Positions 1 through 64,000 of a stretch of 64,000 nucleotides of DNA are shown piece after piece; the first letter of the stretch is position 1, and the number at the start of each line of letters is the position of its first letter. The DNA is from Haloglomus halophilum (GTDB taxonomy: Archaea; Halobacteriota; Halobacteria; Halobacteriales; Haloarculaceae). The translations under genes and the position numbers were made by a program. The notes below the pieces were generated by a model. That model was not told where the DNA came from, did not search any database, and saw only the letters and a program-made list of their open reading frames with translations. The stretch spans positions 3,099,149-3,163,148 of the forward strand of contig NZ_CP101166.1 in NCBI RefSeq assembly GCF_024298885.1. Reading direction: 5' to 3'.

Positions 1-2522
1 GCGAACGATGCGGCCGGGAGCACCACGTCCGCGTGTTCGGCCGTCTCGGTGAGGAACACGTCCTGCACGACGAGGAAGTCGAGTTCGGCCAGCCCCTCCT
101 CGGCGTGCTGGATGTCCGGCTCCGAGAGCGCGGGATTCTCGCCCATCACGTACAGCCCCCGAACGTCGCCCTCGTGGATAGCCTGGAAGGTCTCCGTCAC
201 CTTCAGGCCGACCTCCTCCGGCGGGCGGGTGCCCCACACACCCTCGAACTCGTCGGCCACCTCCGGGTCCGTCGGGTCCCGGTAGCCGGGCAGCTTGTTC
301 GGGAGCGTCCCCATGTCACCGCCCCCGCCCTGGACGTTGTTGTGGCCGCGGAACGGGCTGAGGCCGGCGTTGCGCTTGCCGATGTGCCCCGTGACGAGGG
401 CGAGGTTCGCGACCGCGAGGACGTTCCGGGTGCCGTGGCCGTGCTGGGTCAGGCCCATCGCCCAGCCGAAGACGCAGGTGTCGGCCGCGGCGATTGCGGT
501 CGCCGTCTCGGCCAGGTCTTCGGGAGAGACACCCGCGAGGCGCTCGACCTCCGCGGGCGTGAAGGGGTCGACCTTCTCGCGCAGCGCCTCGAAGTTCTGG
601 ACGTGCTCCTCGACGAACGCGTCGTCGTACAGGTCGTGCTCGATGACGTACCGCGTGAGCCCGTTGAGCCACGCGATGTCGTAGCCCGGCCGGGTGCGGG
701 TGTACTGGTCGGCGTGCTCGGCGATGCCGGTCTCCCGCGGGTCGTAGACGTGGAGCGTCGCGCCGTCGCGGACGTTGCGCTTGATGTGCGTCGCGAGGAC
801 GGGGTGGGACTCGGTGGTGTTCGAGCCGGTGATGAGGTAACAGTCCGTGTTCGCCACGTCGTCGATGGAGTTGGACATGGCGCCGTAGCCGACCGTCTGG
901 AGCAGCGCCGCGACCGTCGAGGAGTGACAGAGCCGCGCGCAGTTGTCGACGTTCGGCGTCTCCAGCACCGCGCGGGCGAACTTCTGGAGCAGGTAGTCCT
1001 CCTCGTTGGTGCATTTCGAGGAGGCGAATGCCGAGAGCGCGTGTGGCCCGTGTTCGCGCTTGATGTCCCGGAGGCCGTCGGCGACGCGCTCGATGGCCTC
1101 GTCCCAGCCGACCTCGCGGAACCCGTCGGGTCCGGGTGTGTCGCCCCCGGCCGACGCATCGCGCACGAGCGGGCTGGTGAGGCGGTCGTCGCTCCCGACG
1201 AACTCGTAGCCGAACTTCCCCTTCACGCAGGTGGAGAAGTCGTTCGCCGGCGCGTGGTCGGGGTCGGTCGGCCGGACGGCCTTGATGTCGTCGTCCTTGC
1301 TGTGGACCTCGAACCGGCAGCCGACGGCGCAGTAGCCACAGGTGGTCTCGGTCGTCTCGATGTCGCGCGAGCGGACCCGCGCGACCCCACTCGCGATGTC
1401 GAACAGCCGGCCCTCAGAGAGCGTCCTCGCGGCCACGGCCTCGGCCGCGTGCTCTCCCTCCAGGAACGCGCGCTTGCCGGCGTCGCGGGCGGCCTGCCGG
1501 GCCTTCCGTTTGGCTTTCGCCATGAACCGCGCCACGCCCGACAGGTCGTCGTCGATGGCTCCGGCCCCCCCGGCCTCGTTGCCCAGTCCACCGCCCGCGT
1601 CGGGTCGGTCGGCGGTTGCGACGGGTTCGGCCTCGTGGACCGTCCCCACGCTGTTCTTCTGTGTGAACCCCGGGATGGGGAGCGTCGTCGAATCGGCGTA
1701 GTCGCTCTCGACGAGCGACCCGGTCGGGCAGACGGTGGCGCAGTGCCCGCAGGAGACGCAGGTGGAGTCGGCCATCGTGTCGGCCTCGCTCATGAAGCCG
1801 ATGCGGGGCTCGCCGTCCTCGTCCGTCTCGATTCGCAGGACGCCCTCCACCTGCACGTCGTTGCAGGCCTCGACACAGCGGTTACAGAGGATGCACTTGT
1901 TGCGGTCGATCTGGATGACGCCGGAGGTGTCGTCGACGGGCTCGTACGCGCTCCGGTCGTCCAGCACCCCGTAGCGCGGGTGCTCCACGTCGGCCTCGAT
2001 GGCGGCGTCCTGGAGTTCACAGCGGCCGTTCTTCCCGCAGGTGGTACAGCGGAGGTTGTGGTTCGAGAGGACGAGGTCGAGGTTGACCGAGCGGGCCTCC
2101 GCGGCGTCGGGGGCGTCCGTGCGGACCGTCGCGCCGTCCTCGGCGGGATGACTACAGGAGGGGACGAGCCCGTCGCCCGTCTCCACGACGCAGGTCCGGC
2201 AGGTCGTCCGGGGGCCGATCTCCTCGGCCGCCTCCGTGTCGCGGTCGTAGTGGCACAGGGCCGGGACCTCGTCGCCCGCGTCGGCGGCCTCGACGGCATC
2301 CAGGAGGGTCGCGCCCTCCGGCACCGCGACGGCCTCGCCGTCGACGGTGACCGTCAGCATCCCGTCGTCCGCGTCGGCGCCGCGCGCGGAGTACCGCGGC
2401 GGGTCGTTGGCCGTGCCGGTGCGGAAGTCCTCCGTCAGCGGTGTCGACGGCCGCGGGTCCTCGATGTCGGGGACGCGCGGGAGCTCGGCGGGCGGGTCGC
2501 CCTCGCCGTCGTCGGCGCTCAC
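1..2522 (-). CDS. Formate dehydrogenase alpha subunit (molybdopterin), 3' end beyond window
   Basis: Catalytic subunit of a formate dehydrogenase-type molybdopterin oxidoreductase with a NuoG-like N-terminus. About 840 codons are visible; the C-terminus lies outside the left edge. In order: a plant-type 2Fe-2S domain, an H-x3-C-x2-C-x5-C cluster site (NHNLRCTTCGKNGRC), two ferredoxin-like 4Fe-4S motifs (CILCNRCVEAC; CVSCGHCATVC), the molybdopterin-domain 4Fe-4S (CGYCAVGC), then the active-site segment NCARLCHSSTV, where Cys532 (codon TGT, 927-929) sits at the place used by selenocysteine in E. coli FdhF. The GTG start overlaps the stop of the upstream NuoF-like gene by 4 bases (GTGA), so the two are translationally coupled. 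No Tat signal is seen, so a cytoplasmic enzyme is inferred. Confidence 0.9.
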   Translation of the reverse strand, partial: MSADDGEGDPPAELPRVPDIEDPRPSTPLTEDFRTGTANDPPRYSARGADADDGMLTVTVDGEAVAVPEGATLLDAVEAADAGDEVPALCHYDRDTEAAEEIGPRTTCRTCVVETGDGLVPSCSHPAEDGATVRTDAPDAAEARSVNLDLVLSNHNLRCTTCGKNGRCELQDAAIEADVEHPRYGVLDDRSAYEPVDDTSGVIQIDRNKCILCNRCVEACNDVQVEGVLRIETDEDGEPRIGFMSEADTMADSTCVSCGHCATVCPTGSLVESDYADSTTLPIPGFTQKNSVGTVHEAEPVATADRPDAGGGLGNEAGGAGAIDDDLSGVARFMAKAKRKARQAARDAGKRAFLEGEHAAEAVAARTLSEGRLFDIASGVARVRSRDIETTETTCGYCAVGCRFEVHSKDDDIKAVRPTDPDHAPANDFSTCVKGKFGYEFVGSDDRLTSPLVRDASAGGDTPGPDGFREVGWDEAIERVADGLRDIKREHGPHALSAFASSKCTNEEDYLLQKFARAVLETPNVDNCARLCHSSTVAALLQTVGYGAMSNSIDDVANTDCYLITGSNTTESHPVLATHIKRNVRDGATLHVYDPRETGIAEHADQYTRTRPGYDIAWLNGLTRYVIEHDLYDDAFVEEHVQNFEALREKVDPFTPAEVERLAGVSPEDLAETATAIAAADTCVFGWAMGLTQHGHGTRNVLAVANLALVTGHIGKRNAGLSPFRGHNNVQGGGGDMGTLPNKLPGYRDPTDPEVADEFEGVWGTRPPEEVGLKVTETFQAIHEGDVRGLYVMGENPALSEPDIQHAEEGLAELDFLVVQDVFLTETAEHADVVLPAASF

Positions 2523-4078
2523 GCCCAGACACCTCCGGGGCCCTCGGCCCCCTCGTCGGGAGCGTCGTCGAAGCACTCGCCGGCGGGACAGTCGCCGTCG
2601 GCGTGGGCACGGACCTCGCCGGCGAAGCGGTCCAGCGCCGTCCGGGCCGGGCGCGCCGCCTCGCGCCCGAACGCACAGAGGCTCGTCTCCCCCATCGTGC
2701 GGAGGAGTTCGCGCAGTCCGGCCTCGTCGTGGTCGCCGGCGTAGACCTCTCGGAGCCCCTCGTGGAGCTGCTTCGAGCCCTCGCGGCAGGGGACACAGCG
2801 CCCGCAGTTGGCCTCGCGGGCGAACGCGGCCCGGCGGCCGACGGCGGCCAGCACGCAGGCGCCCGCGAACGCCTCCACGGCACCCGCGGTGCCGCAGTCG
2901 GCGGCCCGGAGCGCGGGCGCCCCGGCGGGCACGTCGAGGTCGCGCGTCAGGCCACCGAAACGCCCCCCGACGACGGCCCAATCCGGCTTCCGACCGGTGT
3001 CGAGCGCCGTGAGTACTCGACCGACCGGTGCGTCCGTCGGGAGTTCGACGGTCGCCGCCGGGGCCATGGCGTCGCCGCCGGGTCCGCGCGGCGTGGCCGT
3101 GACGAGCCGCGTCCCCGGGTCCCCCGCGTCGGGGTCGAAGGCGTCGGGTTCCCGCAACAGCGCCACGAACTGGGCCAGCGTCCGGGGCGTGTGGACCACG
3201 GTCGGGCGGCCGTACAGCCCCCACTCGGCCGGGCCGGGGGGTCGTCGGCGCGCCTCGATGCGGTCCGACCCCTCCAGCGCCTCCAGCGCCATCGTCGGCT
3301 CGCCGGCGGCGAACGTGTCGGGCCCGGAGGCCACCTGCACGGTCACGGCCGCGGGGGCCAGCGCGTCGGCCGCGCGCGCGGTCCGGTCGGCCGCGAGGTC
3401 GTCGGTCTCGCCGACGTACACCACCACGTCATCGGCGTCGACGATGCCGGCGACGGCGAACGCGCCCGCGAGCACCTGTGCCGGCGCCGAGGCGAGCAGC
3501 AACTCGTCGCCGGCCACGGCCGCGTCGGCCTCGTTCGCGTTCACGACGACGACCGGGTCGCCCGCGGCGTCGCGGGCTGTCTCCCAGACGCCGGCGACGG
3601 GCCGGTCGCGCGCGGCGTCGCCACGCCCGCGGCCCAGCAACCCGACGCGCGCGGCGTGGTCGAGCGTCACCTCGGGGTCGCCCGGGAGCGACGGCCGCAG
3701 CTCGGGGTCGAACTCGTCGACGCGCGTCCAGCCACAGGGGCCGAGCATGCGCCGCCGGCCGACGGCCAGTGGCCCCTCCGCGGGGGTCGGGAACCGGGCC
3801 GTTCCGGGCTGGTGCTCCACGACGGCGTGTGCGTGGAGCATCGGCCGGCCGTCGTGGAACTCGCCCGCGAGTCGCTCGCAGGTCCCGATATCCGCGTTCG
3901 TGTGGATGGCGGTCCGCCCGTCGCGGGTGACGAGGGCCAGCGGCTCCAGTGCCGGCACGCCCGTGGACCCAACGGGGACCACCGCCACGTCCTCGGGCGC
4001 CGCCTCGCGGGTCGCGCGCAACCGCTCGGTCGCATCCCGGCCGGCGGTCACGGCGACCCGTGCGGTGGATTCGGTCAT
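2519..4078 (-). CDS. NuoF-like iron-sulfur partner of formate dehydrogenase, degenerate
   Basis: 519 residues related to the NADH-binding 51 kDa subunit of complex I and to FdhB/HydB. The C-terminal 4Fe-4S site is intact (CGRCVPCREG plus a later Cys in TSLCAFG). The central Rossmann region aligns by eye with NuoF (GEPTMALEALEG for GEETALINSLEG; LYGRPTVVHTPRTL). The FMN/NADH loop normally RGRGGAGF is GRGRGDAAR, and the N-terminal thioredoxin-like part has Ser/Thr where Fe-S cysteines are expected (VGSTGVPALEPL). NAD reactivity is therefore doubtful. ATG at 4078 is chosen because the open frame upstream lacks conservation and runs through the divergent promoter region. It heads the two-gene fdh operon. 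Confidence 0.85.
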   Translation of the reverse strand: MTESTARVAVTAGRDATERLRATREAAPEDVAVVPVGSTGVPALEPLALVTRDGRTAIHTNADIGTCERLAGEFHDGRPMLHAHAVVEHQPGTARFPTPAEGPLAVGRRRMLGPCGWTRVDEFDPELRPSLPGDPEVTLDHAARVGLLGRGRGDAARDRPVAGVWETARDAAGDPVVVVNANEADAAVAGDELLLASAPAQVLAGAFAVAGIVDADDVVVYVGETDDLAADRTARAADALAPAAVTVQVASGPDTFAAGEPTMALEALEGSDRIEARRRPPGPAEWGLYGRPTVVHTPRTLAQFVALLREPDAFDPDAGDPGTRLVTATPRGPGGDAMAPAATVELPTDAPVGRVLTALDTGRKPDWAVVGGRFGGLTRDLDVPAGAPALRAADCGTAGAVEAFAGACVLAAVGRRAAFAREANCGRCVPCREGSKQLHEGLREVYAGDHDEAGLRELLRTMGETSLCAFGREAARPARTALDRFAGEVRAHADGDCPAGECFDDAPDEGAEGPGGVWA

Positions 4079-4213
4079 TCCGCGAACGCACGGCCGTCGG
4101 CGTGATAAGAATTGGCGCCCCGGTGCCCGCGTCGGGTTCGCCCCACGTCCTCGCGCCCGGGCGGTCCCGCCGGAAGGGATACGATTACGGGCCGGGCTAC
4201 CCTCGGACCGGAC

Positions 4214-4441
4214 ATGTCCGAGAACCGCGTCGTGGAGGGGCGGATGGTGACGCCAGCGAAGCTGGCCGAACTCATCGAGGGGGAGTCCCCGATGGATACC
4301 GAGGGTATCGAGGACGCCGATCGGGACTGCCCGGAGTGTGGCGGGAACGTCCTCAGCGTCGGCTACATGCCCAGCGTCACGGAGTTCGTGACGGGCTACA
4401 AGTGTCAGGACTGTGCGTGGAGCGAGACGGACCGGGACTGA
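4214..4441 (+). CDS. Small zinc-ribbon protein (DUF5795-like)
   Basis: 75 residues with one CxxC pair in DCPECGGNV and a second in YKCQDCAW, a typical small zinc ribbon. It resembles, from memory, the haloarchaeal DUF5795 family; function unknown. It is transcribed divergently from the NuoF-like gene and ends one base before the convergent glycosyltransferase gene. Start is the first ATG, at MSENRVVEG. It could act in nucleic-acid or protein binding, but nothing in the sequence decides. Confidence 0.8.
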   Translation: MSENRVVEGRMVTPAKLAELIEGESPMDTEGIEDADRDCPECGGNVLSVGYMPSVTEFVTGYKCQDCAWSETDRD

Positions 4442-4442
4442 C

Positions 4443-5729
4443 TCAGGCGTGCTTCGCGACCCGGTACCAGTCCCCCGCGCCACCCACCAGGTACTCGATG
4501 ACTGCCCTCGTGAAGACGACGCCGTACAGGGGGAACAGCAGTGGTGCGAGCGCCCAGGAGATGCCGACCCCGTCGAGCGGCCCGCGACGGTAGTCGAGAT
4601 ACCGGACACACGCCGCGAGGAGGACGACCGTGCCGACCGGGACCATCGTGACCAGGCCGGCACCGATGCTCACGAGCACGATGAACTTCGAGAGGAGCGA
4701 GATGAGCATCATCCCCCCGACGAGGGAGCTGCCACAGATAGCGAGTCCGAGCACGTCCCGGTAGCCGGTCGGCCGGAGCGCGTCGCGTGTGAGCCGGTGG
4801 AACACCTGTACGTACCCCCGGACCCAGCGCTTCCGCTGGCCCCACCAGTCGCGCATCGAATGGGCCGCGTCGATGGTCGAGGGGGCGTGCAGTAGCTCGC
4901 GGACGGTCAGCCCCTCGGTGTAACACTGGTACGCGAAGTAGTAGTCCTCGGTGAGCATGTCCCGGTCGTAGCCGCCGACCGCCTCGTACGCTCCTCGCCG
5001 GAACACGACCGCCCGGCTGGCCGCCATCCGGAACCCGGTGAGCCGATACAGGAGCCGGCGACCGACGTAGCTCAACAGGACCGACTCGTAGTACGCCAGC
5101 GCCTCGACGACCCCGTTCGGACGCGGGACCGTCCGTCCCTGGACGACATCCGCGTCCTCGAGCCGGGCGAGCGCGTGCTCGATGAACTCGGGAGCCACCC
5201 GCTCGTCCGCGTCGAAGACGCCGATGTACCGACCCTCGGTCTGCTCGACGGCACAGGAGATCGCGCCGGCCTTCGACCCCGGGTAGCGGGTGTTCGGGAG
5301 GCAGCGCACCTGCTCGAACTCCCCCGCGAGCCGCCTGGCTTCACGGAGGCTCGCCCCATCGTCCGTCTCCGGGACGACCATCACGCGTACCGGGTGCGTC
5401 GAGTCGACGAGACTCCGGACGCTCCGTGAGAGGACGTTCGCGTCCCCGTAGACCGGGACGATGGCGACGACCGGCTCCGAGTGAGCCACCTCGACCTCGG
5501 CCGGGTCGCGAGCGAGCTTCGCGACGAACAGGGCCCCCGAGAGGAGGATGACCCCGGTGAACGTGACGCTCGAGACGAACGCCTGGAGGACACCGACGGT
5601 GACGGCGATGATGACGAGGTTGAGATGGACCGTGATGAATCGGAACCCGATCAGCAGCTGCGTGACCAGTAGCCCCGTCGACACGGAGAGGAACAGCAAC
5701 CGGTCGACCCACTGCTGGACCCGTATCAT
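4443..5729 (-). CDS. Membrane glycosyltransferase, family 2
   Basis: 428 residues. Two or three N-terminal membrane helices (about 10-70), a cytosolic GT2 domain and three or four C-terminal helices (about 325-415), the layout of processive cellulose/hyaluronan-synthase-like enzymes. Motifs visible: DADE (metal/nucleotide-sugar site), TED (catalytic base region) and QRKRW (the QxxRW acceptor motif). It probably transfers sugars from nucleotide donors to a lipid or polysaccharide at the membrane. It stands alone with no other glycan genes beside it, so the product cannot be named. Confidence 0.87.
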   Translation of the reverse strand: MIRVQQWVDRLLFLSVSTGLLVTQLLIGFRFITVHLNLVIIAVTVGVLQAFVSSVTFTGVILLSGALFVAKLARDPAEVEVAHSEPVVAIVPVYGDANVLSRSVRSLVDSTHPVRVMVVPETDDGASLREARRLAGEFEQVRCLPNTRYPGSKAGAISCAVEQTEGRYIGVFDADERVAPEFIEHALARLEDADVVQGRTVPRPNGVVEALAYYESVLLSYVGRRLLYRLTGFRMAASRAVVFRRGAYEAVGGYDRDMLTEDYYFAYQCYTEGLTVRELLHAPSTIDAAHSMRDWWGQRKRWVRGYVQVFHRLTRDALRPTGYRDVLGLAICGSSLVGGMMLISLLSKFIVLVSIGAGLVTMVPVGTVVLLAACVRYLDYRRGPLDGVGISWALAPLLFPLYGVVFTRAVIEYLVGGAGDWYRVAKHA

Positions 5730-5837
5730 TCCAGTTCAGCTCATCGGACACCTGCGACGGTCGGACGACATCACCGTTACGATGTCGCGCCGGAGACCCA
5801 CTCGACGGCTGTCTCGGGGCTCCCGCCCGCGGTTCGG

Positions 5838-6215
5838 TCACTCCTGCGCCGGTCCGCCCGGGAGCAGCTGGCCCCACATCACCTTCTCCGGTACCCGGAC
5901 CGTCAGCGGCGCCTCGACCGGAATCTGGCAGGAGAGTCGGGGGTAGCCCGCGGCTGCGGCGGCGCGGTCGTGCCAGTGCGTGGGTTCTGGAGCAGTGCCC
6001 CCCTCGAACCGCACGCCGCAGGTTCCACACAGCCCGCGTCCGCCGCAGTTGGCGACCCGCGAGACAGGCCCGTACACGTCGAAGCCCGCGTCCAGCAGCG
6101 CGTCCCGGAGTTGGGTGCCCCGCTCGACGCGGAGCGTCGTCTCGTAGTCGCCGGCCCGGACCGTCACCGGAATCGTGTCGTCCTCGCGGGGTCCGGCCGA
6201 GTCGTCGTCGCTCAC
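5838..6215 (-). CDS. 2Fe-2S ferredoxin-like protein
   Basis: 125 residues with the plant-type pattern NCGGRGLCGTC and a final Cys in LSCQIP, giving four ligands for a 2Fe-2S cluster. The GTG start at 6215 is chosen because the only upstream ATG in frame lies in the tRNA-Trp region. The first ten or so residues are acidic, as in haloarchaeal ferredoxins. It is a soluble electron carrier by family; its partner is not evident from neighbours, although the formate dehydrogenase operon is 1.8 kb away on the same strand. Confidence 0.82.
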   Translation of the reverse strand: MSDDDSAGPREDDTIPVTVRAGDYETTLRVERGTQLRDALLDAGFDVYGPVSRVANCGGRGLCGTCGVRFEGGTAPEPTHWHDRAAAAAGYPRLSCQIPVEAPLTVRVPEKVMWGQLLPGGPAQE

Positions 6216-6308
6216 GGTCGGCCGTTCGCACGCCGGCGGCGAAACGCTTCCGACGGCCTCCCACGGAACCGAAATCCCTTTAGACGGAACCGGGGTACGT
6301 GATGGCGA

Positions 6309-6486
6309 GGGGCTGTGGCCAAGCCAGGCATGGCGACTGACTCCAGAGGCCACGCGCCCGGGACGAGACTCCAGACTGATATACCGAGCGACCGGCTGAT
6401 CACCGCGTCGCGATGACGACCCTCTGGAGAACCGAGGCGCAACCGGAGATATCAGTCGATCGGGGGTTCAAATCCCTCCGGCCCCA
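6309..6486 (+). tRNA. tRNA-Trp (CCA) with 104-nt intron
   Basis: Acceptor arms 6309-6315 and 6479-6485 pair over 7 bp, discriminator A6486; D arm 6318-6334; anticodon stem ACTGA (6336-6340) with TCAGT (6452-6456); anticodon CCA 6343-6345; T stem GGGGG/CCCTC around TTCAAAT. The canonical position 37/38 is interrupted by 6347-6450. This exon-intron arrangement is the same as the known Haloferax volcanii tRNA-Trp gene. CCA is not encoded. Confidence 0.97.
6347..6450 (+). ncRNA. tRNA-Trp intron, probable box C/D guide RNA
   Basis: The 104-nt intron carries CTGA D-type boxes at 6376-6379 and 6396-6399 and a C-like box GCGATGA at 6410-6416. A segment CTCTGGAG (about 6422-6429) is complementary to the anticodon region CTCCAGAG. 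In Haloferax the tRNA-Trp intron guides 2'-O-methylation of positions 34 and 39 of its own transcript; the same role is inferred here. Confidence 0.75.
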
Positions 6487-6613
6487 TAACCGCTCTTTAC
6501 ACCGCTTAGAGAGATTCTCCTCCGGAATTTGCACATCATTTATCAACCCGCAGGGCAAGAGGATTCCGGTAGATATGACCCCCTGCCGATGGGGGCGGTG
6601 CGCCTTCTCGGTG

Positions 6614-7300
6614 TTACCCGGATATGTTGCCAATGGTACTGTAGGTGAAAAGGAAAACCACGGCGAAAAGTGCTAATCCAAGCGCCTTTACTAGTGAAAC
6701 CCAGAAGTTCAGTCCCTTCCCCTCGGTCAGTTCCCAATGAGCATATGGGAATAACCGATACCGATAGGCGGTACTGACTAAGGCAACCATGAAAATGAAG
6801 AATTTTATATATAATCCGGGGATGCGTCGTTCGGCAGGGTAGAATATCCCGAGAGGAGCGATAAGGAGAAAATAGTGGCCAGCGATAACTGAGAATATGA
6901 TTGCTAACGGAGCCATATACCCATGACCACTCAAATATGTTCGAAATCTGTTCTTTCGTCTTTCCATGAATTGGCTGATTATCTCCTTGATACTTTCCCG
7001 CCATCGGGCTTCTCCTTTGAGGAGGAGTCTATGGCTATCCTGCCGGTCGCAGTTCCCGATTATCTTGCCTTCCCCTCTTTCCCCCTCAAACGAGAACTGA
7101 AACGAGGTTGTATATTCGGGTACCATTCCGTCGGACAAGAGGCCATTTACAGAATGATATGAATCTTCGAACCCGTTTGAATCGATAGTTATCTCAATTA
7201 TTGGGCTCTCGAGCGCATTTATGATACATTCTTCAAGCTTCCGAAGGTCCCTCGGTCGGAGAGCGACTGAGGGTAACTCAGTTCTCGTGATTTCCCCCAT
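6614..7300 (-). CDS. Hypothetical membrane protein, AT-rich
   Basis: 228 residues not recognised as a family. The first 120 residues look soluble (mixed alpha/beta with several charged stretches); about 125-225 hold three or four membrane helices (GYMAPLAIIFSVIAGHYFLL, IKFFIFMVALVSTA, LVKALGLALFAVVFLF). Codon use and GC are clearly lower than in neighbouring genes, with many A/T third positions, suggesting recent acquisition. It lies about 130 bp downstream of tRNA-Trp, a common integration site, but no copy of the tRNA 3' end was found beyond it. ATG 7300 is the first start. Confidence 0.7.
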   Translation of the reverse strand: MGEITRTELPSVALRPRDLRKLEECIINALESPIIEITIDSNGFEDSYHSVNGLLSDGMVPEYTTSFQFSFEGERGEGKIIGNCDRQDSHRLLLKGEARWRESIKEIISQFMERRKNRFRTYLSGHGYMAPLAIIFSVIAGHYFLLIAPLGIFYPAERRIPGLYIKFFIFMVALVSTAYRYRLFPYAHWELTEGKGLNFWVSLVKALGLALFAVVFLFTYSTIGNISG

Positions 7301-7534
7301 ACCATTGAGAGAGTATTATGCCACTGAAATATATCCCCCCGGAGAACCCTCGATTATTGATATGAGAGGTCAATAGTTGCTATCGAGCGAGTTCTATAAT
7401 AGTCGCATATACTGCGCTCGATTCGTGGGATCTACCAGAGGATAGGGAGCTGCTCTAGCGAGCGTGCAGCGTGCTCGCCGGCAGCCCGACCCCCCGCCCG
7501 TAGCTTGAATACCCAGTCACCCCACGGACGGTTC
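7301..7534. other. AT-rich intergenic stretch
   Basis: About 230 bases, AT-rich in its first half, between the divergent hypothetical membrane protein and the esterase gene. It must hold both promoters; no repeat, tRNA fragment or integrase remnant was seen. Confidence 0.5.
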
Positions 7535-8488
7535 ATGCCCGACGAGCCCCACCCACAGGCGAAGGCGCTGCTCGAACAGCTCGACGCCCAGAACGCGCCG
7601 CCGACGTACGGCGTCACGCCCGAGGTCGCGCGCGAGCAGTTCCGCCGGCTGACCGCCGAGATGGAACCCACGGAGGTCGGGGACATCGCGGACTTCGCCA
7701 TCGAGGGGCCCGAGGGGCCGATTCCCATCCGGGCGTACGTCCCCGAGGGGGAGGGGCCGTTCCCGGTACTCGTCTACTACCACGGCGGCGGCTGGGTCAT
7801 CGGGGGTATCGACGAGTACGAGAACGTCACGTCGGCTATCTGCGACCGCGCGGAGGCCGTCGTCCTCTCCGTGGACTACCGGCTCGCGCCCGAACACCCG
7901 TTCCCCGCACAACTGGAGGACGCGTACGCGGCACTCGTGTGGGCCAGCGAGTTCGCCGCGGACGTCTCGGGGGACCCCGAACGCGTGGCCGTCGGCGGGG
8001 ACAGCGCCGGTGGGAACCTCGCGGCGGCCGTGTCGCTGCTGGCGCGCGACCGCAGCGGCCCCGCCATCGACCACCAGTCGCTCATCTACCCGGCGGTGGC
8101 CTCGCCCGTCATCCACGACTTCGACTCCTACGAGGAGAACGCGGAGGGCTACTTCCTGGAGCGCCGGAGCATCGAGTGGTTCTACGAGCGCTGGCTCCCG
8201 AGCGAACTGCACGCGCGCAACGAGTACGCCGCGCCCCTGCTCGCGCGTGACCTGTCCGGGCTCCCGCCGGCGACCGTCGTGACGGCGGGGTTCGACCCGC
8301 TTCGCGACGAGGGCATCGCGTACGCCGACCGGCTCGCCGAGGCCGACGTGCCGGTCCACCACCAGCACTACGACGATATGATCCACGGGTTCGCCAGCAT
8401 GACCGAGATGCTGGACACGGCCCACGCCGCCGTGGACGTGGTGGCAGACGAGGTCGCGGCGGCGCTCGATGCGTCGCGCTCGGGCTAA
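7535..8488 (+). CDS. Alpha/beta hydrolase, hormone-sensitive-lipase (HSL) type esterase
   Basis: 317 residues. HGGGW oxyanion motif at 83-87, nucleophile Ser157 in GDSAGG, acid Asp254 in FDPLRDEG and His284 in MIHGF give the full HSL-family catalytic set. It hydrolyses carboxyl esters of short or medium acids; natural substrate unknown. No signal peptide, so cytoplasmic. ATG at 7535 is preferred to a TTG ten codons upstream because family members begin just before the PQAKALLEQL-type helix. It stands as a single gene. Confidence 0.9.
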   Translation: MPDEPHPQAKALLEQLDAQNAPPTYGVTPEVAREQFRRLTAEMEPTEVGDIADFAIEGPEGPIPIRAYVPEGEGPFPVLVYYHGGGWVIGGIDEYENVTSAICDRAEAVVLSVDYRLAPEHPFPAQLEDAYAALVWASEFAADVSGDPERVAVGGDSAGGNLAAAVSLLARDRSGPAIDHQSLIYPAVASPVIHDFDSYEENAEGYFLERRSIEWFYERWLPSELHARNEYAAPLLARDLSGLPPATVVTAGFDPLRDEGIAYADRLAEADVPVHHQHYDDMIHGFASMTEMLDTAHAAVDVVADEVAAALDASRSG

Positions 8489-8626
8489 CTGCTACTGCTG
8501 CTGCTGGTCACGAGAGCCCGGACCGTCCGTGGACAGCGGCGCCGGGTGGGTCGCGCGGCTCTCGGTGGGCGGGTGCGGCTCTCGGTGGACGAGTCAGTGA
8601 AAGAGATCAGGATGTCGTTCGGGGGG

Positions 8627-8854
8627 TTACGCGGTCAGGCGGCGGCCGAACCGCCTGACCTGACGACCGAGCCGCCGGACCTCGCCGTCGACACGCGCCG
8701 CGAGGGTGCGTACGTCGTGTCGGGGCTTCGCGCGCCCCACGAGCCGCTGCATCCAGCTGGCGTGCCGGAGCGGCGATTCCGTCTCCGCCGCCGCTCGCTC
8801 GGCGACCTTCGGCGGCAGGTCCCGGTTCTCGACCGCGGTTCGGTTGGGTTTCAT
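8627..8854 (-). CDS. Small basic hypothetical protein
   Basis: 75 residues, very arginine-rich toward the C-terminus with a heptad-like run, and no recognised domain. Third codon positions are GC-rich and the ATG (MKPNRTAVENRD) is well placed, so it may be real. A basic protein is unusual among acidic haloarchaeal proteins. An overlapping frame on the other strand is of similar length, so confidence is low. Confidence 0.4.
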   Translation of the reverse strand: MKPNRTAVENRDLPPKVAERAAAETESPLRHASWMQRLVGRAKPRHDVRTLAARVDGEVRRLGRQVRRFGRRLTA

Positions 8855-9043
8855 CGTATGACACCAACGACCCCTAACTGGTGGACGAGTACGGACCTGA
8901 CGCCCGAATTGCTTGGGTGACTTATGTGCGATTCCGCCGCTATTTGAACAACCCGCGTTTGGCCGTGTGCAACCGGGACGGCCTTTCTACGGCCGGTTGT
9001 GTCGGGACCCCCCCACGCGATGATGCTCACGGGGCCGTGCGGG

Positions 9044-9631
9044 TCACCCGCGGTTCGACTCCGATCTCGACCCCGACCCCGACTCCGAGTCCCGCGGGGG
9101 CCGACCCAGAATCCGGTCCGCGAGGCTCCCGAGCGATTTCAGTGCGACGTTCACGTAGAGGCCGACGAGGAAGGCGACGCCGGCGACGAACTGCGCGCTA
9201 CCGGGTCCGGTCCCCCCACCGCTCGTCCCGCTCGACCCGCCGGCCCCGCCGAGGAGGAGGAAGACCCCAGCGGCGAGGATGAGTGCCGCCGGCACCCGCA
9301 TCAGCATCGAGGCCAGCGCTTCGGCGTCGCTCCACTCGTCGTAGCGGTCGAACTCCACCATCAGCTTCGTGAAGACGTAGCCCAGCGACCCGAGGCCGGC
9401 GTAGAGGTAGACGTATCCCGGGACGGTCACCGTCTTCTGGGAGCCGTTCTGCCCGACCTCGACGATGGAGTCCAGGAGCCCCAGCGAGAGCACGATTCCG
9501 AGGACCGTCAGGAGCACGAACAGGGTGATGACCGCCGCGTTGATGGCCGACCAGGTACCATCCGGCTCGGTCCCTGCTGTGATTCCCCGTCCCTTTCCCC
9601 CCGTGGTCTCCTCGGCCGTATCGCTCGCCAT
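9044..9631 (-). CDS. Hypothetical membrane protein, four helices
   Basis: 195 residues. About 30 soluble N-terminal residues, then four hydrophobic helices (roughly 30-50, 68-85, 108-130, 143-165), then a Ser/Glu/Arg-rich tail. A Gly/Ser-rich loop (GGSSGTSGGGTGPGS) separates the last two helices. No family recognised. ATG 9631 is preferred over a GTG five codons upstream. It is followed on the upper side by the MFS gene on the same strand, 36 bp away. Confidence 0.75.
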   Translation of the reverse strand: MASDTAEETTGGKGRGITAGTEPDGTWSAINAAVITLFVLLTVLGIVLSLGLLDSIVEVGQNGSQKTVTVPGYVYLYAGLGSLGYVFTKLMVEFDRYDEWSDAEALASMLMRVPAALILAAGVFLLLGGAGGSSGTSGGGTGPGSAQFVAGVAFLVGLYVNVALKSLGSLADRILGRPPRDSESGSGSRSESNRG

Positions 9632-9667
9632 GTTCCATGTTGACACTCCGCGTCGTAAAAATCCACC

Positions 9668-10867
9668 TCACCCCCGCGCAGCCTCCCGTGACGGGAGGAA
9701 GGCGTACAGTACCGCCGCGGCGGCGGTGACGACCGCCAGCAGGAGGAACGCCTCGTCGAACAGTTCGGCGTCGGACATCACGCCGACGACGGTCGACCCC
9801 GTCGCTCCGAGCAGGAAGAACGCCGTCCGGAGCGTGCCCCAGGCGGTCCCGGTCACCGCGTCCGGCAGGACCGCGATGATGTAGGCGTTCGAGACGGGCG
9901 CGATGGCGAGTCGGGTCCCGATGACGACCGAGAGCGCGGCCAGCGGGACCAGCCCGTCAACGAACGGGACCGCGCCGACCGCCACCGCGCCGACGGCGGC
10001 CGTCAGGGTGAGGACGGCCCGCTCGCCGAAGCGGTCGGCCGCGGCGCCCCCAGCGAGCTGTGCGACCGCGCCGCCGACGAACAGCAGGGCGAACAGGCCG
10101 GCGGCGACCCGCTGGTCCAGTTCGCGGGCGAGATAGGTGACGTAGAACGCCGAGAGCCCCTGGAACGCGAACAGCATCAGCGTGACCGCGGCCACCGCGA
10201 CGGCAACGCCCCGGCGCCGGACCGCCCGGAGCACGTCCCCGGCCAGCTCGTCGGCGGGCGGCGCGCTGGTCGTGCTCTCCCGGTCGCGCTCCGGGACCGT
10301 CCGCCACGCGAACGCCGCCGCGACCAGCAACGGCGGTGCCAGCCCGGCGACGACGTACCGCCAGCTCACGCTGCCGACGAGCGCGCCCGCCAGGAACGGC
10401 AGGACGGCCGAGCCGACCGAGCCGGCTGCGAGCGTGACGCCGATGGCCGCGCCGTCGTCGTCGGGGAAGGTCCGCGCGAGTGCGGTGCCCCGCGCCGGGC
10501 CGTACAGCCCGGTCGCGAAGCCGAACGCCGCACAGCCGCCGAGGAAGGCGAGGTAGGCCGGCGCCACGCCGAGGACGGCGACGCTCCCCGCCGACAGCAG
10601 GAGGCTCCCCGCGAGGAGCCGCCGTTCGCCCACGCGGTCCACCAGCGCGCCGGCCGGCGACTGCATCAGCGCGTACGTCGCCCAGATGACGGTGACGGCG
10701 ATGCCGCCGCCCGTATCACCGACCTCGAAGGTCGCCGTCACCTGCGGGAGGACGGCGGGGACGAGGAAGCGCCCGCCGAGGACGAACACCCAGCCCGCGG
10801 CGATGGCGACGAGTACCCACCCCCGCCCGCCGCCGCGGAGGCGCCCTGCCGCCCTTCGGAGTCCCAT
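9668..10867 (-). CDS. MFS transporter
   Basis: 399 residues with about twelve membrane helices and the major facilitator loop motif after helix 2 (GALVDRVGERRLLAG), repeated in the second half (GGAAADRFGERAVLTL). It is a secondary carrier in the cytoplasmic membrane, driven by proton or sodium gradient by family; the substrate cannot be read from the sequence. ATG at 10867 begins a short basic N-terminus before helix 1. Confidence 0.88.
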   Translation of the reverse strand: MGLRRAAGRLRGGGRGWVLVAIAAGWVFVLGGRFLVPAVLPQVTATFEVGDTGGGIAVTVIWATYALMQSPAGALVDRVGERRLLAGSLLLSAGSVAVLGVAPAYLAFLGGCAAFGFATGLYGPARGTALARTFPDDDGAAIGVTLAAGSVGSAVLPFLAGALVGSVSWRYVVAGLAPPLLVAAAFAWRTVPERDRESTTSAPPADELAGDVLRAVRRRGVAVAVAAVTLMLFAFQGLSAFYVTYLARELDQRVAAGLFALLFVGGAVAQLAGGAAADRFGERAVLTLTAAVGAVAVGAVPFVDGLVPLAALSVVIGTRLAIAPVSNAYIIAVLPDAVTGTAWGTLRTAFFLLGATGSTVVGVMSDAELFDEAFLLLAVVTAAAAVLYAFLPSREAARG

Positions 10868-10971
10868 CTACCTCGTGTGAGAGGGGGCCGACATTACCCG
10901 GTTGCGGTTGCGTGTCTCCCGTTCGCATCCCGGCCAGCGGAGCTAAACCTCGCCGTGACCTCGATTCACCC

Positions 10972-11355
10972 GTGGCTCCCAACATCCTCCTCCGGGCGGC
11001 GTGGTTCCTGCTGGTCGGCTGGTGGCTCACGCCGGTCGTCCTGTTCGTCGCGTGGCTGCTCCACGTCCCCATCGTCACGATTCCGCTCGGGGTGAAACTC
11101 GTCAACCAGACCCCACGAGTGTTGACGCTGAAGCCGCCGAGCGAGGTGAGTGGTCTGCGGGACCCGGACGCCGTGGACCCGTCCAGCCAGTACCCGTTGC
11201 TGGTGCGTGCGGTGTGGTTCCTGTTCGTCGGGAGCTGGCTGTCGCTGGTGTGGGTGGTCGTCGCGGCGCTGTTCGCGGTCACCGTCGTCGGGTTACCCGT
11301 CTCGATCTGGCTGCTGAACCGGCTGCCGTTCGTGCTGTCGCTGTACCGGTACTGA
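10972..11355 (+). CDS. YccF-like inner membrane protein
   Basis: 127 residues with two related halves, each a hydrophobic pair followed by the motif T-x-P/VGLP (VTIPLGVKLVNQTP and VVGLPVSIWLLNRLPF). This is the YccF/DUF307 layout, a membrane protein of unknown function. GTG at 10972 is chosen because the frame upstream is basic and hydrophilic and no ATG lies near the first helix. Divergent from the MFS gene with about 100 bp between. Confidence 0.75.
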   Translation: MAPNILLRAAWFLLVGWWLTPVVLFVAWLLHVPIVTIPLGVKLVNQTPRVLTLKPPSEVSGLRDPDAVDPSSQYPLLVRAVWFLFVGSWLSLVWVVVAALFAVTVVGLPVSIWLLNRLPFVLSLYRY

Positions 11356-11402
11356 ATCGACCACGACGGCTCTACGGAGCCCGTCACATCCGGAACCGAG
11401 TC

Positions 11403-11586
11403 GAAAGCCCCCGCCCGACGTGGGTCGTGGCGGCTCGCGGCGTCCCTGCCCTTCCCCGGGTCGTGCGGCCTTGCGCGTCCGCGCTGCGGCACGCACTCTC
11501 GGCCGGAGAGCGGTTGCTCGGTCGGCCGGTTCCGGTGACCGGAAGCGCGCAGCGAGGCCCGGCAGGTCGAGCGGGCGGGGGCTTTC
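11403..11586. repeat. Intergenic element bounded by 15-bp inverted repeats
   Basis: Exact 15-bp inverted arms GAAAGCCCCCGCCCG (11403-11417) and CGGGCGGGGGCTTTC (11572-11586) enclose about 154 non-coding bases in the gap 11356-11675. The interior contains GCGCAGCGAGG, a string shared with the elements at 58975-59107 and 59808-59935. No coding frame in it looks real. Confidence 0.6.
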
Positions 11587-11675
11587 TACTTGGTGTCGTC
11601 GCGGTCGTCGTCGTGAGAGCGGGCGGGGGCGTTCGACAGTATTCGATAGACGTGTCCCCGCTGAGTTTCTTCGCC

Positions 11676-12467
11676 CTACTCGAAGTCGGGGTCGCGGTCC
11701 TCCAGGAACGCTGCCATCCCCTCCTTCTGGTCATCCGTCCCGAACAGGCCGCTCCAGACGCGCTTCTCGTACTCCAGACTCGCCGACTGCGGGCTCTCGT
11801 GGACCTGATTCAGCGCCTCCTTCGCGCCCTGCAGGGCGAAGCGCGGCTTCTCGGCGATGCGCTCGGCGAGCCCGTGCGCGTGGTCGTCGATGTCGTCCTG
11901 CGGGACGACCTCGCCGACGAGGCCCGCCTCACGGCAGGCCTCGGCGTCGAGGCGCTCGCCGAGGAACACCATCCGGCGGGCGGTCTCGTCGTCGACGAGG
12001 CGCGCGAGCCGCTGGGTCCCGCCCCAGCCCGGGACGATGCCGAGGTCGATCTCCGTCTGCCCGACGAGCGCGTTCTCGCTGGCGACCCGGATGTCCGCGG
12101 CGAGCGCGAGTTCGCAGCCGCCGCCGAAGGCGTAGCCGTTGACCGCTGCCACGACGGGGACGGGGAACGACTCGACGGCGTCCATCACGGCGTGGCCGAG
12201 CTGGCAGTAGTCGTACGCCTCTGCCACGCCGAGCTGGGACATATGCGCGATGTCGGCGCCCGCGACGAACGCCTTCTCGCCAGCACCGGTCACGACCAGC
12301 GCGCGGGCGTCCTCGCGCGCGGCGTCGAGCGCCTCGGGAATCGCGGTGAGGGTCGCCTCGTCGAGCGCGTTCAGCTTGTCCGGGCGGTCCACGGTCAGCG
12401 TCGCGACGGTGCCGGCGTCGTTCCAGTCGAGCGAGACGGTCTCCGCGTCGAAGTCGGAGGCAGTCAT
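11676..12467 (-). CDS. Enoyl-CoA hydratase/isomerase family protein
   Basis: 263 residues of the crotonase fold. Oxyanion-hole segments (KAFVAGADI; GYAFGGGCELALAADIR) and both catalytic glutamates expected in true hydratases (in GGGCELA and in QTEIDLGIVPGWGG) are present, so hydration of enoyl-CoA to 3-hydroxyacyl-CoA is likely. Acts in fatty-acid or amino-acid-derived acyl-CoA breakdown. ATG at 12467 (MTASDFDAETVSL) is chosen; an earlier in-frame start would add 26 residues lacking family similarity. No other beta-oxidation gene is adjacent. Confidence 0.92.
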   Translation of the reverse strand: MTASDFDAETVSLDWNDAGTVATLTVDRPDKLNALDEATLTAIPEALDAAREDARALVVTGAGEKAFVAGADIAHMSQLGVAEAYDYCQLGHAVMDAVESFPVPVVAAVNGYAFGGGCELALAADIRVASENALVGQTEIDLGIVPGWGGTQRLARLVDDETARRMVFLGERLDAEACREAGLVGEVVPQDDIDDHAHGLAERIAEKPRFALQGAKEALNQVHESPQSASLEYEKRVWSGLFGTDDQKEGMAAFLEDRDPDFE

Positions 12468-12610
12468 GAGTCCGGCCTCGAACGCCGGCGAGATAAGTTC
12501 CGCCCCTGGCTCACCGACGGCTCGCCGCTCCGTGCCGACCGACAAGAAAGACCGAACAGTTAGCCGCCGGTCACTGGCGGTGCCGTGTACTGGACTCGAA
12601 CAGGGATATC

Positions 12611-14008
12611 ATGTCCAGGGAGTCACCTGACGCGGCCGGGCGGGACGGGGGAATCGGCCGCCGCGAGTTCGTCGCGGGCGTGGGGAGCGTGGCCGCGCTC
12701 GGGATGGGCGGGGCGGTGCTGCACAACCAGGGGCCGCCGGAGGAGTCGTCGTACATCCTCCAGCAGGGCTACCTCCGGTGGGAGGTCGACCCGCTCGCCG
12801 GCGGCGACCGGACCGCGGGCGAGTTCTACGGCTACGACTCGAGCTCGGGCACCGGTATCCCGGCCGCGAAGATAGTCGAGGAACCCGCAGCGGCCCGGCT
12901 GTTCGTCTACAGCGGTCCCGTCGACGACTCCATCGTCTTCCTGAACGGGGCCACCGACACCGACCGCGGCGGGACCGCGTTCTACGCGTTCTCCGGGCTG
13001 TCGCGTGACCAGGGCGAGTGGGCGGTCCGCGACGACCCCATGGGCGTCGACGACGACTTCGAGAAGTGGGAGGGTGGCAACGGGAAGGTGCGGTGGGAGT
13101 GGGACGCCGGCGAGACCGACGGTGGCGTCTTCTACGGTGCGCTCGGCCGGGAGGACTACACCATCAGCATCGACCCCAAGACGCTGCGCGGGGTGGATAC
13201 GTGGCGGTTCCTGACCGGCACGCCCGGGGCGACGCGCTACGTGGACCTGTATCCGGGCAAGCCCGCGAAACTGAAGCCGACGAAGGGCACGAAGTCGGTC
13301 CGGCGGGCGAACGTCGAGCTCATGCCCGAGCGCGAGGCGAACGTCTTCGACCCGTACGCCAGCGAGGAGCGCATCACGGTCGCGGTCCACGAGCCCCCAA
13401 CCGATGCCACGAACCCGGACGAGTGGGTGTCGCCGACGGACCTCGACCCGGGCAACTACGCGCTCAACTTCGGCTCGAAGTCCTACCTCGCGGGGCAGAA
13501 CGCCGCCCAGCCACAGAAGTACTTCCGGAACGGCGGCTCGCTCTACCTCCAGTACAACGTCCGGGCGGCCCAGTTCACCCTCGACTCCGCGTACGGCTAC
13601 CTCGTCGGGAAGGCCGACGAGTACACGTTCGTCCGCGGGCGCGATGTCGTGAAGCCGGGCGGCTACGACAACACCGACGACGAGGCGGGTCTCACCGTCT
13701 CGGACATGCACGTCGACATCGCCGGCGACGCGCCGCTGACCGAGGAGTGGGTGGCGTTCCGCAACGACGGCACCGAACCCGTCGACATGACGGGATACAC
13801 CATCAGCGACGCGGAGGGCTGGGAGTTCTTCATGCCCGACGGCTTCACGCTCCGGGCCGGCGAGTCCTTCCGCCTCCACACCGGCGACGGCGAGTACGGC
13901 CCCGACCACCTCTACTGGGATGTCCAGTCGGAGGTCTGGGACGCCGACGGCGACACGATCACCGTCACGGATGCCGATGGGAACCGGGTCATCGAGTACG
14001 CGTACTAG
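12611..14008 (+). CDS. Tat-exported lamin-tail domain protein
   Basis: 465 residues. N-terminal twin-arginine signal (GRREFVAGVG followed by a hydrophobic stretch, about 15-38) predicts folded export. The C-terminal ~100 residues match the lamin-tail domain (LTEEWVAFRNDGTEPVDMTG, YTISDAEGWEFFMPDGFTL, GESFRLHTGDG), a beta-sandwich found in many secreted haloarchaeal proteins and nucleases. The large middle part (40-360) is acidic and unrecognised; no nuclease motif was seen. Likely surface or secreted; role unknown. Confidence 0.82.
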   Translation: MSRESPDAAGRDGGIGRREFVAGVGSVAALGMGGAVLHNQGPPEESSYILQQGYLRWEVDPLAGGDRTAGEFYGYDSSSGTGIPAAKIVEEPAAARLFVYSGPVDDSIVFLNGATDTDRGGTAFYAFSGLSRDQGEWAVRDDPMGVDDDFEKWEGGNGKVRWEWDAGETDGGVFYGALGREDYTISIDPKTLRGVDTWRFLTGTPGATRYVDLYPGKPAKLKPTKGTKSVRRANVELMPEREANVFDPYASEERITVAVHEPPTDATNPDEWVSPTDLDPGNYALNFGSKSYLAGQNAAQPQKYFRNGGSLYLQYNVRAAQFTLDSAYGYLVGKADEYTFVRGRDVVKPGGYDNTDDEAGLTVSDMHVDIAGDAPLTEEWVAFRNDGTEPVDMTGYTISDAEGWEFFMPDGFTLRAGESFRLHTGDGEYGPDHLYWDVQSEVWDADGDTITVTDADGNRVIEYAY

Positions 14009-14172
14009 TCCGGGGATAGCTATCGAACGGGGGTGTTTTCTATACCGATTCTCAAATTGGGATGTTATTGAACGAATTATTGATATATGCGCCGATCGAA
14101 CGACGGGGTTCAGGACGCCCGCTCGGCCTGACGGTCCCCGGAAGCTATCCCCCGTCCCCTGTATCGGGGGGT

Positions 14173-14589
14173 ATGGACGCCGACGACGCGTGGGTCCCCT
14201 ACTACGACCTGCTGGGAATCGATATCACGACCGTCGACGATGGCTACGCCGCCGCACGGATGGACCTGACCGACGAGCACAGCGCGGCCCCGGGGACACG
14301 TGTCGCGCACGGCGGCGCGGTCGCGTCGCTCGCCGACTCCGTGGGCTACTGGGCCGTCAGCAGCGCGAACGACCTCGCGCTCACCCCGACCGTCGACCTG
14401 CGACTGGACTACCTCGCACCGGGCACCGACGACCTCCGGGCGGAGGCCGAAGTGATCCGCAACGGGGCGAGCGTCGGCTCCGTGGACGTGCTGGTCGAGC
14501 GGGACGGTGACGGCGAGACGGTTGCCCTGGGTCGTGGAACGTTCAAGACCGGCGGGAGCGATACGCGAGGGGCGTGGGGCGGGGAGTAG
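14173..14589 (+). CDS. PaaI-type hotdog thioesterase
   Basis: 138 residues of the hotdog fold. The characteristic HGGAVASLADSVGYWA helix segment with the Asp nucleophile/base and the following strand TVDLRLDYLAPG identify the PaaI/4HBT-II thioesterase group, which hydrolyse aryl- or acyl-CoA thioesters. ATG at 14173 gives the normal family length. It is a single gene; a following small membrane protein is on the opposite strand. Confidence 0.88.
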   Translation: MDADDAWVPYYDLLGIDITTVDDGYAAARMDLTDEHSAAPGTRVAHGGAVASLADSVGYWAVSSANDLALTPTVDLRLDYLAPGTDDLRAEAEVIRNGASVGSVDVLVERDGDGETVALGRGTFKTGGSDTRGAWGGE

Positions 14590-14616
14590 TGGCCGTCCAC
14601 TCGGAGTGGTGGCCGC

Positions 14617-14862
14617 TCAACCGGAGTAGCGCCGGATATCTCGTTTCCCGGAGGTGTCGGCGAAGAGCACCGACCGGACGGTGAGGCCGAACAGCACGAC
14701 CGCCGCGGCGGTCATGCCGAGCGCGACCATCGAGAGGGTCTCCCCGGTGTGTGGTGTGAACCGGGCGAAACCGGAGGCGGCGAACCAGAAGCCCGCTGCC
14801 ATCAACAACAGTGCGAACGTCACTGCAGAACCGAGAACACCTGACGGCTGACTGGGATTCAT
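14617..14862 (-). CDS. Small two-helix membrane protein
   Basis: 81 residues with two hydrophobic helices (about 10-32 and 43-65) and short charged ends. Not recognised beyond that. GC-rich third positions and the sharp helix boundaries support it as real. Convergent with the thioesterase gene. Confidence 0.65.
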   Translation of the reverse strand: MNPSQPSGVLGSAVTFALLLMAAGFWFAASGFARFTPHTGETLSMVALGMTAAAVVLFGLTVRSVLFADTSGKRDIRRYSG

Positions 14863-15267
14863 CGGATGAACGGACGGGCGATAGGGCCGTAACCACGGCT
14901 ACTATCTATCTAGACCGACTCCCGGAATCGGCAACGACAGCCCATCTCGGCGCCTCCTCTCGGCGGCCCGCTCCCGGCCTGCTGGCGGCGCTCCGGCCAC
15001 CGACCGGATATACGCTGGTCGGTATATATGTCGTCCGAACGATAGTAGGGCTGCGACCGCGCCCGCTCGAACAGGCCCCAGGGCGTTCGCCCGCTCGACG
15101 GCCGCCCAGCGGTGCATACCCCCGGTCCGGTCCGGACCGCTCCACCGGTCCGACCGCGTGTCGGGCTACTCGGACGACGCGCTGAACAGTGCACCGCCCC
15201 GTGGCAGCCGCCGGGCAACCCAGCACGGAACCGTACCCACTAAGCGACCGCCGTGCCAGCGACCACC
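14863..15267. other. Non-coding stretch with a palindrome
   Basis: About 400 bases without a convincing gene. It has two TATA-like strings (GGATATACG near 15005 and GGTATATATG near 15019) and a perfect palindrome CGGTCCGGACCG at 15128-15139. The frames that cross it are arginine-rich and overlap on both strands. It probably carries the promoters of the flanking divergent genes. Confidence 0.45.
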
Positions 15268-15819
15268 ATGGCGCGCGTCCCCTACCTCGACGGCGACGAC
15301 ATCCCCGACGAGTACGGTGCGGCCTTCGAGCGGAGTCGAAGCGGCGCGACCCATCTGTTCGGTGCGCTGGCGAACAACCCGCCGGTGCTGGACGCGTTCG
15401 TGACGTTCGCGGGGACGCTCTGGGACGAGTGCGGCCTCGACGCGGCCGACCGTGAGCTCGTGGTCCTCACTGTCGCCCGGCAGACCCACGCCGATTACGA
15501 GTGGCACCAGCACGTGCCGCTGGCGCTGGAGGCTGGCCTCTCGGAGGCGACGGTCCGGGCGGTCCGAGAGGGACGGTACGACGACCTGGAACCGCATCGG
15601 GAGGCGATCGCGAGTTACGCCGCCGCCGTGGCCACCGCTACCGTCGACGACGCCCTCCACCGGGCGCTGGCCGAGCGCGTCGACGACCGGACGGTCGTCG
15701 GCGTGACGATGCTCGCCGGCGTCTACACGGGGCTGGCACGGTTCCTCGACGCGCTCGCGGTCGGCCCCGAGGAGTCGTTCGTCGGCTGGGGGCTGGACGG
15801 ACTCGAGAGTGAATCCTGA
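15268..15819 (+). CDS. Carboxymuconolactone decarboxylase-like (AhpD-fold) protein
   Basis: 183 residues of the AhpD/CMD alpha-helical fold: ELVVLTVARQTHADYEWHQHVPLALEAGLSEATVRAVREG is the core helix pair with the His-rich turn (EWHQH) seen in gamma-carboxymuconolactone decarboxylase homologues. The AhpD CxxC redox pair is absent, so peroxidase activity is unlikely. ATG 15268 gives the family start. It is followed after 40 bases by the FAD oxidase gene on the same strand, so the two may be co-transcribed. Confidence 0.82.
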   Translation: MARVPYLDGDDIPDEYGAAFERSRSGATHLFGALANNPPVLDAFVTFAGTLWDECGLDAADRELVVLTVARQTHADYEWHQHVPLALEAGLSEATVRAVREGRYDDLEPHREAIASYAAAVATATVDDALHRALAERVDDRTVVGVTMLAGVYTGLARFLDALAVGPEESFVGWGLDGLESES

Positions 15820-15859
15820 CGACGGCAATCGTTTTCACCCAACGCTCCGACCCGGGCCC

Positions 15860-17548
15860 ATGAGCACCGAGACGACCGGGGAGGGTGACGACCGGCGGCA
15901 GTCGTTCTGGGCCTGGGGCTGGGCCGACCGCCTGCCGACCGACGAGGAGCGCCGCGAACTCAAGTCCCGCATCGAGGGGATGCTCGGCTTCCCCGAGCGG
16001 CCGCTGCTGGACCTGCCGACGCTCGACGACGTGACGCTGGCGCCCCCGCGGGTCGAGCCGCCGGCCGACCTCTCGTGTGCGGCCACGACCGACAAGCGCG
16101 ACCGCGTCACCCACACCTACGGGAGCGCCTATCGCGATCTCGTGCGTGGCTTCCACGGCCAGTTCGACGACGCGCCCGACGTCGTGGCCTACCCGGAGCG
16201 CGAGTCCGACGTACAGGCCGTCCTCGACTGGGCGGCCGAGGCGAACGTGGCGGTCGTTCCGTACGGCGGCGGCACCAGCGTCGTCGGCGGCGTCGAGTGT
16301 GACGGGTCGGGGTACGCGGGCGTCTGCTCGCTCGACATGCGCCGGATGAACGACGTGCCGGAGGTCGACGAGCACTCGCGGGCTGCCCGCATCGAGGGCG
16401 GCGCGACCGGCCCGGAGATACAGGACCAGCTCGCCGACCACGGCCTGCAGCTCCGGCACTACCCACAGAGCTACGAGTTCTCGACGTTCGGTGGCTGGGT
16501 CGCCACCCGCGCGGGCGGTCACTTCGCCACGCGCTACACACACATCGACGATTTCGTCGAGAGCGTGCGGGCCGTGACGCCCGCCGGGACCCTCGAAACG
16601 CGCCGCTTGCCCGCATCCGGTGCCGGCCCGGACCCGAACCGCTTCCTGCTGGGTAGCGAGGGCGCCTTCGGCGTCATCACCGAGGGCTGGGCCCGCGTCC
16701 AGCCGCGGCCGCCGTACCGCGCGAAGGCGACGGTGCGGTTCGACGATTACTGGGACGCCGTCGCGGCCTGCCGTGAGGTCGTGCAGGCCCGCCTGACGCC
16801 CGCGAACTGCCGGCTGCTCGACTCGAACGAGGCGATGCTGAACGAGGTGGCGTTCGACGGCTCCTCGGTCCTGCTGCTCGGGTTCGAGTCCACGGACAGC
16901 CTCTCACCCATCGAGGCGGACCTGGACCGCGCGGTCGAGATCGCCGAGGGCCACGGCGGCCGCGTCTCCGAGGGCCCGACCACCGAGGACCGGACGACCG
17001 ATGCCGACGAGAGCAGGACCGGGGACGCCGACAAGGCGGCCGACGGAAGCGAGGCGAACGACGGGGACGAGGACGGCGATTCGGGCGAGTGGCGCGACTC
17101 CTTCGTCGAGGCGCCGTACATGTTCAACTCGCTCGTCAGTATGGGCGTCCTCGTCGACACGTTCGAGACGGCGGTGACGTGGGACCAGTTCCCCGCGCTC
17201 CACGACGCCATCCAGGAGACCGTCACCGACGCGATGGAGGACGAGTGCGGCGCCGGCTTCCTCTCCTGTCGGTTCACCCACGCCTACGAGGACGGCCCGG
17301 CGCCGTACTACACGCTGCTGGCGCCCGCCGACGTGGGGCGTGAACTCGAGCAGTGGCGCGCCATCAAGGAGGCCGCCTCGGACACGCTGATGGACTACGG
17401 CGCGACCATCACCCACCACCACGCCGTCGGACGGGTCCATCGCGACCACTACCACGAGGAGGTGCCCGAGCACTACCTCGACGCGCTCCGGTCGATGAAG
17501 CGGACGCTGGACCCGGAGGGCATCATGAACCCCGGCGCGTTGCTGTAG
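15860..17548 (+). CDS. FAD-linked oxidase resembling alkyl-dihydroxyacetonephosphate synthase
   Basis: 562 residues. N-terminal FWAWGWAD, PCMH-type FAD domain (VVPYGGGTSVVGG at about 135-147), the segment YPQSYEFSTFGGWVATRAGG with HFATRYTHIDDF, RRLPASGAGPDPNRF, and C-terminal THHHAVGRVH with DPEGIMNPGALL are all hallmarks of the ADHAP synthase (AGPS) branch of VAO-type flavoproteins. AGPS swaps acyl for alkyl in bacterial-type ether lipids; archaeal ether lipids use another route, so the real substrate is uncertain. An acidic insert (about 375-412, rich in D/E/T) interrupts the cap domain. ATG 15860 follows a 40-base gap. Confidence 0.88.
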   Translation: MSTETTGEGDDRRQSFWAWGWADRLPTDEERRELKSRIEGMLGFPERPLLDLPTLDDVTLAPPRVEPPADLSCAATTDKRDRVTHTYGSAYRDLVRGFHGQFDDAPDVVAYPERESDVQAVLDWAAEANVAVVPYGGGTSVVGGVECDGSGYAGVCSLDMRRMNDVPEVDEHSRAARIEGGATGPEIQDQLADHGLQLRHYPQSYEFSTFGGWVATRAGGHFATRYTHIDDFVESVRAVTPAGTLETRRLPASGAGPDPNRFLLGSEGAFGVITEGWARVQPRPPYRAKATVRFDDYWDAVAACREVVQARLTPANCRLLDSNEAMLNEVAFDGSSVLLLGFESTDSLSPIEADLDRAVEIAEGHGGRVSEGPTTEDRTTDADESRTGDADKAADGSEANDGDEDGDSGEWRDSFVEAPYMFNSLVSMGVLVDTFETAVTWDQFPALHDAIQETVTDAMEDECGAGFLSCRFTHAYEDGPAPYYTLLAPADVGRELEQWRAIKEAASDTLMDYGATITHHHAVGRVHRDHYHEEVPEHYLDALRSMKRTLDPEGIMNPGALL

Positions 17549-17585
17549 GCGCCCGGCGACGGCCGGCCGCTTCGTACACGCTCCG

Positions 17586-18533
17586 TCAGGCGGCGAGGGC
17601 CGCACCGATGGCGGCGGAGTGGAGGACGGCACTCACCAGGGCGAACGTCGCGTAGGCGAGCGTGGGCGCGACCATCGATTCCGTCCGGTCGTAGGCGTAG
17701 GCCGCGATGCCGACGACGGCGATTCGGGGGGCGACCGCGACGGCCCCCATCGGCGACTCCACCGCCGTCGCGAGGACGAGCGCGGTGAGCGCGACCGCGG
17801 CCACCACCGGTAGCATCGCCAGCGCGCGTATCCGGCCGTCCTCGGTCCGACCCTCCGCGTAGACGGTGACGCCGAGTGCGAGCACGAACACCGCCGCCAC
17901 CGCGGCTCTGGTCCCCCAGAGGTAGAGCCATGGCGCGTCGCCGAAGGTCCCGTACGACGGGAACTGTGGCGTCACCAGATAGCCGCCCACCAGCGTCGTC
18001 ACGACGACCGTCAGGTCGCGGTCGTGGTCGAGTACCCGCTGGAGACCCGCCTGGACGAGGCCGTGATAGAGCAGCACCATCCCCAGGACGAACACCGTCA
18101 GCCGGACCAGCGTCCGGTCGAGGAGGAGGTCCGGGAGCCCGAACACCGCCGAGACGATGTCGGTGATGCCGACCCCGGACTGGACCCCGAGCGGGACGAA
18201 CGCGGCCACGGCGAGTGTCACCGTAGCGACCACCGCGCCCCCGGTCAGGCGTCCGTGGGGCCGGTCGGGGAGCGACACGGGGAGCGAATGGCCGCGATAG
18301 ACTGCGTACGATACGACGAGTGCGCCCATGCCTGCCAGGGAGAGCACTCCACGTACAAGTGACAGGGTGATGTCGCTGTCGAGGAAGTACGGGTCGAGAA
18401 CGTTGTTCAGGCCGACGAGGTACGCCTGGAACCCGACCAGCAACGTGGCTACCACCCCGAGCTCGACGACGAACGCACGCTGGAGGACATCCCCGAGAGC
18501 GCCACGCCCCGGGGCCGTTCGACTGCGGACCAT
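17586..18533 (-). CDS. Polytopic membrane protein, possibly degenerate CPBP-like
   Basis: 315 residues with eight or so hydrophobic helices. The segment MVLLYHGLVQAGLQRVL and the late APTLAYATFALVSAVLHSAA resemble in layout the CPBP/Abi intramembrane protease family, but the EExxR motif is missing, so protease activity is not supported. ATG at 18533 precedes the basic N-terminus MVRSRTAPGRG. Convergent with the FAD oxidase gene. Confidence 0.7.
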   Translation of the reverse strand: MVRSRTAPGRGALGDVLQRAFVVELGVVATLLVGFQAYLVGLNNVLDPYFLDSDITLSLVRGVLSLAGMGALVVSYAVYRGHSLPVSLPDRPHGRLTGGAVVATVTLAVAAFVPLGVQSGVGITDIVSAVFGLPDLLLDRTLVRLTVFVLGMVLLYHGLVQAGLQRVLDHDRDLTVVVTTLVGGYLVTPQFPSYGTFGDAPWLYLWGTRAAVAAVFVLALGVTVYAEGRTEDGRIRALAMLPVVAAVALTALVLATAVESPMGAVAVAPRIAVVGIAAYAYDRTESMVAPTLAYATFALVSAVLHSAAIGAALAA

Positions 18534-18775
18534 GTTTGCAAGTAACACTCGGGGCTCAAAAACGTGTGGCCGACCCGGCGGGTACGTGGTCTCGGCGGCC
18601 TCGTTCGGCCGCGTTCTCCCGGACGACCCCGACGTTCGGCTTGTCCTCGCGCGTGCCTCCGGCGTTCAGTCTCGTCCTCGCATCCGACCCCGATTCCATC
18701 CGGAGGGGGCGTCCGTGCCACCACCCGACACCGGTGCCCGCGAACCGTTAACACCCTGACCCGAGAACTCCCGGT

Positions 18776-18970
18776 ATGACCTGCCCGCATCTGGAGTACC
18801 GCGACGGCGACCACGCCGACACCGAGCGCGCGTACTGCACGGTCGTCGACGCGTTCGTCGAGCCGATGCGTGCCGACATCTGCAACGACCGGTTCGACCT
18901 CTCGCACGGGGCACACTGTGAGTTCTACCGGGAGGCCGAGGGGCTGGACGGGGAGGGGGACGGGTCGTGA
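18776..18970 (+). CDS. Small Cys-containing haloarchaeal protein
   Basis: 64 residues with four cysteines ([30 protein letters not shown]), probably a metal or Fe-S site or structural zinc. The pattern is familiar from short haloarchaeal hypothetical proteins. A TATA-like CGTTAACA at 18747-18754 lies 22-29 bases before the ATG, which fits a leaderless start. Its stop overlaps the GTG of the next gene by 4 bases. Confidence 0.8.
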
Positions 18971-19809
18971 CGGGCTACGACGACTACCTCGCCGGCGAAC
19001 CCGTCATCATCACCGTCGCGCTGACCGGCGGCGTCCACGGGAAGGAGGCGAACCCGAACCTGCCCGAAACCCCGGCCGAGGTCGCGGCGGCCGCGGCCGA
19101 CGCCGAGGACGCGGGGGCGAGCATCGCCCACCTCCACGCCAGGAAGCCCAACGGCGAGCGCTCCTTCGCGACCGAGCGGTTCCAGGAACTCACCGAGGCC
19201 GTCCGCGAGACGACGGACCTCGTGGTCCAGCACTCGACGGGCGGGACGGGCGCGCCGCTCGAAGCGCGCCGCCAGCCCCTCCGTACGGACCCGGCACCCG
19301 AGATGGCGAGCCTCGACATGGGGCCGCTCAACCGCTACCGGCACCTCACGAGCGAGAACCCCCGCGCGATGGTGGACGACCTCTACGACGAGATGGCCGC
19401 GCGCGGCATCAAGCCGGAGCTGGAGGCGTTCAACGACGGGCACGTCAACGAGGTCCACGGGCTCCTCGACCGGCGGGACCTCGCGGAACCGTACCACACC
19501 ACCCTCATCTTCGGCGGCGGGACACTCACCCCGGCGAGGCCGCGCAATCTCCTCAACGCCGTCCGGAACCTGCCCGAGGGCGCGACGTTCAACACGCTCG
19601 GCTTCGGGCCACACCAGTTGCCGTTCGCGACGCTCGGGACAATCCTCGGCGGCCACGTCCGGGTCGGGCTGGAGGACAACGTCTACGTCGAGCGCGGGGA
19701 GCTCGCTGCGAGCAACGCGCAGCTGGTCGAGCGCGTGGCTGGGGTGGCACGGACGCTCGGGCGCGAACCGGCGACCCCCGACGAGGCGCGGGAGGTTCTG
19801 AACCTCTGA
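18967..19809 (+). CDS. BKACE family beta-keto acid cleavage enzyme (DUF849)
   Basis: 280 residues. The TIM-barrel BKACE family condenses a beta-keto acid with acetyl-CoA to give acetoacetate and a CoA thioester, using zinc. Visible: the metal pair HLHAR (about 56-60), [19 protein letters not shown], and the late [14 protein letters not shown] with the metal-site Glu region. GTG start overlaps the preceding stop (GTGA) after a purine-rich GGAGGGGGA, so translation is coupled. The substrate, often a carnitine or amino-acid derived keto acid, cannot be told. Confidence 0.88.
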
Positions 19810-19821
19810 GCGGCCCCCACG

Positions 19822-20400
19822 TCAGGTGTCCTCCGGGCCGACCTTCGGCTCCGTCGGCGGCTCGTACGACTCGAAGGCGTCCAGCAGCGCCGCCGGGTCG
19901 GTATCGACCTGTGCGAGGTCGCGGTGCGCCGGCGAGACGAACCCCTCCTCCGCGGCGCCGTCGAGGTGCGAGACGAGCCCGTCGTAGAACCCGCCGACGT
20001 TGAGGACGCCGCAGGGCTTCTCGTGGATGCCCAGTTGCGCCCACGTCAGCACCTCGAACAGCTCCTCCAGCGTGCCGAGGCCGCCCGGGAGCGCGACGAA
20101 CCCGTCCGAGTGCTCGACCATCCGCCGCTTCCGTTCGTGCATCGAGCCGACGACCTCCAGTTCAGTGACCCCGCCGTGGGCGACCTCCTTCGCCTCCAGC
20201 GACTCCGGGATGACACCGACGACTTCGCCCCCGCCGTCGAGGACGGTGTCGGCGACCGTGCCCATCAGCCCGACGCTACCGCCGCCGAAGACGAGCCCGA
20301 GGTCACGGTCGAGCAGTGCCTCGCCCATCTCGCGGGCAGCCCGCCGGTAGGCCGGGTCGTGGCCGGGGCTGGAGCCGCAGTAGACACAGACGCGCTCCAC
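19822..20400 (-). CDS. LOG family / TIGR00730 Rossmann protein
   Basis: 192 residues with VYCGSSPG at the start, GLVFGGGSVGLMG, and the PGGLGTLEELFE motif with the Arg/Glu catalytic pair of LOG-type phosphoribohydrolases. Family enzymes release ribose-5-phosphate from nucleotides (cytokinin monophosphates in plants; AMP or similar in microbes). The GTG at 20400 is chosen because it starts exactly at the conserved VERVCVYCG strand and follows the HxlR stop by two bases, making an operon. Confidence 0.87.
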   Translation of the reverse strand: MERVCVYCGSSPGHDPAYRRAAREMGEALLDRDLGLVFGGGSVGLMGTVADTVLDGGGEVVGVIPESLEAKEVAHGGVTELEVVGSMHERKRRMVEHSDGFVALPGGLGTLEELFEVLTWAQLGIHEKPCGVLNVGGFYDGLVSHLDGAAEEGFVSPAHRDLAQVDTDPAALLDAFESYEPPTEPKVGPEDT

Positions 20401-20402
20401 GG

Positions 20403-20807
20403 TCAGTCCGCGGACTCGGGAGCGACTTCCTCGCTCTCCCCGTCGCCCTCGGTGCCGGGCACGCCGTGGAGCCACTCGTCGGCCCACCGCTCGATCTCGT
20501 CGAACACCGGACAGAGGGAGGTCCCCTTCGCCGTGAGCGAGTAGTAGGTCGCGACCGGGGCGTCCTCCTCCATCCGGCGGTCGACGAAGCCCATCTCCTG
20601 CAGATCATCGAGGACGCGCGAGAGTGTGCGTGAGGAGGCATCCGTCGACCGCTTCAGCTCGTTGAACCGCTTCTCGCCGTCCTGCAGGTCGTGGAGGACG
20701 ATGAGCCGCCACTGCGAGCCGATCTGTTCCAGCGAGTCGACGACCGCACAGGGGCCGTCGTCCGCCACGTCGGTCTCCGAACCCGGAGTGTCTGCACCAG
20801 AGGACAT
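20403..20807 (-). CDS. HxlR family winged-helix regulator
   Basis: 134 residues. Core DGPCAVVDSLEQIGSQWRLIVLHDL and RFNELKRSTDASSRTLSRVLDDLQEMGFVDRR form the HxlR winged-helix DNA-binding domain, followed by the wing YYSLTAKG. A cysteine (Cys20 in DGPCAVV) sits where redox/electrophile-sensing HxlR members place theirs. It heads an operon with the LOG-like gene and faces a divergent hydrolase gene across 107 bp, a classic regulator-target arrangement. Confidence 0.88.
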   Translation of the reverse strand: MSSGADTPGSETDVADDGPCAVVDSLEQIGSQWRLIVLHDLQDGEKRFNELKRSTDASSRTLSRVLDDLQEMGFVDRRMEEDAPVATYYSLTAKGTSLCPVFDEIERWADEWLHGVPGTEGDGESEEVAPESAD

Positions 20808-20850
20808 GCGTGTTACCTACCGAAACGGTTGTCAGGGAACGTATAAGTAA

Positions 20851-20864
20851 GTTCGGGCCTGAAC
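20851..20864. promoter_or_regulatory. Near-palindrome between HxlR regulator and hydrolase
   Basis: GTTCGGGCCTGAAC is a 14-bp near-perfect palindrome in the shared promoter region. A TATA-like string GTATAAGTAA lies at 20841-20850, about 35 bases upstream of the HxlR start on the minus strand, so a protein bound here would cover the TFB-recognition side of that promoter. Proposed HxlR operator. Confidence 0.45.
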
Positions 20865-20914
20865 TCAGGTGACGCGATGATACTGCTATACGAGCCGCCG
20901 ACGGGGGTCGGACG

Positions 20915-21589
20915 ATGAGCGAGGAGTCAGGCGACAGACTGACCGGTGAGGGTGTCATCGGCCCACATCAGGGCCAGCAGACCCTGACTGCCGGCACCGA
21001 CCTCGACGAGGCCGAAGCGGCCGTCGTGCTGGCACACGGCCGCGGTGCCTCCGCGCGTGGCATCCTCGGACTGGCGGACGAGATCGGGGTCGAGGGCGTG
21101 GCGTATCTCGCGCCCCAGGCCGCACGCAACGAGTGGTATCCGAACTCCTTCCTCGCGCCGGTCGAGTCCAACGAGCCCGGCCGCTCTTCGGGGCTGCGGG
21201 CGATGAGGGACGCCGTCGAGCGGGCCGTCGACGCGGGTATCCCACACGAGCGTATCGTCCTCGGCGGGTTCTCGCAGGGTGGCTGCCTCGCGACCGAGTA
21301 CGCCGCCCGCAACCCCCGCCGGTACGGGGGGGTCATCGCCTTCAGCGGTGGCCTCATCGGCGCGGAACTGGACGACGAGTACGAGGGCGACCTCGAGGGG
21401 ACGCCGGTCTTCCTCGGCTGCTCGGACGTGGACCCACACATCCCGGCCGAGCGCGTCGAGGCGACGCGCGACGCCTTCCGGTCGCTCGGCGCGGACGTGG
21501 ATATGCGGCTCTACCAGGGGATGGGCCACACGGTGAACGAGGACGAGCTCGAGGCCGCCCGGGACATCGTCGCTGCGCTGGTCGCGTAG
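20915..21589 (+). CDS. Phospholipase/carboxylesterase family alpha/beta hydrolase
   Basis: 224 residues. HGRGASARG near the N-terminus, nucleophile elbow GFSQGGCLA, Asp in [10 protein letters not shown] and His in [10 protein letters not shown] make the catalytic triad of the Abhydrolase_2 family (MhqD/YpfH-like). Divergent from an HxlR regulator, the same pairing seen with quinone- or electrophile-responsive MhqD-type hydrolases in bacteria; a similar stress role is inference. ATG at 20915 is the natural start. Confidence 0.87.
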
Positions 21590-21704
21590 GCGTCTACCGT
21601 GCGGTCGGGGCGTCGGGCCCCATCACGCGACCGGCGGAATCCGGGGGCTACGCCCGCGCGCAAAGGGAACTTTGATACGCGACCGGTTCGCACGCTGTGC
21701 CGTA

Positions 21705-22097
21705 ATGAGTCAATCGTACGACCGGGGCCTCGTGGAGGACTTCGGGCGCTGGCGGGAGTTCTCCGCCGGCATGTGGGCCTGGATCTTCCACAAGTTCACC
21801 GGGTGGGTGCTCATCGGCTACCTGTTCACGCATATCGCCGTGCTGAGCACCGCCACGGTGGGCACGACGGCCTACACGAACACCATCTCGGGGCTGGAGA
21901 GCCTGCTGGTGGTCCGGTTCCTCGAGGTCGGCCTGCTGGCGGTCGCCGTCTTCCACATCCTCAACGGACTGCGGCTGCTGTTCGTCGACCTCGGCGTCGG
22001 ACTGGAGGCACAGGACAAGAGTTTCTACGCGTCGCTCGTCCTCACGGGGGCCATCGTGGTGGCGAGCGTCCCGACCTTCCTCGCGGGGGCGATATAA
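21705..22097 (+). CDS. sdhC: Succinate dehydrogenase cytochrome b556 subunit
   Basis: 130 residues, three membrane helices, with the SdhC signature [21 protein letters not shown] and a heme-ligand-type His in [12 protein letters not shown]. Anchors the succinate dehydrogenase catalytic dimer to the membrane and passes electrons to menaquinone. First gene of sdhCDBA. ATG at 21705 (MSQSYDRG) is chosen over one eleven codons upstream because family members begin with this short hydrophilic head. Confidence 0.9.
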
Positions 22098-22098
22098 C

Positions 22099-22479
22099 AT
22101 GGCAGACTACTACTCCTCGTTCGACCCGAAGGGGTCGCGCTGGATGCTCCAGCGCCTGACCGCAGCGTTCCTCGTCGTCGTGCTGGCGTTCCACTTCATG
22201 CTGCTGCATTTCGTCAACCACGCCGCCGACGTGACCTTCATGCAGACCCACCTCCGGATGCAGCAGCCGGGGTACTTCCTCACGATGGTGGCGTTCCTCG
22301 TGACCGCCACCTTCCACGGCGTCAACGGCGTCTACAACGCACTCGTCAACCAGGGGCTCGACGGCACCCCGAAGACCGTCGTCAAGTACGGCCTCGTCCT
22401 CGCCTCCCTGCTGCTCATCGCGCAGGGCATCCGCGTCGCGATGGCGATGGCCGGCTTCATCATCGGACCCGCAGCATAA
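22099..22479 (+). CDS. sdhD: Succinate dehydrogenase membrane subunit
   Basis: 126 residues, three helices, with LQRLTAAFLVVVLAFHFMLLHFVNH and ATFHGVNGVYNAL. The second membrane anchor of complex II; the His residues in helices 1 and 2 are heme or quinone site candidates. Starts one base after the sdhC stop and its TAA overlaps the sdhB ATG by one base. Confidence 0.9.
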   Translation: MADYYSSFDPKGSRWMLQRLTAAFLVVVLAFHFMLLHFVNHAADVTFMQTHLRMQQPGYFLTMVAFLVTATFHGVNGVYNALVNQGLDGTPKTVVKYGLVLASLLLIAQGIRVAMAMAGFIIGPAA

Positions 22480-23369
22480 TGAGCACGCAAGTCACCGAAC
22501 AGGAGCAGGCCGAGACCGAGGAGGAGTCCACCCACCAGCGTCGCCGCCTCGAGGAGAAGGCCGAGCGCCAGGAGGTCCGCGACCGGATGCGCGAGCGCGC
22601 CGAGACGGACCTCGAACAGGCCGACACCGTCTTCGACCTCAAGGTCTTCCGCTACGACCCGGACATCCCGGAGAAGGAGGAGCCCCGCTTCGACACGTTC
22701 CCCGTTCCGTTCACGAAGGGGATGACCGTGCTGGACGCGCTGATGTACGCCCGCGACCACTACGACTCCTCGCTCACCTTCCGGCACTCCTGCCGGCAGG
22801 CCGTCTGCGGGTCGGACGCCCTGTTCGTCAACGGGACCCAGCATCTGGGTTGCAAGACGCAGGTCGTCGACCTCGGGGACTCCGAGGGCGTCCCCGGCCA
22901 GATCCGCGTCGAGCCGCTCCCCCATCAGGAGGTTGTCAAGGACCTCGTCGTGGACATGGAGCACTTCTACGACCAGATGGATGCGGTCGAGCCGTACTTC
23001 GACGCCGACGAGCTCCCGTCGGGCGACCTGGAGGAGCAGCGCCAGACCCGCGAGAACCGCGAGAAGATCAAGATGTCCTCGCGCTGCATCTGGTGTGGCG
23101 CCTGCATGTCGTCGTGCAACATCGCCGCCGGGGACAACGAGTACCTCGGCCCCGCCGCCATCAACAAGGCCTACAAGTTCGCGATGGACGACCGCGAGGG
23201 CGAGGACCGCAAGCAGGAGCGGCTGGAGATCATCGAGCAGGAACACGGCGTCTGGCGGTGTCAGACCCAGTTCTCCTGCACGGAGGTCTGCCCGAAGGAC
23301 ATCCCGCTCACCGAGCACATCCAGGAGCTCAAGCGCGAGGCCGTCAAGAACAACCTCAAGTTCTGGTGA
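22479..23369 (+). CDS. sdhB: Succinate dehydrogenase iron-sulfur subunit
   Basis: 296 residues. 2Fe-2S site SCRQAVCGSDALFVNGTQHLGC region (third ligand Asp as in E. coli SdhB), then 4Fe-4S/3Fe-4S motifs SRCIWCGACMSSC and CTEVCPKDIP. A charged, coiled-coil-like N-terminal extension (about 1-50, rich in E, Q and R) is longer than in bacteria. Relays electrons from SdhA to the membrane anchors. Confidence 0.93.
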   Translation: MSTQVTEQEQAETEEESTHQRRRLEEKAERQEVRDRMRERAETDLEQADTVFDLKVFRYDPDIPEKEEPRFDTFPVPFTKGMTVLDALMYARDHYDSSLTFRHSCRQAVCGSDALFVNGTQHLGCKTQVVDLGDSEGVPGQIRVEPLPHQEVVKDLVVDMEHFYDQMDAVEPYFDADELPSGDLEEQRQTRENREKIKMSSRCIWCGACMSSCNIAAGDNEYLGPAAINKAYKFAMDDREGEDRKQERLEIIEQEHGVWRCQTQFSCTEVCPKDIPLTEHIQELKREAVKNNLKFW

Positions 23370-23524
23370 GCGCTCTGCCCGCACCTGGCCGTCGGATGGC
23401 GTCGCGCTCGCGATGCACACCCGGCTGCCCGCGTGCGGTCGCGCACAACAGCCTCAAGTTACCCACAGCCTAACACGAACACACGACTGCGACCGAGCGA
23501 CCACCCACCACATCACTTCAACCA

Positions 23525-25393
23525 ATGTACGAACACGACGTCATCGTGGTCGGCGCCGGCGGCGCCGGCCTCCGGGCGGCCATCGCCGCACACGAGGAGG
23601 GCGCCGACGTGGCGCTCGTCTCGAAGCTCCACCCCGTCCGCAGCCACACCGGCGCGGCCGAGGGCGGCATCAACGCCGCGCTCCGTGACGGCGACGACTG
23701 GACCGACCACGCATACGACACGATGAAGGGCTCGGACTACCTGGGCGACGCCCCGGCCATCGAGACCCTCTGCGAGACCTCCCCCGAGGAGGTCATCCAG
23801 CTCGAGCACTGGGGGATGCCCTTCAGTCGCGAAGAGGACGGCCGCGTCTCACAGCGCCCGTTCGGCGGCCTCAGCTTCCCGCGGACCACCTACGCCGGTG
23901 CCGAGACCGGCCACCACCTGCTCCACACGATGTACGAGCAGGTCGTCAAGCGGGGCATCAAGGTCTACGACGAGTTCTACGTCATGGACCTCGCTGTCAC
24001 CGACGAGGAAGACCCCGAGGACCGGGAGTGCCACGGCTGTGTCGCCTACGACATCAAGAGCGGCGACATCGTCGGCTTCAAGGCCAACGACGGGGTCGTT
24101 CTCGCGACCGGCGGCGACGGCCAGGCCTTCGACCACACCACCAACGCGGTCGCCAACACCGGCGACGGCCCGGCGATGGCCTACCGTGCGGGCGTCCCGG
24201 TCGAGGACATGGAGTTCGTCCAGTTCCACCCGACCACGCTCCCCTCGACGGGCGTCCTCATCTCCGAGGGGGTCCGCGGTGAGGGCGGTATCCTCTACAA
24301 CGCGGAGGGCGAGCGGTTCATGTTCGAGTACGGCTACGCGAACAACGCCGGCGAGCTCGCCTCGCGCGACGTCGTCTCTCGTGCCGAACTGACCGAGGTC
24401 AACGAGGGCCGCGGTGTCGAGGACGAGTACGTCTACCTGGACATGCGCCACCTCGGCGACGAGCGCATCCTCGACCGCCTGGAGAACATCCTCCATCTCG
24501 CGGAGGACTTCGAGGGTGTCGACGGGCTCGTCGAGCCGATGCCGGTCAAGCCCGGCCAGCACTACCACATGGGTGGCATCGAGACGAACGAGCACGGCGA
24601 GACCTGCGTCTCCGGCCTGTACGCCGCCGGCGAATGCGCCTGCGTCTCCGTCCACGGCTCCAACCGCCTCGGCGGCAACGCGCTGCCCGAGCTCATCGTC
24701 TTCGGCGCCCGCGCCGGCTACCACGCCGCCGGGCGCGACTACGGCGAGGCGCTCGTCCAGACCGGCCCCTCCGCGGCCATCGAGCACGAGGAGGACCTCG
24801 GCGCGCCGGTCGAGCCCGGCGCTCTCGGCCCCGCGGACGACGATGTCGCAGCGGATGGTGGGGAGCGGGCCGCTGACGAGGCCCGCTCCGACGGTGGCCA
24901 GCTGGCTAGCGCCTCGGAGGTCGTCCACCGCTCCGTCGAGCGCCAGCGCCAGCGCGTCGAGCGACTCAAGGAGCGCGACGGCCGCAACCACGCCGAGATC
25001 CGCAAGAAGCTCCAGAAGGCGATGACCCGCTGGGTCAACGTCTTCCGCGAGGAGGAGGGGCTGAAGAAGGCCCTGGAGGTCATCAAGGAGTGCCGCGAGG
25101 AGTACCAGAACGTCGCCGTCTCGGACCCCTCGGGCACCTACAACACGGACCTCATCCACACCATCGAGACCCGCAACCTCATCGACACCGCCGAGACCAT
25201 CGCGCTCGGCGCACTCGCCCGTGACGAGTTCCGTGGCGCCCACTGGCGCGCCGAGCATCAGGAGCGCAGGGACGACGAGTGGCTCAAGCACACGATGGTC
25301 CAGTGGTCGGACGGTACCCCCGAGCTCTACTACACGGACGTCATCCTCGAGGGCGCCGAGAAGACCTACGAGCCGAAGGTCCGGTCCTACTAA
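23525..25393 (+). CDS. sdhA: Succinate dehydrogenase flavoprotein subunit
   Basis: 622 residues. Rossmann FAD motif GAGGAGLRAAI, flavinylation segment SHTGAAEGGINAAL (His covalently binds FAD), substrate site HPTTLPSTGVLISEGVRGEGG, and the C-terminal NLIDTAETIALGALARDEFRGAHWR with QWSDGTPELYYTDV. Oxidises succinate to fumarate in the TCA cycle. An acidic, low-complexity insert (about 430-465) before the helical domain is a haloarchaeal feature. 155 bp separate it from sdhB, more than the other junctions in the operon. Confidence 0.95.
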   Translation: MYEHDVIVVGAGGAGLRAAIAAHEEGADVALVSKLHPVRSHTGAAEGGINAALRDGDDWTDHAYDTMKGSDYLGDAPAIETLCETSPEEVIQLEHWGMPFSREEDGRVSQRPFGGLSFPRTTYAGAETGHHLLHTMYEQVVKRGIKVYDEFYVMDLAVTDEEDPEDRECHGCVAYDIKSGDIVGFKANDGVVLATGGDGQAFDHTTNAVANTGDGPAMAYRAGVPVEDMEFVQFHPTTLPSTGVLISEGVRGEGGILYNAEGERFMFEYGYANNAGELASRDVVSRAELTEVNEGRGVEDEYVYLDMRHLGDERILDRLENILHLAEDFEGVDGLVEPMPVKPGQHYHMGGIETNEHGETCVSGLYAAGECACVSVHGSNRLGGNALPELIVFGARAGYHAAGRDYGEALVQTGPSAAIEHEEDLGAPVEPGALGPADDDVAADGGERAADEARSDGGQLASASEVVHRSVERQRQRVERLKERDGRNHAEIRKKLQKAMTRWVNVFREEEGLKKALEVIKECREEYQNVAVSDPSGTYNTDLIHTIETRNLIDTAETIALGALARDEFRGAHWRAEHQERRDDEWLKHTMVQWSDGTPELYYTDVILEGAEKTYEPKVRSY

Positions 25394-25421
25394 GGCACCT
25401 TCTTTCGGTTCGGGTTTGCTC

Positions 25422-25536
25422 GCGCTCGCCGAAGGCGAGCGCTGTGCGAACCACTCACCGAAAAAATCTGCACCAAAAAAAGCCGCTGGCTCCCTCCGGT
25501 CGCCAGCGGTGAACCGCGCTCGCTTCGCTCGCGCGG
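25422..25536 (+). terminator. Hairpin cluster downstream of sdhA
   Basis: Three stem-loops follow the sdhA stop: GCGCTCGCC/GGCGAGCGC with GAA loop (25422-25442), CCGCTGGC/GCCAGCGG (25483-25509) and CCGCGC/GCGCGG (25514-25536). Runs of A (25460-25465, 25474-25481) separate the first two. There is no T-run right after them, so they may stabilise the 3' end rather than terminate. The remainder of the gap to 25757 is AT-rich and shows no gene. Confidence 0.5.
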
Positions 25537-25757
25537 ACGCAAGTGATATATTATCTATATAATACTTTAATCATTCTGGCATCTATACAATTACCGTATT
25601 AAATTGGGAATGCGTAGCGAATAGTGGGTTGGATGTTGGGTCTCATCGGATAGCGTCTCCGAGCCGTCACGTCTCCCCCCATCGAGGTGCCCTGTCGGCG
25701 CAACCGGGCCCCGATGACAGGAGGTATATACCCGTTCGTGAGCAATCCCCGGCAACG

Positions 25758-26783
25758 ATGCCCTCCCGGCGGCGGTTCCTGGCCACGGTCGGCGCGACCG
25801 CAGCAGCCGTCGGGCTGGCTGGCTGTTCGACGGCGGTCGGCGAGCCGCCCGCCGAGCGGTGGCTCTACGACCCGGCAGCCGTGCTGGACCAGCCGTTCCC
25901 GTGGCAGGCGTACCTGTCGGTGGACGTGCCGACGGCGTGGGAGCGGCGCGAGCAGCTGCCCGACGAGTGGGTCGCGACGGCCACCTCGTTCGACCAGACG
26001 GTCGAGTCCGTCGACATGAGCGACCTCGACCGGGTGACCGCGCTCGGGTTCGGGACCGAGGGCCTGACGACGATGGGAGCGACGGTCGCGCTCACCGGGG
26101 ACATCGAGTCCCGGCCGGTGGTCCACGAGTTCACGCGGGGGAGCGTCACCGAGTACGAACCGGTGGCCGGGAACCGGCTGTTCGGCTACGTTCCCCCGTT
26201 CCTCGACCGCATCCGCCGGAACGGCGTGACCTCGCGGGGGTCGCTCGGGCTCGCCGTCGGTGAGGGGCGAGCCGTCGCGGGCGGTCTCCTCGCGCCCGAG
26301 GGCGCCGCCGTGAACGCGGTCGAGGCGATGGCCCGGGTGGGTGCGGGCGAGTCCGAGGCCCGGCCCGACCGCGACCTGCGGTCGGTCGGTCGTGCGCTGG
26401 CTGCCTCGCCACTGGGGAGCCCGCCCGTCTCCGGCGCGGTCGCGTTCGACCCCGACCTCGCGACCCGCCTCGCCGAGGCCATCCCCGACGACTGGCCGAC
26501 GCTCGCGGCGACGGTCGATGACCTCCGGGCGATCGGTGTCGGCCTCCGCTTCGCCGAGGATGCCACGCTCACCTCGTTCGTCTTCGTCTACGACCCGCGT
26601 TCGATCACCGAGAACGAGAACCTGCGGGCGGCGGTCCGGAAACTGAACGACGAGTCCGGCACCCCCGACAGCGGGGTGGTGGGCGTGCGACTGGGTCCGG
26701 ACGGCCGGTCGCTCGTGGTCCGGACGACGGTCTCCCCGCAGGCCGTCTGGACCGACTTCCGCGACCGGCTCCCCGGGCTCTGA
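25758..26783 (+). CDS. Tat-exported lipoprotein, unknown function
   Basis: 341 residues. Twin-arginine signal SRRRFLATVG and lipobox LAGC (Cys near residue 23) predict export and lipid anchoring on the outer face of the membrane. The mature part is acidic, with no transporter or enzyme motif recognised. Three related-looking sections begin with DLD or EYE-type turns but no repeat is clear. Single gene; start is the ATG directly before the Tat motif. Confidence 0.78.
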   Translation: MPSRRRFLATVGATAAAVGLAGCSTAVGEPPAERWLYDPAAVLDQPFPWQAYLSVDVPTAWERREQLPDEWVATATSFDQTVESVDMSDLDRVTALGFGTEGLTTMGATVALTGDIESRPVVHEFTRGSVTEYEPVAGNRLFGYVPPFLDRIRRNGVTSRGSLGLAVGEGRAVAGGLLAPEGAAVNAVEAMARVGAGESEARPDRDLRSVGRALAASPLGSPPVSGAVAFDPDLATRLAEAIPDDWPTLAATVDDLRAIGVGLRFAEDATLTSFVFVYDPRSITENENLRAAVRKLNDESGTPDSGVVGVRLGPDGRSLVVRTTVSPQAVWTDFRDRLPGL

Positions 26784-26905
26784 GCCGGGCGTCCGGGAGC
26801 GGCCCCCGGCCGGCGCGGCGGGCCTGAGGGTGGTGACGCGCGTGTCACCCCGTTTCCACGACGCTATGCAAAGCGTCAAACGGCTACCGTTCGAAACCGC
26901 GGCAA

Positions 26906-28252
26906 ATGGTTCTCGGGACCGACCGACGCGTCCTCGCACTGGCTATGGCCCGCATGGCCGACGCGCTCGGCAACTCCTTTCTCATCATCGTCCTCCCCCT
27001 CTACATCGCGAGCGGGCAGGTCGCTATCGACGGTATCGTCGGTACCGAGATGCTGGGTTTCACCCTGACCGAGGAGTTCCTCATCGGGCTGGTGCTCTCG
27101 CTGTTCGGCTTCCTCAACAGCTTCGGCCAGCCAATCACGGGGCGCCTCTCCGACCGCGTCGGGGTGCGCAAACCGTTCATCCTCGGCGGCCTCGTCGTCT
27201 TCGGCGTCGCGAGCGCGGCCTACCCGTTCGTCTCCTCGTACGCCGCAGTGCTGCTCGTCCGGGCGTTCCAGGGGCTCGGCGCCGCGCTGACCGTGCCGGC
27301 GACGATTGCGCTGGTGAACGACTATGCCACCAGCGACTCCGAGCGCGGGGGGAACTTCGGGGTGTTCAACACCTTCCGCCTCATCGGCTTCGGCTTCGGC
27401 CCCATCGTGGCCGGTATCGTCGTCGCGGGCGGCTTCGGGCGCGAGACCGTCACGCAGTACACGCTCGGGAGCTTCGCCCTCTCCGGGTTCAACGCCGCGT
27501 TCGCCATCGCCGTCATCGGCGCCGTCGTCTCGTTCGCCCTGGTCGTCTGGCTGGTCGACGAGCCGCCACGGCCCGACGCCGAGGCGGCCGACAACCTCTC
27601 GGTGAAGGTGCTGGACCCGGACGGCGGACTGGACACCGTGTTCGCCGTCGGGGTCGGGACGCTGTTCATGGCGCTGACCATCGCGCTGTTCGCGACGCTC
27701 CAGGAGCCCATCAACAACGCGCTCGGGCAGGGTTCGACGCTGTTCGGACTCCAGTTCTCCGCCGTCGTCATCGCGAACGTCTTCCTGCAGGTCCCCATCG
27801 GCAACTGGGCCGACGAGTACGGGCGGCGCCCCTTCATCGTCGCCGGGTTCGCGCTGCTCGTGCCCTCGGTGCTCGCACAGGGGCTCATCCCGCTCGTCAC
27901 CGGGGTGGCCGGGTTCGTCGGTCCCGCGTTGATGCTGCTCGCGCGGCTCCTGCAGGGCGTGGCCGTCGCGATGGTGTTCGCGCCCGGCCTCGCCATCGCG
28001 GGCGACCTCGCGCGTGGCGGTAACTCCGGGACCACGCTCTCCGTGCTGACGATGGCGTTCGGGCTGGGCGTGGCCTTCGGCCCGCTCGTCTCGGGAGTCC
28101 TGTTCTCGTTCGGCCTGCTGGCCCCGTTCGCCTTCGGTGCCGGCCTCTCGCTGCTGGCGCTCGTCATCACCGTCACGCAGGTCGAGGAGACGCTCGGGAC
28201 GGGCAGCGCGCCGCCGGATGCGGACGACCCGTCGGCGGTCGGCGGGGACTGA
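26906..28252 (+). CDS. MFS transporter
   Basis: 448 residues, about twelve helices. Loop 2-3 motif GRLSDRVGVRKPFILGG and its second-half counterpart GNWADEYGRRPFIVAG are typical of the drug/metabolite exporter branch. Acts as a secondary carrier at the cytoplasmic membrane; substrate unknown. The ATG at 26906 begins MVLGTDRRV with helix 1 about 20 residues later. Confidence 0.88.
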   Translation: MVLGTDRRVLALAMARMADALGNSFLIIVLPLYIASGQVAIDGIVGTEMLGFTLTEEFLIGLVLSLFGFLNSFGQPITGRLSDRVGVRKPFILGGLVVFGVASAAYPFVSSYAAVLLVRAFQGLGAALTVPATIALVNDYATSDSERGGNFGVFNTFRLIGFGFGPIVAGIVVAGGFGRETVTQYTLGSFALSGFNAAFAIAVIGAVVSFALVVWLVDEPPRPDAEAADNLSVKVLDPDGGLDTVFAVGVGTLFMALTIALFATLQEPINNALGQGSTLFGLQFSAVVIANVFLQVPIGNWADEYGRRPFIVAGFALLVPSVLAQGLIPLVTGVAGFVGPALMLLARLLQGVAVAMVFAPGLAIAGDLARGGNSGTTLSVLTMAFGLGVAFGPLVSGVLFSFGLLAPFAFGAGLSLLALVITVTQVEETLGTGSAPPDADDPSAVGGD

Positions 28253-28354
28253 CTCCGACGGGCCACCACCGACGCGGCTCGCGACGCGCCCGTCACCGAC
28301 TCTCGGTCCGAGGTGAGGGGCAGACCTTTCACGTCGCCGGGCGTCGCGCCGGGC

Positions 28355-28732
28355 ATGGCAGGCGACGACGAGACGGTGACCCTGGAGTTCTACGGCACCG
28401 TCCGCGACGCAGTCGGCGAGAAGGTCATCTCGCTCCCGCTCGACCCGGGAACGACGGTGAACGCCCTTCTGGAGGACGTGGCGGCGGCGCATCCGGACCT
28501 CCACCCGCTCCTGTTCACCAGCGAGGAGCGGCTCCGCCCCCACATCAACGTCTCCCGGAACGGGGAGCCCATCCGGGACCTCGACGGCCCCGATACGGAA
28601 CTCGGTGCCGGGGACCGCGTGACCGTGGCGCCGTCGGTATCGGGCGGGGTCGTCATCGGGCGCGCCGAGCGGCCGGACGTGGACGGCCTGCCACAGTACC
28701 GGTGCCTCACCACCCCGGAGGTGGCCCGATGA
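28355..28732 (+). CDS. Ubiquitin-like small archaeal modifier / MoaD-like protein with C-terminal tail
   Basis: 125 residues. Beta-grasp segments LEFYGTVRDAVGEK, TTVNALLEDVAAAHPDL, PHINVSRNGEPI and GDRVTVAPSVSGG match SAMP1/MoaD. SAMPs normally stop at the diglycine; here Gly97-Gly98 (28643-28648) is followed by 27 more residues ending in TTPEVAR. The reading frame is unbroken and its TGA overlaps the next ATG (ATGA), so the tail is translated. Activity as a modifier or sulfur carrier would need cleavage after Gly98, or the protein does something else. Confidence 0.85.
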   Translation: MAGDDETVTLEFYGTVRDAVGEKVISLPLDPGTTVNALLEDVAAAHPDLHPLLFTSEERLRPHINVSRNGEPIRDLDGPDTELGAGDRVTVAPSVSGGVVIGRAERPDVDGLPQYRCLTTPEVAR

Positions 28733-29784
28733 CCGACCCCGCGCTCCCCTTCCAACTCGGGCAGGTCCAGCTCGGCAACAACGCCTTCGAGGGACAGAAC
28801 AACTGCTACGTCCTCGGCGCCGACACGGACGCCGGGCCGACGACGCTGGTCGACACCGGCATCGCGATGCCCGACACGGAAGCAGAACTCCGCGAGGGAC
28901 TCGCCGCGTACGACCTGACGTTCGCGGATATCGACCAGATCCTGCTCACCCACTGGCATATGGACCACGTCGGCCTGGCGGGTGCCATCCAGGCCGAGAG
29001 CGACTGTGTCGTCCGCGCCCACGAGGCCGACGCGGGACTCATCGAGGGGAATCCCGAGGCGGAGGCCGAGTCCCGCGAGACGCTCGAACGGCTGGTCGAC
29101 GAGTGGGGGATGCCCGACGACAAGCGCGAGGAGCTGTTCACGTTCATGGAGCTGGGCGAGGGGGGCGCGGGCGACACACCCGATGTCGAGCCGTTCGTCG
29201 GCGGCGCGACGTTCGATGCGGGCGCCATCGAACTCGAGGCGGTCCACCTGCCCGGTCACGCCGCCGGCCTCGCCGGCTACGCCTTCGACGGGCGCGACGG
29301 GCGCGAGTTGTTCAGCGGCGACGCCCTGCTACCGTACTACACGCCGAACGTCGGCGGTGCCGACACCCGCGTCGATACCCCACTGGCCGACTATCTGGAG
29401 ACGCTCGCCGGCATCGTTCGTGCGGGGTACACGCGAGCGTGGCCGGGTCACCGGGGCGTCATCATCGACCCGGTCGGTCGCGCCGCGGATATCGTGGTCC
29501 ACCACCGCGAGCGGACGGAGAAGATCGTCGACTACCTGCGCGAGTCGGGACCGGCCGACCCGTGGACGGTCTCGGCGCACCTGTTCGGCGAGCTCTCGTC
29601 CATCCACATCCTCCACGGGCCCGGTGAGGCGTACGCCCATCTGCACCATCTCGAGGACGCCGACATCGTGGCACGCAACGGTCGAGAGTACGCGCTCGTC
29701 GCGTCGTCCCCCGACCTCGACGACCTGTTCCCGGACGTGTCGGACCTGGCCCTGCGCCCGGGCGCGATTCCGGGGCCTGGGTAG
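28729..29784 (+). CDS. Metallo-beta-lactamase fold hydrolase
   Basis: 351 residues. Metal motif THWHMDHVG, then HLPGHAAG and GDALLPYYTPN give the binuclear-metal ligands of the MBL superfamily; the C-terminal LFGELSSIHILHGPGEAYAHLHHLE is the helical MBL-associated domain of the glyoxalase II/RNase-like LACTB2 group. ATG overlaps the upstream stop by 4 bases and has a GGAGGTG ribosome-binding site at 28717-28723, so expression is coupled to the ubiquitin-like gene. Confidence 0.88.
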   Translation: MTDPALPFQLGQVQLGNNAFEGQNNCYVLGADTDAGPTTLVDTGIAMPDTEAELREGLAAYDLTFADIDQILLTHWHMDHVGLAGAIQAESDCVVRAHEADAGLIEGNPEAEAESRETLERLVDEWGMPDDKREELFTFMELGEGGAGDTPDVEPFVGGATFDAGAIELEAVHLPGHAAGLAGYAFDGRDGRELFSGDALLPYYTPNVGGADTRVDTPLADYLETLAGIVRAGYTRAWPGHRGVIIDPVGRAADIVVHHRERTEKIVDYLRESGPADPWTVSAHLFGELSSIHILHGPGEAYAHLHHLEDADIVARNGREYALVASSPDLDDLFPDVSDLALRPGAIPGPG

Positions 29785-29900
29785 GGGTCCGGGGCACGGC
29801 TTCTGTGGTTCCGGGGGACGAGTCCTGTGGTTCCGGACTCCCTCTTCCGACGCCTCAACGTTTAACCCGGAGCCGAGAGTGAACCCGACTGGTGATATAG

Positions 29901-30512
29901 ATGCCCGAACATTCCAACCCTGAACTTCCCGACCTGCCGTACGATTACGACGCGCTGGAGCCGTTCCTCGACGAACAGGTGCTCACGTGGCATCACGACA
30001 CGCACCACAACGGCTACGTGAACGGCCTCGAGTCCGCCGAGGAGACGCTGGCCGAGAACCGCGACGCCGGCGACTTCGGTTCCTCCGGCGGTGCGATGCG
30101 GAACGTGACCCACAACGGCAGTGGACACTACCTCCACACCCACTTCTGGGAGAACATGTCGCCCAACGGCGGCGGCGAGCCGTCCGGTGACCTCGCGGAC
30201 CGCATCGAGGAGGACTTCGGCTCGTTCGAGGGCTGGAAGGGCGAGTTCAAGGCCGCCGCGGGCGCCGCGGGCGGCTGGGCCCTGACGGTGTACGACCCCG
30301 TCGCCAACCAGCTCCGGAACGTCGTGGTGGACAAGCACGACCAGGGCGCGCTGTGGGGCAGTCACCCCGTCATCGCGCTGGACGTGTGGGAGCACTCCTA
30401 CTACTACGACTACGGGCCGGACCGCGGCAGCTTCATCGAGGGCTTCCTCGACCACATCGACTGGGACTACTGCGAACAGCAGTACCAGCGCAGCGTCGAG
30501 CACTTCGAGTAG
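29901..30512 (+). CDS. sod: Superoxide dismutase (Mn/Fe)
   Basis: 203 residues. Metal ligands: His31 in WHHDTHHNGYV, His in NGSGHYLHTHFWENM, and Asp/His in LDVWEHSYYYDYG. Converts superoxide to oxygen and peroxide in the cytoplasm; haloarchaeal enzymes usually hold manganese. A TATA-like ACGTTTAAC (29858-29866) lies about 35 bases before the ATG. Confidence 0.95.
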   Translation: MPEHSNPELPDLPYDYDALEPFLDEQVLTWHHDTHHNGYVNGLESAEETLAENRDAGDFGSSGGAMRNVTHNGSGHYLHTHFWENMSPNGGGEPSGDLADRIEEDFGSFEGWKGEFKAAAGAAGGWALTVYDPVANQLRNVVVDKHDQGALWGSHPVIALDVWEHSYYYDYGPDRGSFIEGFLDHIDWDYCEQQYQRSVEHFE

Positions 30513-30656
30513 GCACGCGACGAGACCTCGGTCGCACCGGTTCCACACCATCGCCTTTCTTTCGCGCCCAGGTCGGTAGCGGCGGCTCCGGGGGTGAACC
30601 GGGAGGCGGCTGGTCGTGTCGGTCGCCGTCGCGCGCCCGCGAGTCGCGGACAGTCG

Positions 30657-30663
30657 TATAAAT
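30657..30663 (+). promoter_or_regulatory. TATA box of His-rich lipoprotein gene
   Basis: TATAAAT lies 50-56 bases upstream of the lipoprotein ATG, in a stretch otherwise very GC-rich. This leaves a leader of about 25 bases. Confidence 0.5.
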
Positions 30664-30712
30664 CGCCGAACTGTTCGACCGACGATGGAGGTGTGTCGAG
30701 CCGAACCATCCG

Positions 30713-31453
30713 ATGATGGAACGACGGACCTTCCTCGGCGCCCTGGCGTCGGGAGGGGCGGCGGCCCTGGCGGGCTGTACGTCGCAGCGCGAGACCATCA
30801 GCGCCGTCTCGACCACTACGGAGATCCCGAGCGGCGAGTTCTACCACCGGGAGCTCCGGGTCGACGGACAGGACACGCAGTTCAACCTCCGCTACGAGGT
30901 GACGGCGGACGCGCCGTTCGACGCCATGCTGTTCGGCGGCCAGTCCGACCCCGCCGAGTTCGACACCTACCGCCAGCTAGTCGGTCATACGGAGGGCGGT
31001 GCGCACCACGCCGGCGGCATGGGGTGTGGCGGGCCCCACGGCGAGGGAAACCAGCACCACGGCGGTGCCGGCGGTGCGGGAAGCGGCCAACATAACGGCG
31101 ACGACGGCGGTGCGGGAAGCGGCCAACATAACGGCGACGGCGGCGCGGGAAGCGGCCGGCACCACGGCGGCGACGGAGATGCGGGGAGCGGCCGACATCA
31201 CGGTGGCGACGGCAGTGGGGGAAGCGGCAGGCTACACGGGCGGGGCCCCGGCCCCCGTTCTCGTTGTCCCGAGCCGTCGGACTGGCACTCGGTCATGGGC
31301 GCCCGCGGGCAGGGCGAGGTGAACAAGCCGCTGCGCCCCGGCATCCACCACTTCGTCGTGGACAACACCCGCTTCGGGGAGGCGACGCCGACCGGGACGC
31401 TCCGGCCCACCATCGACCTCCGGGTCCGGGACTTCGATATGTTCTCCGGCTGA
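30713..31453 (+). CDS. Lipoprotein with Gly/His repeat
   Basis: 246 residues. Signal RRTFLGALASGGAAALAGC combines a twin-arginine motif and lipobox. Residues about 95-180 are a Gly/His/Asp/Asn repeat (units like GGAGSGQHNGD and GGAGSGRHHGGD) with some 15 histidines and a Cys, which could bind metal ions outside the membrane. The flanking N- and C-terminal parts are conventional beta-rich sequence. Adjacent to superoxide dismutase on the same strand, 200 bp downstream. Two ATGs in tandem; the first is given. Confidence 0.78.
   Translation: MMERRTFLGALASGGAAALAGCTSQRETISAVSTTTEIPSGEFYHRELRVDGQDTQFNLRYEVTADAPFDAMLFGGQSDPAEFDTYRQLVGHTEGGAHHAGGMGCGGPHGEGNQHHGGAGGAGSGQHNGDDGGAGSGQHNGDGGAGSGRHHGGDGDAGSGRHHGGDGSGGSGRLHGRGPGPRSRCPEPSDWHSVMGARGQGEVNKPLRPGIHHFVVDNTRFGEATPTGTLRPTIDLRVRDFDMFSG
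31070..31240 (+). repeat. Five-unit 33-36 bp coding tandem repeat
   Basis: Units start near 31070, 31106, 31139, 31175 and 31211. The first two are identical over 33 bases; later ones diverge. It encodes the Gly/His-rich section of the lipoprotein and keeps the frame. Confidence 0.8.
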
Positions 31454-31521
31454 CGCGGGCGGGTCGTGTCGGCAGTCCCCGACCCGCAACCGTTTACCCC
31501 GTGCTCGCGCCATCTCTAGCT

Positions 31522-31794
31522 ATGCCACGTCCGCGTGATTCGTTCGACGACCTGCGCACCCTCGCCTTCCGCGAACCCGACGAGGTCCTCGACGCCGACA
31601 AGCTCTACACCGTCTACGAGGTCGCCCGGCTCCTGCAGGGTGTCCCGCTCGACCAGGAACTCGACGTCGAGACGGAGAACGTCCTGCTGGACTGGGCGAT
31701 CCCGTGGCTCGTCTACAATCAGGAGCAGTTCGTCTTCGCCGAGCCCGAACACGACTCCCAGCCCGGCTACTACGGCCTGCGGCGCGAGGAGTAG
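31522..31794 (+). CDS. Conserved haloarchaeal protein (DUF5827-like)
   Basis: 90 residues with the block YTVYEVARLLQGV and VLLDWAIPWLVYN. From memory it matches the haloarchaeal DUF5827 family. No catalytic or metal motif. A TATA-like GTTTACC about 30 bases upstream supports the ATG at 31522. Function unknown; convergent with the methyltransferase gene. Confidence 0.8.
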   Translation: MPRPRDSFDDLRTLAFREPDEVLDADKLYTVYEVARLLQGVPLDQELDVETENVLLDWAIPWLVYNQEQFVFAEPEHDSQPGYYGLRREE

Positions 31795-31810
31795 GTCGCC
31801 GGCTGGCGGG

Positions 31811-32518
31811 TCACGAGACCCGCGCGTCCCAGTAGGAGACGGAGGCGAGCCGGCGGCCGATGGGGGTCCGGACGAGCGCGGTGTCGATCTCCCGGGCCGG
31901 CCCGGCGACCTCGCTGGGCACCTGGCGATAGAACCCGTACGGGAGGACGAAGTCGTGCTGTGAGCCCTCGAGCTGGAGGCCGGCACCTTTGAGGAGCCGC
32001 TCGACCTCGCCCGTCGAGTAGAGCCGCGACCCCATCGGGAGCGCGAAGTTGTAGATGGAGCGGAAGGAGAACCGCTTGAACGTGTCGAAGAACACCTGTT
32101 CCTTCGAGACTCGGGCCATCTCGGAGAGGAACGATGCCGGCCGGTCCGCGAGATGGAAGAAGCGCATCGCCAGCACCGCGTCGAAGTGGTCGTCGGGGAA
32201 CGGCAGTCGCGCGGCGTCGGCGCGCATGAACTCGAGGTGCTCGTCGACGCCGACCGACCGGGCCTTCTCGCGGCCCTGCTTCAGCATCGCCGGGGAGATG
32301 TCCAGCCCGACGATGTCGGCGCCATGGTCGGCCAGCAGGGAGGTGAACCGTCCCGTCCCGCAGGCGACCTCCAGCACCTCCTTGCCCTCGACGGTGCCGA
32401 GCGCGTCCAGCACCGCCTCCTTCTCGCGGTCGTCGATGAGTCGGCCGCCGTTCGAGAACCGCTTGTCCTCGTACGCGTCGGCCACGTCGTCGGACTGGTA
32501 CCACTCGCGTCCCTTCAC
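31811..32518 (-). CDS. SAM-dependent methyltransferase, class I
   Basis: 235 residues. Motif I VLEVACGTGRF, motif II-like VGLDISPAMLKQG, and FPDDHFDAVLAMRFFHLADRP (post-II/III) define the methyltransf_11 type (UbiE/COQ5-like). Transfers methyl from S-adenosylmethionine to an unidentified small molecule. ATG at 32518 is the family start, MKGREWYQSDDVADAYE being the usual N-terminal helix. Confidence 0.88.
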   Translation of the reverse strand: MKGREWYQSDDVADAYEDKRFSNGGRLIDDREKEAVLDALGTVEGKEVLEVACGTGRFTSLLADHGADIVGLDISPAMLKQGREKARSVGVDEHLEFMRADAARLPFPDDHFDAVLAMRFFHLADRPASFLSEMARVSKEQVFFDTFKRFSFRSIYNFALPMGSRLYSTGEVERLLKGAGLQLEGSQHDFVLPYGFYRQVPSEVAGPAREIDTALVRTPIGRRLASVSYWDARVS

Positions 32519-32659
32519 GTCCCTGTGACTCCCCGGCGCGTGGATAAAACGGTACTGGAACGCGGTCGCCGTCGGCCGATGGATGCGGGTCCCGTCCGAG
32601 AATTCGTCGTGGCCCGGTGGGCGGGTTCGGCGGCAGGTACGGCGGCCCGCTGTCGGTCG

Positions 32660-33907
32660 CTACTCCGCCTCGGCGGCCGTCGTGTCCAGCTCGTCGAGGT
32701 CGATGGTCTCCGCCAGCAGGACCTCCTCCTGGCCGGAGATGTCGCGCTGCTCGCGCGCGAGCTGTTTCAGCTTCGACTGGGGTGCGAGGTCGCCGATGAG
32801 CACGCCGCCGATGACGCGGCCGTCCTTGAGCGCGACGCGACGCCACTCCGAGTCGGAGTACTTGCGCTCGACGAAGTCGTCGCCGAGCGTCGGATGGCCG
32901 AAGGAGAGGAACGGGAAGTCGAAGTGCGTGATGGAGTACGAGGAGACCCAGCGGAACTCCTCGGCGGCCTCGTCGGCGACCATGTTGGAGGCCGCGACCG
33001 AGCCCTGCTCCTTCGCCGAGCCCCAGGCGCCGTTCTGCGCGCGCTCGCCGAGGATGAGATCGTTGAACTGCGTGATGTCGCCGGCCGCGTACACGTCCTC
33101 GACGTTGGTCTGCATGTACTCGTCGACCACGACGCCGTTGTCGAGGTCCAGCCCCGAACCGCGGAGGAACTCCGTGTTGAAGTCCAGCCCGATGGCGACG
33201 CCGACGAAGTCACCCTCGTAGAAGTCGCCGTTCGGGTCCGTCGCACCCATGACGACGCCGTCGTCGTCGACCTCGAACTGGTCGACGCCGGACTGGAAGA
33301 CGGGTTCGACATCGCGCTCCCGGAGCGCGTCGTGGATGATCTCGGCGCCCTCCTCCGAGAGCGCGTAGCGCCACCAGCAGTCCCCACGCATCAGGTACTT
33401 CCCCTCGATGTCCTGGGCGGCGCAGATGGCCGCGAGGTCGATGCCCAGCAGGCCGGCGCCGACGACGATGCCCGTCTCGGCCTTCTCGGCGTGCTCCTTG
33501 ATGTCGCGGGCGTCCTCGAACGTCCAGAAGTGGTGGACGCCCTCGGCGTCACTGTTCCCGACGGGAAGCTGGGTCGGCGTCCCCCCCGTCGCCACGAGGA
33601 GCTTGTCGTACTCGTAGGTCCCGCTCTCGTGGGTGTGGAGCTCGTGTGCGTCCGTGTCGATGTCCGTGACGTACGTGTTCAGTTCGAGGTCGATATCGCG
33701 CTCGGCGTACCACTCCTCGTCGTGGATGGAGATGGGCGCCTCGGGCAGCTTCCCCTTGGCGAACTCCTTGATGAGGATGCGGTTGTAGAGGGCCTCCCCC
33801 TCGTCCGTGAGCACCGTCACGTCCGCGCCCGGGTCCTCCTCCCGGATGGTCTCGGCGGCGGACGACCCCGCGATGCCGTCGCCGATGATGACGTGCGACG
33901 TTGTCAT
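32660..33907 (-). CDS. FAD-dependent pyridine nucleotide-disulfide family oxidoreductase
   Basis: 415 residues. N-terminal FAD site VIIGDGIAGSSAAETI, central NAD(P) site GIVVGAGLLGIDLAAI, and the FAD-closing VYAAGDITQF. The family (nitrite reductase large-subunit N-terminus, rubredoxin reductase, NADH oxidase) transfers electrons from NAD(P)H to small redox proteins. No active-site Cys pair typical of disulfide reductases is seen. A TATA-like CCTATTTG about 25 bases upstream on the minus strand supports the ATG at 33907. Confidence 0.88.
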   Translation of the reverse strand: MTTSHVIIGDGIAGSSAAETIREEDPGADVTVLTDEGEALYNRILIKEFAKGKLPEAPISIHDEEWYAERDIDLELNTYVTDIDTDAHELHTHESGTYEYDKLLVATGGTPTQLPVGNSDAEGVHHFWTFEDARDIKEHAEKAETGIVVGAGLLGIDLAAICAAQDIEGKYLMRGDCWWRYALSEEGAEIIHDALRERDVEPVFQSGVDQFEVDDDGVVMGATDPNGDFYEGDFVGVAIGLDFNTEFLRGSGLDLDNGVVVDEYMQTNVEDVYAAGDITQFNDLILGERAQNGAWGSAKEQGSVAASNMVADEAAEEFRWVSSYSITHFDFPFLSFGHPTLGDDFVERKYSDSEWRRVALKDGRVIGGVLIGDLAPQSKLKQLAREQRDISGQEEVLLAETIDLDELDTTAAEAE

Positions 33908-34068
33908 ACCGGGGGCTTAGATACCCCGGCAAATAGGGGTTGCCATCGGTCGAATTCCGGATGAAGATACGTGACAGTTCCCGTCCCGGCCGCTCCACGT
34001 CCTCCGACAGCCGGCAGTCGGGGCAGGGCGTCGGGAGGTTGAAGCGTCCGCGGGCCTTCCAGTCGGGT

Positions 34069-34665
34069 ATGAAGATCCGTCAGAACGTTCGTCACTGGGC
34101 GGCGAAGAAGGCGCTGACGACGCCCGTCATCGGGCCGCGGGTCAACGACAGACTCGTCGATATGCACACGGATATCTTCCTGGGCAAGACCGACGAGTCC
34201 AACCACGAGGCCCGCAGGCTCCATCTGGACGACTTCTTCGACGCCACGATGGACACCTACGTGGCCGCGCTGGAGGCGGGCTACCCGGAGGCCGAGGCCC
34301 GCGAGATAACCCACATCCAGGCGAACTTCGACTTCTTCAACCACGGCTGGACGGAGATGATGGAGATCCCCGCCGACGAACTGGAGGACCACTACCGCCG
34401 CTACGAGGCGTTCTTCAGCGAGTACGGGATCACCATCGACGACCCGCTCGGCGAGTTCACGCCGCCGACGGGCGTGGCCGAGGCACCCGCGACACCTGAG
34501 AAGCTGGAGGACGCCGAGTTCGAGAACGCCATCGAGGGGTTCGCCGACGACGTGTACGTCGAGACGCCCGACGGGATGCTGAAGGGCCGCGGGACCGCCG
34601 AACCGGAGGATGTCGACCCGAGCGAGGCGCCCGGCGTCGACGACGAGGAAGCGAGCGCGGACTGA
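34069..34665 (+). CDS. Conserved haloarchaeal protein (DUF6149-like)
   Basis: 198 residues. Start chosen at MKIRQNVRHWAAKKALTTPVIGP; the conserved centre is LDDFFDATMDTYVAALEAGYPEAEAREITHIQANFDFFNHGW. From memory this fits DUF6149. The acidic C-terminal ~60 residues are low complexity. No enzymatic motif; the His/Phe/Asn-rich centre could bind a ligand, but this is speculation. Confidence 0.75.
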   Translation: MKIRQNVRHWAAKKALTTPVIGPRVNDRLVDMHTDIFLGKTDESNHEARRLHLDDFFDATMDTYVAALEAGYPEAEAREITHIQANFDFFNHGWTEMMEIPADELEDHYRRYEAFFSEYGITIDDPLGEFTPPTGVAEAPATPEKLEDAEFENAIEGFADDVYVETPDGMLKGRGTAEPEDVDPSEAPGVDDEEASAD

Positions 34666-34737
34666 CTAAATGGCGAAGTTCGATATATCTCGTAGATAAA
34701 TCTGCAGATTCCTCCATACCGAATCATATCCCTCAGT

Positions 34738-34968
34738 TCATTCGATATCTTTCTCGCTCCCGAACCACCGCCGGAAGTCGCCGGCTTCGGCGTGGCCCGC
34801 TATCTCCCCCGCGAAGGCCAGGGTCCCCGCAAGCACGACCACGCCAGTCGCGTCCAGTCCGGCCGCGAGCCCGACACCGCCACCGACCAGGCCTGAGCCG
34901 ACGCCGATGACGGCGGACTGTTCGGGGGTGTCACAGAACGGAAGCGTGAAGCCGAGGTCGAACGCCAT
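34738..34968 (-). CDS. Small hydrophobic protein
   Basis: 76 residues. A glycine-rich hydrophobic stretch (about 19-56, VIGVGSGLVGGGVGLAAG) may form one or two membrane helices. Not recognised. The flanks on both sides are AT-rich, and it closes the backbone before the island that follows. Confidence 0.6.
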   Translation of the reverse strand: MAFDLGFTLPFCDTPEQSAVIGVGSGLVGGGVGLAAGLDATGVVVLAGTLAFAGEIAGHAEAGDFRRWFGSEKDIE

Positions 34969-35337
34969 ACCTACATTCGGCGCTCAGTGATGTTAAGCGC
35001 CACCCTGGGTGGGGTACTCCCCGGCCTACACCCTCCAGGGGTCTCAGTTGTCGGGGGCGGTGTCGTTTGAAACCACCAGTCGCTGATATTCTGTTGAGGT
35101 CGTGCTGCATACAGAGTATACAGTCAGCATTGGGACCGCATTATTTTCCCTGTTTGAATCCTGGACCAACCGTTAGAACGTGCCTGCGTATCTTGCAGAG
35201 AGTGTCTCTCGTTCGGAACGCGATCACGGGAAATGATTTCGTGTGCCGAATCGAACTAGAGAAGTCTTCGATCCGTCATGCTCAGTCGAAGTATGATAAT
35301 ACTAACTTATATACTAATGTCAATTATAATATTAATA
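34969..35337. other. AT-rich upstream flank of the EF-Tu-like lipoprotein gene
   Basis: About 370 bases; no convincing gene. The last 60 bases are very AT-rich with TTATATAC at 35307-35314, about 25-30 bases before the ATG, a likely TATA box. GTTTGAA (35064) and TGCTGCATA (35103) recur, in the same orientation, after the gene at 37339 and 37366. Confidence 0.5.
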
Positions 35338-37299
35338 ATGAGTGGGAAACGTCGTGCAGATGTTGAATCGTTGGATACTGCCAGTAGTACTCCGCTAGCG
35401 ACCCGCAGAGCGCTCCTCGCAGCGGGTGGGGCTGTCGCACTCGGTGGGTTAGCGGGGTGTTCCGCGCTCGATGGCCTGTTAGACAGTGCAGGCGACCAAG
35501 TGGTCGGGACGACGGTGTCCGCACCGGCGGCGTTCTACGCAGGACGGCCGCCCTCGGATGGGTCGGCCAGTAGTACTAGCGAGCAGACGAATGGTAACGG
35601 GACTCAGTTCTTCAGCAATGGTCCGGCCGAGGTCCAGCACGTCCCGGCGACGGTCCGAGCGGACTCCCAGTCGATCGAACTCGAAGGTTGGTCGACCAGC
35701 GCGGTGACGAAGGCACCGGACTACGAAGGCGACAATACGCCCATAATCAAAGGGAGTGCTCTCGGTCGCGCCCAGGACTACAACTCCTCGCGCTCGAACA
35801 AATTCGAGTGGTGGGCCGGGCCCGACGACGAGGACGACGATGATGGGGATGGAGACGTCCTCGAAGCGATTCACGACGTCGAACTGGCGTTGCTCGGTCA
35901 CGTCACGACCGCACAGGCTGCCGTGGATCGAGAAGACCCGACCGCGGCCAGAGAAGCGTTCGACGCGTTCATCAACGCGACCACGAAGGCACTCCGACCG
36001 GCACTCGACGAGTGTGAAACGGACGTCTGTGGGACTGTCCGGGAGAACTCGGATGGTCGAGTCCAGGGGATCCGGATCGCCCGCAGGGCCGTCGACGAGG
36101 GGGACTGGACCGCTGCAAAGCGGGAACTCGAAGGTGTCGAGGAAATCGTCCTCGGCGATATCGAACGCCTCGACGACGAACTCGTCGAGCGCTATCCGGG
36201 CCGGCCGCGGTTCATCGATATCATCGAGTATCTGGGAGACGCGCCGACCATCGGCGAGTCGTTCACTGTGTGTCTGCCCGACGCCAGTCTCCCGGGCGAC
36301 CGTGGCTCGCTGGCCGAGGTTCTCACACTGGACCACGTGCTGGCGTACTTCGCGTCCTCGTACGAACCAGACGGGCGACGGACGCCGTTCAACAACCGAT
36401 ATGACCCGGTGTGCTGCTTCGATTACACCGACGACTATATCGAACTCGACGGCCCCATCTCGCTCCACGAGGACGTCGCCCGCCAGAACATCCTCTCTGC
36501 GGAACTGGACACCTACACCACCGAGAACCGGGCCATCGTCGGCTACGGTACTGAGGGCGGCGCCGTCGTCAGTGCCGCGGCGGCGTCGGCCGACACCGAC
36601 GGGAAACGCGTCTTCCTCGCGTCCGGAGATGTCACGGGCGAGATCATCCTGGGCGAAGACAGAGACATGGTGATGCCGGGAGATAATGTGTCGTCGGGTG
36701 ACTCCGGCGGCGACGGTTCGGTAAGCCCGACGCCGGTAAGCCCGACGCTGGTCTGTCCCGTCACCGCGACGCCCGAAGACAGCCCGACTCCATTGCCTGG
36801 GCTGTTCTACCTCAAGCGGATCCGTAACGACGACCAGATCGTCTTCGCCGGCGGATGGGTCCTCGACGAGGGCGCGCTCTTCGAGGATTCGGTGACGCTC
36901 CTGTTCGCGGAGGGGCCGACCGAAGTCGCGAGCGTGACCCCGGAGGACATCGGGAGCGACGACTACGACGGCCGCATCGTCGAGCAGTTCTCCCGCGACC
37001 GGAGTCGGTTCGGCTCGGCTTTGGTCAGTGGGACCCCCGAATCTGTCGCCGACTCTGGGATGATGCCAGGCCCCCTAAATGGTATCCTCGAGGGAGACAA
37101 CGACGAGCAGATGGCTGACGGCGGTGGCGAGGAAGTAGACATCCTCGGGATGGGGGCGGAAAAGCTGACTGTAGCAGCACTGGACGCACCGCTCGTCCAT
37201 CTCGCTGGTGCCGGAGAGCTATCGAAGGGCGATAAGGTCGCAACGGGCAGGATCGAAACCGGAGTGATAAACTCTGGCGAGGAAGTCGACATCCTGTAA
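35338..37299 (+). CDS. Tat lipoprotein carrying EF-Tu-like peptides
   Basis: 653 residues. Signal TRRALLAAGGAVALGGLAGC predicts Tat export and a lipid anchor. Most of the mature part is unrecognised, with an acidic run at about 164-173. Four peptides resemble bacterial EF-Tu: YEGDNTPIIKGSALG (129-143), GRRTPFNNRYDP (346-357), DVTGEIILGEDRDMVMPGDN (431-450) and ATGRIETGVINSGEEVDIL (635-653). Their order differs from EF-Tu (domain I end, III, III, II), and no GTPase motif is present. The last peptide continues past the stop. A TATA-like TTATATAC precedes the ATG. Codons are less GC-rich than the backbone. Function unknown. Confidence 0.8.
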   Translation: MSGKRRADVESLDTASSTPLATRRALLAAGGAVALGGLAGCSALDGLLDSAGDQVVGTTVSAPAAFYAGRPPSDGSASSTSEQTNGNGTQFFSNGPAEVQHVPATVRADSQSIELEGWSTSAVTKAPDYEGDNTPIIKGSALGRAQDYNSSRSNKFEWWAGPDDEDDDDGDGDVLEAIHDVELALLGHVTTAQAAVDREDPTAAREAFDAFINATTKALRPALDECETDVCGTVRENSDGRVQGIRIARRAVDEGDWTAAKRELEGVEEIVLGDIERLDDELVERYPGRPRFIDIIEYLGDAPTIGESFTVCLPDASLPGDRGSLAEVLTLDHVLAYFASSYEPDGRRTPFNNRYDPVCCFDYTDDYIELDGPISLHEDVARQNILSAELDTYTTENRAIVGYGTEGGAVVSAAAASADTDGKRVFLASGDVTGEIILGEDRDMVMPGDNVSSGDSGGDGSVSPTPVSPTLVCPVTATPEDSPTPLPGLFYLKRIRNDDQIVFAGGWVLDEGALFEDSVTLLFAEGPTEVASVTPEDIGSDDYDGRIVEQFSRDRSRFGSALVSGTPESVADSGMMPGPLNGILEGDNDEQMADGGGEEVDILGMGAEKLTVAALDAPLVHLAGAGELSKGDKVATGRIETGVINSGEEVDIL

Positions 37300-37344
37300 A
37301 TGGGTGCCGAAAAATTAACTAGCGTTGTCAAATACACGGTTTGA
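37300..37344 (+). pseudogene. In-frame continuation of EF-Tu-like peptide after stop
   Basis: Directly after the TAA (37297-37299) the same frame reads MGAEKLTSVVKYTV then TGA. MGAEKLTS is the usual continuation of GEEVDI(I/L)G in Bacteroidota EF-Tu, so the stop stands at the place of a conserved glycine. The related copy at 37126-37170 has GGG there. Confidence 0.5.
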
Positions 37345-37567
37345 ATCAGTTGCAGATCGATACTATGCTGCATAGACGCTCTGTATTGACCAATCGGTAC
37401 CACCCGAATCGGTCGCTTCTCCTGTGCAAGATAAGCGCCCTGTATCTCGCACGCCGTTTCTATCAGTTCCCATGGGTTTCGATAGAGGCGGGTGCGGACA
37501 CGGCGGACCGGTCACCACTTGACCAGCTACTGTCTGGCTTGCATACCGCGCCGCAGGCGCGGTTTCA

Positions 37568-37608
37568 CCGGCACGAGGCCGCGAAGCGGCCGAGTGCCGG
37601 CCTTTTTT
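37568..37608 (+). terminator. GC-rich hairpin with T6 tail
   Basis: A near-perfect stem CCGGCACGAGGCCGC / GCGGCCGAGTGCCGG closed by GAA, then CC and six T. A second hairpin CCGCGCC/GGCGCGG (37546-37562) precedes it. This is a plausible terminator for the upstream lipoprotein transcript, 270 bases after its stop. Confidence 0.6.
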
Positions 37609-37629
37609 CTGAACGTTTTTTGCGCAAGT

Positions 37630-37671
37630 GGTTGCCGCAGACGGTCGGCGAAGCCGGCCGTCAAGGCAACC
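37630..37671. repeat. Long imperfect inverted repeat
   Basis: GGTTGCC...GACGGTCGGC-GAA-GCCGGCCGTC...GGCAACC folds into a 17-pair stem with a small bulge. No T-run follows on the plus strand. On the minus strand six T (37685-37680) follow the stop of the convergent gene before this stem, so both may serve its 3' end. Confidence 0.5.
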
Positions 37672-37691
37672 CGCAGCGGAAAAAAGCTCGT

Positions 37692-38231
37692 TCAGACCAG
37701 CGTGTCGGGCCGGTCCCCGAGGTAGTCGAACACCGAGCCCATGGAGAAGCCGTAGACGAGGTGGGCGACGAGCGAGAGGACGACGTAGACGGCGAGCGCG
37801 GTGCCGCTGTAGCCGACGTTGAACGCCAGCACGAAGCCCGTCCAGAGGACGAAGCCGTAGGTGAGGCCAGCGGTCGCGTAGTCCTCGCCCGGCAGGTAGC
37901 GCCCGATGGAGGCGAACAGGAGCGGCCACGTCGTCATCCCGCCGCCGAGGAAGATGACGTACCCGGCGGCGAGCACCATCTCCGGACCCAGCACCGCGTC
38001 CAGCCCGATGAGTTCGGCCGTGGTGCCGAACGAAGACATCTCGAAGCCGCCCAGTGACGCACCGACGAGGAAGACGACGGTCATCAACGAGGTGCCGACG
38101 AAGCCGCCGAGTGCCCCGACCAGCCCATCCGCGAGGATGCCGGCCAGGACATCCACGTTGGGTTCGGGATGCTCGTTGGCGAGCGTCGTGTCCACGTTGG
38201 CGTCCTCCACGCCACTGTCGCTCTGTGACAT
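37692..38231 (-). CDS. Membrane protein (DUF6789-like)
   Basis: 179 residues. About 45 hydrophilic acidic residues, then four helices including GGFVGTSLMTVVFLVGASLGGFEM and YVIFLGGGMTTWPLLFASIGRYLPG, and the conserved end YGFSMGSVFDYLGDRPDTL. From memory it resembles DUF6789, a haloarchaeal membrane family sometimes near respiratory genes. ATG at 38231 gives MSQSDSG, the better start than one 22 codons upstream. Confidence 0.72.
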   Translation of the reverse strand: MSQSDSGVEDANVDTTLANEHPEPNVDVLAGILADGLVGALGGFVGTSLMTVVFLVGASLGGFEMSSFGTTAELIGLDAVLGPEMVLAAGYVIFLGGGMTTWPLLFASIGRYLPGEDYATAGLTYGFVLWTGFVLAFNVGYSGTALAVYVVLSLVAHLVYGFSMGSVFDYLGDRPDTLV

Positions 38232-38347
38232 GTGTACGTATGACGTTGGCCGTCCTGATAAGGATTGGCACACCATGCGACGGACAGTAAGAACCACCGT
38301 GTCAAACCGGGAGTACCAATATCTGCTGACCGTGGGTTCAGTGTGTT

Positions 38348-39151
38348 GTGGAGTGTCACAGGTATCTGGAGCGCCTCGGTGTCGCCCCTGCTTCGGTGGG
38401 CCGCCCGGCGTCGGTGGCCGCTGTTACGTCGCTCCAGTCGGCACACGTCCGGACGGTCCCGTTCGAGACGCTGTCGGTCGCAGGGGACCCGTTCGACGGT
38501 GACAGCGGGGGAACTGCCGTCCAGCTCGAGGAGTCGGCGCTGTACCGGAAGGTCGTGGCCGACCGGCGGGGTGGGTACTGCTACGAACTGAACGGGGTGT
38601 TCGGCTGGCTCCTCGACGAACTCGGGGTCGAACGGTCGTACGTCGCCGCCGTCAACCTCCACGAGGACGGCGAGGCTCGCCCTCCGGCCAACCATCTCGT
38701 CAATCTCGCGACGTTCGGTGGGAAGCGCTACCTCGTCGACGTGGGGCTCGGCACGCCGACGCTCCGGAAGCCGCTCCCGCTCGACGGAACGGTCGTCACC
38801 GACGAGGCCGGCGTCGCCTGGAAGGTCGTCGGGACCGAGCGGCCCGACGCCGACGGCCTGACCCAGTTCCGGTGTCAGAGCACGGGAGAGTGGAACGACC
38901 GGTACCTGTTCGACACGGAACCGCGCGCCCTGAGTTACTTCCAGGCGACCAACGACTACCTCTCGACCGCCCCGGAGTCGCCGTTCACGGGGTCCCCGGT
39001 CGTGACCCGCGCGACCGACCGCGGACACGTGAAACTGACGCCGACCCGGTTCGTCGAGTGGGTCGACGGCGAGGCCACCGAGCACCCGGTCGTCGGCGCC
39101 GAGGAGTGGTACGAGCGACTCGACGAATGGTTCGACATCGACTACCCGTAG
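38348..39151 (+). CDS. Arylamine N-acetyltransferase
   Basis: 267 residues. Catalytic triad: Cys in RGGYCYELN, His in PANHLVNLA, Asp in YLVDVGLG. The NAT family moves acetyl or another acyl from CoA to arylamines or, in bacteria, to amines of secondary metabolites. No polyketide genes lie nearby, so a detoxification role is inferred. GTG start (MECHRYLERLG); no ATG lies near the conserved N-terminal helix. Confidence 0.9.
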   Translation: MECHRYLERLGVAPASVGRPASVAAVTSLQSAHVRTVPFETLSVAGDPFDGDSGGTAVQLEESALYRKVVADRRGGYCYELNGVFGWLLDELGVERSYVAAVNLHEDGEARPPANHLVNLATFGGKRYLVDVGLGTPTLRKPLPLDGTVVTDEAGVAWKVVGTERPDADGLTQFRCQSTGEWNDRYLFDTEPRALSYFQATNDYLSTAPESPFTGSPVVTRATDRGHVKLTPTRFVEWVDGEATEHPVVGAEEWYERLDEWFDIDYP

Positions 39152-39182
39152 TGACTCCCACCGGCGGCCAGCGACGGATAAC

Positions 39183-41915
39183 TCAGCGCCGGGCCCACTG
39201 GAGGAGTCGCCGGTAGAACGGGTCCGACTCCAGCGCCGCCGCGTCGCCCACGAGCGCGAGCGCCCGCTTCGTCCGTGTGAGTGCGACGTTCATCCGCCGG
39301 TGGTCCTCGAAGATGGGGCTCTCCACGTCGCCGGTGGCGACGAAGGAGACGACGATGACCTCCTTTGCCGACCCCTGGAACCGGTCGACGGTGTCGACGG
39401 CGACACCGGTGCCGTCGAGACGTTTGCCGATCTCGGCGACCTGCGCGCGGAAGGGTGCGATGACGCCGATGTCGGCGGGCGCGACGCCCGCGTCGAGGTA
39501 CGAGCGCACGGTATCGGCCACGGCGTCGGCCTCCGTCGGGTTCGTGTTCCCGACCTGCCGACCGCCCGGGTCCACGAAGGCGACGGCGTCGCGGAGCGAG
39601 TCGGGCAACCGTGACGTGTCCACCCCGTCGAGATTCTCGAGCCGCCGCCCTGCTACCTCGGGCGTCGCCGGGCGCAACTCGCCGTCGTAGAACTCCTCCG
39701 AGGAGAACCACTGGACCCGCTGGCACATCCGGTACTGGCGGTCCAGCATCACGCCCGCGTCGGGATAGGCGTCGATGAGCCGCTCGAACAGCGACTCCTG
39801 CAGGTCGTTCTCGGCGCGCACGACGGGCGGCAACTGCTGGTGGTCGCCGACGAGGACGAACCGGTCGGCGCGGTTCGTCGCGAGGAAGGTCCCCGGTTCG
39901 GTCAGCTGCCCGGCCTCGTCGACGACGGCCACGTCGAACTCGCGTGACTTCACCGCGCGTGACCCGCAAGAGGCCGTGGTCGCGGCAACGACCGGTGTCT
40001 CCTGCAGTTCGCGGGCCACCCGGTCCGGGTCACCCGTCTGGTCGAGCAGGTGGTCGTGCATGTCCGCCCGGACGCCCGACTTCGAGCCGACGCGGAGGAA
40101 GTCCTCGAACCCCTGGTCCCGGAGCGCCTCCAGTGCGTTGTCGACGGCGCGGTTGGTGAACGCCGACAGCAGGACGCGGTCGCCCCGCTCGACGAGCGCC
40201 CGGACGAGCGTCGCCAGCGTGTACGTCTTGCCCGTGCCCGGCGGCCCGTGGACGAGCGCGAAGTCCTCGGCGTTGAGCGCGAGGTTGACGGCCTCGTTCT
40301 GGGAGTCGTTGTTGTCGATGTGCGTCTCGTGGTCGTCGCGGAACTCCGGGTCGCGCCGCCCGAACAGCACGTCCTTGCGCTCGTCGTCGCCCGCGAGGAT
40401 GGCATCGTGGAGCGCGTTCAGCTGGCGGTCGACGGTCAGCTCCGAGGGGTAGACGTCCAGTCGGCGGACGTCGAGCGGCTCGTCGGCGGTCAGCACGATG
40501 TCGCCGTCCGTCCCACTCCCGAGTGACTCGACCCGCGCGAGTTCGGCCTTCGTCCGCGTGGGATGGCCCTCGCTGGCGAGGACGAGGTCGCCCTCGCGGA
40601 TCTTCGAGACGGCCTCGCTCGTCCGGCGGGCGCGGAGTTCCCACTGGCTCTCGGCCTCGCGCCACTCGCGGCCCGCGGGTTCGAGGTCGACGAGCGCGCG
40701 GTCGTCGTCGGCCCGCTCCTCGGCCGTCTGTTCCCAGAGCTTGCGGTACTCACGGTGGACCTCGCGGCGCTCTGCCTCGATGGCCCGGTAGAAGCGCTCG
40801 AAGTACGCCTGTTCCGCCTCGGCGACGGCGATGCCGGGAATCATCCCGGCCTTCGCCTCCTGTTCGAGTCGCCCGGCCACCGCCATGCAGGGGTCCTGTT
40901 CGAAGCAGTACTCGCACTTCGCGTTCGCCTCGTAGCCCGTTGGGACGGAGTGGTCGTACTCCATCGCGGCGAGGTGGTTGCGCTCGCGGAGGACGTACTC
41001 GGCGAACCCGCGGCCGATGGAGAAGTCCTTCGCGGGCGAGAGGTCGCCCGACTCCTCGTTGCGGTCGAGGGCGGCGTTCTTCGTGTAGATGAGCGTCCCC
41101 GTGTCGGGGATGGCCGCCGCGGTGTCCCCGCCGCCGCTGATGGGGGTTCCGTCCTCCTCGACCGCTCCGTCCATGTCTGCGTACTCACCCAGCATCAGCG
41201 CGTAGCAGGCCGCCTGCACCTTGTCCTGGAAGCGGGGTTCCCCCTTCGTGTTCTTCCCCGTCTTCAACTCGACGGGCGCCCCCCGGCGGACGGCGTCGGC
41301 CCGGCCCTTGATGCCGAACGTCTCGGAGACGAGCGTCTGCTCGGAGCGCCAGCTGTCGGTCTCGGTCAACGTCCCCTGCTCCAGCCAGGCCTGGATGGCC
41401 GCGGCGTTCGCCCGCACCTCCTCGGCCACCTCGTCGGGGTCGAGTCCGAGCAGGCCGATGTCGAGCGCGGCCGCCTCGACCTGCTTCTCGACGGCCTCGT
41501 CGAGGTCGCCGCCGCGAAGGAGGTCGCCGAACACCTCGTGGACGACGGTCCCCTTCACGACGGGGTACTTCAGCGGGACGCCCTGTAGCTTGTTCAGGTA
41601 GTACATCCGCGGACACTGGACCCAGGCGCGGATGCCCGTCACGTCAACGAGGAAGTCCGGCTCGACCACGACCCACGAGGTGGGGGTGGTGCTGTACTGC
41701 GTCTCGCCCTGCCACTCCTCGGTCTCGGCGTCCGTGACGAGCAGTTCCATGCCGGGTTCGAGGTAGTCGACGGTCTCGGCCCACTTGCGCCACAGCGTCA
41801 CCTGCGTCGGCGGCGCCGCGCCGCCCTCGGGGCGGACCGTCACCTCGGCGAGGTCGGTCCCGCCGCTCACCGTCCGCGTCTCGCCCACCTCGACGACCGG
41901 CCCCCGTACGTTCAC
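39183..41915 (-). CDS. Dna2-like SF1 helicase with Cas4-type nuclease domain
   Basis: 910 residues. N-terminal PD-(D/E)XK nuclease with DFLVDVTGIRAWVQCPRMYY, GTVVHEVFGD, VELKTGKN and the Fe-S cysteines CEYCFEQDPC; C-terminal SF1 helicase with HGPPGTGKTYTL (Walker A), VAVVDEAGQ (Walker B), GDHQQLPPV, VDRFQGSAKEV and NVALTRTKRAL. Expected to process flaps or broken ends during replication and repair. GTG at 41915 begins VNVRGPVVEVGE, the usual family start; a GTG at 41975 would add 20 residues. Confidence 0.87.
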   Translation of the reverse strand: MNVRGPVVEVGETRTVSGGTDLAEVTVRPEGGAAPPTQVTLWRKWAETVDYLEPGMELLVTDAETEEWQGETQYSTTPTSWVVVEPDFLVDVTGIRAWVQCPRMYYLNKLQGVPLKYPVVKGTVVHEVFGDLLRGGDLDEAVEKQVEAAALDIGLLGLDPDEVAEEVRANAAAIQAWLEQGTLTETDSWRSEQTLVSETFGIKGRADAVRRGAPVELKTGKNTKGEPRFQDKVQAACYALMLGEYADMDGAVEEDGTPISGGGDTAAAIPDTGTLIYTKNAALDRNEESGDLSPAKDFSIGRGFAEYVLRERNHLAAMEYDHSVPTGYEANAKCEYCFEQDPCMAVAGRLEQEAKAGMIPGIAVAEAEQAYFERFYRAIEAERREVHREYRKLWEQTAEERADDDRALVDLEPAGREWREAESQWELRARRTSEAVSKIREGDLVLASEGHPTRTKAELARVESLGSGTDGDIVLTADEPLDVRRLDVYPSELTVDRQLNALHDAILAGDDERKDVLFGRRDPEFRDDHETHIDNNDSQNEAVNLALNAEDFALVHGPPGTGKTYTLATLVRALVERGDRVLLSAFTNRAVDNALEALRDQGFEDFLRVGSKSGVRADMHDHLLDQTGDPDRVARELQETPVVAATTASCGSRAVKSREFDVAVVDEAGQLTEPGTFLATNRADRFVLVGDHQQLPPVVRAENDLQESLFERLIDAYPDAGVMLDRQYRMCQRVQWFSSEEFYDGELRPATPEVAGRRLENLDGVDTSRLPDSLRDAVAFVDPGGRQVGNTNPTEADAVADTVRSYLDAGVAPADIGVIAPFRAQVAEIGKRLDGTGVAVDTVDRFQGSAKEVIVVSFVATGDVESPIFEDHRRMNVALTRTKRALALVGDAAALESDPFYRRLLQWARR

Positions 41916-42016
41916 AGCCGTCCCTGTGCCGTCGGGGGAAAGAGCGTATCGGTCAGCCGGACACTCGGAAGTCACGGCGCACGAAACGTTTTCAGTGAAA
42001 GCAAAGTACAGTGGGT

Positions 42017-42850
42017 ATGGCCGCACTCGAGCACGAGTTCTCCCTGGATGGGATGCTGGTATTTAATGGTCTCTACGAATGCCGGGTCCCGAATGAACTC
42101 GACTTCGAAACCGTTCTGCTCTCTCTTCCCGAGTACGAGGAGGGCACCCAAGAAGACCCGGGTGACGGATTCACCCGTCTCGCTCTCGACAGTGCATTGA
42201 GTTCTCGAAGGGATGTCGAGGAGGAATTAGGGGAAGAGTTGCGTGAGGTCGACCACATCCGTTACGTAGCTGAACAGTATGAGAGGACGGTTGCTGAGGT
42301 TGACGGCGAACGCCGTGCGGTATCGGTTCCATCCCAAAGACGGGTTGATCTCCACTGGCGTTTTCCGGACTTCCTTGCTGCTAGAGGTAGCCGTGAGGAC
42401 ACGAAGCAGGCAGTTAGCACTCTACAGAAGGAACTGGGTGGCGATTTTGGATTTCTGAAGCTGGAATTTGACAGTCACTTCCTCCAACAGTTATTCGAAG
42501 AGATGGAACCGGTGCCGGGGCCCCTACGTCTCGAACGGATCACGGAGGTGGACCTCCGCTCAACCTCGGGTAAATTTGGTCAATTCAACCGGGTCTCCAC
42601 AGAAGGAAAATCTCTCGACAGGAGTGATATCATCAGTAGGCTATCCAACGAGCATGAAATTGAGAGTCTCGGCGGGGTGTTCGAGCTTGAGGGACACGAG
42701 ATTCATGCAACGGTGTCGACGAACGGGCGAATCCATGTTCGGGCCTCCGGTGACATTCAGCATCGAGACGATTACGGCCGAATATTCCTTGCGCTTGGTT
42801 TCCTGAATCGCTTCATCGAGACGTATCGTCACTGGAAATCTGGCAAATGA
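42017..42850 (+). CDS. Unknown protein, first gene of AlbA_2 unit
   Basis: 277 residues, not recognised. Soluble, charged, with a central segment (about 95-150, VDLHWRFPDFLAARGSREDTKQAV) and a C-terminal beta-rich part with EGHEIHATVSTNGRIHVRASGDIQ, ending in a helix ETYRHWK. GC and codon use are below the chromosomal norm, suggesting transfer. Its stop overlaps the start of the AlbA_2 gene by 4 bases, so the two products are made together. It starts 100 bp from the divergent Dna2-like gene. Confidence 0.75.
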   Translation: MAALEHEFSLDGMLVFNGLYECRVPNELDFETVLLSLPEYEEGTQEDPGDGFTRLALDSALSSRRDVEEELGEELREVDHIRYVAEQYERTVAEVDGERRAVSVPSQRRVDLHWRFPDFLAARGSREDTKQAVSTLQKELGGDFGFLKLEFDSHFLQQLFEEMEPVPGPLRLERITEVDLRSTSGKFGQFNRVSTEGKSLDRSDIISRLSNEHEIESLGGVFELEGHEIHATVSTNGRIHVRASGDIQHRDDYGRIFLALGFLNRFIETYRHWKSGK

Positions 42851-43287
42851 GCGGGGAAGAGGACCACGAACTCGAAATCATCGGGATGACTGTCAAGGAG
42901 GCGATTGATGCTGGGGAATCTCAGTCAATAGAGTACAAGCGTGAGATCAACGACGCGAGTGATATCGCGAAAGAGGTCGTTGCTCTAAGTAACAATGGTG
43001 GTGGGACCGTGTTCGTCGGTGTCAATGACGACGGAACCGTAGCCGGAATAGAGCGTCCGAAGGAAGCGGGTGAGCGGATTGCCGGAGTTCTGCAAGATAT
43101 TCAGTCACCACCTAATTACGATATTCTGGAACTCGAAGTTCAGGATGAGTCGATAATCTCGATTATCGTACCTAACTATCCACACTTTCCCCTCGCCTAT
43201 GACTACAAATTCTACCAGCGCCGCGGAACTACGAAACAGAAGCTCACCCCTCCCGAGGTCTGGGAGCTGATGCCAGACAGGAACTGA
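42847..43287 (+). CDS. AlbA_2 (Schlafen-type) domain protein
   Basis: 146 residues, essentially the stand-alone AlbA_2 domain: ESQSIEYKREIND, DIAKEVVALSNNGGGTVFVGVNDDGTVAGI and the end FYQRRGTTKQKLTPPEVWEL. The family covers ATP- or nucleic-acid-binding regulators and Schlafen RNases; the conserved acid-acid-Lys (E-x-E-Y-K) set is present, so nuclease activity is possible but unproven. ATG overlaps the upstream stop (ATGA). Lower GC than its neighbours. It lies between a DNA-end-processing helicase and ordinary genes. Confidence 0.85.
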   Translation: MSGEEDHELEIIGMTVKEAIDAGESQSIEYKREINDASDIAKEVVALSNNGGGTVFVGVNDDGTVAGIERPKEAGERIAGVLQDIQSPPNYDILELEVQDESIISIIVPNYPHFPLAYDYKFYQRRGTTKQKLTPPEVWELMPDRN

Positions 43288-43350
43288 GGTGGGTCTCTAA
43301 GAGAACCACGGACGACACGCTCTTGCCGCCGCGCCCCAGACCACCGAACC

Positions 43351-43902
43351 ATGCGCGTGCGCGACTGGCAGGACATCGTCGAGGAGGTGGTCGACTCGGG
43401 GGCCGACCCGGACGGCTGGCGTGCGGTCGCCGGCGACCGCCGTGGGGGCCTCGGCGAGGACATGTTCATCGGCCATCCGTCGGCGGGCGTCTTCCAGCTC
43501 AAGACGTACGCCAGGAACCCGTTCGACGTGAAGGGCGTCGGGAGCGAGGTGGCCCGCCGCATCGACGACGACCTCGAACCGCTGTTCCCGGACCGTGACC
43601 ATGACGGCCGGTTCGGCGTCCAGTCGCGCCCCGAGGACGAGGACGCCGCGGCCGAGTCCGCGAAGCGACTGGAGGAGGTGCTGAAGACCCACGCCGACGC
43701 GCCGACGACGGGTGACGCGCTGTTCGAGGATGTGATGGACGCGCTCGACTCGCCTGCGTTCGGCCCGATGGAGTACGAGTTCGACGGCCGGCCCGAGGAG
43801 ATGGACGACCTCTCGGAGACGTTCGAGGAGGCCGAGGAGCTGCTGTCGACGGAACTGGACGACCTCATCGAGGAGGACGGGGTCGGCCGCGGCTTCGAGT
43901 AG
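43351..43902 (+). CDS. Conserved haloarchaeal hypothetical protein
   Basis: 183 residues. Conserved-looking block RGGLGEDMFIGHPSAGVFQLKTYARNPF, then VGSEVARRIDDDLEPLFPDRD; the C-terminal 50 residues are acidic and helical. No family function recognised. High GC, normal codons, so it belongs to the backbone and marks the right edge of the lower-GC unit. Confidence 0.75.
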   Translation: MRVRDWQDIVEEVVDSGADPDGWRAVAGDRRGGLGEDMFIGHPSAGVFQLKTYARNPFDVKGVGSEVARRIDDDLEPLFPDRDHDGRFGVQSRPEDEDAAAESAKRLEEVLKTHADAPTTGDALFEDVMDALDSPAFGPMEYEFDGRPEEMDDLSETFEEAEELLSTELDDLIEEDGVGRGFE

Positions 43903-43931
43903 CGTTCACTTCCACTCCGGTCCCCGCACGC

Positions 43932-43938
43932 TTTTATA
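43932..43938 (+). promoter_or_regulatory. TATA box of exonuclease-like gene
   Basis: TTTTATA ends 23 bases before the ATG at 43962, so the transcript should be leaderless or nearly so. Confidence 0.6.
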
Positions 43939-43961
43939 CCGCTTCGTCGAGAGCCCCGGTC

Positions 43962-44609
43962 ATGCGCTTCGACAGGGACGACGACGGGGCACGGCGGGTG
44001 GCGACGCTGGACATCGAGACCACCCACTACGACGCGGCGAAGGGCGAGGTGGTCGCGGTCGGCGTCGGCGTCCACGAGTTCGGGACGCCCGGCTCGGACG
44101 CCGTGTACGACTGCGTCCTCCGCGAGGGGGACGACGAGCCGGCCGTCATCCGCGACGCGCTCGACCGGCTGGCCTCGTACGGGGCCGACCGGCTCGTCAC
44201 GTACAACGGCGCCGAGTTCGATATCCCCTTCCTGCACGACCGGCTGCGGGTCCACGACACCGACCCGGTCGCGCTCCCACCCGTCGACCACCTCGACCTC
44301 TACGCCGACCGGAAGCGACGCGCGGACGAGACCGGCCGGAAGTGGCCGAGTCTGGAGGAGTGTGTCGCGGCCTACGACGCCACTCCAGCCGAGACGCACT
44401 GGCGGGGGGAGCCGGTGACGAACAGCCGCTTCGGCGAGGAACTCGGCCCGGAGTACCTCGACGCCGTCCGGGCCGGAGACGGCACCGACCTCCGTGCGGT
44501 CGTCGAACACTACCTCCGGAGCGACCTCGAGAACAACTTCCTCGTCTACTACGGGGACGTGGGGACACCGTTCGAGCCGGCGTTCGCGGGAACGCGACGG
44601 GAGTTCTGA
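43962..44609 (+). CDS. RNase H-like 3'-5' exonuclease family protein
   Basis: 215 residues. Exo I motif TLDIETTHYD, Exo II YNGAEFDIPFLHDRL and later Asp residues (YLRSDLENN) fit the DnaQ/YprB-like RNase H exonuclease superfamily. It likely trims DNA or RNA 3' ends. The middle DLYADRKRRADETGRKWPSLEE is a variation seen in haloarchaeal members. Not fused to a polymerase or helicase. Confidence 0.8.
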   Translation: MRFDRDDDGARRVATLDIETTHYDAAKGEVVAVGVGVHEFGTPGSDAVYDCVLREGDDEPAVIRDALDRLASYGADRLVTYNGAEFDIPFLHDRLRVHDTDPVALPPVDHLDLYADRKRRADETGRKWPSLEECVAAYDATPAETHWRGEPVTNSRFGEELGPEYLDAVRAGDGTDLRAVVEHYLRSDLENNFLVYYGDVGTPFEPAFAGTRREF

Positions 44610-44678
44610 CTAGGTGAGGATATATCTTTAAAATAACTGGGATATGGTGGAAGGTAATGGTATAATACAGTTAACGCG

Positions 44679-45710
44679 CTATCTACTATCTCTCCCTTCC
44701 GATTCGCCGCTGTCGTCTGCGGGGACCACCTCTTCCGCGGGGTCCCGCTCCTCTGCCGGGCCCATCCCCATCTCGATTCCATCGATTCCACGCCCCTTCT
44801 CGTCGTATCGACCCGGGTCCGGACCGCCGTCGTCAGCCGGTGGCTGGGGGCCGGCGCTCGCCTCGCCGACCCGGTGCCGGACGAACGCCATCGTGGCGGC
44901 GTTCAGCGCGAGGCCCACGGGCGCGGCGACGAGCGCCGTCAGGAGGATACTGGGCAGCCCCGCCGAGAACGCCACCGAGGAGAGCGGCACCGAGCAGACC
45001 GCCACGAGGGCGGCGTAGGCCAGTGCGAAGACCACGTAGTCCGCCGTGAGCGCGATTCTGGCACCGAGCCGGAACGCCCGGCGCGGGCCGAGGTCCGCGG
45101 CGACACCCGCGTAGACCCCGGGTGCAAGCAGGTAGTAGCCGACGAGCGCCGCGACGAACACCGGAACGAACAGCGCGGTGGCGATGCCCCCGGCTGCGAG
45201 GATTCCACCGCCGAGGACCAGCAGGACCAGCAGGAAGCAGACCTGGAGCGCGGCGAACGCGAGCGTCACGGGAGCGTACCGGCGCAGGTTCTCCACCGGG
45301 TCGCCGGACCGTCCCGCCAGCGCGTCGTCGATGGACCCGAGGTAGATGGCGGTCAGGAGGCCGACGAGGAGCAGGCTCCCGCCCGCGACACCTATCCCGG
45401 TGACGAGGAGTTCCGGCTGGTTCGCGACGGCGGTGCTGGAGTAGCCGAACACGGATACTCCCGACTCGGTCGGCGCGTTCAGGAACGTCCAGACCCCGGC
45501 GACCGGCGTCGGGAGGCCGAAGTTTATCTGCATCGTCACGTCGGCACGCGCGGCGCGTTCGAGCTGGTCGACCGACAGGAGGCCGGCGACGAGCGGGACG
45601 AGCGCGAGCCACGGGCGGCTGGCCAGTACGTCCACTCCGGCGGAGAAGTACGACATCGTGGACGGGGAACGGTGGCCGTCGCGGCTGTCGGTGGAGGAGG
45701 GCGTCGACAT
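44679..45710 (-). CDS. Polytopic membrane protein
   Basis: 343 residues with six hydrophobic helices between about 30 and 285 and an acidic, Pro/Gly-rich C-terminal tail. Sections such as GRSGDPVENLRRYAPVTLAFAALQ and LGPRRAFRLGARIALTADYVVFALAYA recall haloarchaeal DUF7847-like integral membrane proteins, but the match is not firm. ATG at 45710 gives MSTPSS. Confidence 0.7.
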   Translation of the reverse strand: MSTPSSTDSRDGHRSPSTMSYFSAGVDVLASRPWLALVPLVAGLLSVDQLERAARADVTMQINFGLPTPVAGVWTFLNAPTESGVSVFGYSSTAVANQPELLVTGIGVAGGSLLLVGLLTAIYLGSIDDALAGRSGDPVENLRRYAPVTLAFAALQVCFLLVLLVLGGGILAAGGIATALFVPVFVAALVGYYLLAPGVYAGVAADLGPRRAFRLGARIALTADYVVFALAYAALVAVCSVPLSSVAFSAGLPSILLTALVAAPVGLALNAATMAFVRHRVGEASAGPQPPADDGGPDPGRYDEKGRGIDGIEMGMGPAEERDPAEEVVPADDSGESEGRDSR

Positions 45711-45753
45711 CACGCGGAGGCTGCACGTCGGCGCACTTCAACCGGACGGAGGC

Positions 45754-46290
45754 TCAAGCACCGAATTCACCCTCCGTGACGCGGACGACGACCGTCTCGT
45801 CCACGTCACGGAGGTCGTAGTCGGGCAGCTCCGGGCCCGTCCGCGTGACGAACATCGGGTCGACGAGGCGACGGTCGGGGCCCCGACGGGTCCCGTCGTT
45901 CCCGTCGTCCGCCGCCGTGTCGCCCTCGTCGCCGCCTGACGCGTCGCCCTTGTCGGGCGTCACGACGCCGTACACTTTGAGGAAGCGGTCGCTCTCGTCG
46001 GGCGTGACGCGGTCCTCGCGGAGGTCGCTCGCGAGGTCCCGGGAGAGCCACTCCTCGTCGCTGACGGAGGGTTCCAGCACGAGTGCCTCGTCGACGAAGC
46101 GGACGAGGTACCAGTTCAGGTCGTTCAGCAGGGCGACGGCGGCGCCGAGCGAGACCGTCTCCAGCGCCACGGAGTTGTGGTACGGCTGCCGGAGGTCGTA
46201 GGTCGCGAGCGCCTCGCGGGCGGTCTCCCGCGAGAGCAGCTCGTACCGGAGGTCCACGCCGTCGTCGCCCAGCAGACAGACCCGCGCCAT
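45754..46290 (-). CDS. Conserved haloarchaeal protein (DUF5804-like)
   Basis: 178 residues. MARVCLLGDDGVDLRYELLSRETAREALATYDLRQPYHNSVALE-type N-terminus and LNDLNWYLVRFVDEALV are, from memory, features of DUF5804. An acidic Gly/Asp-rich insert (about 124-142) precedes the C-terminal strand. Function unknown; same strand as the zinc-finger microprotein 66 bp upstream. Confidence 0.78.
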   Translation of the reverse strand: MARVCLLGDDGVDLRYELLSRETAREALATYDLRQPYHNSVALETVSLGAAVALLNDLNWYLVRFVDEALVLEPSVSDEEWLSRDLASDLREDRVTPDESDRFLKVYGVVTPDKGDASGGDEGDTAADDGNDGTRRGPDRRLVDPMFVTRTGPELPDYDLRDVDETVVVRVTEGEFGA

Positions 46291-46356
46291 ACCCTCGACT
46301 GCCGGGGGCGCACTCAAAGCGGTTTCGACCGGGCGGGTCGGTCGGTGGCCCGCCCG

Positions 46357-46491
46357 TTACTGGATGTACGAGGGTTCCTCCGCGTCGCAGTTCTCCTCGT
46401 GGGCCGCCGCGTCGTCCGGGTCGTCGAACAGGAGGCCACACGCCTCGCACTCGTACCACGTCTCGCCCTCTCGGGTGGTTTCGGCGACCAT
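46357..46491 (-). CDS. 44-residue zinc-finger-like microprotein
   Basis: Reads MVAETTREGETWYECEACG then LLFDDPDDAAAHEENCD. CEAC plus H and C of AAHEENC give a C2HC zinc-finger set, preceded by a WYEC turn. Clear start and stop, GC-rich third positions. Such tiny zinc-finger proteins are common in haloarchaea (DUF7128-like); role unknown. Confidence 0.78.
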   Translation of the reverse strand: MVAETTREGETWYECEACGLLFDDPDDAAAHEENCDAEEPSYIQ

Positions 46492-46614
46492 GTGCGGAAC
46501 CTGACCGCCCGCGGACAAATGTGTTTCTCCGAGCGTACCCCGTCAGGAGTCACCGGACGACGGGGCTCGAAGTGGGGCCCGGACTTAAGTCTCGTGCGCC
46601 CCTCCCACCGACGA

Positions 46615-47589
46615 ATGATAGAGGTCCGGGACCTGCGCAAGGAGTACGGCGACTTCGTGGCCGTCGAAGGGTCGAGCTTCACGGTCGAGGGGGGCGAGGT
46701 GTTCGGCATCATCGGGCCGAACGGGGCCGGCAAGACGACGACGCTGAAGACGCTGGCCGGCCTGCTGGAGCCGACGAGCGGCAGCGCCGAAGTCGCGGGC
46801 TACGACGCCTCGGACCCGCGGATGCGCCAGCAGCTCGGCTTCCTCCCCGAGGAGTCACCGCTGTACGAGGAGATGACGCCCATCTCGTATCTCACCTTCT
46901 TCGCGGACCTCTACGACGTGGACCGCGAGGTCGCGGAGACCCGCATCCACGATACGCTGGACCGACTCGACCTCGAGTACCGCGAGCGACCACTGGGCGA
47001 CATGTCGAAGGGGATGAAGCGGAAGGTCGCCATCGCGCGCTCGCTGGTCAACGACCCCGACGTGCTGGTGTACGACGAGCCGGCGTCGGGGCTGGACCCG
47101 CTGACGACCAACTACATCATCGAGTTCACCCGCGACCTCGCCGACGAGGGGAAGACGGTCGTCTTCTCGGCGCACAACCTGTATCACGTCGAGTCCATCT
47201 GCGACCGTATCGCCATCATGAACGAGGGGAAGATCGTCGCCCGCGGCAGCGTCGAGGAGCTGCGCGCGCAGTACGGCCGCACCACGTACCACGTCTACAC
47301 CTCCGTGCCGGTCGAGGACTCGACGCCCGTCGAGGGGAGCGCCGGCGAGCGCCACGAGCGGACCGTCGAGTCGATGGATGCGGTGGATGCGACCCGCGAG
47401 GCCGCCGAGGCCGCCGGGGGACGGATGGTCGACATCCGGACCGAGGACCCGTCGCTGGAGCGCGTGTTCCTCGACCTGGCGGAGGGTGAGAGCGAGGCCG
47501 AACGAGCCGTCGCCCGACGTGCCGCCGACGGGGCGGCCAGCGAGGACACGGAGACGGCCCGCGCGACGCCCCCGGGGGCCGACGAGTGA
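46615..47589 (+). CDS. ABC transporter ATP-binding protein
   Basis: 324 residues. Walker A GPNGAGKTTT, Q-loop LGFLPEES, signature DMSKGMKRK (divergent from LSGGQ, as in ABC-2 exporters), Walker B VLVYDEPASGLDP and H-loop VVFSAHN. The C-terminal 90 residues are an acidic regulatory extension. It energises the following two membrane proteins. A palindromic TATA-like ACTTAAGT (46583-46590) lies 25-32 bases upstream of the ATG. Overlaps the next gene by 4 bases. Confidence 0.92.
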   Translation: MIEVRDLRKEYGDFVAVEGSSFTVEGGEVFGIIGPNGAGKTTTLKTLAGLLEPTSGSAEVAGYDASDPRMRQQLGFLPEESPLYEEMTPISYLTFFADLYDVDREVAETRIHDTLDRLDLEYRERPLGDMSKGMKRKVAIARSLVNDPDVLVYDEPASGLDPLTTNYIIEFTRDLADEGKTVVFSAHNLYHVESICDRIAIMNEGKIVARGSVEELRAQYGRTTYHVYTSVPVEDSTPVEGSAGERHERTVESMDAVDATREAAEAAGGRMVDIRTEDPSLERVFLDLAEGESEAERAVARRAADGAASEDTETARATPPGADE

Positions 47590-49412
47590 GGCCACGGACG
47601 GTCCTCCGCATCGCCCGCTGGGAGGTCACGAAGAACGCCGGCGGCCTCGACCGCCGGACCGTGGCGGTGGCGGTCGTCGGCATCCTCTTCGCCTTCGCGC
47701 TCGCGCCCGTCGTCGCGGGCGGTGGGTTCGCGCTCGACGACGGCATCTACCGCGCCGGGGTCGCCGAGGACAGCGTCTTCTACCCGGCCGTGGCGAGCGA
47801 CGACACGTTCCGGGTCGTCGAGCCCGAACCGGGGCTCCTCGCGGCCGGTGAGGCCGACATCGTCATCCAGGAGGGCCGACTCGTCGCCGCGGACTCGGAG
47901 AAGGGCCGCGCGGCGGTCGCCGAACTCCGGACTACGGTCCAGCAGTTCAACGACCGCCGGATGCTGAACGAGACCAACGCCTCGGCCGCCTATCCCGTGT
48001 TTCCGGTCTCGCTCCAGTACGCCGACCGTGGCTCGGTCGACACCGGTGGGGACGGCGGCACGGACGGTGACGGCGGGACGGGCGGTGGTGGTACGGGGAG
48101 CGATGGCGGTGACGGTGGGACCGGAAGCGACGGTGGTTCCGGGGGCACCGGCGGCGGCGACGGCGGCGGCCTCCCGTCGGGCGGCGGTGGCGGCCAGTTC
48201 GGTGTGCCGGGGCTCTCCGGCGGCGTCTTCGGCGGCGGCACCACCGGCGGGACGCCGGGCGACCTCGCCCCGCCGTTCCCCTTCGGGTCGCTGGTGCTGG
48301 CGTTCGTCTTCGTCATCCCGCTGAACTTCGTCATCCAGGCGTACGGCTCGTCCGTGCTGAGCGAGCGACTCAACCGACGTGGGGAGTTGCTGCTCGTGGC
48401 GCCGGTGAAGCCACGCGAGATCGTCGCCGGCAAGACGCTCCCCTACTTCGTCGGCGCGGTCCTCATCACGGGTGCCATCACGGGGCTCATCGCACTCGGA
48501 ACCGGAAGCGGGAGCCTGCTGTCGGTGGTCGCGGTGGCGACGCTGGCGCTGCTGTTCCTGGCTGCCTCGTTCGTCGGCGCGATGTTCGCGCGCTCGTTCA
48601 AGGAGTTGACCTTCGTCACCGTCGCCATCTCCGTGCTGTTGATGACGTTCGCGTTCGTCCCGGCCATCTTCACCGACGTCGGTAGCGTGGCGCTCATCTC
48701 GCCGCTGACGCTGGTCGTCCGTGACCTGACGGGCGCCTCGGTGGGCCCCGGCGGTATCGCGTTCGCGCTGCTCCCGACCACGTTGACCGCACTCCTCCTG
48801 TTCGCGCTCGGGACGGGCATCTACCGCGAGGAGGACATGTTCACCCAGCGGCCCGTCCATCTGAAGGCGATGGACTCGCTCGCGGCCCGCATCAGCCGTC
48901 CGCGCTCGCTGACGCTCGTGGTCGCGGCGCTCGTCCCGTTCGTCTTCGTCGCGGAGCTGATGGCCGTCGCCCTGCTGTTCGCGCTCCCGGGTGGGCTCTC
49001 GGTCGTCCTGCTCCTGACCGTCGTGGCGGTGATCGAGGAACTGGCGAAGTCGCTCCCGGTCTACGCCGGGTTCATGCACGCCCGCTACGAGCGGACGGCC
49101 CGGACAGCCGTCATCGCGGGTGCGTTCGCCGGCTTCGGCTTCTTCCTCGCCGAGAAGCTCACCCTCATCGTCCAGGTGGTCGGGCTGGACCAGCAGATCT
49201 CCGAGGGGAGCGCCGTCTTCCAGACCGGCGCGAACGCGGGGCCGGCCGTGGCGCTCTTGCTGTTGCTCGCGCCGCTCGCGCTCCACGTCGTCACGACCAC
49301 GTGCTCGGCGCTGGGTGCCACCCGGAGCCGCGACGGGTACGTGCTCGGGCTGACGGCAGCCATCCTCCTGCACGTCGTCTACAACCTCTCGGTGGTGGTC
49401 TTCCTTGTCTGA
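47586..49412 (+). CDS. ABC-2 type permease fused to PrsW-like intramembrane protease
   Basis: 608 residues in two parts. The N-terminal ~420 form an ABC-2 permease: helix 1, an external domain with a Gly/Asp-rich linker (about 153-230), then five or six helices (VIPLNFVIQAYGSSVLSERLNRRGELLLVAPVKP coupling segment). The C-terminal ~190 are PrsW-like: AVIEELAKSLPVY (EExxK), FAGFGFFLAEK, and His residues in LALHVVTTT and LHVVYNLSV. PrsW-type proteases cut membrane substrates. GTG start overlaps the ATPase stop. Confidence 0.85.
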   Translation: MRPRTVLRIARWEVTKNAGGLDRRTVAVAVVGILFAFALAPVVAGGGFALDDGIYRAGVAEDSVFYPAVASDDTFRVVEPEPGLLAAGEADIVIQEGRLVAADSEKGRAAVAELRTTVQQFNDRRMLNETNASAAYPVFPVSLQYADRGSVDTGGDGGTDGDGGTGGGGTGSDGGDGGTGSDGGSGGTGGGDGGGLPSGGGGGQFGVPGLSGGVFGGGTTGGTPGDLAPPFPFGSLVLAFVFVIPLNFVIQAYGSSVLSERLNRRGELLLVAPVKPREIVAGKTLPYFVGAVLITGAITGLIALGTGSGSLLSVVAVATLALLFLAASFVGAMFARSFKELTFVTVAISVLLMTFAFVPAIFTDVGSVALISPLTLVVRDLTGASVGPGGIAFALLPTTLTALLLFALGTGIYREEDMFTQRPVHLKAMDSLAARISRPRSLTLVVAALVPFVFVAELMAVALLFALPGGLSVVLLLTVVAVIEELAKSLPVYAGFMHARYERTARTAVIAGAFAGFGFFLAEKLTLIVQVVGLDQQISEGSAVFQTGANAGPAVALLLLLAPLALHVVTTTCSALGATRSRDGYVLGLTAAILLHVVYNLSVVVFLV

Positions 49413-50640
49413 CCGCACCGGCTCGTTCGGCTCCGGGAGCCGCCCCATCCGGACCGACGGCGGCGACTCCGACGGTCGCGGGAGCGAGGCGGGCCCTGAT
49501 GGCACGCCACGGGCAGACGGCATGCCGCGAGCTGACGGTGGAACGGCCGCCAGCTCGGACGAGCGAGGCCTCGGCTGGGCCCTACGTGTCCGCGGCGTGG
49601 TCGCCAGACGCGACCTCACCTCGCTCACGCGCGAGAAGACCATCGTGCTGGCGCTGCTCATCCAGCTGTTCGTCGCCGCGTTCTCCTCCTTCCTCGTCGT
49701 CGGGCTCACGTCGCTGTACGACCCGTCGGCGGTACAGGGTGAGGTGACGGTCGGCGTGACCGGCGAGGCGGCCGACGCGGTCGTCGCCGCCGGGGCCGGT
49801 CGCGAGGGGCTCTCGGCCGTCCAGTACGACACGCGCGACGACGCCCTCGCGGCGTTCGACGCGAACCGGGTCGACGCACTCGTCGCCGCCGAGCGGTACG
49901 CGGACGAGAGCGGCGGGAACCGCATCCGTATCGAGGCGACGGCGCCCGCCAACAGCTTCCGGGGGACGCTCATCGTCGCCCAGTTACGCGAGACGCTGGA
50001 GGCGCTCGAGCGCCAGGAACGGCAGGACCGCGCTCGATATCTCGACTCGCCCGTGGTTCCGCTCCCGGGCGAGGTGAACGCGAGCCCCTACTTCGGGTTC
50101 TCGTACACGGTGCTCGTCCCGCTGTTGCTGTTCCTGCCCGTCTTCATCGCGGGGTCGGTCGCGGTCGACATCGTGACCGAGGAGATCGAACGGGGGACGC
50201 TCGAACTCCTGCAGGTCGCGCCGCTCTCCCTGACGGCCATCGCCGACGGGAAGGCGCTGGGCGCGGTGTTCCTGGGTCCGGCGCAGGCGTTGCTGTGGAT
50301 GGCGCTCCTGACGCTGAACGGTATCGGCATCGAGAACCTGCCGGGGCTGCTCGTGCTCACGGCGGGGCTCTCCCTGGCGCTGGTCGCCGTCGGTATCGGT
50401 CTGGGGCTGGTGATACGGGAACGCCAGCGCGCACAGCTGCTCTACTCGCTGGGCGTCCTCGGCGCGTTCGCCGGCGCGGCCCTGCTCCCCGAGCACCCGG
50501 CCACCACGGCCGCGCTGCTGGCCATCGATTCCCCCGGCGAGTTCTCCCGGCTGCTGGTCGTGCTGTACCTCGTCGCCGGCGTCGTCGTGGCTCTGGGGGT
50601 CCGCTCGTTCGTGACGCGCATCGACGCCGAGGGGCTGTAA
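49405..50640 (+). CDS. ABC-2 type permease
   Basis: 411 residues. A disordered acidic head, helix 1 (about 78-100), an external domain (100-215), then five helices with the ABC-2 segment IVTEEIERGTLELLQVAPLSLTAIADGKALGAVFLGP. Partner permease of the preceding fusion, together forming an export complex. TTG at 49405 overlaps the upstream stop by 8 bases and is the likely start because no ATG or GTG occurs in the next ~30 codons; an ATG near 49521 is the alternative. Confidence 0.85.
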   Translation: MSDRTGSFGSGSRPIRTDGGDSDGRGSEAGPDGTPRADGMPRADGGTAASSDERGLGWALRVRGVVARRDLTSLTREKTIVLALLIQLFVAAFSSFLVVGLTSLYDPSAVQGEVTVGVTGEAADAVVAAGAGREGLSAVQYDTRDDALAAFDANRVDALVAAERYADESGGNRIRIEATAPANSFRGTLIVAQLRETLEALERQERQDRARYLDSPVVPLPGEVNASPYFGFSYTVLVPLLLFLPVFIAGSVAVDIVTEEIERGTLELLQVAPLSLTAIADGKALGAVFLGPAQALLWMALLTLNGIGIENLPGLLVLTAGLSLALVAVGIGLGLVIRERQRAQLLYSLGVLGAFAGAALLPEHPATTAALLAIDSPGEFSRLLVVLYLVAGVVVALGVRSFVTRIDAEGL

Positions 50641-50694
50641 CCCGGCCGGGCCCGAACCGCCAGCGTCAATCCCCCGTCCGTCACACTGGCGGGT

Positions 50695-51498
50695 ATGCAG
50701 GTGTATGGCCTCCTCGGCAACCCGGTGGGGCACTCGCTGTCGCCGCCGATGCACGAGGCCGGCTACGAGGAACTGGGACTCGACGCCCGGTACGTCACGT
50801 TCGAACCCGACCCCGACGAGTTCGACGATGCCGTCGCTGGCGCGCGGGCGCTCGGCATCCGGGGGTTGAACGTCACCATCCCGTTCAAGGGCGACGCGCT
50901 GGCACACCCCGAGGTCGACGCCGACGCGCTCGCCGAGCGTATCGGCGCCGTCAACACGCTCGATTTCGGCGGCGACGGTGTCACGGGCCACAACACCGAC
51001 GCGGCCGGGGTCACGCGCGCGTTCGAGCATCACGATGTCGCGCTCGAAGGGCGAGGTGTCGTCGTGGGTGCGGGCGGGGCCGGGCGGGCGGCCGCGTTCG
51101 CGCTCGCGGACGCCGGCGTCGATGTCACCATCGCCAACCGCACCGAGTCGAAGGCCACCGACCTCGCCGCGGCGGTTCCGGGGGCCTCGGGCCACCCGCT
51201 CGATGCGGTCCCCGACCTCCTCGCGGACGCGGACCTGCTGGTCAACGCCACCAGCGTCGGGATGGAGGAGGACGCCAGCCCGGTTCCCGCCGACGCGCTT
51301 CACGGTGACCTCGCGGTGCTCGACGCCGTCTACACACCTATCGAGACGCGGCTCCTGCGCGACGCGACGGCGGTCGGCGCGACGACCATCGACGGGGCGT
51401 GGATGCTCCTCTTCCAGGGGGTCGAGGCGTTCGAGCTGTGGACCGGCGAGCGCGCTCCCGTCGACGCGATGAACGTGGCGTTGCGCGGGGCGCTCTAG
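50695..51498 (+). CDS. aroE: Shikimate dehydrogenase
   Basis: 267 residues. Substrate site [17 protein letters not shown], catalytic Lys in [10 protein letters not shown], Asp in [12 protein letters not shown] Rossmann [13 protein letters not shown] with NRTESKA, and C-terminal [16 protein letters not shown]. Reduces 3-dehydroshikimate with NADPH in aromatic amino-acid synthesis. No other aro gene adjoins. Confidence 0.95.
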
Positions 51499-51563
51499 CG
51501 AGCCGCCCGGCCTGTCGGGTCATCGTGTTGGGGTTTAAGTCCAGCCCCGCCATCGCTTCGGAC

Positions 51564-52319
51564 ATGACGCTGTTCGACTCCATCCTGTCACTGCTGGGGC
51601 TGAAGTCGACGGACTCCGACAAGCGACAGGAGTCCACCGACGTGACCGTCGAGCACGACCCCGACGCCGAGAACGAGGCGGCGGTGAAGGGAACCGACGC
51701 CACCGGCTCGACCGGTTCCATCACCGAGGAGCCCCCCGAGGACGAGGGGGCCGCGGAGCCGGCCGAGGCGGCCGACGGGACCGACCACGCCGGCACCGAA
51801 CACGAGGCTGCGGAGCCGGCCGAGGCCGCCGGCCCGGCCGACGAGTCCGACCCGAGCGAGACCGAGCCCGCGCCGGTCGACGAGAGCCCGGTGGGCGAGC
51901 CCGAGGTCGAGGCGGATGCGGGTGAGGAGGAGGCTGCCGCGGCCGGTACGGACGCCACGGGCTCCACTGGGAGCGTGACCGAGGAGCCCCCCGAGGACGA
52001 GGGGGCCGCCGAACCCGCCGAGGCCGCGGGCGCCATCAGCGAGAACGACGACGAGCACGAGGCTGCGGAGCCGGCCGAGGCCGCCGGCCCGGTGAGCGAC
52101 GAGGCCGACCCCGCCGAGGAGTCGGCGGGCGACGACGATGACCCGGTCGACACCGTGAGCGGTATCGGCCCCGCGTACGCGAGCCAGCTGGCCGATGCGG
52201 GCGTCGAGACGGTCGCCGACCTCGCGGCCGCGGATCCGGCGGCGCTGGCCGAGGAGACGGGCATCTCCGAGAAGCGGCTCTCGCGGCTCGTCGAGCGCGC
52301 CGGGGAGCGCCTGGCCTGA
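51564..52319 (+). CDS. Acidic protein with C-terminal helix-hairpin-helix
   Basis: 251 residues. N-terminal amphipathic FDSILSLLGLKS, a long acidic Ala/Glu/Pro middle with duplicated blocks, and a C-terminal HhH domain (DTVSGIGPAYASQLADAGVETVADL then LAAADPAALAEETGISEKRLSRLVERA) as used for DNA binding. A TATA-like GGTTTAAGT (51532-51540) lies about 24-32 bases before the ATG. Family role unknown; DNA- or protein-bridging is inferred from HhH plus a charged spacer. Confidence 0.82.
   Translation: MTLFDSILSLLGLKSTDSDKRQESTDVTVEHDPDAENEAAVKGTDATGSTGSITEEPPEDEGAAEPAEAADGTDHAGTEHEAAEPAEAAGPADESDPSETEPAPVDESPVGEPEVEADAGEEEAAAAGTDATGSTGSVTEEPPEDEGAAEPAEAAGAISENDDEHEAAEPAEAAGPVSDEADPAEESAGDDDDPVDTVSGIGPAYASQLADAGVETVADLAAADPAALAEETGISEKRLSRLVERAGERLA
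51698..52095 (+). repeat. 255-bp (85-codon) imperfect tandem duplication
   Basis: Two identical blocks recur at an offset of exactly 255 bases: about 32 bases from 51723 and 51978 and about 37 bases from 51801 and 52056. Between them the copies diverge but stay in frame. Explains the doubled GTDATGSTGS and AAEPAEAAGP motifs in the acidic region. Confidence 0.8.
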
Positions 52320-52366
52320 CGCCGGCAACCACATCGATTAAGAGACGCCTCCGACTACGACACGCC

Positions 52367-52480
52367 ATGTACCTACCACTGCAGGCCGTGAACGCCGGCA
52401 TCATCGACACGACCGGCTGGCTCGTCGGACTCGCGAGTCTCGCCTTCACCATCGCGTGGGCGGTCTACCTGTTCCGGTAG
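52367..52480 (+). CDS. 37-residue single-helix membrane protein
   Basis: Reads MYLPLQAVNAGIIDTTG then WLVGLASLAFTIAWAVYLFR: one membrane helix with a short N-terminus. A TATA-like GATTAAGA (52336-52343) lies 24-31 bases before the ATG, typical for a leaderless gene. It ends one base before the stop of the convergent CinA-like gene. Small membrane proteins of this kind are often subunits of larger complexes; partner unknown. Confidence 0.72.
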   Translation: MYLPLQAVNAGIIDTTGWLVGLASLAFTIAWAVYLFR

Positions 52481-52481
52481 C

Positions 52482-53183
52482 TCACGTCCCCTCGGCTTCC
52501 TCGACGACGTCGACCCGTTCGCGGAGCCACGCGGCCGCCTCCTGCACGACGCGTTCCTCGTCGCTCTGGAGTTTGATACGGACGTACTCGCCCGGGTAGG
52601 AGCCGACCTGCACGTCGAACTGCTCGCGGAGCTCGGCGAACCGGTCGATGAGTGCGCTCTCCGGCTCGTCGGCGGTGACGAACGCGACGTGGGTCTCGCT
52701 CCCGACGAACCGGTCGGCGATGGACTCGAACATCGACTCCATCTCCGCCGGGACGCCGGGGAGGACGTAGACGTTCTCGATGACACAGCCCGGCGCGACG
52801 CCCGCCTCGTTGTGAAGCGGCTGGGCGCCGGCCGGGATGTCCGCCGTCCCCGTCGCGAGGTCCTCGCGGGCGTAGCCACTCTCGGATAGCCACTCGAGTG
52901 CGGCCTCGCTCTCCTCGACGGCCACGTCGAACGCTGCCGCGACGGCGTCCATCGTCAGGTCGTCGTGGGTCGGGCCGAGCCCACCGGTCACGAGGACGGC
53001 GTCGTACCGGTCCCGGTACTCGGTGACCACGCCCGCGATGTCGGCCACCCGGTCGGGGACGGTCGTCACGCGCTCGACATCGACGCCGCGCTCGGCCAGC
53101 CGTCGCCCCAGCCACGCCGCGTTCGTGTTCACCGTGTCGCCCGCCAGTAACTCGTCCCCGACGGTGACGATGGCCACGCGCAT
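52482..53183 (-). CDS. CinA-like/MoaB-fold molybdopterin-binding domain protein
   Basis: 233 residues. MRVAIVTVGDELLAGDTVNTNAAWLGRRLAERG and VLVTGGLGPTHDDLT are hallmarks of the COG1058 CinA N-terminal domain (MoaB/MogA fold), followed by NEAGVAPGCVIENVYVLPGVPAEM. The nicotinamide-nucleotide amidase C-terminal domain of bacterial CinA is absent, as in other archaea. Might act on nucleotides or pterins. Confidence 0.87.
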   Translation of the reverse strand: MRVAIVTVGDELLAGDTVNTNAAWLGRRLAERGVDVERVTTVPDRVADIAGVVTEYRDRYDAVLVTGGLGPTHDDLTMDAVAAAFDVAVEESEAALEWLSESGYAREDLATGTADIPAGAQPLHNEAGVAPGCVIENVYVLPGVPAEMESMFESIADRFVGSETHVAFVTADEPESALIDRFAELREQFDVQVGSYPGEYVRIKLQSDEERVVQEAAAWLRERVDVVEEAEGT

Positions 53184-53258
53184 GATTCGCCGTTGGCGCC
53201 GCCTCGCAAAAAGGTCCTCGCGATGGGGTGGCCGCTGTCGCGCGATGCCGGGCCGCCG

Positions 53259-54191
53259 CTACCCCATCCCCGGCGGCGGGTCGCGCCCGTCGTCGTCCTC
53301 GATGTCGATGTCGAGGCCGACCTCCTCGCGGCGTTTGACGGTCTCGCGGATCTGGAGGTAGTAGTAGAGCGCCCCACCCGTGCCGAGCACCAGCATCAGC
53401 GCGACCAGCCCGCCGAACAGGAACAGGTCGCGCTGGAGGTAGTACCGGACCAGAACGGAACGCGCCCGGCTGACCGAGTCCCACCTGACGTGGACGTTGC
53501 CGTCGATACGCTCGGCGCTTGTCCGTGTGGGCTGGACCTGCGCGAGGACGGGCAGGCCGACGCGGGCGCCTTCGGGCAGGACCATCTCGTAGGAGCCCTC
53601 GACGAACGTGGGCGTGGCCACCTGCTTGCCGTTCTTCGGCGTGGTGAACGCCAGCTTCCCGGTCTCGTTGGTCGGGAGCCGGACCGTCGTCCGGCGGCGT
53701 GACTTCGAGACCGCGAGCTTCGAGTCCGGCACGTCGACCGTCTCGCCGTCCTTCAGCATGACGAGGTTCGCGTTCCCGTCGTCGGTCTTCTGGTACCGGA
53801 GGACGGTGCCGTTCTCGTACTGGAACTGGAGCGCGATGGGGTCGACCGGCTGGTCGGTTCCGAGCGCGTCGCGGGTGTACAGCCCCATCGTGAAGTTCTC
53901 GCCCGCCTCCCGGCTCCCGGTCGTCCGGTTGCCGACGGCGTAGACGGAGGTGAAGTTGTTCTTGTTCACCTCGATGTAGCCGTCGGCGTCATCCGTCCAG
54001 TCGTAGGGGCTGCCCGGGTCCTCGGCGAGCGCCCCGGACTGCACCGAGCCCGGGCCGAACACGGAGGTACAGCCACCGAGCGCGAGGAGTGCACCGAGGA
54101 GCACGACACCCGCCGCGAGCCGGCGTCGACTGCCCGGAGACGGGCCCGCGCCTCCGTCGTTCGTCCCGTCGTCGGGTACGTCTCCGGTCAT
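53259..54191 (-). CDS. Lipoprotein with C-terminal membrane helix (DUF5803-like)
   Basis: 310 residues. Hydrophobic signal with lipobox LALGGC, an external beta-rich domain (about 45-250) and a membrane helix DLFLFGGLVALMLVLGTGGALYYYL near 262-286 with an acidic cytosolic tail. From memory it matches DUF5803. Third gene of the tfe operon; its ATG overlaps the DUF2110 stop by 4 bases. Confidence 0.78.
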   Translation of the reverse strand: MTGDVPDDGTNDGGAGPSPGSRRRLAAGVVLLGALLALGGCTSVFGPGSVQSGALAEDPGSPYDWTDDADGYIEVNKNNFTSVYAVGNRTTGSREAGENFTMGLYTRDALGTDQPVDPIALQFQYENGTVLRYQKTDDGNANLVMLKDGETVDVPDSKLAVSKSRRRTTVRLPTNETGKLAFTTPKNGKQVATPTFVEGSYEMVLPEGARVGLPVLAQVQPTRTSAERIDGNVHVRWDSVSRARSVLVRYYLQRDLFLFGGLVALMLVLGTGGALYYYLQIRETVKRREEVGLDIDIEDDDGRDPPPGMG

Positions 54192-54877
54192 GGGACGACG
54201 CACAGCAGCTCCGCGGGCAGGTACTCGCCGACGGCCGACAGCAGCCCCGGCGGGTCCGTCCCCTCCTTGCAGACGACCGACTGCTCCAGCAGACCGAGTC
54301 GCTCGACGGTCACGATATCCTGGGCGTGCCCTGCGCGGTTGACGGTGGCACGGACCTCCGCCCGTGTGGCACTGTTGACGTTGAGCCGGCCGGTGCCACG
54401 GGTCCACTCGTAGAGCCGGTCCTGCTCGACCTCGGCGAGCGACGCCATCTCGTTGCCCTCCTCGTCCTCAGCTATCGTGTAGCGGAGCGGGAGGTGCTGG
54501 ACCAGGCCGAACCGCTGGCGGATCTGGGTGGCGTCGCCCGGCCCCAGGCCGAGGTTCTCGGCCGGGACGCGGACCGTCTCGCCGAAGCCGACGTCGAGGG
54601 TGAACCCGTCGTCGTCCCAGCGCGCGAGGGTACCGACGTAGGTGCCGCCGGCCTCGCGGTGCGGGGTGAGCTCGCCCCACTCCTCGGCGAGCGCGTTGCG
54701 CGCGGCCGTCGCGTCCGGTCCGGAGATGGTGACGCTCGGGAAGTCGTCGTCACGGATGCCCAGCGACGACTCGACATCGAGCTCGCCGATGGTGTTGTCG
54801 ACCTGCGAGCGCAGCGAGTCGAGCGCCCGCTCGCGGGCCTCGCCCTTCACGTAGAGTTTCGTCGCGAGAACGACCAT
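54188..54877 (-). CDS. DUF2110 family protein
   Basis: 229 residues, with ATKLYVKGEARERALDSLRSQVDNTIGEL, an internal S1-like strand set (YVGTLARWDDDGFTLDVGFGE) and a C-terminal LNVNSATRAEVRATVNRAGHAQDIVTVERLGLLEQSVVCKEGTDPPGLL. DUF2110 is archaeal, frequently beside tfe, and is thought to bind nucleic acid. It starts at the base following the tfe stop, so the operon is tight. Confidence 0.87.
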   Translation of the reverse strand: MVVLATKLYVKGEARERALDSLRSQVDNTIGELDVESSLGIRDDDFPSVTISGPDATAARNALAEEWGELTPHREAGGTYVGTLARWDDDGFTLDVGFGETVRVPAENLGLGPGDATQIRQRFGLVQHLPLRYTIAEDEEGNEMASLAEVEQDRLYEWTRGTGRLNVNSATRAEVRATVNRAGHAQDIVTVERLGLLEQSVVCKEGTDPPGLLSAVGEYLPAELLCVVP

Positions 54878-55414
54878 CTACGCCTCGGCCTCGTCGGGTT
54901 CTGGGAGGTGAAGTTCATCGCGGAGTTCGGCGATACGCTGCTCCATCGCGTCGACGAGCCGCTCGTTGGACATCGAGGTGAGTTCGCCGCCGCAGTTGGG
55001 GCACTGGAAGCCGAACTCCATCGCCTCGCCGAACTCGAACCGGATGGAGTCCTGCTCGCAGAGGTAGAACTCGTTGTCGCGCTCGTAGTCCTCGCGCTCC
55101 TCCAGCGCCTCGAGCAGCCGGTGCATCTCCTCCTCCAGCCGCTCGGGGATGTTCTCGTACTCGAACGTCCAGAGGTAGGTGAGCCAGCCCGAGTCCTCGT
55201 CGCGGAGCCGCCGATAGCTCGCGAGGTCGTTCTCGTAGAGGATGAACAGGGCCCGACGCACGTCGTTGAGCTCCATCCCCAGCTCCTCGGCCAGTTCCTC
55301 GTCCGTTACCTCCCCGTCCGGGGGGGCCGCCGCCACCGGCATGCCGGTCGGCCCCACCAGCTCGTGGAGGTACTTCTGTATCACGGGGTCCTCGAGTAGA
55401 TCCTCGAACGCCAT
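54878..55414 (-). CDS. tfe: Transcription factor E (TFIIE alpha homologue)
   Basis: 178 residues. N-terminal winged helix (VTDEELAEELGMELNDVRRALFILYENDLASYRR) and C-terminal zinc ribbon (LCEQDSIRFEFGEAMEFGFQCPNCGGEL). Helps open promoter DNA with TBP and TFB. Only three of four ribbon cysteines are seen; the first pair is CEQD rather than CxxC. A TATA-like GAAGTTTTAC on the minus strand (55441-55450) lies about 27-36 bases upstream of the ATG. Confidence 0.95.
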   Translation of the reverse strand: MAFEDLLEDPVIQKYLHELVGPTGMPVAAAPPDGEVTDEELAEELGMELNDVRRALFILYENDLASYRRLRDEDSGWLTYLWTFEYENIPERLEEEMHRLLEALEEREDYERDNEFYLCEQDSIRFEFGEAMEFGFQCPNCGGELTSMSNERLVDAMEQRIAELRDELHLPEPDEAEA

Positions 55415-55537
55415 TACGGTGTAATCCGCCGGTCCGCCGGGTAAAACTTCCGCTCGGGCCGTCTGTCTCCGCTCGGCCGGCCGGCGGCGGCCTGCTGGAT
55501 TCGCGGGACCGAAGTAGGTCGCTCCCCGACACCGGGT

Positions 55538-56038
55538 ATGGACGATGCGTCCGCGGGCGGTCCCGCTCCCTCGACGCCGTATCGTGGGGAGCCACACGGG
55601 TCGCCCGGGCGCCGACTGGCCACCATCGCGGCACTCGCCGTCGTCCCGTGGACGGTCATCCTCGTCTACGGGGAGGTGACGCTCGTGTTCCCGTTCGGCT
55701 TCGTCAACACGAACCCGCCCGAGCTCATCGACATCTATCGCCTGCTCGTCGTCGCGAAGGGCGGCCTGCCGCGGAACCCGGAACTACTCCCGCTCTCGAT
55801 CCTGTTCTACCTCGTCGCACTCGCGAGCGCGACGGCCGGGCTGGCCGACCGCGAGGACCCGCGCTTCACCGCGGGCATCCTCGTTCTCGCCGGCCTCTCG
55901 CATCTCGGCGTCGCGTACGCGTTCAGCCACCGACTCGCGTACACGCCGGTCCCGTTCGGCGCGGTACTGATGTTCGGTGTCGCCTGGTGGTACTACTGGC
56001 CCAGCCTCCGGGCGCTGATGCTGGCGCCAGTTGACTGA
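55538..56038 (+). CDS. Four-helix membrane protein (TIGR04206-like)
   Basis: 166 residues; four hydrophobic helices at about 27-48, 82-102, 110-128 and 134-160 with GFVNTNPPELIDIYRLLVVAKGG between the first two. From memory it fits TIGR04206, an uncharacterised haloarchaeal family. Divergent from tfe. No catalytic motif. Confidence 0.75.
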   Translation: MDDASAGGPAPSTPYRGEPHGSPGRRLATIAALAVVPWTVILVYGEVTLVFPFGFVNTNPPELIDIYRLLVVAKGGLPRNPELLPLSILFYLVALASATAGLADREDPRFTAGILVLAGLSHLGVAYAFSHRLAYTPVPFGAVLMFGVAWWYYWPSLRALMLAPVD

Positions 56039-56129
56039 TAGTTGGAAATAATTCGAATAATGTAGAAAAGATGTAGGTCTGTAGAATGTGGGGGAATATT
56101 TCGCGAGTATACCGCATAGTTGCAGAAGT

Positions 56130-56417
56130 CTACTCCCACGTCTCGATGCGACCTTCCCGGATGTCCTCGACGCAGCCCTGGCAGTCCGTATGCTCGGAGT
56201 CGTAGCAGACCGGCCGGGCCTGCTCGTCGAGGTCGACGGCCCGGCGCTCGGCGTAGCGGCGGCAGACGAGCTTCGCCCGGCCCTCGTCGTCGGTCGGGAG
56301 GTCGGCGAGCGCCTGGTTGCGGCCGCTCTCGTAGGACCGACGGGCCTCCTCTACCTGCCGGCCCGCCGAGCGGAGCTTCGTCCGGAGGAACCGTTTCCAT
56401 CGTCCTCGGTCGCCCAT
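56130..56417 (-). CDS. Conserved Cys-containing haloarchaeal protein
   Basis: 95 residues. A basic helical N-terminus (MGDRGRWKRFLRTKLRSAG) and C-terminal cysteines in LVCRRYAERRAVDL, RPVCYDSEHTDCQGC, likely a zinc or disulfide site. Not recognised with certainty. The basic head is unusual for a haloarchaeon and suggests nucleic-acid or membrane contact. Confidence 0.75.
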   Translation of the reverse strand: MGDRGRWKRFLRTKLRSAGRQVEEARRSYESGRNQALADLPTDDEGRAKLVCRRYAERRAVDLDEQARPVCYDSEHTDCQGCVEDIREGRIETWE

Positions 56418-56513
56418 ACCGATTCACGGGTGCCCGGCCACAAAGACGCGTCGGCGCGGCCCCGGTCGCGCTCCGGCGAAAGCGATAGGTGGGTGCCGGG
56501 GGCAAGAGCCGGT

Positions 56514-57071
56514 ATGCCGGGGCCCGTGTTCATCGAGACGGAACGGCTCGAACTCCGGACGGTCGAGGAAGGGGATGCGGATGTGGTACAGCGTGCCCGG
56601 ATGCATCCCGATATCAGGCGGTACATCGCCGGATTCCGGGCGCCCCGGAGCGAGTCGGCCGTCGCCGAGGACGTTCCGAGCGACGACGGCGTCTCGCTGT
56701 TCGTCGTTCCGAAGGCGGGTGAACACGGGGGGCAGCCGGTCGGACAGGTCGAACTCGACTACGTGAACGAGGCCGACGGCTGGGCGAACCTCAGCTTCTG
56801 GTTGTTCCCCGAGGGGTGGGGACACGGGTACGCGACGGAGGCCGCGGCCGACCTGGTCGAGTTCGCCTTCCGGGAACGGGGGCTCCGACGCATCACGGCG
56901 AACGCCCTCGCTCCGAACGACGGGTCCATCAGCGTACTGGAGCGGCTGGGGTTCACCCACGAGGGGACCCAGCGCGAGAAGACGATGGCCGACGGCGAGT
57001 ACGCCGATGTCGAGTTCTACGGGCTCCTCCGGCGGGAGTGGCCGGGCGCCGACGCCGTCCGCTCGGACTGA
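56514..57071 (+). CDS. GNAT family N-acetyltransferase, RimJ/RimL type
   Basis: 185 residues. ETERLELRTVEEGDADVV head, acetyl-CoA loop EGWGHGYATEAAADLVEFAF and LAPNDGSISVLERLGFTHEG are typical of the Acetyltransf_3 (RimJ/RimL) group that acetylates protein N-termini or small amines. Single gene, ATG at 56514. Confidence 0.9.
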   Translation: MPGPVFIETERLELRTVEEGDADVVQRARMHPDIRRYIAGFRAPRSESAVAEDVPSDDGVSLFVVPKAGEHGGQPVGQVELDYVNEADGWANLSFWLFPEGWGHGYATEAAADLVEFAFRERGLRRITANALAPNDGSISVLERLGFTHEGTQREKTMADGEYADVEFYGLLRREWPGADAVRSD

Positions 57072-57261
57072 CCGTCGACGGGTGGCCGGTGGTCCGTCGG
57101 AGGTGGTCCGGCGGGAGGACCTGACCCGAGCCGAGGAACCCGGCGATAGATGCATCGAAGGCCACGATTACACTTCCACCCCGGTCGCGAAACTTCTTAT
57201 ACCATCCGGCGCCAACCAGCGTACGCCTCCCATTGAAAACACGCGGAGGCGGAACGAACCC

Positions 57262-58200
57262 ATGGCAGACCTACAGCGACACGCCGAAGAGGTACACGAC
57301 CAGTTCTCCGACCAGCTCGATATCACCGTCGAGGACGTCCAGGAGCGCCTCGAGACGCTCGTGAACGAGTACAAGGTGCCGGCCGACGAGGCCCGGCGCA
57401 GCGTCGTCTCGACGTATCTGGACGAGGCGGGCATGGAGCGCGATGAGATCGGCGGTGGCGGCGGTGGCGGTAACGCCTCCCTGCTGGTCAACGAGATCGA
57501 CGAGGACGAGCAGTGGGTCGACCTGCGCGTGACGGTGGCCGACCTCTGGGAGCCCCGGAGTGACGCCGTCTCGCAGGTGGGCCTGCTCGGCGACGAGTCG
57601 GGAACCATCAAGTTCGTCGCCTTCGAGACCAGCGACCTCCCGCCGCTGGAGGAGGGGCAGAGCTACGCGCTCGGCAACGTCGTCACCGACGAGTACGAGG
57701 GCAACTACTCGGTGAAGCTCAACCGGACGACGAGCATCACCGAACTCGACGAGACCGTCGAGGTCGGCGACGACGCCACCGAGGTCGAGGGCGCCCTGGT
57801 CGACATCCAGGACGGGAGCGGCCTCGTCAAGCGCTGCCCGGAGGACGACTGCACGCGCGTCCTCCAGAACGGCCGCTGCAACGAGCACGGCGAGGTCGAC
57901 GGCGAGTACGATCTCCGCATCAAGGGTGTGCTGGACGACGGCGACGAGGTGACGGAGGTCATCTTCGACGAGGAGGCCACCACCGATCTCACCGGCATCG
58001 GGCTGGAGGAGGCCATCGGCATGGCCAAGGACGCGCTCGACACGGAGGTCGTGGTCGAGGAGATGCGCGAGGACGTGCTGGGGCGCTACTACCGCGTCCG
58101 CGGCCCGACGTTCGGCCGGTACGTCCTGGCGAACGAGACAGAGCGGCTCGACGGGCCCGTCGATGCCGAAGCGACGCTGATCAAGGCGAGGTCGATCTGA
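57262..58200 (+). CDS. rpa3: Replication protein A, RPA3-type
   Basis: 312 residues. N-terminal helical region, one OB fold (about 75-165, LRVTVADLWEPRSDAVSQVGLLGDESGTIKFVAF), then a zinc-finger-like section CPEDDCTRVLQNGRCNEHG and a C-terminal domain. Length and domain order match Haloferax RPA3, a single-stranded DNA-binding protein. A TATA-like CTTATACC (57195-57202) lies about 60 bases before the ATG. Followed directly by rpap3. Confidence 0.88.
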   Translation: MADLQRHAEEVHDQFSDQLDITVEDVQERLETLVNEYKVPADEARRSVVSTYLDEAGMERDEIGGGGGGGNASLLVNEIDEDEQWVDLRVTVADLWEPRSDAVSQVGLLGDESGTIKFVAFETSDLPPLEEGQSYALGNVVTDEYEGNYSVKLNRTTSITELDETVEVGDDATEVEGALVDIQDGSGLVKRCPEDDCTRVLQNGRCNEHGEVDGEYDLRIKGVLDDGDEVTEVIFDEEATTDLTGIGLEEAIGMAKDALDTEVVVEEMREDVLGRYYRVRGPTFGRYVLANETERLDGPVDAEATLIKARSI

Positions 58201-58201
58201 C

Positions 58202-58807
58202 ATGAGTTCCATCCCCACCCGCGAGGTCGCGCGGCGCGCGTTCGCCAGCGAGTTCAACGACGCCGGCTACACGTTCAAGGAGAGCGACGACGACCGCGCG
58301 CCCCTGTACGCGCTCCTGCCCACAGGCGAGCGCGCCAACCGCGTGTTCGTCGTCGGCACCCTGATGGAGACCGAGGACGTCGGCGACGAGTCGGAGTACT
58401 GGCGCGGCCGCATCGTCGACCCGACGGGGACGTTCTTCACGTACGCCGGGCAGTACCAGCCCGAGGCCGCCGCCGCACTGCGCGAGCTGGAGACGCCCGC
58501 GTTCGTCGCCATCGTCGGCAAGCCCCGGACCTACGAGACCGACGAGGGCGAGGTCCGCGTCTCCCTCCGGCCGGAGTCCATCACGGTCGTCGACCAGGCG
58601 ACCCGGGACCGCTGGGTCGTCGAGACGGCCGAGCGGACCATCGAGCGCATCGAGGCGTTCGCCCCCGAGACGAGCGAGTACGCGGCCATGGCCGACGAGC
58701 AGTACGACCTGCCCGTCGACACCTACCGCGACCAGGCCATCGCGGCGCTGGAGTCGCTGGACGACGGTGAGACGGCCGAGGCGCCGGCGCCCGACGCGGC
58801 CGACTGA
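58202..58807 (+). CDS. rpap3: RPA-associated protein (COG3390)
   Basis: 201 residues with PTREVARRAFASEFNDAGYTFKE, an OB-like core RVFVVGTLMETEDVGDESEYWRGRIVDPTGTFFTYAGQYQPEA and a C-terminal helical part. In Haloferax the rpa3-rpap3 pair is co-transcribed and the products bind each other. Starts one base after the rpa3 stop. Confidence 0.88.
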   Translation: MSSIPTREVARRAFASEFNDAGYTFKESDDDRAPLYALLPTGERANRVFVVGTLMETEDVGDESEYWRGRIVDPTGTFFTYAGQYQPEAAAALRELETPAFVAIVGKPRTYETDEGEVRVSLRPESITVVDQATRDRWVVETAERTIERIEAFAPETSEYAAMADEQYDLPVDTYRDQAIAALESLDDGETAEAPAPDAAD

Positions 58808-58974
58808 CCGCCTCCGCGGTTCGTAGCGTTCGTCAACCGTTCTGCGATTTCTTCGCAACTGATAGCGACGGGTACGTTCGACGGTCCACGGGCCGGGAGC
58901 GCGTGGCCGAGCAACGCGAGGCCCGCGCGACCCGGGGAAGGGCAGGGCCGCCGCGCCCGTGACACGTTCTACGT

Positions 58975-59107
58975 CCCTGGTGGAATCGAAGGGCGAGCGC
59001 TCTCGGGGAAGCACGACGACGCAAGCACTGGACCGAGCGACCAACGGGAGCGAGGGAAGCGCGCAGCGAGGCGCGCGACCCGAGAGCGCGAGGGCTTCGT
59101 AGTCGTA
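58975..59107 (+). repeat. Intergenic repeat element, copy A
   Basis: Contains TGGTGGAATCGAAGGGCGA, GACGACGCAAGCAC, GCGCAGCGAG and GAGGGCTTCG in that order, all of which recur in the reverse complement of 59808-59935. Internal 11-bp inverted arms GCGCTCTCGGG (58997-59007) and CCCGAGAGCGC (59079-59089). Non-coding. Confidence 0.65.
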
Positions 59108-59162
59108 CCCGCCGGCCTCGGTGCGGCCGCTCCAGTCATCTGCTAGCACCCGAACGCTTTAG

Positions 59163-59181
59163 TGATAACCCACAGTTATCA
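59163..59181. promoter_or_regulatory. Perfect inverted repeat before HTH-CBS gene
   Basis: TGATAAC-CCACA-GTTATCA, 7-bp arms with a 5-base spacer, ending 6 bases before the ATG at 59188 and overlapping the TATA-like TTTAGTGATAA (59158-59168). The place and symmetry fit an autoregulatory operator for the XRE-type protein encoded next. Confidence 0.6.
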
Positions 59182-59187
59182 AACCTC

Positions 59188-59736
59188 ATGGAACTGCCGA
59201 CGGCCGCCGAACTCCGGGAGCGGCGGAAGACCGACCTCGACATGACCCAGAGCGAGCTGGCCGAGATGGCGGGCGTCTCCCAGCCGCTCATCGCGCGCAT
59301 CGAGGGTGGCGACGTGGACCCGCGGCTCTCGACGCTGCGGCGCATCGTCAACGCGATGAACGAGGCCGAGGGCGCCATCAAGCGCGCCGAGGACATCATG
59401 AACGAGGACCTGACCTTCGTCTCGCGCGACGACAGCGTCGCGGCGGCCATCGACCTGATGGGTGAGGCCGGGTTCTCGCAGTTACCCGTCGTCGACGAGG
59501 GCGGGACGCCCGTGGGGCTCATCTCGAACTCCGACGTGCGCCACTACAGCGCCGACGAGGTCGACGAGATTCCGGTGGCGGAGTCGATGAGCGAGTCCAT
59601 CGTCACGGTGGGCCGGGACGCCACGCTCGACGAGATCAACGACTACCTCGACCACAACCCCGCCATCATCGTGATGGAGAGCGGCGAGATGGTCGGTATC
59701 ATCACCGAGGCCGACGTGGCGACACACCTGCGGTAG
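59188..59736 (+). CDS. HTH-XRE and CBS-pair regulator
   Basis: 182 residues. Helix-turn-helix (MTQSELAEMAGVSQPLIARIEGG at about 19-41) followed by two CBS domains (DLTFVSRDDSVAAAIDLMGEAGFSQLPVVDEGGTPVGLIS and PVAESMSESIVTVGRDATLDEINDYLDHNPAIIV). CBS pairs sense adenine nucleotides or similar ligands, so a ligand-controlled transcription factor is likely. Flanked by inverted copies of an intergenic repeat, and preceded by a palindrome. Confidence 0.92.
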   Translation: MELPTAAELRERRKTDLDMTQSELAEMAGVSQPLIARIEGGDVDPRLSTLRRIVNAMNEAEGAIKRAEDIMNEDLTFVSRDDSVAAAIDLMGEAGFSQLPVVDEGGTPVGLISNSDVRHYSADEVDEIPVAESMSESIVTVGRDATLDEINDYLDHNPAIIVMESGEMVGIITEADVATHLR

Positions 59737-59807
59737 GTGTTGGGGGCCGCCTCCGAAGCCCTCGCGCACTTCGACCGGCACCGAGACTCTGCTGCTGGAG
59801 ATTCCTC

Positions 59808-59935
59808 CGAAGCCCTCCCGCTCTCGACCGGTTGCGACTCGCTGCGCTCCTCGTCGCGCTCACTTCGTTCGCGCGGCTGCGGTGCTTGCGTCGTCTCACC
59901 TGGTCGAGAGCGGTCGCCCTTCGATTCCGCCAGGA
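59808..59935 (-). repeat. Intergenic repeat element, copy B (inverted)
   Basis: Inverse copy of 58975-59107, with internal 12-bp arms CCGCTCTCGACC (59818-59829) and GGTCGAGAGCGG (59902-59913). The rest of the gap 59737-60191 is non-coding, with three TATA-like strings about 20 bases apart (60141, 60161, 60182). Confidence 0.62.
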
Positions 59936-60191
59936 ACCGCACGCGGGTCAGTCGGGGCCATGAGCCTCACGCCTCCCCAACCGCCTGCGATGCTCACTCG
60001 CTCCGCTCGTTGCGCTTCTCGCCCCTCGCACGGTGCCGGCGGCTGGCCTGTGGCACAGCCGCCAGCGCGCGCCTACTGGACTGACGGGAGGCGCGGTTCG
60101 AACAGCATCCGGGCTACGCTCATCGATGTCTAAGGCTGGATATAAGTGCCAAAAGGTGGGTATAAGGGCCCCAAAGACGAGTATAGAAGAC

Positions 60192-61277
60192 TTAATCGAG
60201 TTTCAATCCGCGAATCTCGACCGTTGCGTCCTCGCTCTCGGCCTCCTCAACGTGCCCGATGACGCGGCCGTCCGTCTCGGCCACCACCGCCTCGGCATCG
60301 TCGGGCGCGAGCGCGGCGACGAAGCCGGTGCCCATGTTGAACGTGCGATGCATCTCCTCGTCGTCGACCGACCCCTCGGCCTGCACGAAGTCGAACACGG
60401 GGTCCGCGTCGAACGGGCCGTCGACGACGTAGCGGAACTCGCCCAGTCGAGTCAGGTTCGTCCACCCGCCACCCGTCACATGCGCGGCGGCGTGCGCGCC
60501 AGCCTCGCGGAGCGGCTCCAGCAGGTGGGTGTAGATGCGCGTCGGCTCCAGCAGCACGTCGCCGATGCGGGGTGTCTCGCCGTCCTCGACGCGCGAGCAG
60601 TTCGGCGTCCCGTACTCCTCGACCGGGAACGGGTCCGTGTATGAGTGCTCGCGCGTGGTCGCCTGCCGCGCGAGCGTGAGCCCGTTCGAGTGGATGCCCG
60701 AGGAGGGGAAGCCGACCAGCGCGTCGCCCGCCTCGGCGTCGCCGGGGAGCAGGTCCTCGTCGGTCGCGAGCCCGGCGCAGGTCCCGGCGAGGTCGAGGCT
60801 CTTCACGACCTCCGGCATGACGGCGGTCTCGCCCGCGACGAGTTCGATGTCGGCGGCCTCACAGCCCGCACGGAGCCCCTGCCCGACCTGCTCGGCGAAT
60901 CCCTCGTCCGGTTCGTCGACGGCGAGGTAGTCCACGAAGGCGACGGGCGTGACGCCCGCGGCTGCGAGGTCGTTGACGTTCATCGCGATGCAGTCGATGC
61001 CCACCGTCGAGTAGTCTCCCAGCGCCTCGGCGACGAGCAGTTTCGTCCCGACGCCGTCGGTCGCGAGCGCGAGGTAGCGGTCGCCGATGTCGAGCAGGCC
61101 GGCGTAGTCGCCCGAGACCCCCTCGACCGCACCGACGAGGGCAGCGGTGGCGGCCTCGCTCGCGTCGATGTCGACGCCGGCGTCGGCGTAGGTCAGGCCC
61201 TCCTCGCCGGTACCGTCGTCCGCGTCCCGGTTCCCGTCCGGTGCGTCGTCGTCCCCGTTCGCGCCACGGTCGGTCAT
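60192..61277 (-). CDS. purM: Phosphoribosylformylglycinamidine cyclo-ligase
   Basis: 361 residues. ATP-dependent ring closure to AIR in purine synthesis. Signature segments LALATDGVGTKLLVAEAL, GIDCIAMNVNDLAAAGVTPV, VDYLAVDEPD, AGCEAADIELVAGETAVMP, GFPSSGIHSNGLTL and HVTGGGWTNLTRL are all present. ATG at 61277 (MTDRGANGDDD) gives an acidic ~35-residue head before the GLTYADAGVDI start of the fold. Confidence 0.95.
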   Translation of the reverse strand: MTDRGANGDDDAPDGNRDADDGTGEEGLTYADAGVDIDASEAATAALVGAVEGVSGDYAGLLDIGDRYLALATDGVGTKLLVAEALGDYSTVGIDCIAMNVNDLAAAGVTPVAFVDYLAVDEPDEGFAEQVGQGLRAGCEAADIELVAGETAVMPEVVKSLDLAGTCAGLATDEDLLPGDAEAGDALVGFPSSGIHSNGLTLARQATTREHSYTDPFPVEEYGTPNCSRVEDGETPRIGDVLLEPTRIYTHLLEPLREAGAHAAAHVTGGGWTNLTRLGEFRYVVDGPFDADPVFDFVQAEGSVDDEEMHRTFNMGTGFVAALAPDDAEAVVAETDGRVIGHVEEAESEDATVEIRGLKLD

Positions 61278-61370
61278 GGGTGAGCGCGGGGGCGAGGCGC
61301 GCAAAGGCGTGTCGGTCGGCGCCTGACACCGTGGCGCGGCGGAATCGGCCAGCGAGCCAATCGCAAAAGG

Positions 61371-61376
61371 CTTATG
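61371..61376 (+). promoter_or_regulatory. TATA-like box of aglB
   Basis: CTTATG within AAAAGGCTTATG lies 26-31 bases upstream of the aglB ATG in the 124-bp gap shared with divergent purM. Confidence 0.45.
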
Positions 61377-61401
61377 CGGGTTTTGGCCCCCCGTTCGGGC
61401 A

Positions 61402-64000
61402 ATGAGCCAGTCCTCGAAATCCATCTCGGAGCGGGTGGAGGCACTCGACCTCCCCACCGAGACGCTCCGGGATTACTACCACATCCCTGTGGTGGCAGCC
61501 CTGTTCGCGTTCATGCTCTGGGTCCGAGCGCGCAACTGGGGCGCGTACGTGCAGGGGAAGGAGGTCCTGTTCTCCGGGAACGACGCCTACTACCACTACC
61601 GGATGGTCCAGTACACGGTCGGGAACTGGCCCGCCACGATGCCGTTCGACCCGTGGACCAGCTTCCCGACGGGCACGAGCGTCGGTCAGTTCGGCACCCT
61701 GTTCGACCAGCTCATCGCCACCGGCGCGCTCATCTACGGCCTCGGCTCCCCCACGGAGTTCCAGGTCAAACTGGCGACGCTGTTCGCCCCGGCCGTCTTC
61801 GGCGCGCTCGTGGTCGTCCCGGTCTACTTCCTCGGCAAGCGTCTCGGCGGGAAGTCCGGCGGCGTCATCGCGGCGCTCATCATCGCCCTGACGCCCGGCC
61901 AGTTCCTCACCCGCTCTCTCGCCGGCTTCTCGGACCACCACGTCGGCGAGACGCTGTTCATGGCCACCGCCGTCGTGTTCGTCCTCGTCGCGCTCGACGT
62001 GGCCGACCGCGACCGGCCCATCTGGGAGCTGTTCACCGCCCGTGACTGGGACGCCCTCCGCCCGACACTGCTCTGGTCGGCCCTCGCGGGCCTGTTCGTC
62101 GGCCTCTACATCTGGGTGTGGCCGCCCGGCGTCTTCCTCGCCGGCATCATCGGGGTCTTCCTCGTCTGCTATCTCCTCGGGACCTACCTCCGCGGGCACA
62201 GCCCCGACCACGTCGGCATCGTCGGCGCCGTGATGATGACGACGACGTTCCTCGTCACCCTCGTCCCCATCAACACGTTCTCGTTCTCCGCGACGCGGTT
62301 CTCCATCGCTCAGCCGTTCGTGGCCGCCGCTGCCGCGCTCGCGTGCGTGGTCATCGTGGGCGGGAGCCGCCTCTGGGAGCGGCTCGATCAGGAACTCCCG
62401 CGGGCTGCGTTCCCCGTGGCACTGGTCGGCGCGGGACTCGTCCTCCTCGGACTGGTCGCCGTCGTCCTGCCGGACGTGTTCCAGTTCTTCCAGCGCCAGC
62501 TGCTCCGCGTCGTCGGCTTCGGCGCCACCGACACCGCCCGGACGGTCGCCGAGGCGACGCCCATCCAGAACCCCGGGCAGTTCCTCTACAACTCCTACGG
62601 CCTGGCGTTCTACACCGCGGTCGGCGCCCTGGTCTATCTCACCTACACCTCCCTCCGCGAGGACCACATCGACCCGGTCGGCACGTTCGTCGTCATCTGG
62701 TCGCTGTTCCTGCTCGCGGCGGCGTTCACGCAGCGCCGCTTCGACTACTACTTCATCCTCTCCGTCTGTACGCTGAACGCCTTCCTCGCGAAGCAGGTGT
62801 TCGACCTGCTCGACGTGGGCCAGATGGCCGAGGACATCACGAGCATCAAGGGGTACCAGGTGCTCTCCATCGTGGCCGTCCTGCTCGTCATCACCGCCCC
62901 GCTGGCCATCCGGCCGGGTGGCGGCACGTACTCGAACGTCGTCGACACCTCCGAGCAGCAGTCCTCGCCGGGGTCGGTCCAGAACTGGCAGTCGGGCCTC
63001 ATCTGGCTCGACGAGCAGACCCCCGAGGAGGGCAAGTTCGGCGAGAGCCCCGACTCAGCGCTCGAGGATGGGAAGTACGGGACCTACGAGAAGACGGACG
63101 ACTTCCAGTATGGATCGGGTGACTATGGCGTCCTCGCCTGGTGGGACTACGGCCACTGGATCACGGTCCTCGGCGACCGGGTTCCGAACGCCAACCCGTT
63201 CCAGCAGAACGCCGAGTACGCTGCCGAGGTTTTCCTCTCGACCAACGAGTCGTACGCCCACGAGTCGATGGTGGACACGAGCGGCGACGGCGAGCAGACC
63301 CGGTACGTCATGCTCGACTACCAGATGGGGCAGGCCGGGACCCGGAAGTTCAGCGCCCCGGCTGCGTGGCAGCGCCGCTACGCTGTCGACAACGACACCG
63401 GCGAGTTCGTCGTCGAGCCGTACCCCGGCGGGAGCGACACGCTGCCGGACGGCCTCCGGGCGCTCCGCGCCGGCGACCTCCAGCAGACGGCGTACGTCAT
63501 CCAGCAGACACAGGCCGGTAGCCGCGTCATCACCCGGTACGCCATCCACTCCCAGCGGTCGATGGAGAGCATGCGGACGCGGCTCTACCAGTACCACGGG
63601 AGCCGCGCCGAGCCGACCTTCAGCGACGGGAGCGTCGTCGTCGCCGACTGGGAGCGCGTCGACTACCGCGGGACGACCCTCCCGGGTATCACGGCTGCGA
63701 CCCAGCCCGTCCGGACGTTCCCCAACCGGACCGCGGCCGAGCAGTACGTCCGCCGTGACGGCACCGCACAGATCGGCGGCGTCCTGGGCAAGCCCAGCGA
63801 GCCGGTCCCGGCACTGGAGCATTACCGGCTGGTCTGGGCCTCCGGACAGAGCGTTCAGACGCCCATCAGCCGTGCCTTCGGCCTCTGGTCGCGCCTCAAT
63901 CAGCGGCCGCCCCGGCCCATCGAGAGGACCTCGTACCTGAAGACGTTCGAGCGCGTCGAGGGGGCGACTATCCAGGGCGAGGGGCCCGCGAACACGAACG
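61402..64000 (+). CDS. aglB: Dolichyl-phosphooligosaccharide-protein glycotransferase, 3' end beyond window
   Basis: About 866 codons visible. Some 12 or more membrane helices, first-loop Asp motif SGNDAYYHYR, second acidic site GFSDHHVGE, and the catalytic WWDYG at residues 580-584 (LAWWDYGHW), the hallmark of STT3/AglB/PglB. Moves a lipid-linked glycan to Asn in N-x-S/T sites of the S-layer, archaellins and other exported proteins. The external C-terminal domain runs off the right edge. ATG at 61402; the first ~30 residues are acidic and cytosolic. Confidence 0.95.
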   Translation, partial: MSQSSKSISERVEALDLPTETLRDYYHIPVVAALFAFMLWVRARNWGAYVQGKEVLFSGNDAYYHYRMVQYTVGNWPATMPFDPWTSFPTGTSVGQFGTLFDQLIATGALIYGLGSPTEFQVKLATLFAPAVFGALVVVPVYFLGKRLGGKSGGVIAALIIALTPGQFLTRSLAGFSDHHVGETLFMATAVVFVLVALDVADRDRPIWELFTARDWDALRPTLLWSALAGLFVGLYIWVWPPGVFLAGIIGVFLVCYLLGTYLRGHSPDHVGIVGAVMMTTTFLVTLVPINTFSFSATRFSIAQPFVAAAAALACVVIVGGSRLWERLDQELPRAAFPVALVGAGLVLLGLVAVVLPDVFQFFQRQLLRVVGFGATDTARTVAEATPIQNPGQFLYNSYGLAFYTAVGALVYLTYTSLREDHIDPVGTFVVIWSLFLLAAAFTQRRFDYYFILSVCTLNAFLAKQVFDLLDVGQMAEDITSIKGYQVLSIVAVLLVITAPLAIRPGGGTYSNVVDTSEQQSSPGSVQNWQSGLIWLDEQTPEEGKFGESPDSALEDGKYGTYEKTDDFQYGSGDYGVLAWWDYGHWITVLGDRVPNANPFQQNAEYAAEVFLSTNESYAHESMVDTSGDGEQTRYVMLDYQMGQAGTRKFSAPAAWQRRYAVDNDTGEFVVEPYPGGSDTLPDGLRALRAGDLQQTAYVIQQTQAGSRVITRYAIHSQRSMESMRTRLYQYHGSRAEPTFSDGSVVVADWERVDYRGTTLPGITAATQPVRTFPNRTAAEQYVRRDGTAQIGGVLGKPSEPVPALEHYRLVWASGQSVQTPISRAFGLWSRLNQRPPRPIERTSYLKTFERVEGATIQGEGPANTN

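Follow-up and report, generated by a model that had tools for sequence, protein, structure and literature searches.

EF-Tu- and HU-like peptides in permuted and interchangeable positions in a family of predicted haloarchaeal Tat lipoproteins

Architecture of the lipoprotein gene

The gene described here lies in a 64,000-nucleotide stretch of Haloglomus halophilum DNA, which is referred to at its full length as the window, and its predicted product combines a lipoprotein signal, conserved core blocks and short segments resembling bacterial EF-Tu and HU. The features of the locus are as follows.

35167..37389, + strand: transferred unit, comprising the gene with flanks of about 170 nt on its 5' side and 90 nt on its 3' side; identity to locus L050 98.7%
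35338..37299, + strand: Tat lipoprotein gene, 653 aa, stop TAA at 37297-37299
35401..35460, + strand: twin-arginine signal and lipobox TRRALLAAGGAVALGGLAGC, residues 22-41; RR, G40 and C41 invariant in 79 members
35719..35766, + strand: EF-Tu cassette, end of domain I, DYEGDNTPIIKGSALG, residues 128-143; 15/16 with Fluviicola EF-Tu
35770..35802, + strand: family core motif AQDYNSSRSNK, residues 145-155; exact motif at family loci only
35848..36192, + strand: four-helix bundle, residues 171-285, confidently predicted by structure prediction
35959..35994, + strand: HU-like peptide FDAFINATTKAL, residues 208-219; 11/12 with haloarchaeal exported HU
36370..36408, + strand: EF-Tu cassette, domain III, DGRRTPFNNRYDP, residues 345-357; degenerate here, exact in L054
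36412..36426, + strand: recurring peptide CCFDY, residues 359-363; in four different family slots, source unidentified
36628..36693, + strand: EF-Tu cassette, domain III, DVTGEIILGEDRDMVMPGDNVS, residues 431-452; 22/22 with Fluviicola
36817..36903, + strand: conserved core block RIRNDDQIVFAGGWVLDEGALFEDSVTLL, residues 494-522, from the family alignment
37126..37170, + strand: EF-Tu cassette, domain II, GEEVDILGMGAEKLT, residues 597-611; 15/15
37177..37218, + strand: conserved seam ALDAPLVHLAGAGE, residues 614-627; C-terminal cassettes diverge beyond it; duplicated in L055
37237..37296, + strand: C-terminal EF-Tu cassette, domain II, VATGRIETGVINSGEEVDIL, residues 634-653; 20/20
37275..37320, + strand: second copy of a 46-nt repeat, including the premature TAA and the untranslated cassette remainder MGAEKLTSVV

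Residues are counted from the ATG at 35338, and an in-frame ATG further upstream (35278) is a possible alternative start. The earlier note had extended the gene to 37344, an end that is attained only by reading through the TAA at 37297-37299. Its description of a lowered GC content agrees with our values (0.637 for the coding sequence and about 0.41 for the flanks, against 0.687 for the window). Other low-GC stretches are found within the window at 42001-43000 (0.53) and 6001-8000 (0.58-0.61), compared with 0.69. The lipoprotein signal that had been proposed is also in place, with a twin arginine, a hydrophobic stretch and a lipobox cysteine at residues 22-41. By sequence criteria the protein qualifies as a haloarchaeal Tat lipoprotein, its cellular export and lipidation being inferred.

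An exact-motif search for AQDYNSSRSNK covered 194 haloarchaea and 20 Bacteroidota. DYNSSRSNK was considered as a further Bacteroidota peptide and rejected: it was found in none of the 20 Bacteroidota genomes and its haloarchaeal occurrences were confined to family loci, and it is therefore regarded as a core motif. A PDB sequence search with the core gave no match, a single-sequence model was confident only for a generic four-helix bundle, and the predicted bundle returned no significant fold match. The 46-nt repeat lies around the seam, with its first copy at 37125-37170.

EF-Tu segments in permuted order

Four EF-Tu-like peptides had been reported in the earlier note, and these were located at residues 128-143, 345-357, 431-452 and 634-653, together with a fifth segment, GEEVDILGMGAEKLT, which had been overlooked at residues 597-611. 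In order along the protein, the five segments correspond to EF-Tu residues 162-177, 318-330, 338-359, 240-254 and 227-246 (numbering follows L107), giving the domain order I, III, III, II, II and confirming the claimed permutation. Four of them align with a single Crocinitomicaceae EF-Tu, that of Fluviicola, at 15/16, 22/22, 20/20 and 15/15 residues (segments 128-143, 431-452, 634-653 and 597-611, respectively), and these identities support the suggestion of a mosaic protein holding Bacteroidota-type EF-Tu fragments. The piece at 128-143 is an insertion, and other subfamilies have no insertion there.

Because individual peptides of 12-15 aa are short, motifs of this kind could in principle have arisen by chance or convergence; the GGRHTPF-like (here GRRTPF) piece at 345-357, the weakest in the window protein, is identical at only 9/13 positions when taken alone. 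In relative L054 that piece is exact (EEGGRHTPFHNKYRPQF, 17/17) and in L055 it is nearly so. The resemblance to EF-Tu, moreover, was recovered by NCBIfam EF-Tu models at E = 3.9e-11 to 4.5e-8 (hmmscan), and a phmmer search of the PDB with the window protein returned EF-Tu as the sole match (best 5.8e-5). Segment scores, calculated as ungapped BLOSUM62 sums, were 114, 96, 85, 74 and 63, well beyond those of 60 shuffles (mean 36, maximum 51), and reversed, neighbouring and unrelated proteins had no 8-residue word in common with the family. On these comparisons the segments count as homologous to EF-Tu in sequence, and chance or convergence can hardly be entertained; for the EF-Tu and HU pieces together, a chance origin was already refuted by E-values, shuffles and word counts.

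Two further candidates were set aside. The window protein is not an EF-Tu translation factor, since the GTPase motifs and the contiguous I-II-III arrangement are missing and TIGR00485 scores 35.5 bits against a cut-off of 522.4. Host EF-1alpha was rejected as the source, the host EF-1alpha-like matches being far below the EF-Tu cut-off and EF-Tu-only residues being present. The assertion that no G-domain motif is left holds for the window protein and fails for relative L028, which carries the EF-Tu G-domain piece HADYVKNMVTGA.

Donor type and codon turnover

When named genomes were scanned with the peptides joined end to end, Bacteroidota tuf genes were retrieved, and the best of these belonged to Fluviicola sp. 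NORP2 and to two species of Brumimicrobium. Among known EF-Tu proteins the nearest is thus of the Fluviicola/Brumimicrobium type (Crocinitomicaceae), as expected from the Bacteroidota source that had been suggested. Of 229 genomes of Fluviicola's order, only 5 have the signature LGEDRDMVMPG. The HU of Fluviicola NORP2 likewise matches family HU pieces exactly (MNKAELIEAMASHA, 14/14; SISKRSARTGRNPQTGKEIQIAA, 23/23; VKFKAGAELSKAVN, 14/14).

The DNA behind these peptides has changed far more than the residues. DNA identity between the four strong fragments and Fluviicola tuf is 71-77%, GC3 is 0.56-0.77 in the fragments compared with 0.29 in the donor-type tuf, and only 5/20 and 9/22 codons are identical where the residues agree at 20/20 and 22/22. 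With codons mostly changed and residues retained, the peptides have therefore outlasted codon replacement. The recency of the tuf fragments that the earlier note had implied does not survive, the codons being almost wholly different despite the same residues, and recent uptake of AT-rich tuf DNA is excluded, as GC3 and the few shared codons show. The identification of the donor rests on its nearest known relatives, and a GC-rich donor absent from the databases cannot be excluded. There is good support for an origin in which Bacteroidota-type peptides were captured and shuffled.

Distribution and content of the family

Of 392 Halobacteria genomes, profile searches assigned family members to 89 at E<=1e-6 and to about 77 at E<=1e-10, the weaker matches possibly reflecting the signal peptide alone; the core scan left out all other prokaryotes. 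The window genome has two paralogues. With regard to antigenic variation from silent copies kept within one genome, G000 has three intact members and a single silent cassette was seen family-wide. Members occur in Halobacteria genomes and haloarchaeal plasmids, where the public plasmid annotation reads 'hypothetical protein', and none was found in phages or viral contigs. Neighbourhood conservation was not detected in four annotated plasmid loci, the adjacent genes being unrelated, and no toxin family was recovered from Pfam, NCBIfam or PHROGs. One member, L012 (G006:C1:1949.1-1949.9 kb), is split into two reading frames and appears as a decaying copy.

Over the 79 members of family alignment A2, NCBIfam EF-Tu models matched 11-12 (best 3.9e-11) and HU-beta matched 13 (best 6.9e-20). 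EF-Tu is only one source, and HU is commoner across the family. RCC1, FG-GAP and MopE motifs are recurrent but weak, and tail-tube gp19 and Hcp motifs are recognisable and also weak, the Hcp-like motif having no PDB match. The family has 1912 8-residue words in common with EF-Tu and 280 with HU, compared with none of the 137,508 words in 1,011 further ORFs at the Bacteroidota loci concerned and none from reversed EF-Tu or HU. The earlier note had held that homologues lacking similarity at the four peptides would refute its proposal; the exact window peptides are indeed missing from homologues across the haloarchaea, where other peptides of bacterial origin are found instead, or the same one in a different slot, so that the objection stands only in part.

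Several recurrent peptides have no identified source. CCFDY, GRKGLNAVNVK and TNLVPAVNTISSR recur across members of alignment A2, the first two in differing slots; a source was sought for CCFDY, NAVNV and TNLVPAVNTISSR without success, including a search of viral contigs for TNLVPAVNTISSR. Outside the family, an unrelated 127-aa exported protein (L233, G269:C1:877477-877824) shares the EF-Tu domain III peptide (STDVTGEIILGEDRDMVMPEVSVTITI), its arginine codon being the donor-like CGT. This orphan protein had no convincing homologues, and it is possibly an independent capture.

Exchange of cassettes and mobility of the gene

Cassettes occupy loops and the C-terminus, with the same cassette appearing in different slots and different cassettes in the same slot. 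The EF-Tu domain III cassette occupies columns 759-817 in the window clade and columns 487-512 in L061, L067, L072 and L073; GIDKKDIRRG is found in a loop at column 670 and at the C-terminus at column 1409; the HU arm, the HU C-terminus, CCFDY and RKKPGR each occur in two to four slots. L057 has an RCC1-like VYCWG in place of the EF-Tu cassette of the window clade. In a tree built without the slot columns, each labelled group requires one change relative to the other labelled groups, with unlabelled relatives intermixed. Six alternatives were recognised at the C-terminus (the HU C-terminus, two EF-Tu pieces, HU beta1-2, TNLVPAVNTISSR and SADGRLDRCERTLHGLESA), the HU C-terminus forming the end of about 60 of the 79 members. 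The paralogues L003 and L020 (G000:C1:442.3-444.6 kb, minus strand), whose core blocks are reordered, contain nearly all HU parts in permuted order, and they also hold an EF-Tu-like IEKDQVKRGM and an Hcp-like DKASPKIY.

The clearest trace of exchange was found in L055. Its translated end is a window-type EF-Tu cassette, and 3' of the stop at 3423 there remains an untranslated second C-terminus, DAPLVHLAGARERSPNEDIGLLSRGIDKKEIRRGM, of the same type as the translated one in L053, L054 and L056. The old C-terminus has been displaced behind the stop, from which we conclude that C-termini are swapped through recombination. No displaced C-terminus was seen at the remaining loci, where the flanks are in many cases short.

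Whole genes move as well. L050 belongs to a genome of another haloarchaeal family, and its flanks differ from those in the window; the two are alike only over 35167-37389, and the gene therefore moves alone between haloarchaeal families. The recent transfer is that of the whole lipoprotein gene between haloarchaea and not of tuf DNA.

Exported tandem HU proteins of haloarchaea

A two-HU-domain protein is encoded in about 33 of 392 Halobacteria genomes. Its domains are nearly the same in sequence as Crocinitomicaceae HU, and a Tat-type signal precedes them in the examples read. Loci L220-L229 (for instance G107:C1:1825152-1825751) are of this type, and one on a Halorubrum plasmid (L277) is annotated merely as 'HU family DNA-binding protein'. 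The HU pieces of the lipoproteins match the exported haloarchaeal HU at 18/18 (LDAFINATTKALKKGDRL), 23/23 (SISKRSARTGRNPQTGKEIQIAA) and 14/14 (VKFKAGAELSKAVN) residues, and because several pieces match exactly, the exported HU may be their immediate source. A contiguous HU fold (PF00216, about 90 aa) was rejected for the family proteins, the window protein having one 12-aa piece and L020 two permuted stretches (E 9.2e-16).

These exact matches would also be expected if the lipoprotein anchored exported tandem HU, with any bound DNA, at the surface through HU-derived strands and helices, the EF-Tu pieces being later replacements in the same slots. Consistent with such docking, the family is present in 21 of 32 exported-HU genomes compared with about 20% overall (Fisher p 3e-9, phylogeny uncorrected). 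The window genome, however, has no full HU, the permuted HU parts of L003 are hard to square with a single docking mode, and the EF-Tu cassettes are left unexplained. We regard docking as improbable.

Selection on the cassettes and possible function

Whole-gene dN/dS is about 0.3. Among L053, L054 and L056, cassette dN/dS is 0.01-0.06, with 1-2 nonsynonymous changes per 111 sites in three cassettes versus 0.053-0.078 per site elsewhere. Synonymous divergence in these cassettes (0.27-0.47) exceeds that of the surrounding gene (0.17-0.22), and between L054 and L056 synonymous changes number 14/30 in cassettes versus 79/454 in the rest (Fisher p 0.0004). Because synonymous divergence lies above that of the surrounding gene, the residue identity may partly reflect re-acquisition or exchange. 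The comparison of the window gene with L051 is mixed. One cassette has four synonymous changes but hardly any change of residues (dN/dS 0.06), and another is DNA-identical; the piece at 128-143 (5 nonsynonymous to 1 synonymous) and the cassette at 597-611 (4 to 0) are decaying, and the five fragments pooled give 0.57 versus 0.28 for the remainder of the gene. For some cassettes, then, the exact peptide is likely to be under selection, but this is not shown for all of them.

The decaying pieces and the pooled ratio are what a functionless patchwork would produce, in which bits of bacterial DNA became fixed neutrally in the tolerant loops and end of a fast-evolving lipoprotein. The slots do lie within variable loops, the C-terminal cassette is cut off by a premature stop, and haloarchaeal genes are known to capture bacterial gene fragments (PMC5992828). 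Neutrality accounts poorly, however, for an HU C-terminal peptide kept in about 60/79 members despite varying codons, for GEIILGEDRDMVMPG being identical in P0001 and L053/L054/L056 at pS 0.32-0.43, and for sources that are nearly all EF-Tu and HU and not random genes. It is thus rather unlikely, and yet not to be dismissed.

The observations show that the peptides are identical to bacterial ones, that members share slots, that one cassette has been displaced, that the gene has been transferred and that codons have changed without their residues; on this footing the following mechanism may be proposed. The window gene belongs to a haloarchaeal family whose products are predicted to be exported by the Tat route and lipid-anchored at the surface. 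Their conserved core offers a number of loop slots and a single slot at the C-terminus, each filled in frame by a peptide of about 5-35 aa. These peptides are copies of parts of bacterial proteins, chiefly the EF-Tu and HU of a Crocinitomicaceae-type bacterium; the pieces of HU probably arrived through, or together with, the haloarchaeal exported tandem HU. Recombination exchanges cassettes among members and genomes, most clearly at the C-terminus beyond the seam LDAPLVHLAGAGE, and the whole gene travels between haloarchaea as a single-gene unit. It is inferred that the exact peptide sequence is selected and that its display mimics bacterial EF-Tu, HU and perhaps tail-tube parts, so as to bind or distract something that encounters these proteins in mixed halophile communities. 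Mimicry has no experimental support, and on a family of exported lipoproteins whose captured and exchanged peptides work through such display our judgement is evenly balanced. A more specific version is offered tentatively and with doubt, namely that haloarchaea share a pool of exact EF-Tu and HU peptide copies (probably also tail-tube and Hcp), interchangeable sets of which are displayed at the surface under selection; here the units captured, moved from slot to slot and kept by selection would be linear peptides and not folded domains.

Selection for exact residue identity with a bacterial target would equally follow if the protein were a precursor from which extracellular haloarchaeal serine proteases free EF-Tu and HU peptides that disturb the proteins of competitors. 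Haloferax mediterranei secretes a protease-activated antimicrobial precursor (HapP, PMC12893001), but this is a much smaller and different protein, no cleavage or activity data are available for the lipoproteins, and the route of such peptides into cells is unknown. We give this explanation little credence.

Comparison with known systems

Set against bacterial EF-Tu (TIGR00485), the window protein has exact segments from domains I, II and III, but it is a predicted exported lipoprotein in which these are scattered, permuted and without GTPase motifs. Compared with bacterial HU (PF00216) and the exported tandem HU, the lipoproteins again hold exact segments, and the HU C-terminus ends most family members; their HU, in contrast, is never contiguous and is permuted in L003 and L020.

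In Rhs and CDI polymorphic toxins, a conserved seam is followed by alternative C-termini and the old C-terminus is left as a downstream orphan. The window family resembles them in its seam and alternative C-termini, with an orphan module seen once (L055), and differs in having neither a toxin domain nor an adjacent immunity gene, in cassettes that are EF-Tu and HU pieces, and in the exchange of loops as well.

Domain shuffling is common. No described system matched in-frame, sub-domain shuffling of essential, abundant proteins with residues kept through codon turnover and pieces passing from slot to slot, and no description of sub-domain, permuted, interchangeable EF-Tu/HU peptides was found in the literature searched, which had partial coverage. 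If display is true, recognition of linear EF-Tu and HU peptides between archaea and bacteria is implied; if the cassettes are neutral, they show bacterial protein fragments entering archaeal genes below the domain scale. With dozens of members bearing differing tile sets on one core, direct tests are possible.

HapP, for which N-terminal 45-aa and C-terminal 190-aa constructs have been described (PMC12893001), is likewise secreted by a haloarchaeon and may act in competition; it is a smaller, different protein, bacterial peptides have not been reported in it, and its identity with the window lipoprotein is excluded on size. The ChiC genes of Haloarchaea join a native part to components of bacterial origin, assigned by BLAST overlap and domain annotation (PMC5992828), and the window gene likewise joins a bacterial-origin component to a native part. 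In the window family, the components differ in being 5-35 aa pieces of housekeeping proteins that are permuted, multi-slot and swapped between members. The nearest described kind is nevertheless that of the haloarchaeal chimeric composite genes (PMC5992828).

Follow-up and report, generated by a model that had tools for sequence, protein, structure and literature searches.

What is a pair of small, GC-poor genes doing in the DNA of Haloglomus halophilum, and is it, as the first-pass annotation proposed, reminiscent of a toxin-antitoxin or defence pair? The window, by which we mean the whole stretch of 64,000 nucleotides that was analysed, holds the two genes, here called A and B, at the positions collected in Table 1. 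It is certain that this foreign pair with an AlbA_2 domain as its second gene is real. The two reading frames and their four-base overlap stand exactly as first described, and the same overlap is found in the coordinates of the relatives L031, L038 and L044; judging from the sequence, the pair is probably translationally coupled. Its departure from the neighbouring composition holds as well, with a GC of 0.538 in A and 0.515 in B against 0.705 and 0.701 in the two flanking genes and 0.687 in the window, and only 0.7% of stretches of 1271 bases are as GC-poor as the pair. Elsewhere in the window, at 6614-7126 on the minus strand, the lowest-GC stretch of all contains a further GC-poor gene of 170 aa (GC 0.47) that looks hydrophobic in places by eye; it is likely a second insertion, unrelated to the A-B pair as far as seen.

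Table 1. Positions in the window of the A-B pair, its sequence features and its host borders.
Feature	Position	Strand	Description
Host Dna2/Cas4-like helicase-nuclease, left border	39183..41960	-	Not part of the unit; start codon uncertain
Inserted cassette	~41963..43306		About 1344 bases, GC 0.53; each end placed to within some 10 bases; site empty in three same-genus genomes
Gene A	42017..42850	+	277 aa, ATG start; predicted RdgC/RexA/CENP-L-type fold; proposed nucleic-acid-binding sensor
ATGA overlap, A stop / B start	42847..42850	+	Seen in the sequence; putative translational coupling
Gene B	42847..43287	+	146 aa, ATG start; single AlbA_2 (Schlafen) domain, PF04326 E 2.4e-22; proposed effector
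ExxxxExK codons of B (E24, E29, K31)	42916..42939	+	Motif definition from the available part of PMC12215978
Host gene, right border	43351..43902	+	183 aa, function not assigned; not part of the unit

The cassette contains A and B only, with no mobility gene. The flanking genes are directly adjacent in each of the three remaining genomes of the genus, about 72 bases apart, the gaps between the matches being some 50 to 75 bases, and the helicase-nuclease (Dna2 PF08696, E 8.8e-17, with AAA_11/AAA_12) is kept there at 89-98% identity beside the gene that in the window comes after B; in G389 the match to this right-hand gene covers its first 30 residues only, at 73%. As the flanks adjoin each other without the pair, the helicase-nuclease is a bystander that marks only the insertion site. 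The annotation was thus correct that a Dna2/Cas4-like gene adjoins the pair, and a functional link between the two is rejected, the neighbour being a host gene next to a site that is empty in the genus. A GTG start at 42026, with the helicase overlapping A, is likewise unsupported, since the matches of relatives begin only at residue 20-24. In the window itself the pair has no known defence gene beside it. Near the cassette, at 43962-44609 on the plus strand, lies an RNase_H_2 / PolB-exonuclease-like gene which is taken as a host gene.

The second gene had been read as a bare AlbA_2 domain, and indeed it scores 80.1 bits against PF04326, well over the curated cut-off of 25.3. It carries E24-S-Q-S-I-E29-Y-K31, a complete ExxxxExK, the motif by which the catalytic site of SLFN14 is defined in the available part of PMC12215978; for SLFN13, E205 and E210 are described as needed above all in the accessible text of PMC5862951. 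Family and motif are therefore common to B and the Schlafen (SLFN11-14) core nucleases, which differ in being two-lobed and pseudo-dimeric, whereas B is a single 118-column domain in 146 aa; a homodimer of B could stand in place of the two-lobed core. Among PDB sequences B matches SLFN12 and SLFN5 only at E 0.4-0.8. Within the 391 genomes of the class, 17 hold 18 AlbA_2 matches to B at E 1e-8; each of the six with frames under 200 aa, B itself included, sits beside an A, and none of the 12 with longer frames does so directly, the regions of all 12 having been read for A (those of L138 and L143 in shortened form). One of the longer-frame matches (G123) lies about 8 kb from an A unit. At L047 16981-18729, some 8 kb away from two A units, lies a 582-aa protein whose C-terminal AlbA_2 domain has its ExxxxExK intact.

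The first gene was said to belong to no recognised family, and by sequence this holds: no Pfam family matches up to E 1, PADLOC and NCBIfam hold no relatives, PHROGs gives one unconvincing match at E 0.33, and the family profile finds nothing among PDB sequences up to E 5, RdgC included. The predicted model, however, is RdgC-like. AlphaFold, given window A with eight relatives, returns a model (pLDDT 80.7, pTM 0.80) whose best PDB match is RdgC, with a Foldseek E of 9.2e-9 at probability 1.00, and VIA-align superposes it at Z 14.7 and rmsd 5.2 over 235 of 277 residues, far above the unrelated entries. The overall fold is thus common to A and E. coli RdgC, with no sequence-family match between them; RdgC is known as a lone gene of bacteria, whereas A leads rows of genes. 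The next fold matches are kinetochore proteins, CENP-L/Iml3 at Z about 8 to 9 and then CENP-N at 6.6. The match to RexA is weak (Z 4.7, rmsd 13.1) and the halves of TBP reach about 4 in the fold lists, neither of which is sufficient alone for a claim about the fold. Among the viral models of BFVD, the named leading matches are mostly phage RdgC proteins. On this modelling A very likely has the RdgC fold. Alignments show that window A lacks the C-terminal 45 or so residues present in its c1- and AlbA_2-type relatives (see below for these types); c8-type A proteins are mostly without that end too, with their partner complete, and L046 has it.

Single-sequence search finds A in 34 of the 391 class genomes and profile search in 35, spread over 24 of 86 genera; a draw across the phylum gives 8 of 294, among which G594 (E 1e-6) alone falls outside the order. 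A is present in 10 of 146 genomes of the taxonomic family and in none of the three other genomes of the genus, a distribution so sparse that A is not a housekeeping family, and that candidate is rejected. We fetched 35 regions from the 33 other genomes of the single-sequence search (G214, a profile-only match, falls outside this set), called their genes with a codon-based script of our own and clustered the proteins. Counting the window, 45 copies of A are available. On the same strand, 28 of them are followed by c1 (about 212 aa), 8, the window copy among them, by AlbA_2, and 7 by c8 (about 205 aa); the two copies with none of these, L054 and L058, are cases in which a second A comes after an A-c1-membrane unit. 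Two copies of A are found in 9 of the 35 regions, and five of the eight AlbA_2-type units stand beside a c1-type unit. In RefSeq plasmid records of Halobaculum roseum and Haladaptatus halobius three genes in a row, with lengths as expected, are each labelled "hypothetical protein"; the former row is the L033 locus and the latter is independent, so two units are plasmid-borne. In the Haladaptatus row, order and length suggest that the second and third genes are c1 and c3. At L131 5879-7987, in the genome outside the order, the A-like protein comes after a 195-aa protein and an N-terminally hydrophobic one, and a putative type I restriction gene adjoins them.

When the partner labels, four in all, are mapped on a tree built from the 45 A proteins, 3 changes suffice, the minimum, against a shuffled mean of 16.0 with none of 200 shuffles as low; each label alone needs 1-2. 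Window A sits on a long end branch of 1.59; its nearest rows by path are the AlbA_2-type L031 and L038, in a placement without starred support.

This census bears directly on the toxin-antitoxin reading, in which B would be a Schlafen-type RNase toxin that A silences, A also repressing the operon promoter, so that the cell is addicted or loss of A lets the toxin act. A mobile cassette with two short, overlapping genes, an intact ExxxxExK in B and the predicted DNA-binding type of fold in A are all as it would have them. However, co-occurrence runs one way: all six short-frame AlbA_2 matches to B adjoin A, and of the 45 copies of A 37 have no AlbA_2 gene behind them, which makes A the fixed element and AlbA_2 one choice among three partners. 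Moreover, the motif is lost in all six testable A-linked AlbA_2 relatives, which keep the second E alone; a seventh (L048 484-816) lacks its N-terminal part, is preceded by a frame that holds stops and is probably a broken copy. With A kept where AlbA_2 is missing, and AlbA_2 kept where the motif is missing, A is not the dedicated antitoxin of an AlbA_2 toxin, and the more constant companion of A is a membrane protein. We consider the toxin-antitoxin reading unlikely.

The membrane companions are of several kinds. Clusters c3, c8, c16, c45 and c52 form one membrane-protein superfamily (hhalign 70-98% for seven pairs), and a Kyte-Doolittle scan predicts at least one helix in 28 of their 32 members (c3 14/18, c16 3/3, c45 2/2, c52 2/2, c8 7/7) and none in A (0/45), the AlbA_2 cluster (0/9) or c1 (0/28). 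A helix-bearing third gene is found in 25 of the 28 c1-type units; in the remaining three (L032, L059 and L062) the third gene is small and no helix is predicted in it. The third partner type, c8, is itself a predicted two-helix membrane protein. Apart from the window, every AlbA_2-type unit (7/7) encodes a protein of c9 type with a predicted helix at its C-terminal end, five assigned by clustering and two more by profile (E 2e-28 and 2e-16). None of the window's frames yields a homologue of c9, c3, c8 or c1, and no open reading frame with a predicted helix lies next to the pair, the nearest being the host gene at 44679-45713 and an antisense frame inside the helicase. A very likely heads a modular haloarchaeal family with membrane partners, and this family is undescribed so far.

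The c1 partner repeats the theme of A. Its fold, predicted from six sequences (pLDDT 74.0, pTM 0.75), matches RdgC by Foldseek at E 2.5e-5 and probability 1.00; by VIA-align it gives Z 8.7 with Iml3, 8.3 with RdgC and 7.5 with CENP-N, values near the tool's chance-warning level, so that the RdgC-fold assignment of c1 leans on Foldseek. A and c1 have no sequence similarity (hhalign probability 0.39) and both match the RdgC fold, which indicates that the units are built around RdgC-type folds. Two such proteins encoded side by side recall the Iml3-Chl4 heterodimer, as far as genes and predicted folds go; the likeness of A and c1 to kinetochore CENP-L/Iml3 and CENP-N/Chl4 is distant, and c1 is absent from the window. 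Ten of the 28 c1-type units (L032, L038, L041, L043, L045, L046, L051, L055, L059 and L062) begin with a further protein, c5 (about 225 aa), ahead of A; the C-terminal pattern of c5 resembles A and c1 by eye, and profile searches gave no confirmation of a relationship to either.

A second alternative takes the fold at face value: the pair would be an RdgC-like accessory to the DNA metabolism of mobile DNA, A modulating recombination as RdgC restrains RecA and B being a nucleic-acid-binding regulator, with no role in immunity. The first place of RdgC among the fold matches, the phage RdgC proteins in BFVD and the two plasmid-borne units agree with this. However, RdgC is not known to work with a dedicated membrane partner, whereas most A units have one, and some units adjoin Shedu and restriction genes, so this too appears improbable.

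A dedicated membrane partner next to an RdgC-type protein is the arrangement of the Rex systems. RexA has been related to RdgC at a Dali Z of 4.4, with IML3 and CHL4 as further relatives, and has been shown to bind DNA non-specifically, according to the available part of PMC11077077. RexA of Pseudomonas putida triggers a membrane effector, five RexAB-like systems are counted to date, and those named in this 2026 paper are phage- or prophage-encoded, as stated in the accessible part of PMC12894663. Compared with RexA-RexB of lambda and RexAB of the P. putida prophage P1, A has the same predicted RdgC-type fold in the first protein, and the family at large has a membrane protein encoded adjacent, as most relatives do. 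The window pair, in contrast, lacks that membrane effector, is archaeal, has AlbA_2 in the partner's place (c1 in relatives) and is a two-gene insertion without prophage genes and hence without a CI-like repressor; nor is there sequence similarity between RexAB and A in Pfam, PHROGs, PADLOC or PDB profile searches. It is therefore not a member of RexAB. No archaeal RdgC/RexA system was found in the literature searched, and the words Rex, RdgC, Schlafen and AlbA are absent from the available part of the main text of an archaeal immunity survey (PMC12988326).

Individual relatives lie in a defence-like setting. The Halobaculum roseum unit has Shedu (SduA_C, E 4.7e-21) about 60 bases downstream and restriction genes upstream; MjaI-like restriction enzymes occur in L045 (E 1.9e-22) and L046 (by clustering), an EVE-AAA protein (McrB-like) adjoins the unit in L050, and the large protein adjacent to the G594 unit reads by eye as a type I restriction subunit. 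The MjaI-like genes lie at L045 15886-16530 and L046 8458-9105, beside A-c1-membrane units, in L046 between two A units. The other neighbours among the ten scanned are MCM, UDG-like, DUF4145 and DUF2971 proteins, the remaining four matching no family. A PADLOC scan at E 1e-10 gave 156 families with 133 neighbour proteins against 50 with 130 control proteins, which is only suggestive of a defence linkage: there are no per-protein counts, the controls include DISARM genes, and two of the 35 planned control regions do not exist. The defence setting is for this reason argued from the named examples only. The first-pass idea of a defence-like pair is thus borne out by the neighbourhoods of some relatives and not by the helicase-nuclease beside the window pair. 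No relatives were found in viral_contigs or in phage records.

Taken together, the RdgC match of A, the fold of c1, the partner type that tracks the A tree, the membrane companions, the Shedu case, the motif of B and the low GC with its empty site lead us to favour, tentatively, a mobile two-gene immunity cassette from a RexAB-like abortive-infection family, with A as its nucleic-acid sensor; the distant A protein of G594, with its adjacent membrane-like protein and putative type I restriction gene, gives this reading further support. For the A family as a whole, a Rex-like immune system is likely, by analogy, but unproved. A shared fold proves no function, and the weak similarity of A to RexA counts against the Rex-like reading.

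Under the Rex-like reading, A would, like RdgC and RexA, dimerise and clamp DNA without sequence preference, and would change shape on meeting a structure of DNA, or of DNA with protein, that arises in the course of a virus infection. In most relatives this change may activate the small two-helix membrane protein, much as RexA is thought to open RexB. The window copy of B is the only A-linked one seen with an intact motif and also the only one without a membrane gene (n = 1); alone among the A-linked AlbA_2 copies seen it looks, from its residues, able to cut RNA, and we infer from this single case that in the window variant the nuclease replaces the membrane effector. B would then be activated instead, tRNA or rRNA would be cut and translation stopped, and the infected cell would cease to grow before virus is made. 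More doubtful still is the broader proposal of an undescribed, mobile immune family in haloarchaea whose RdgC-fold clamps, either A alone or an A+c1 heterodimer of CENP-L/CENP-N kind, would recognise incoming nucleic acid and set off effectors that can be swapped for one another: a two-helix membrane protein or, as in the window, a Schlafen nuclease with its catalytic motif intact.

The absent membrane protein, the missing end of A and the long branch mean that the window copy may be decayed or repurposed, yet we regard it as quite improbable that it is a defunct remnant of a once-complete A-B-membrane unit, for both frames are open and correctly overlapping, the catalytic motif of B is complete, and the c8-type A proteins mostly lack the same C-terminus beside a complete partner.

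The family adds to the archaea a gene system of Rex-like general design that is unmatched in PADLOC and stands as "hypothetical protein" in two plasmid records. It offers a setting in which to ask how an RdgC-type clamp signals to an effector, and bears on how far effectors, be they a membrane protein or a Schlafen nuclease, are interchangeable. Two RdgC-fold proteins encoded side by side in an archaeon bear also, speculatively, on the origin of the CENP-L/CENP-N pair. If true, the reading with exchangeable effectors would unite in a single archaeal system the exclusion of Rex, the immunity of Schlafen proteins and the clamp fold known from the kinetochore.
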